Below are positions 1-8,114 of a DNA stretch of 8,114 nt, in pieces. The number at the start of each line of letters is the position of its first letter. Position 1 is the stretch's first letter. Made by a program: the position numbers and the translations under genes. A model generated the notes under the pieces. That model did no database searches. It saw nothing but the letters and a program-made list of their open reading frames with translations, and had not been told where the DNA came from. Origin of the DNA: DATKZS01 sp035527835 [NCBI: bacterium] (lineage in GTDB: Bacteria; RBG-13-61-14); contig DATKZS010000160.1 in assembly GCA_035527835.1 (NCBI GenBank), positions 1-8,114 of the forward strand, read 5' to 3'.

Positions 1-251
1 CCTTCGCTGCCGAACCAGAGGCTGTTGGCGGGACTGTGGGAGTTCAGGCCGGTAACGTGCCACCAGTCCCCCGCGGCCTCGCCCCCGGGGTAGACCGCGG
101 TGGACCAGCCGTCCATGCCCGTCTCGAAGTCGTCCGTGAAGCCGGAGCAGGCCTGGCCCCAGCCCGTCAAGGGGATCCCGATGATGGACATCACCACAAA
201 GGCTAAGGTGAAAAGCAGGGCCCCGATACCTGGCCGTCGCGCCTTCTTCAT
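1..251 (-). CDS. Secreted protein, N-terminal part (runs off window)
   Basis: Reading the minus strand from ATG at 251 gives 83 complete codons that run off the window edge, so the C-terminus is missing. The N-terminus is a typical Sec signal peptide: basic start (MKKARRPG), hydrophobic core at about residues 10-29, and a plausible signal peptidase I site near GQA-C (34/35). The mature start reads DDFETGMDGW (residues 40-49), then many Trp and Gly residues and a segment HSPANSLWFG (72-81). This DDFE-x-G-x-x-GW pattern with a later S-x-x-N-S-LWFG is typical of the beginning of concanavalin-like, MAM or 'choice-of-anchor J' jelly-roll domains in secreted bacterial proteins; the domain call is by pattern only. 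The start is fixed by an AAGGAGGA seven bases upstream. Function unknown; export is fairly sure. Confidence 0.8.
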   Translation of the reverse strand, partial: MKKARRPGIGALLFTLAFVVMSIIGIPLTGWGQACSGFTDDFETGMDGWSTAVYPGGEAAGDWWHVTGLNSHSPANSLWFGSE

Positions 252-258
252 GGAACGG

Positions 259-266
259 TCCTCCTT
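259..266 (-). promoter_or_regulatory. Strong Shine-Dalgarno of the secreted-protein gene
   Basis: The minus strand reads AAGGAGGA, a near-perfect anti-16S match, ending seven bases before the ATG at 251. It decides the start of the partial secreted-protein gene. Confidence 0.85.
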
Positions 267-634
267 GTGCTTGGCAATTAATTGTCTTGGTTCCTGGAGT
301 TTGCTCTTGATCCAGGCTTTCCCGGGCGTCATTCGGGTCGCGGACGACCGCTCCACAACCAGGCCGCGATCCACGGATGCCGCGCCGCCAAAGTCCACGC
401 CCCTAACATGCGCGCCAGGCCATCATCGAAGTTGAGCCTCCAGCCCGCGCCGAAGATGGGAATGGCGAGACGCGGGAACGGGCTTGACGGCAAGTGGCGA
501 AAGACAACGAATGCATATGCGGGACAGGCAACGATTCTCCTGGCATCATGGCTCTCTTCCTCTTCATGACCAAAGGATTAACCGAGGTGCTTTTATAATT
601 ATTAATAATATTGTAAAACTTATATTATCGCCGC

Positions 635-651
635 GCCGGGCGACGCCCGGC
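635..651. repeat. Perfect 7-bp GC hairpin, 3-base loop
   Basis: GCCGGGC-GAC-GCCCGGC is a perfect 7-bp stem with a 3-base loop. No T-run follows on either strand, so it is not a classical terminator. Shape and composition resemble REP-type intergenic hairpins and the hairpin at 4031-4047, although the sequence differs. On the minus strand it is followed by the A/T-rich island. Confidence 0.55.
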
Positions 652-708
652 AATTGATCCGCCGGCCGAAATCTATTCCGCTTGTAATAATTCCGGAATC
701 TTGCAAGC

Positions 709-737
709 ACCATACCATCGGGCCTGTAGCTTGTCAA
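709..737 (-). promoter_or_regulatory. Sigma-70 promoter with extended -10, reading left
   Basis: On the minus strand: TTGACA (732-737), 17-base spacer, TATGGT (709-714), preceded by TGG, which supplies the TGn extended -10 element. Transcription would start near 702 and run toward the secreted-protein gene. The perfect palindrome ATTCCGGAAT at 690-699 then sits at about +4 to +13, an operator-like position. Hexamers and spacing are seen directly; activity is inferred. Confidence 0.6.
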
Positions 738-846
738 GAACAAATTTATCAGCGTCCGGAGCGGGTCCCGGGGGCCTGATTGTATCGTTATTGCACGTTA
801 AACTTTGAATGGGTATCTTGCGGGAGTCTCAAGGCAGGGGCGGCGG

Positions 847-2100
847 CTAGGGGACGAAACTCTCGACGGTTAATCGGAGGTCGCGGACCGAGAGCTGGCC
901 GTCGGCGGAGGCCGCCTCGATATGGATGGTCATCTGGCCGGGCGTGTAGCCGCCGAAGAACTTGGCGTTCAGCCCGTTGCCGGCGGGCACGCCGGGGAAG
1001 GTGATGACCGTGTCGTCGCTAAGGGTGCCCACGAAAAAAGCCCCCTGCACGGTGTCGGAATAGATCACGGCGGTCACGTCCGCGAGGTTGCCTTCCGGGT
1101 CCTGGAAGTAGAGGAAATACGGGTTCGTAAAGAACGTATAGTAGGGCGGCACGCTCCACGGGTCCTCGATCAGCGGCTTGGTGTTCTGGACCCACGGATC
1201 GTCCACCGAGGTCAGGCCGGTCACCTGGTCCGGGTTGGTCAGATAGAGGTAGTTCAGGTCCAGGCGAGGAAGATAGCGGTAAACGCTTTCGTCGGTGGTG
1301 GCCGCGAATACGTCCTCCGCGTCCGGGCGCTTCACCCGCACGAGCTTCACCGGGCCCGGGTTGGTGAGCAGCTCCGGCGCCTGGCCCGGCGCCATCCGGA
1401 AAACGCCCTTGTCGCCGCCCACGTAAATCCGTCCGTCCGGCAGCGCCTGCACGTCCTTTGCGCCCGGCCCGAAATCCGCCACCAGCCCCTCCGGCTCCTG
1501 GTAAGTATAAAGGCTGTGCGCCATGAGCCGGCCGCTTGCGTAAAGCAGGTAAATCTGGCTGCCGCCGTTGGCCAGGTCGAAGCTGACCGGATCTTCCAGG
1601 CCCGCGCCCAGGTCGTCGAACGGCCCGGCTATCACGGTGTCGCCGCCGAACACGTCGAACTCCTCGAGCATGACACCACGCTGGTCAGTATCGGTCAGGA
1701 CGTAGAGCCTGTTGCCCGCCCAGCCGAGCCGCGCTTTTATTATGCCCCTGCCCCCCGGGACCTGGAGCTGGTGAAGCGTCTTCCCCATCCGGGAAGTGAA
1801 GTCAATGGCGATGATCCGTCCGTCGCGGGAGAGCTCGAACAGTCCGAGATTGTTCAGCATGAGCAGGCCGTCAATGTAATAAGGGTGTCCAAGCGTGTCC
1901 CCGGTGTAGGTGTAAGGCAATGGACTGCGCGTGCCGTAGCCGTCCACCAAGTAAATCCCGCCGCCGGAGGTTTCCAGAAAATCAATGGGCTTGTCCTCGG
2001 ACTGGTCCGTGCCCGGAACGCACGAGCCCGCGCCCAGCATAAGGACGGCCAGGGCCGCGGCGATGATCGCCCGGTATAATGTCTCATCCCCGATCCGCAT
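847..2100 (-). CDS. Exported beta-propeller-like protein of unknown function (possible lipoprotein)
   Basis: 417 residues from ATG at 2100. The frame stays open upstream to 2193, but that part crosses repeat DNA. The start MRIGDETLYR leads into a hydrophobic stretch (residues 11-26) ending LGAGSC, so Cys27 could be a lipidated cysteine, although AGSC is a poor lipobox; plain export is the alternative. The mature part has recurring strand-turn-strand segments such as IYLVDGYG (49-56), LYVLTDTD (132-139), IYLLYASGRL (183-192), IYVGGDKGVF (225-234) and VFAATTDESVYRY (264-276), the look of a beta-propeller. Residues from about 338 to the end look like a separate beta-sandwich. No catalytic motif is recognised. 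A GGGAGG lies 14 bases before the ATG, which is distant. The next gene downstream is also exported, so both may act at the cell surface, but a separate promoter lies between them. Confidence 0.8.
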   Translation of the reverse strand: MRIGDETLYRAIIAAALAVLMLGAGSCVPGTDQSEDKPIDFLETSGGGIYLVDGYGTRSPLPYTYTGDTLGHPYYIDGLLMLNNLGLFELSRDGRIIAIDFTSRMGKTLHQLQVPGGRGIIKARLGWAGNRLYVLTDTDQRGVMLEEFDVFGGDTVIAGPFDDLGAGLEDPVSFDLANGGSQIYLLYASGRLMAHSLYTYQEPEGLVADFGPGAKDVQALPDGRIYVGGDKGVFRMAPGQAPELLTNPGPVKLVRVKRPDAEDVFAATTDESVYRYLPRLDLNYLYLTNPDQVTGLTSVDDPWVQNTKPLIEDPWSVPPYYTFFTNPYFLYFQDPEGNLADVTAVIYSDTVQGAFFVGTLSDDTVITFPGVPAGNGLNAKFFGGYTPGQMTIHIEAASADGQLSVRDLRLTVESFVP

Positions 2101-2107
2101 GTGTTTA

Positions 2108-2136
2108 AGCGTAACCTCCCGGCTGGTCACAGTCAA
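2108..2136 (-). promoter_or_regulatory. Possible promoter of the beta-propeller gene
   Basis: On the minus strand: TTGACT (2131-2136), 17 bases, TACGCT (2108-2113). The start point would fall almost on the ATG at 2100, giving a leaderless or nearly leaderless mRNA. The GGGAGG at 2115-2120 then lies inside the promoter spacer and would not be transcribed. Either the promoter or the ribosome binding site is real, hardly both. Confidence 0.25.
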
Positions 2137-2152
2137 TAGACACGGGAAGAGG

Positions 2153-2201
2153 TATGTCGTATGTCGCTGAAAGCGCGATGCCGCCTGCGACATACGATAT
2201 A
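2153..2201. repeat. Inverted repeat, 15-base arms, 19-base loop
   Basis: The arm TATGTCGTATGTCGC (2153-2167) pairs with 2187-2201 with a single mismatch, 19 bases apart. The left arm itself repeats TATGTCG twice in tandem. It lies upstream of the probable start of the beta-propeller gene; the extended frame of that gene reads through the arm pair. Confidence 0.7.
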
Positions 2202-2324
2202 CTTACTTACAACTGGTTTCAGTGCTGTCCAAAATAAACGGACCGGAAAACCGCCAAGGCGCCAAGAACGCCAAGGATTATTTTTAAACACGATTTTAAG
2301 AGGGCTTGGGTGCGAATATTTCTT

Positions 2325-2356
2325 GCTTGGCGCTCCCGTCGGCCGGTCCGCCAAGC
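2325..2356. repeat. Hairpin inside the CGCCAAG element
   Basis: GCTTGGCG (2325-2332) pairs perfectly with CGCCAAGC (2349-2356) across a 16-base loop. It contains the same CTTGGCG unit as the outer arms, suggesting the element grew from reuse of one short unit. Confidence 0.55.
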
Positions 2357-2382
2357 CGGTTGGGGCCAACGTTGCGGAGCTG

Positions 2383-2404
2383 TTCTTTGCCGGGCCGCAA
2401 AGAA
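2383..2404. repeat. Second hairpin inside the CGCCAAG element
   Basis: TTCTTTGC (2383-2390) pairs perfectly with GCAAAGAA (2397-2404) across a 6-base loop. No T-run follows on either strand, so it is not called a terminator. Confidence 0.5.
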
Positions 2405-2478
2405 ACATCATGATTTACTTGGCGATCCTTGGCGCTCTTGGCGGTTTTCTTACGGCCTATTTTGGACAAGAGTGAATT

Positions 2479-2620
2479 GGTTTCATAACCAGCACCATCA
2501 TCCCCGACCAGAAGATCAGAAACAAGGATTTTAAGGATTTTAAGGATAAATCCGGGGGCTTTTCTTATCCTGATTATCCTTAACATCCTTGTTTCTTCTT
2601 CTTGAAAGGGTTATGAAACC
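2479..2620. repeat. Double inverted repeat downstream of ftsY (AAGGATTTT type)
   Basis: An outer 12-base perfect pair, GGTTTCATAACC (2479-2490) with 2609-2620, encloses an inner pair of 32-base arms, 2518-2549 with 2565-2596. The inner arms match at 28 of 32 positions with a 15-base loop. The left inner arm contains tandem AAGGATTTT units. The outer pair ends five bases from the ftsY stop codon, so it would fold at the 3' end of the ftsY message; it may protect or end the transcript, but no U-run follows. The outer motif shares TGGTTTCA with the direct repeats around the neighbouring CGCCAAG element. Confidence 0.7.
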
Positions 2621-2624
2621 GGCT

Positions 2625-4004
2625 CTATGAAAAGAGCGCTTCCGCGAAGCGCCCGGCGTCGAACGGTTGGAGGTCGTAGATTTTTTCGCCGACGCCGATG
2701 AAGCGGATCGGGATCTTGAACTCGTCGGAGATGGCCACGATGATCCCGCCCTTGGCCGTGCCGTCGAGCTTGGTCAGCACCAGCCCGGTGACCTGTAACG
2801 CCTCGTTGAACATCTTGGCCTGCTGCACCGCGTTCTGTCCGGTGGTGGCGTCGAGCACCAAGAGAGTCTCGTGGGGAGCGCCCGGCAGCTCGCGGCCGGT
2901 GATCCGCTTTACCTTCTTCAGCTCCTCCATCAGGTTCACCTTGGTGTGCAGCCGGCCCGCCGTGTCAATGATCAGAACGTCAACCTTCCTGGCCACCGCC
3001 GCCTTGATCGCGTCAAACGCCACCGCCGACGGGTCCGCGCCCTCCTGGTGCGCCACCACCTGGCACCCCGCCCGCCCGGCCCACACCTCGAGCTGCTGGA
3101 TCGCCGCCGCCCGGAACGTGTCCGCCGCCCCGATCAGCACGCTCTTGCCCTCCCGCCGAAAGCGCAGGGCCAGCTTGCCGATGGTCGTGGTCTTGCCCGT
3201 GCCGTTAACGCCCGTGACCATGATCACGTACGGACCCGCCTGGCCCGCCGGCACCGCCAGCGGCCTCTCAACCTGCGTAAGAATGCCCGTGATCTGGGAC
3301 TTGAGCCACGCCCGAAGCTCCGCCCCCTCTTTCACCTCGCCGCTCTTCACCGCGGCCGAGAGCCGCGTAAGCAGCGCCATGCTGGTCTTGACGCCCAGGT
3401 CCGAGGTGATCAGAAGCTCCTCCAACTCCTCCATCGTCTCCGCGTTGATCGCCCCGACGAGCAGCCGCTCCAGGCCCTGAGCCAGACGCGACTGCGTCTT
3501 GCTGAGCCCCTTCTTCAGCCGAGTAAGCCACCCCTCCGGAGGCTCCAGCTCCACTTCTTCAGGTACAGCTTCCTCGACCTTTTTCGCGGGCGGAGGAGGA
3601 GGAGGAGGGGGGGCCGCAGGCTTGGGAGGAGGCGGGGCGGGAGCCGGACGCGGCGCGGGAGCAGGCTTTTCCCTGACCGGCGCCGGCGCGGCTTTTTCAG
3701 GCGCCGCTGCTTCGGGCGCGGGCGCCGGTTTTACCTCAGCCCCGGGAGCGGCTGGCCGCGACACTTCCGGCTTCGGCGCGGGAGCGATTTCCGGCTCGGG
3801 CGGAGCGGCAATCTCCGGCCCCGGCGTCCCTGCGGCCTCCTCTTCCTCCCGCTCCTTCTTCGGCGCGGTCAGGACCATGACCAAATAAAGGGCCAGGGTC
3901 AGCAACGCGAATCCGGAAGCGACCCACGCATAGTTCGGCATGTCCAGGTACGGCGTCTTCCACAACCACTGATCCGCCGCGGCCATCAACTGTTGCCAGT
4001 CCAC
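2625..4004 (-). CDS. ftsY: Signal recognition particle receptor FtsY
   Basis: SRP-family GTPase of 459 residues that docks ribosome-SRP complexes at the inner membrane. Residue numbers are from GTG at 4004. G-domain motifs are complete: P-loop GVNGTGKTT (265-273), DTFRAAA (295-301), DTAGR (347-351), TKLDGTAKGG (411-420) and GVGE (437-440), followed by the typical ending GEKIYDLQPFD. The helical N domain covers about 158-244. The N-terminus has a transmembrane helix (about 25-46), a KKEREEEE charged patch, and a low-complexity Pro/Ala/Glu linker (about 56-141) with eight consecutive prolines at 132-139. GTG at 4004 is preferred because GGAGG lies seven bases upstream; the ATG at 4052 would translate the repeat hairpin at 4031-4047. 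It lies 75 bases after xsc on the same strand and could be cotranscribed with it. Function is certain; the start is likely. Confidence 0.96.
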   Translation of the reverse strand: MDWQQLMAAADQWLWKTPYLDMPNYAWVASGFALLTLALYLVMVLTAPKKEREEEEAAGTPGPEIAAPPEPEIAPAPKPEVSRPAAPGAEVKPAPAPEAAAPEKAAPAPVREKPAPAPRPAPAPPPPKPAAPPPPPPPPAKKVEEAVPEEVELEPPEGWLTRLKKGLSKTQSRLAQGLERLLVGAINAETMEELEELLITSDLGVKTSMALLTRLSAAVKSGEVKEGAELRAWLKSQITGILTQVERPLAVPAGQAGPYVIMVTGVNGTGKTTTIGKLALRFRREGKSVLIGAADTFRAAAIQQLEVWAGRAGCQVVAHQEGADPSAVAFDAIKAAVARKVDVLIIDTAGRLHTKVNLMEELKKVKRITGRELPGAPHETLLVLDATTGQNAVQQAKMFNEALQVTGLVLTKLDGTAKGGIIVAISDEFKIPIRFIGVGEKIYDLQPFDAGRFAEALFS

Positions 4005-4011
4005 TCCCCAA

Positions 4012-4016
4012 CCTCC
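4012..4016 (-). promoter_or_regulatory. Ribosome binding site deciding the GTG start of ftsY
   Basis: GGAGG on the minus strand, seven bases before GTG at 4004. The in-frame ATG at 4052 lacks such a site and lies on the other side of the hairpin. Confidence 0.7.
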
Positions 4017-4030
4017 ATGCTTGTGCGGCC

Positions 4031-4047
4031 GCAGGCGAGACGCCTGC
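4031..4047. repeat. REP-like perfect hairpin between xsc and ftsY
   Basis: GCAGGCG-AGA-CGCCTGC is a perfect 7-bp stem with a 3-base loop, 14 bases upstream of the ftsY ribosome binding site. The unit with its flanks (GGCCGCAGGCGAGACGCCTG) looks like a GC-rich intergenic repeat known to me from other bacterial genomes; copy number here cannot be judged from one window. Its neighbourhood would encode the false N-terminal extension of FtsY. Confidence 0.6.
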
Positions 4048-4079
4048 ACCACAATTCATGCATAGCGCGCCAACATCAT

Positions 4080-5810
4080 CTACTTCACGACCAGGTGCTT
4101 GTACTTGTCCAGGTACCTTACCGGCTTCTTGAGCGCGTCCCTGCGGAAGGGCTCGGCCAGGACCTTTTCGCCGCCCTCGATCACGGCCTCGATCACGGCG
4201 GGCCGGCCGCAGTCCACGGCATCGCGCACGGCTCCCTGCACGTCCTCGTACGACTCGATCCTGTAGCCCTTGGCCCCCATGTCCTCGGCCAGCTTGGCGT
4301 AGCTCGGGTTCCCGGGGAGGTTGGTGCCCACGAAGCGGTTGTCGTAGTAGTCAATCTGGTTCTTCTTCTCCGCGCCCCACTCGTAGTTCTGGAAGACCAC
4401 GGCGATGACCGGAATGTCCTCGCGCGTCGCGGTCATGACCTCGGAAAGCCCGCTGATGCCGTAGGCCCCGTCGCCCTGAAGACAGAACACCGGCGCGTCG
4501 GGCCGGCCGATCTTGGCGCCGATGGCCGCGCCGTAGGCAAAGCCGCAGTTGCCCCACGAGAGCGCGGAGATGTGTTGGCGCACGCCGTTGAACTTGAGGT
4601 ACGAGTTGCACATGGACGAGTTGTTGCCGATGTCGGTGGCCACGATGGCGTTATCGGGGATGGCGAGGGCGAGCTCATGGAGCAGTCGCCGCGGGTGCAT
4701 GAGCTTGGCGGTGGACAAAGACCACGATTCCAGCTCGTCGTTCCAGGTCTTCTTCTCCTTCTCCACTTCCTTGAGCCGCTCGCTCACGGGCTTTAGCCCG
4801 GGCTTTACGGCCTTGACCGCGGCCAGGACCTCGCGCGCGAACTCTTTAGCGTCCGCCAGGATGCCGAGCTCGACCCGCTGCGACAGCCCGAGCACTTTGT
4901 GGTCCACGTCCACCTGGATCACCCTGGCGTTTTGAGGCCAGTACTCGATGTCGTACTGCGGCAGCGTCCCGAACGGACCCAGCCGGCACCCGAGCGCCAG
5001 CACCACGTCGGCCTTCGCGATCACGCGCATGGCGGCCTTGGACCCGCAATAGCCGATGGGACCCAGGCCCAGCGCGTGGCCCTGCGGGAACGTGTCGTTG
5101 TGCAGGTAGCTGTTCGCCACCGGCGCCGTCAGGTATTCCGCCAGCGCCTTGGTCTCCTCGAGCGCGTCGCCGATGGAAACGCCGCCGCCCGCCAAAATCA
5201 CCGGATACCTCGCGTCCGCGAGCAGACGCGCCGCCGCTTCCACCTGCTCCCGCGAGCCGGGCCCCCGCTTCACCTCCGGCGTCTGGTAAATCTCGTCCTC
5301 GCAATCGCCGTAGAAATAATCGCGCGGGACGTTGAGCTGCGCCGGGCCGCACTCGGCCTTGGCCATGTAAAAGCAGCGCCGCGCCAGCTCGGCCATGCGG
5401 TCGGGCCGGTTCACCCGCACCTGGTACTTGACGCTCTTCTCGAACATGGCCATCTGGTCGAGCTCCTGGAATCCGCCTTGGCCGATGCCCTTGGAGCCGG
5501 TCTCCGGCGTGATCGCCACCACCGGCGAATGCGCCCAGAAGGCCGCGGTCAGCGCGGACACGAAATTGGCCGCGCCCGGCCCGTTCTGCCCGATGCAGCA
5601 CTGCGGCCGGCCGGTCACCCGCGCCAGCCCGTCGGCCGCGTGGCACGCCGCCTGCTCGTGAGCCACCGAGATGAACCGGATGCCCGCCGCCGGGAACAGA
5701 TCAAGCGCGTCCATGTAGGCCGAGCCCACGATCCCGAACACTTCCTTCACCCCCTCCGCCGCCAGGGTCTCGACCAGGGCCTCGCTGGAGGTCATTTTTA
5801 TCTTGGCCAT
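4080..5810 (-). CDS. xsc: Sulfoacetaldehyde acetyltransferase (thiamine-diphosphate enzyme)
   Basis: A 576-residue enzyme of the acetolactate synthase superfamily. Xsc cleaves sulfoacetaldehyde with phosphate to acetyl phosphate and sulfite, the shared step of taurine and isethionate degradation in the cytoplasm. The Pyr domain has the catalytic Glu52 in AHEQAACHAADG (50-61); the PP domain has GDGAYG (446-451) and Asn475 in FQNYEWGAEKKN, the ThDP-Mg site. Features favouring Xsc over acetolactate synthase include IGQGGFQELDQM (109-120), HNDTFPQGHAL (237-247), GYCGSKAAM (253-261), FGTLPQYDIEYWP (280-292), FVGTNL (493-498) and the C-terminal EPFRRDALKKPV (553-564), all close to my memory of characterised Xsc proteins. 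Length is usual. Start: ATG 5810, with AAAGGAG seven bases upstream; the longer frame to 5957 only reads repeats. It is divergent from a two-component pair. A related ThDP enzyme is the alternative. Confidence 0.88.
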   Translation of the reverse strand: MAKIKMTSSEALVETLAAEGVKEVFGIVGSAYMDALDLFPAAGIRFISVAHEQAACHAADGLARVTGRPQCCIGQNGPGAANFVSALTAAFWAHSPVVAITPETGSKGIGQGGFQELDQMAMFEKSVKYQVRVNRPDRMAELARRCFYMAKAECGPAQLNVPRDYFYGDCEDEIYQTPEVKRGPGSREQVEAAARLLADARYPVILAGGGVSIGDALEETKALAEYLTAPVANSYLHNDTFPQGHALGLGPIGYCGSKAAMRVIAKADVVLALGCRLGPFGTLPQYDIEYWPQNARVIQVDVDHKVLGLSQRVELGILADAKEFAREVLAAVKAVKPGLKPVSERLKEVEKEKKTWNDELESWSLSTAKLMHPRRLLHELALAIPDNAIVATDIGNNSSMCNSYLKFNGVRQHISALSWGNCGFAYGAAIGAKIGRPDAPVFCLQGDGAYGISGLSEVMTATREDIPVIAVVFQNYEWGAEKKNQIDYYDNRFVGTNLPGNPSYAKLAEDMGAKGYRIESYEDVQGAVRDAVDCGRPAVIEAVIEGGEKVLAEPFRRDALKKPVRYLDKYKHLVVK

Positions 5811-5817
5811 TACTTCA

Positions 5818-5839
5818 CTCCTTTCTCGGCACTGCCGAG
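5818..5839 (-). promoter_or_regulatory. Palindrome abutting the xsc Shine-Dalgarno
   Basis: CTCGGCA-G-TGCCGAG on the minus strand (5825-5839) is a perfect 7+1+7 palindrome and directly touches AAAGGAG (5818-5824). It may be a regulator operator or an RNA hairpin beside the ribosome binding site (6-bp stem, 3-base loop). The symmetry is certain; the role is inferred. Confidence 0.45.
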
Positions 5840-5884
5840 TGATCTCGTTGGCATTCAATTGTACCGGACTTTGGGGGGAGAGGA

Positions 5885-5962
5885 AAGGTTTGAGGTGTGA
5901 GGTTTGAGGTCTGAGGTATGACGTCTCGAACCTCAAACCCCAAACCTCAAACCTCAAACCTT
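5885..5962. repeat. Heptamer-built imperfect palindrome (GAGGTTT units)
   Basis: The left arm (5885-5919) is made of about five degenerate GAGGTTT units (also GAGGTGT, GAGGTCT, GAGGTAT). The right arm (5928-5962) is the inverted version, AACCTCA units, with a short centre of eight bases. Most positions pair; mismatches are mainly at the fifth to seventh base of each unit. The xsc frame extended past its true start translates this as repeated LRFETS/LRPQTS peptides. Confidence 0.7.
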
Positions 5963-5972
5963 CTCTGCTCTC

Positions 5973-6002
5973 TTGACATTAGAAGCCTCTAACGTCTACA
6001 AT
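5973..6002 (+). promoter_or_regulatory. Sigma-70 promoter of the two-component operon
   Basis: TTGACA (5973-5978, perfect -35), 18-base spacer, TACAAT (5997-6002, five of six). Transcription would begin about 6009, leaving a leader of roughly 30 bases that contains GGGGAG (6027-6032), six bases before the regulator ATG. Confidence 0.7.
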
Positions 6003-6038
6003 TCTCATGGAGCGGGTCAAGGAATTGGGGAGATCGGC

Positions 6039-6836
6039 ATGCGCATACTGGTGATCGAGGACGAGAAGAAGGTTGCGCGGTTCATTAAGCGCGGCTTGGA
6101 GGAGGCGGGGTACCTGGTGGACTCGGCCGCTGACGGCGAGGAGGGCCTGTACCTCGCGGAGATAGACGATTACGATCTGATCATCCTTGACCTGATCCTT
6201 CCGCGCAAGAACGGTCTCGAGGTTTGCAAGGAGCTCCGGGAGCAGAACATCAAGGTGCCGGTTCTGATCCTGTCGGCGCGGGACTCGGTGGAGGACAAGG
6301 TAACGGGCCTGGACATGGGGGCCGACGATTACCTGACCAAGCCGTTCGCGTTCTCGGAGCTTCTGGCCCGGGTGCGGGCGCTGCTTCGGCGCGGCGAGTC
6401 CATGGTGCCGGTCAAGCTGCAGGTGGCGGACCTGGCCATGGACACCGTGACCCACACGGTGAACCGGGCGGGCAAGGAGATCAAGCTCACCAGCAAGGAG
6501 TACGCGCTCCTCGAATACTTCATGATGAACGTGGGCAAGGTGCTCACCCGCACCATGCTCTCCGAGCACGTCTGGGACTATACCTTCGACACCTTCTCCA
6601 ACGTGATTGACGTTTACATCAATTACCTGCGCAACAAGGTGGACCGGGACTTCGAGCCCAAGCTGATCCACACCGTCCGGGGCGTGGGCTATGTGATGCG
6701 CGCCAAGCCCGAGGGCGAGGAGGAGGACGAGGAGGAAAAGCCCGACCGGGCGGCCCGGGAAAAGGCCCGCGCCGGCTTCCGTTCGCGCCACAAGGACACC
6801 GACGAGGATGAGGAGAAGGCGGAGAAGGGTGAGTAA
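6039..6836 (+). CDS. OmpR/PhoB-family response regulator with charged C-terminal tail
   Basis: A 265-residue DNA-binding response regulator. The receiver domain (1-about 115) has the acidic pair Glu7-Asp8, phosphoacceptor Asp51 in LIILDLILP, Ser79 in LSAR and Lys101 in LTKPF. The winged-helix domain (about 125-221) contains LTSKEYALLEYFMMN (150-164), SEHVWDYTFDTFSNVIDVYI (175-194) and the closing HTVRGVGYVMR (211-221), all typical of the CusR/PhoP/MprA-like group. Such proteins normally end here; this one continues with about 43 highly charged residues (GEEEDEEEKPD... to EKGE), probably disordered. Start ATG 6039 is supported by GGGGAG six bases upstream; the frame is open back to the -35 TTG, which is not a start. 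It is phosphorylated presumably by the kinase encoded 101 bases downstream. The target genes are unknown; xsc is a positional candidate only. Confidence 0.95.
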   Translation: MRILVIEDEKKVARFIKRGLEEAGYLVDSAADGEEGLYLAEIDDYDLIILDLILPRKNGLEVCKELREQNIKVPVLILSARDSVEDKVTGLDMGADDYLTKPFAFSELLARVRALLRRGESMVPVKLQVADLAMDTVTHTVNRAGKEIKLTSKEYALLEYFMMNVGKVLTRTMLSEHVWDYTFDTFSNVIDVYINYLRNKVDRDFEPKLIHTVRGVGYVMRAKPEGEEEDEEEKPDRAAREKARAGFRSRHKDTDEDEEKAEKGE

Positions 6837-6841
6837 GGCTT

Positions 6842-6864
6842 GGGCTTGGGCTTGGGGCTTGGGG
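6842..6864 (+). other. G-quadruplex consensus at the 3' end of the regulator gene
   Basis: Four G-runs (GGG, GGG, GGGG, GGGG) separated by CTT each time meet the G3+N1-7 consensus on the mRNA-like strand, starting five bases after the regulator stop. The last runs also serve in the 6848-6929 hairpin, so the two folds compete. Confidence 0.5.
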
Positions 6865-6934
6865 CTTGAGGCTTGAGGCGCGGGACGTGGGGCTTTTCCC
6901 TCAAGCCTCAAGCCCCAAGCCTCAAGCCCTTTTT
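6848..6934 (+). terminator. Repeat-built hairpin plus T-run, terminator-like, inside the operon
   Basis: The arm 6848-6878 (GGGGCTT/GAGGCTT heptamers) pairs with 6899-6929 in the opposite sense. The 31-base arms differ at one position, which would still be a G-U wobble in RNA; the loop is about 20 bases. TTTTT (6930-6934) follows at once, three bases before the kinase ATG. This has the layout of a Rho-independent terminator, although its stem is far longer than usual. It ends exactly between regulator and kinase, so it could lower kinase expression relative to the regulator. Confidence 0.5.
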
Positions 6935-6937
6935 ACC

Positions 6938-7987
6938 ATGAGTAAATCCCGGGAAAAGTTTTCGGGGCTGGCCGTGGCGGGCACCGCGCTTATCGCCGCG
7001 GCCTGGTTCGGCCTGACGCTCATGCTGTCGCGGCCGCTGGGGTCGTGGCCCAGCCTGGTGTCGCTGGCCGGGTTGGCGGCCTTTATCGCGGTGTGCTCGT
7101 ACCTGGTCGGGAGCGCGGCCTTTTGGCCGCTGAGGCGGACGCGCGAGCTGATGCAGTCGGTCTCCGGGATGGGGTTTCGGGACCGGCTGTATGTGGAGGA
7201 CACGGACGACGACGCGGGCATGATCCAGCTTGAGCTTAACGGGCTCCTGGACCGGCTGGAGGACGCGCTGGCCCGACAGCGGCAGTTCGTGGGCGCGATC
7301 TCGCACGACATCCGGACGCCGCTGACCATTATCAAGGGCGACATCGAGGTCGCGCTGATGCGGGCGCGGACGCCGGCGGAGTACCAGGAAATTTTGCGTT
7401 CCAACCAGGAGGAGGTGGAGCGCATCCGCCGCCTGGTGGAGGACCTGCTGACCCTGGCGCGGGCGGAACACGGCGAGCTGGGCCTCAACGTGCGCGCGGT
7501 CTCGCTGAGCACGATGGCGGTCGAGGCCCGGGAGAGCATGAACGACCTGTTCCGCAGAAAGGGCCTCACCCTGGACGTGTACATCGAGGGCGAGGTCCGG
7601 GTGGAGGGCGACCAGGCCAAGCTCCGCCAGGTCCTCCATAACCTGCTCGAAAACGCCGCCCACTATACCCCGGCGGGAGGGCGCGTCGAGCTCACCGTGT
7701 TCGCCGACGTCGAGCGCGACGAGGCCCAGATGCGCGTCCGCGACACCGGCGTCGGCATCTCGCCCCGCGACCTGCCCCACATCTTCGAACCATTTTACCG
7801 CGGCACGCCCTCGCGCCGCACCCGCCATGACGGCTACGGCCTCGGCCTCTCCATCTGCGACCACATCGTAAGGGCCCACGGCGGGTCCATCAGCGTGGAG
7901 AGCCGGCAGGGGCCGGGATCGGGGTCCACCTTCAGCGTCCGCCTGCCCCGCCGCCCCGCGGGCGCATCCTCCGCCGGAAGGGGTTGA
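6938..7987 (+). CDS. Sensor histidine kinase with very short external loop
   Basis: 349 residues from ATG 6938. Two transmembrane helices (about 11-30 and 39-61) are joined by only about eight residues (SRPLGSWP), so there is no periplasmic sensor domain. A HAMP-like linker follows (about 62-112). The HisKA domain has His123 in AISHDIRTPLT (120-130), and the ATPase domain has the N box HNLLENAAHYTP (234-245), DTGVGI (269-274), FEPFYRG (283-289) and GYGLGLSI (299-306). This is an EnvZ/CusS-type core, and the partner is the regulator just upstream. The short loop resembles intramembrane-sensing kinases. No Shine-Dalgarno precedes ATG 6938: the bases before it are the repeat and T-run. A GTG at 6887 in the same frame has GAGG eight bases upstream and would add 17 residues encoded by the repeat; it is the main alternative start. 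Confidence 0.95.
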   Translation: MSKSREKFSGLAVAGTALIAAAWFGLTLMLSRPLGSWPSLVSLAGLAAFIAVCSYLVGSAAFWPLRRTRELMQSVSGMGFRDRLYVEDTDDDAGMIQLELNGLLDRLEDALARQRQFVGAISHDIRTPLTIIKGDIEVALMRARTPAEYQEILRSNQEEVERIRRLVEDLLTLARAEHGELGLNVRAVSLSTMAVEARESMNDLFRRKGLTLDVYIEGEVRVEGDQAKLRQVLHNLLENAAHYTPAGGRVELTVFADVERDEAQMRVRDTGVGISPRDLPHIFEPFYRGTPSRRTRHDGYGLGLSICDHIVRAHGGSISVESRQGPGSGSTFSVRLPRRPAGASSAGRG

Positions 7988-7995
7988 AGAGATTT

Positions 7996-8114
7996 GGGGT
8001 TTGGGGCTTGGGGCTTGGGACTTGGGGCTTGGGGCTTGGGGCTTGGGACTTGGGGCTTGGGGCTTGGGCTTGGGGCTTGGGGCTTGAGGCTTGGGGCATG
8101 GGGCTTGGGGCTTG
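7996..8114 (+). repeat. GGGGCTT tandem heptamer array, continues past the window
   Basis: Seventeen consecutive units begin nine bases after the kinase stop. Thirteen have a GGGG run, two read GGGA, one GGG and one GAGG; linkers are mostly CTT, with one TTT at the left end and one CAT. The plus strand therefore offers repeated G-run/3-base-loop patterns that fit the G-quadruplex consensus several times over. Unlike the two upstream spacers, no inverted arm is seen within the window; one could lie beyond the edge. The left-end unit GGGGTTT bridges the GAGGTTT type (5885-5962) and the GGGGCTT type. Confidence 0.85.

Follow-up and report, generated by a model that had tools for sequence, protein, structure and literature searches.

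The window analysed here, a stretch of 8,114 nt, carries intergenic heptameric simple sequence repeats, that is, tandem arrays of a seven-base unit which are located mostly outside genes, and two of these arrays are laid out as convergent inverted pairs. In G089, the nearest genome by FtsY among those sampled, arrays of period 7 likewise lie in spacers, consist of homogeneous units, are about four units long and often form convergent pairs, and in one dispersed element of this genome the four units of an array have changed together. As a whole, the results favor a process whose register is seven bases, which accepts a wide range of units, renews whole arrays and comes to a halt at about four units. 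The simplest candidate for such a process is slip-copying at replication or repair.

Results

The arrays are located in the right-hand part of the window, among a thiamine-pyrophosphate (TPP) enzyme gene (4080-5810, minus strand; Pfam TPP_enzyme_N/M/C), a response regulator gene (6039-6836, plus strand; receiver and Trans_reg_C domains) and a sensor histidine kinase gene (6938-7987, plus strand; domain search). The genes around the arrays are ordinary; further left, the window includes an ftsY gene. The first array is a head-to-head heptamer pair (5885-5962) located between the divergent TPP-enzyme and response-regulator genes, where it covers 78 of the about 228 nt of the spacer. Its arms (5885-5917 and 5930-5962) are 33 nt long, match at 30/33 positions (91% identity) and enclose a 12-nt loop, the units being GAGGTTT and variants. 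The second array (6837-6929) takes up nearly the whole spacer between the response-regulator and histidine-kinase genes, and includes a head-to-head pair of 31-nt arms (6848-6878 and 6899-6929; 30/31 matching, 97% identity; 20-nt loop), each of them made of four units, GGGGCTT or GAGGCTT, plus 3 nt. The third (7994-8114, plus strand) is a direct array of about 17 units, mostly GGGGCTT, which runs past the end of the window; the partner search found no inverted partner for it inside the window, which ends within the array. TRF reports period-7 arrays at 5886-5921, 5925-5961, 6837-6895, 6899-6928, and 7994-8114. The sequence GRGGYTTGRGGYTT occurs 14 times in the 8,114-nt window (mean of 0.00 in 200 dinucleotide shuffles), and the single heptamer GRGGYTT 30 times (5.56 in shuffles).

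The original prediction had placed heptamer arrays in all three right-hand spacers and had read two of them as head-to-head palindromes, and both statements agree with the arrays and inverted arms detected. It had also assigned the unit GRGGYTT to all three spacers. The arrays fit this unit or nearly so, but several units at 5885-5921 (GAGGTGT, GAGGTCT, and GAGGTAT) do not. A protein-coding reading of the arrays was also considered: antisense frames are open throughout, yet they overlap the kinase gene on the opposite strand, and the reading was dropped on gene content.

Repeats of like build are present in the left spacer of the window. They include a hairpin of GTATGTC heptamers at 2148-2206 (repeat 2152-2202; inverted-repeat search; RNA fold z −7.06), a hairpin of nine-base units AAGGATTTT at 2514-2600 (repeat 2518-2596; period 9; RNA fold z −6.09), and inverted arms of CGCCAAG type at 2246-2278 and 2425-2449, about 146 nt apart. 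GTATGTC is the same unit as that of the GACATAC arrays of G089. As the left-spacer hairpins share the architecture but use other short units, the proposal of one heptamer family was too narrow.

By FtsY, the nearest genome is G089, with 66% identity, both in a set of 142 genomes (130 with a match) and again among 386 genomes. The best FtsY identity in 26 named loci is 59%, and a tree with the FtsY relatives leaves the placement of the window unfixed. The phylum of G089 is represented by three genomes of the sample, hence at least 383 of the 386 genomes lie outside it. Stretches amounting to 848 kb of this genome of about 4.7 Mb were used for the period census and 1,219,168 bases (1.22 Mb) later. 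The 848 kb include 34 arrays of period 7 vs. 12 with a period of 6, eight of which lie in genes, and one each of periods 8 and 9; no arrays of periods 5 or 10-12 were found in them. According to gene calls from a simple caller, which may err, 32 of these 34 period-7 arrays lie mostly outside genes, where 15.6% of the bases are located. No period-7 array was detected in the first 522 kb after a single block shuffle. The 1.22 Mb contain 50 period-7 arrays of many unit families. Arrays are thus not confined to the window locus, and their predicted restriction to gaps between genes is largely borne out in G089 and, with three out of three arrays between or beyond genes, in the window.

Outside G089, no period-7 array was found in the 26 named loci (452 kb), in the samples from 16 other genomes (315 kb) or in a 75-kb sample of genome G154. 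Genome G153 gave 2 in 44 kb (one inside a called gene) and G101 gave 1 in 400 kb; these counts leave out four loci (L092-L095; 6 arrays) that had been fetched for containing GRGGYTT. Three consecutive GRGGYTT units are present in 5/386 genomes and the reversed control in 13/386, and the exact 21-mer of GRGGYTT is absent from G089. Arrays of this unit in viral and other contigs have broad lengths, and an inverted partner was found for 1/25. Being rarer than its reversed control and rarely paired elsewhere, GRGGYTT was discarded as a special unit, and the proposal that it is itself the family is not supported. Conversely, three ATTTTRG units followed by ATT are present in 16/386 genomes and the reversed control in 3/386, so that the unit sequence is not fully arbitrary. 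Some heptamers therefore recur across genomes, and GRGGYTT is not special among them.

Array length in G089 is narrowly distributed: 31/50 arrays measure 27-34 nt and 3/50 at least 42 nt. Among the arrays of contigs fetched by GRGGYTT, the corresponding numbers are 8/25 and 10/25, selection on three to four exact units favoring long arrays in this set. When ATTTTRG runs of at least three units are considered, 19/31 of those in G089 consist of exactly four units plus ATT, and 26/31 end in ATT. In six other genomes, at sites picked by an ATT-ending pattern, four units are found in 16/25 runs and an ATT end in 19/25; for runs of at least four units in those six genomes the ATT end is found in 15/21 (binomial 5e-9 vs. 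1/7, copies treated as independent).

We next describe the relative orientation of arrays. The array strand was defined as that with more G than C, and a partner as at least 12 of 14 bases matching within 130 nt. Of 55 arrays from the window and G089, two were tied in G and C; a convergent inverted partner was present in 25 of the remaining 53 and a divergent one in 1/53, the control being 28/2200 flanks of unlike arrays. Local-alignment scoring of G089 alone gave a convergent partner for 21/48 arrays and a divergent one for 1/48. In the sole divergent case (L134, position 6966), the naming of the strand rests on few G and C. Partners count one another in these counts, and a single family, ATTTTRG, contributes 10 of the 19 pairs described below; tallied by unit family, the ratio comes to roughly seven to one, and the evidence is weaker. 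The 19 pairs (2 in the window and 17 in G089, one of the latter being an array tied in G and C), for which the convergent side only was examined, have arms of 24-49 nt (median 31, four of them at 24 or 25) and loops of 9-57 nt. The predicted head-to-head arrangement is hence found in G089 as well, and the arrays of the window and G089 form convergent pairs as those of Xanthomonas do. Beyond this lineage pairing is patchy: ATTTTRG forms a convergent pair in 4/6 stretches of genome G326, and with the same finder no pair of this unit was detected in five other genomes, of which 15 stretches, each some 400 bases long, were scanned. As GRGGYTT arrays elsewhere are paired in one case out of 25, pairing is no property of the GRGGYTT heptamer.

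Two relationships between the arms of a pair were tried and rejected. In-register copying from arm to arm is not apparent in ATTTTRG pairs, where the value for within-pair arms was 0.117 vs. 0.113 for arms shuffled among loci (P = 0.63, 10 pairs). A mirrored order of units was likewise not detected, either in the 10 ATTTTRG pairs (Fisher P 0.90) or in the 9 others (P 0.53).

The original prediction had also stated that the unit drifts while the period is kept. Paralogous copies of a dispersed G089 element with ACATAC units stood in for orthologous spacers of strains. Out of 39 matches, 30 were fetched, 27 parsed and 26 used, three copies without anchor and copy L224, which is out of frame, having been left out. 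As the parse takes 28 nt, the four-unit length was judged from the upstream sequence: other sequence precedes the four units in 25/26 copies, and two extra units are present in L200. Read at their fourth base, the four units give AAAA in 19 copies, CCCC in 4, and CAAA, CCCA, and AAAG in 1 each (permutation P about 1e-5). This base was picked post hoc, as the one that differs between copies, and the copies are related; the P value is thus evidence for a minimum of one concerted change and not for many. The in-frame test of the third base gave P = 0.26. Upstream flanks of 60 nt from the C-type copies L198, L199, and L209 are 85-97% identical to those of the A-type copies L197 and L204, the flank of L200 being left out of the comparison because it is shifted by the extra units. 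Over 27 copies, units differ at 1.15 of 7 positions within an array and at 1.84 between arrays in different slots. All four units of one array have therefore changed together at constant number, at least once, and in this element the unit has drifted with the period kept.

Discussion

The most likely reading, which we put forward tentatively, is that the arrays are non-coding heptad repeats that arise by slip-copying in a seven-base register during replication or repair and are tolerated in spacers. Repeated misaligned copying in this register would make and renew the arrays during replication or repair synthesis, would depend little on the sequence of the unit, and would leave about four units, often with the same unit flanking a short stretch and with the G-richer strands directed inward. 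As seven is not a multiple of three, arrays would shift the frame in genes, and would persist mainly in spacers. That such copying takes place, that no function is under selection and that the genome of the window behaves like G089 are inferences. Convergent pairing is the part least explained by slip-copying, and slippage by itself yields no inverted partners; fold-back copying out of register would suit this layout, as would the extension of both 3′ ends at a break. Free slippage should also produce decaying lengths and ends in any phase, yet most G089 arrays (31/50) fall within 27-34 nt, and 19/31 ATTTTRG runs of that genome are exactly four units plus ATT. Slip-copying explains neither the sharp ends nor the convergent layout, which leaves space for selected sites, for dispersed modules or for the addition of units to DNA ends.

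Were the arrays selected sites, four heptads would bind a protein or RNP or form a structure, and selection would keep both the number of units and the paired layout. This is possible, although rather unlikely in our opinion. It would account for the clustering of arms and arrays near four units, for the other sequence that starts right at four units in 25/26 copies of the ACATAC element, and for the sharp-ended (ATTTTRG)4ATT of G089 and six other genomes; the part of Rehm et al., 2015 (PMC4692102) available to us prints a four-unit preference for Xanthomonas and Nostoc as well. However, only about half of the arrays are paired, the window has no match to an Rfam family (0 above gathering score), and many unlike units coexist in one genome, which makes a single sequence-specific reader unlikely. 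Modules or pairs of about 31 nt copied around the genome and between lineages, as REP or MITE sequences are, would suit other observations: three ATTTTRG units followed by ATT give 54 matches in G089 (overlaps counted apart) and are present in 15 other genomes of the 386, the run ends are common to six other genomes, identical four-unit arms are located at L062 5638, L100 14825, and L181 15333, and heptads are also carried in the larger G089 element with 39 matches. We consider dispersal unlikely nonetheless, as the DNA between paired arms is dissimilar by eye in the listed loci, L112 and L114 excepted, and dispersal alone leaves the concerted change of units within one element unexplained. 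A bacterial end-addition activity of telomerase-like logic, which would extend the 3′ ends of broken DNA by about four heptads, appears very improbable to us. Joining of two treated ends would place the same heptad on both sides with the G-richer strands inward, as in a telomere-telomere fusion, and each unit family would stem from a template of its own; the prevalence of convergent over divergent pairs, a near-fixed length, sharp ends, arms with the same unit but unmatched order, and a variable filler between them would all follow.

The remaining explanations rely on structure. Hairpins in mRNA selected as terminators or as processing or stability elements are improbable, despite the fact that the window pairs fold far below shuffles (−50.9 kcal/mol, z −8.25, at 5885-5962; −72.7 kcal/mol, z −6.64, for the array at 6837-6929), that five T directly follow the second pair (6848-6929) and that 12/19 pairs are located between co-directional genes. 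One window pair lies between divergent genes, and the orientation of G089 elements is like the background (co-directional for 31/41 oriented elements vs. 401/585 spacers). When 44 G089 elements were compared with 376 other spacers, their folding was no better once GC had been corrected for (P = 0.55) and slightly worse when it had not (P = 0.02), and in co-directional pairs 13 mismatches preserve wobble pairing vs. 15 that break it. A terminator scan of 5700-8114 detects none at the arrays, although it admits loops of 3-8 nt and the loops of the arrays are longer. That the arrays belong to the GGGNATC class of G-quadruplex elements, their four units reflecting a need for four G-tracts, seems scarcely credible as a general explanation: four units are also usual in ATTTTAG/ATTTTGG and GACATAC arrays, which are incapable of forming four G-tracts of three, and the first window pair is built mostly of GAGG units. 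By reading the sequence, four or more intact G-tracts are present at 7994-8114, where tracts of three or more G are many, and absent in the pair at 5885-5962. Quadruplexes could still form in single arrays such as that at 7994-8114.

G089 is informative because it separates the traits that are kept (the period, about four units, and the convergent layout) from the one that is free (the unit). The fact that many families share one architecture makes both a single sequence-specific reader and G-quadruplexes poor candidates for a general cause, and the G089 arrays supply a set of loci that lend themselves to tests.

Several known types of repeats resemble these arrays. The STRR heptanucleotides of cyanobacteria are short tandem heptamers scattered in spacers. 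REP/BIME and MITE sequences are intergenic, palindromic and repeated in the genome; the former are linked to a RAYT transposase and have a GTAG-type foot, and MITEs have a conserved interior and a target-site duplication. Unlike them, the arms of the present arrays consist of tandem heptads that vary widely in sequence, and inspection by eye revealed no conserved interior.

The original prediction knew of no described mechanism. Arrays of this kind, intergenic heptamers with convergent pairs, had already been described, and in the accessible text of Rehm et al., 2015 (PMC4692102) 70 (Xcc) and 75 (Xac) convergent pairs are given for two Xanthomonas genomes. According to the same text, the Xanthomonas GGGAATC and Nostoc GGGGA(T/C)T repeats are, like ours, tandem heptamers, mostly intergenic and with a preference for four units, which are tied there to G-quadruplexes; convergent inverted pairs are many in Xanthomonas and only a few in Nostoc. 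That text describes one G-rich unit type per organism, whereas G089 has many unit families, several of them without G-tracts, in the same paired layout, and the window units (GRGGYTT and variants) do not match the GGGNATC or GGGGAYT of that subclass. It also cites three heptanucleotides in Calothrix PCC7601, so that several unit families per genome are not new in themselves. In the portion of MacGregor, 2015 (PMC4679880) at hand, TAACTGA repeats are reported for marine Beggiatoaceae, some Cyanobacteria and Bacteroidetes; their mechanism is left unexplained there, and a proposal is recounted in which the polymerase contacts a length of seven. Those repeats are likewise intergenic heptamers, with one unit recurring in distant lineages, but according to that portion they are almost all direct (169 sets, one indirect, in the main genome), consist of a single unit and are mostly located just upstream of start codons. 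The SPADE study of 2018 (PMC6344855), as far as its consulted sections go, finds that heptamers outnumber all other tandem repeats between prokaryotic genes and give no clear clue as to their function; these sections deal with neither pairing nor unit families nor length. The arrays described here are intergenic tandem heptamers of that kind.

A literature search, conducted largely without subscription journals, gave no account of a genome with many paired unit families, and six array strings of 13 to 17 bases had no match in the literature searched. To the known systems, the present work adds the coexistence of many paired unit families within a single genome, sharp-ended arrays of four units, and the presence of ATTTTRG arrays in 16 of 386 genomes.

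Heptamer units in other genomes and contigs

The pattern of three GRGGYTT units read backwards, counted as a control across 386 genomes, occurred 47 times in a single one of them, G101, and a different heptamer family is therefore probably abundant in that genome. Along one array, at 10427-10531 of a viral contig (L001), the units shift by segments from GGGGCTT to GCGAGCT and then to GGTAGCT.

Two arrangements were observed in G089, the genome with the nearest FtsY match. At L062 5576-5690, arms of ATTTTRG units are nested inside AGGCATG-type arms, both pairs being convergent (G-richer strands inward). A dispersed element (L134 18697-18840; copies in L196-L225) contains heptads followed by a tandem repeat of about 21 nt (CCACCCCATTCTGCGCAGCAA).

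Other features of the window

Directly 3′ of the first head-to-head pair and 5′ of the response regulator gene lies a promoter-like sequence (5973-6002, TTGACA-18-TACAAT, 11/12 match). The C-terminal end of this regulator (6711-6836) is a long low-complexity tail with many acidic and basic residues. By reading of the sequence, the FtsY-TPP enzyme spacer includes a short palindrome, GCAGGCGAGACGCCTGC (4031-4047).
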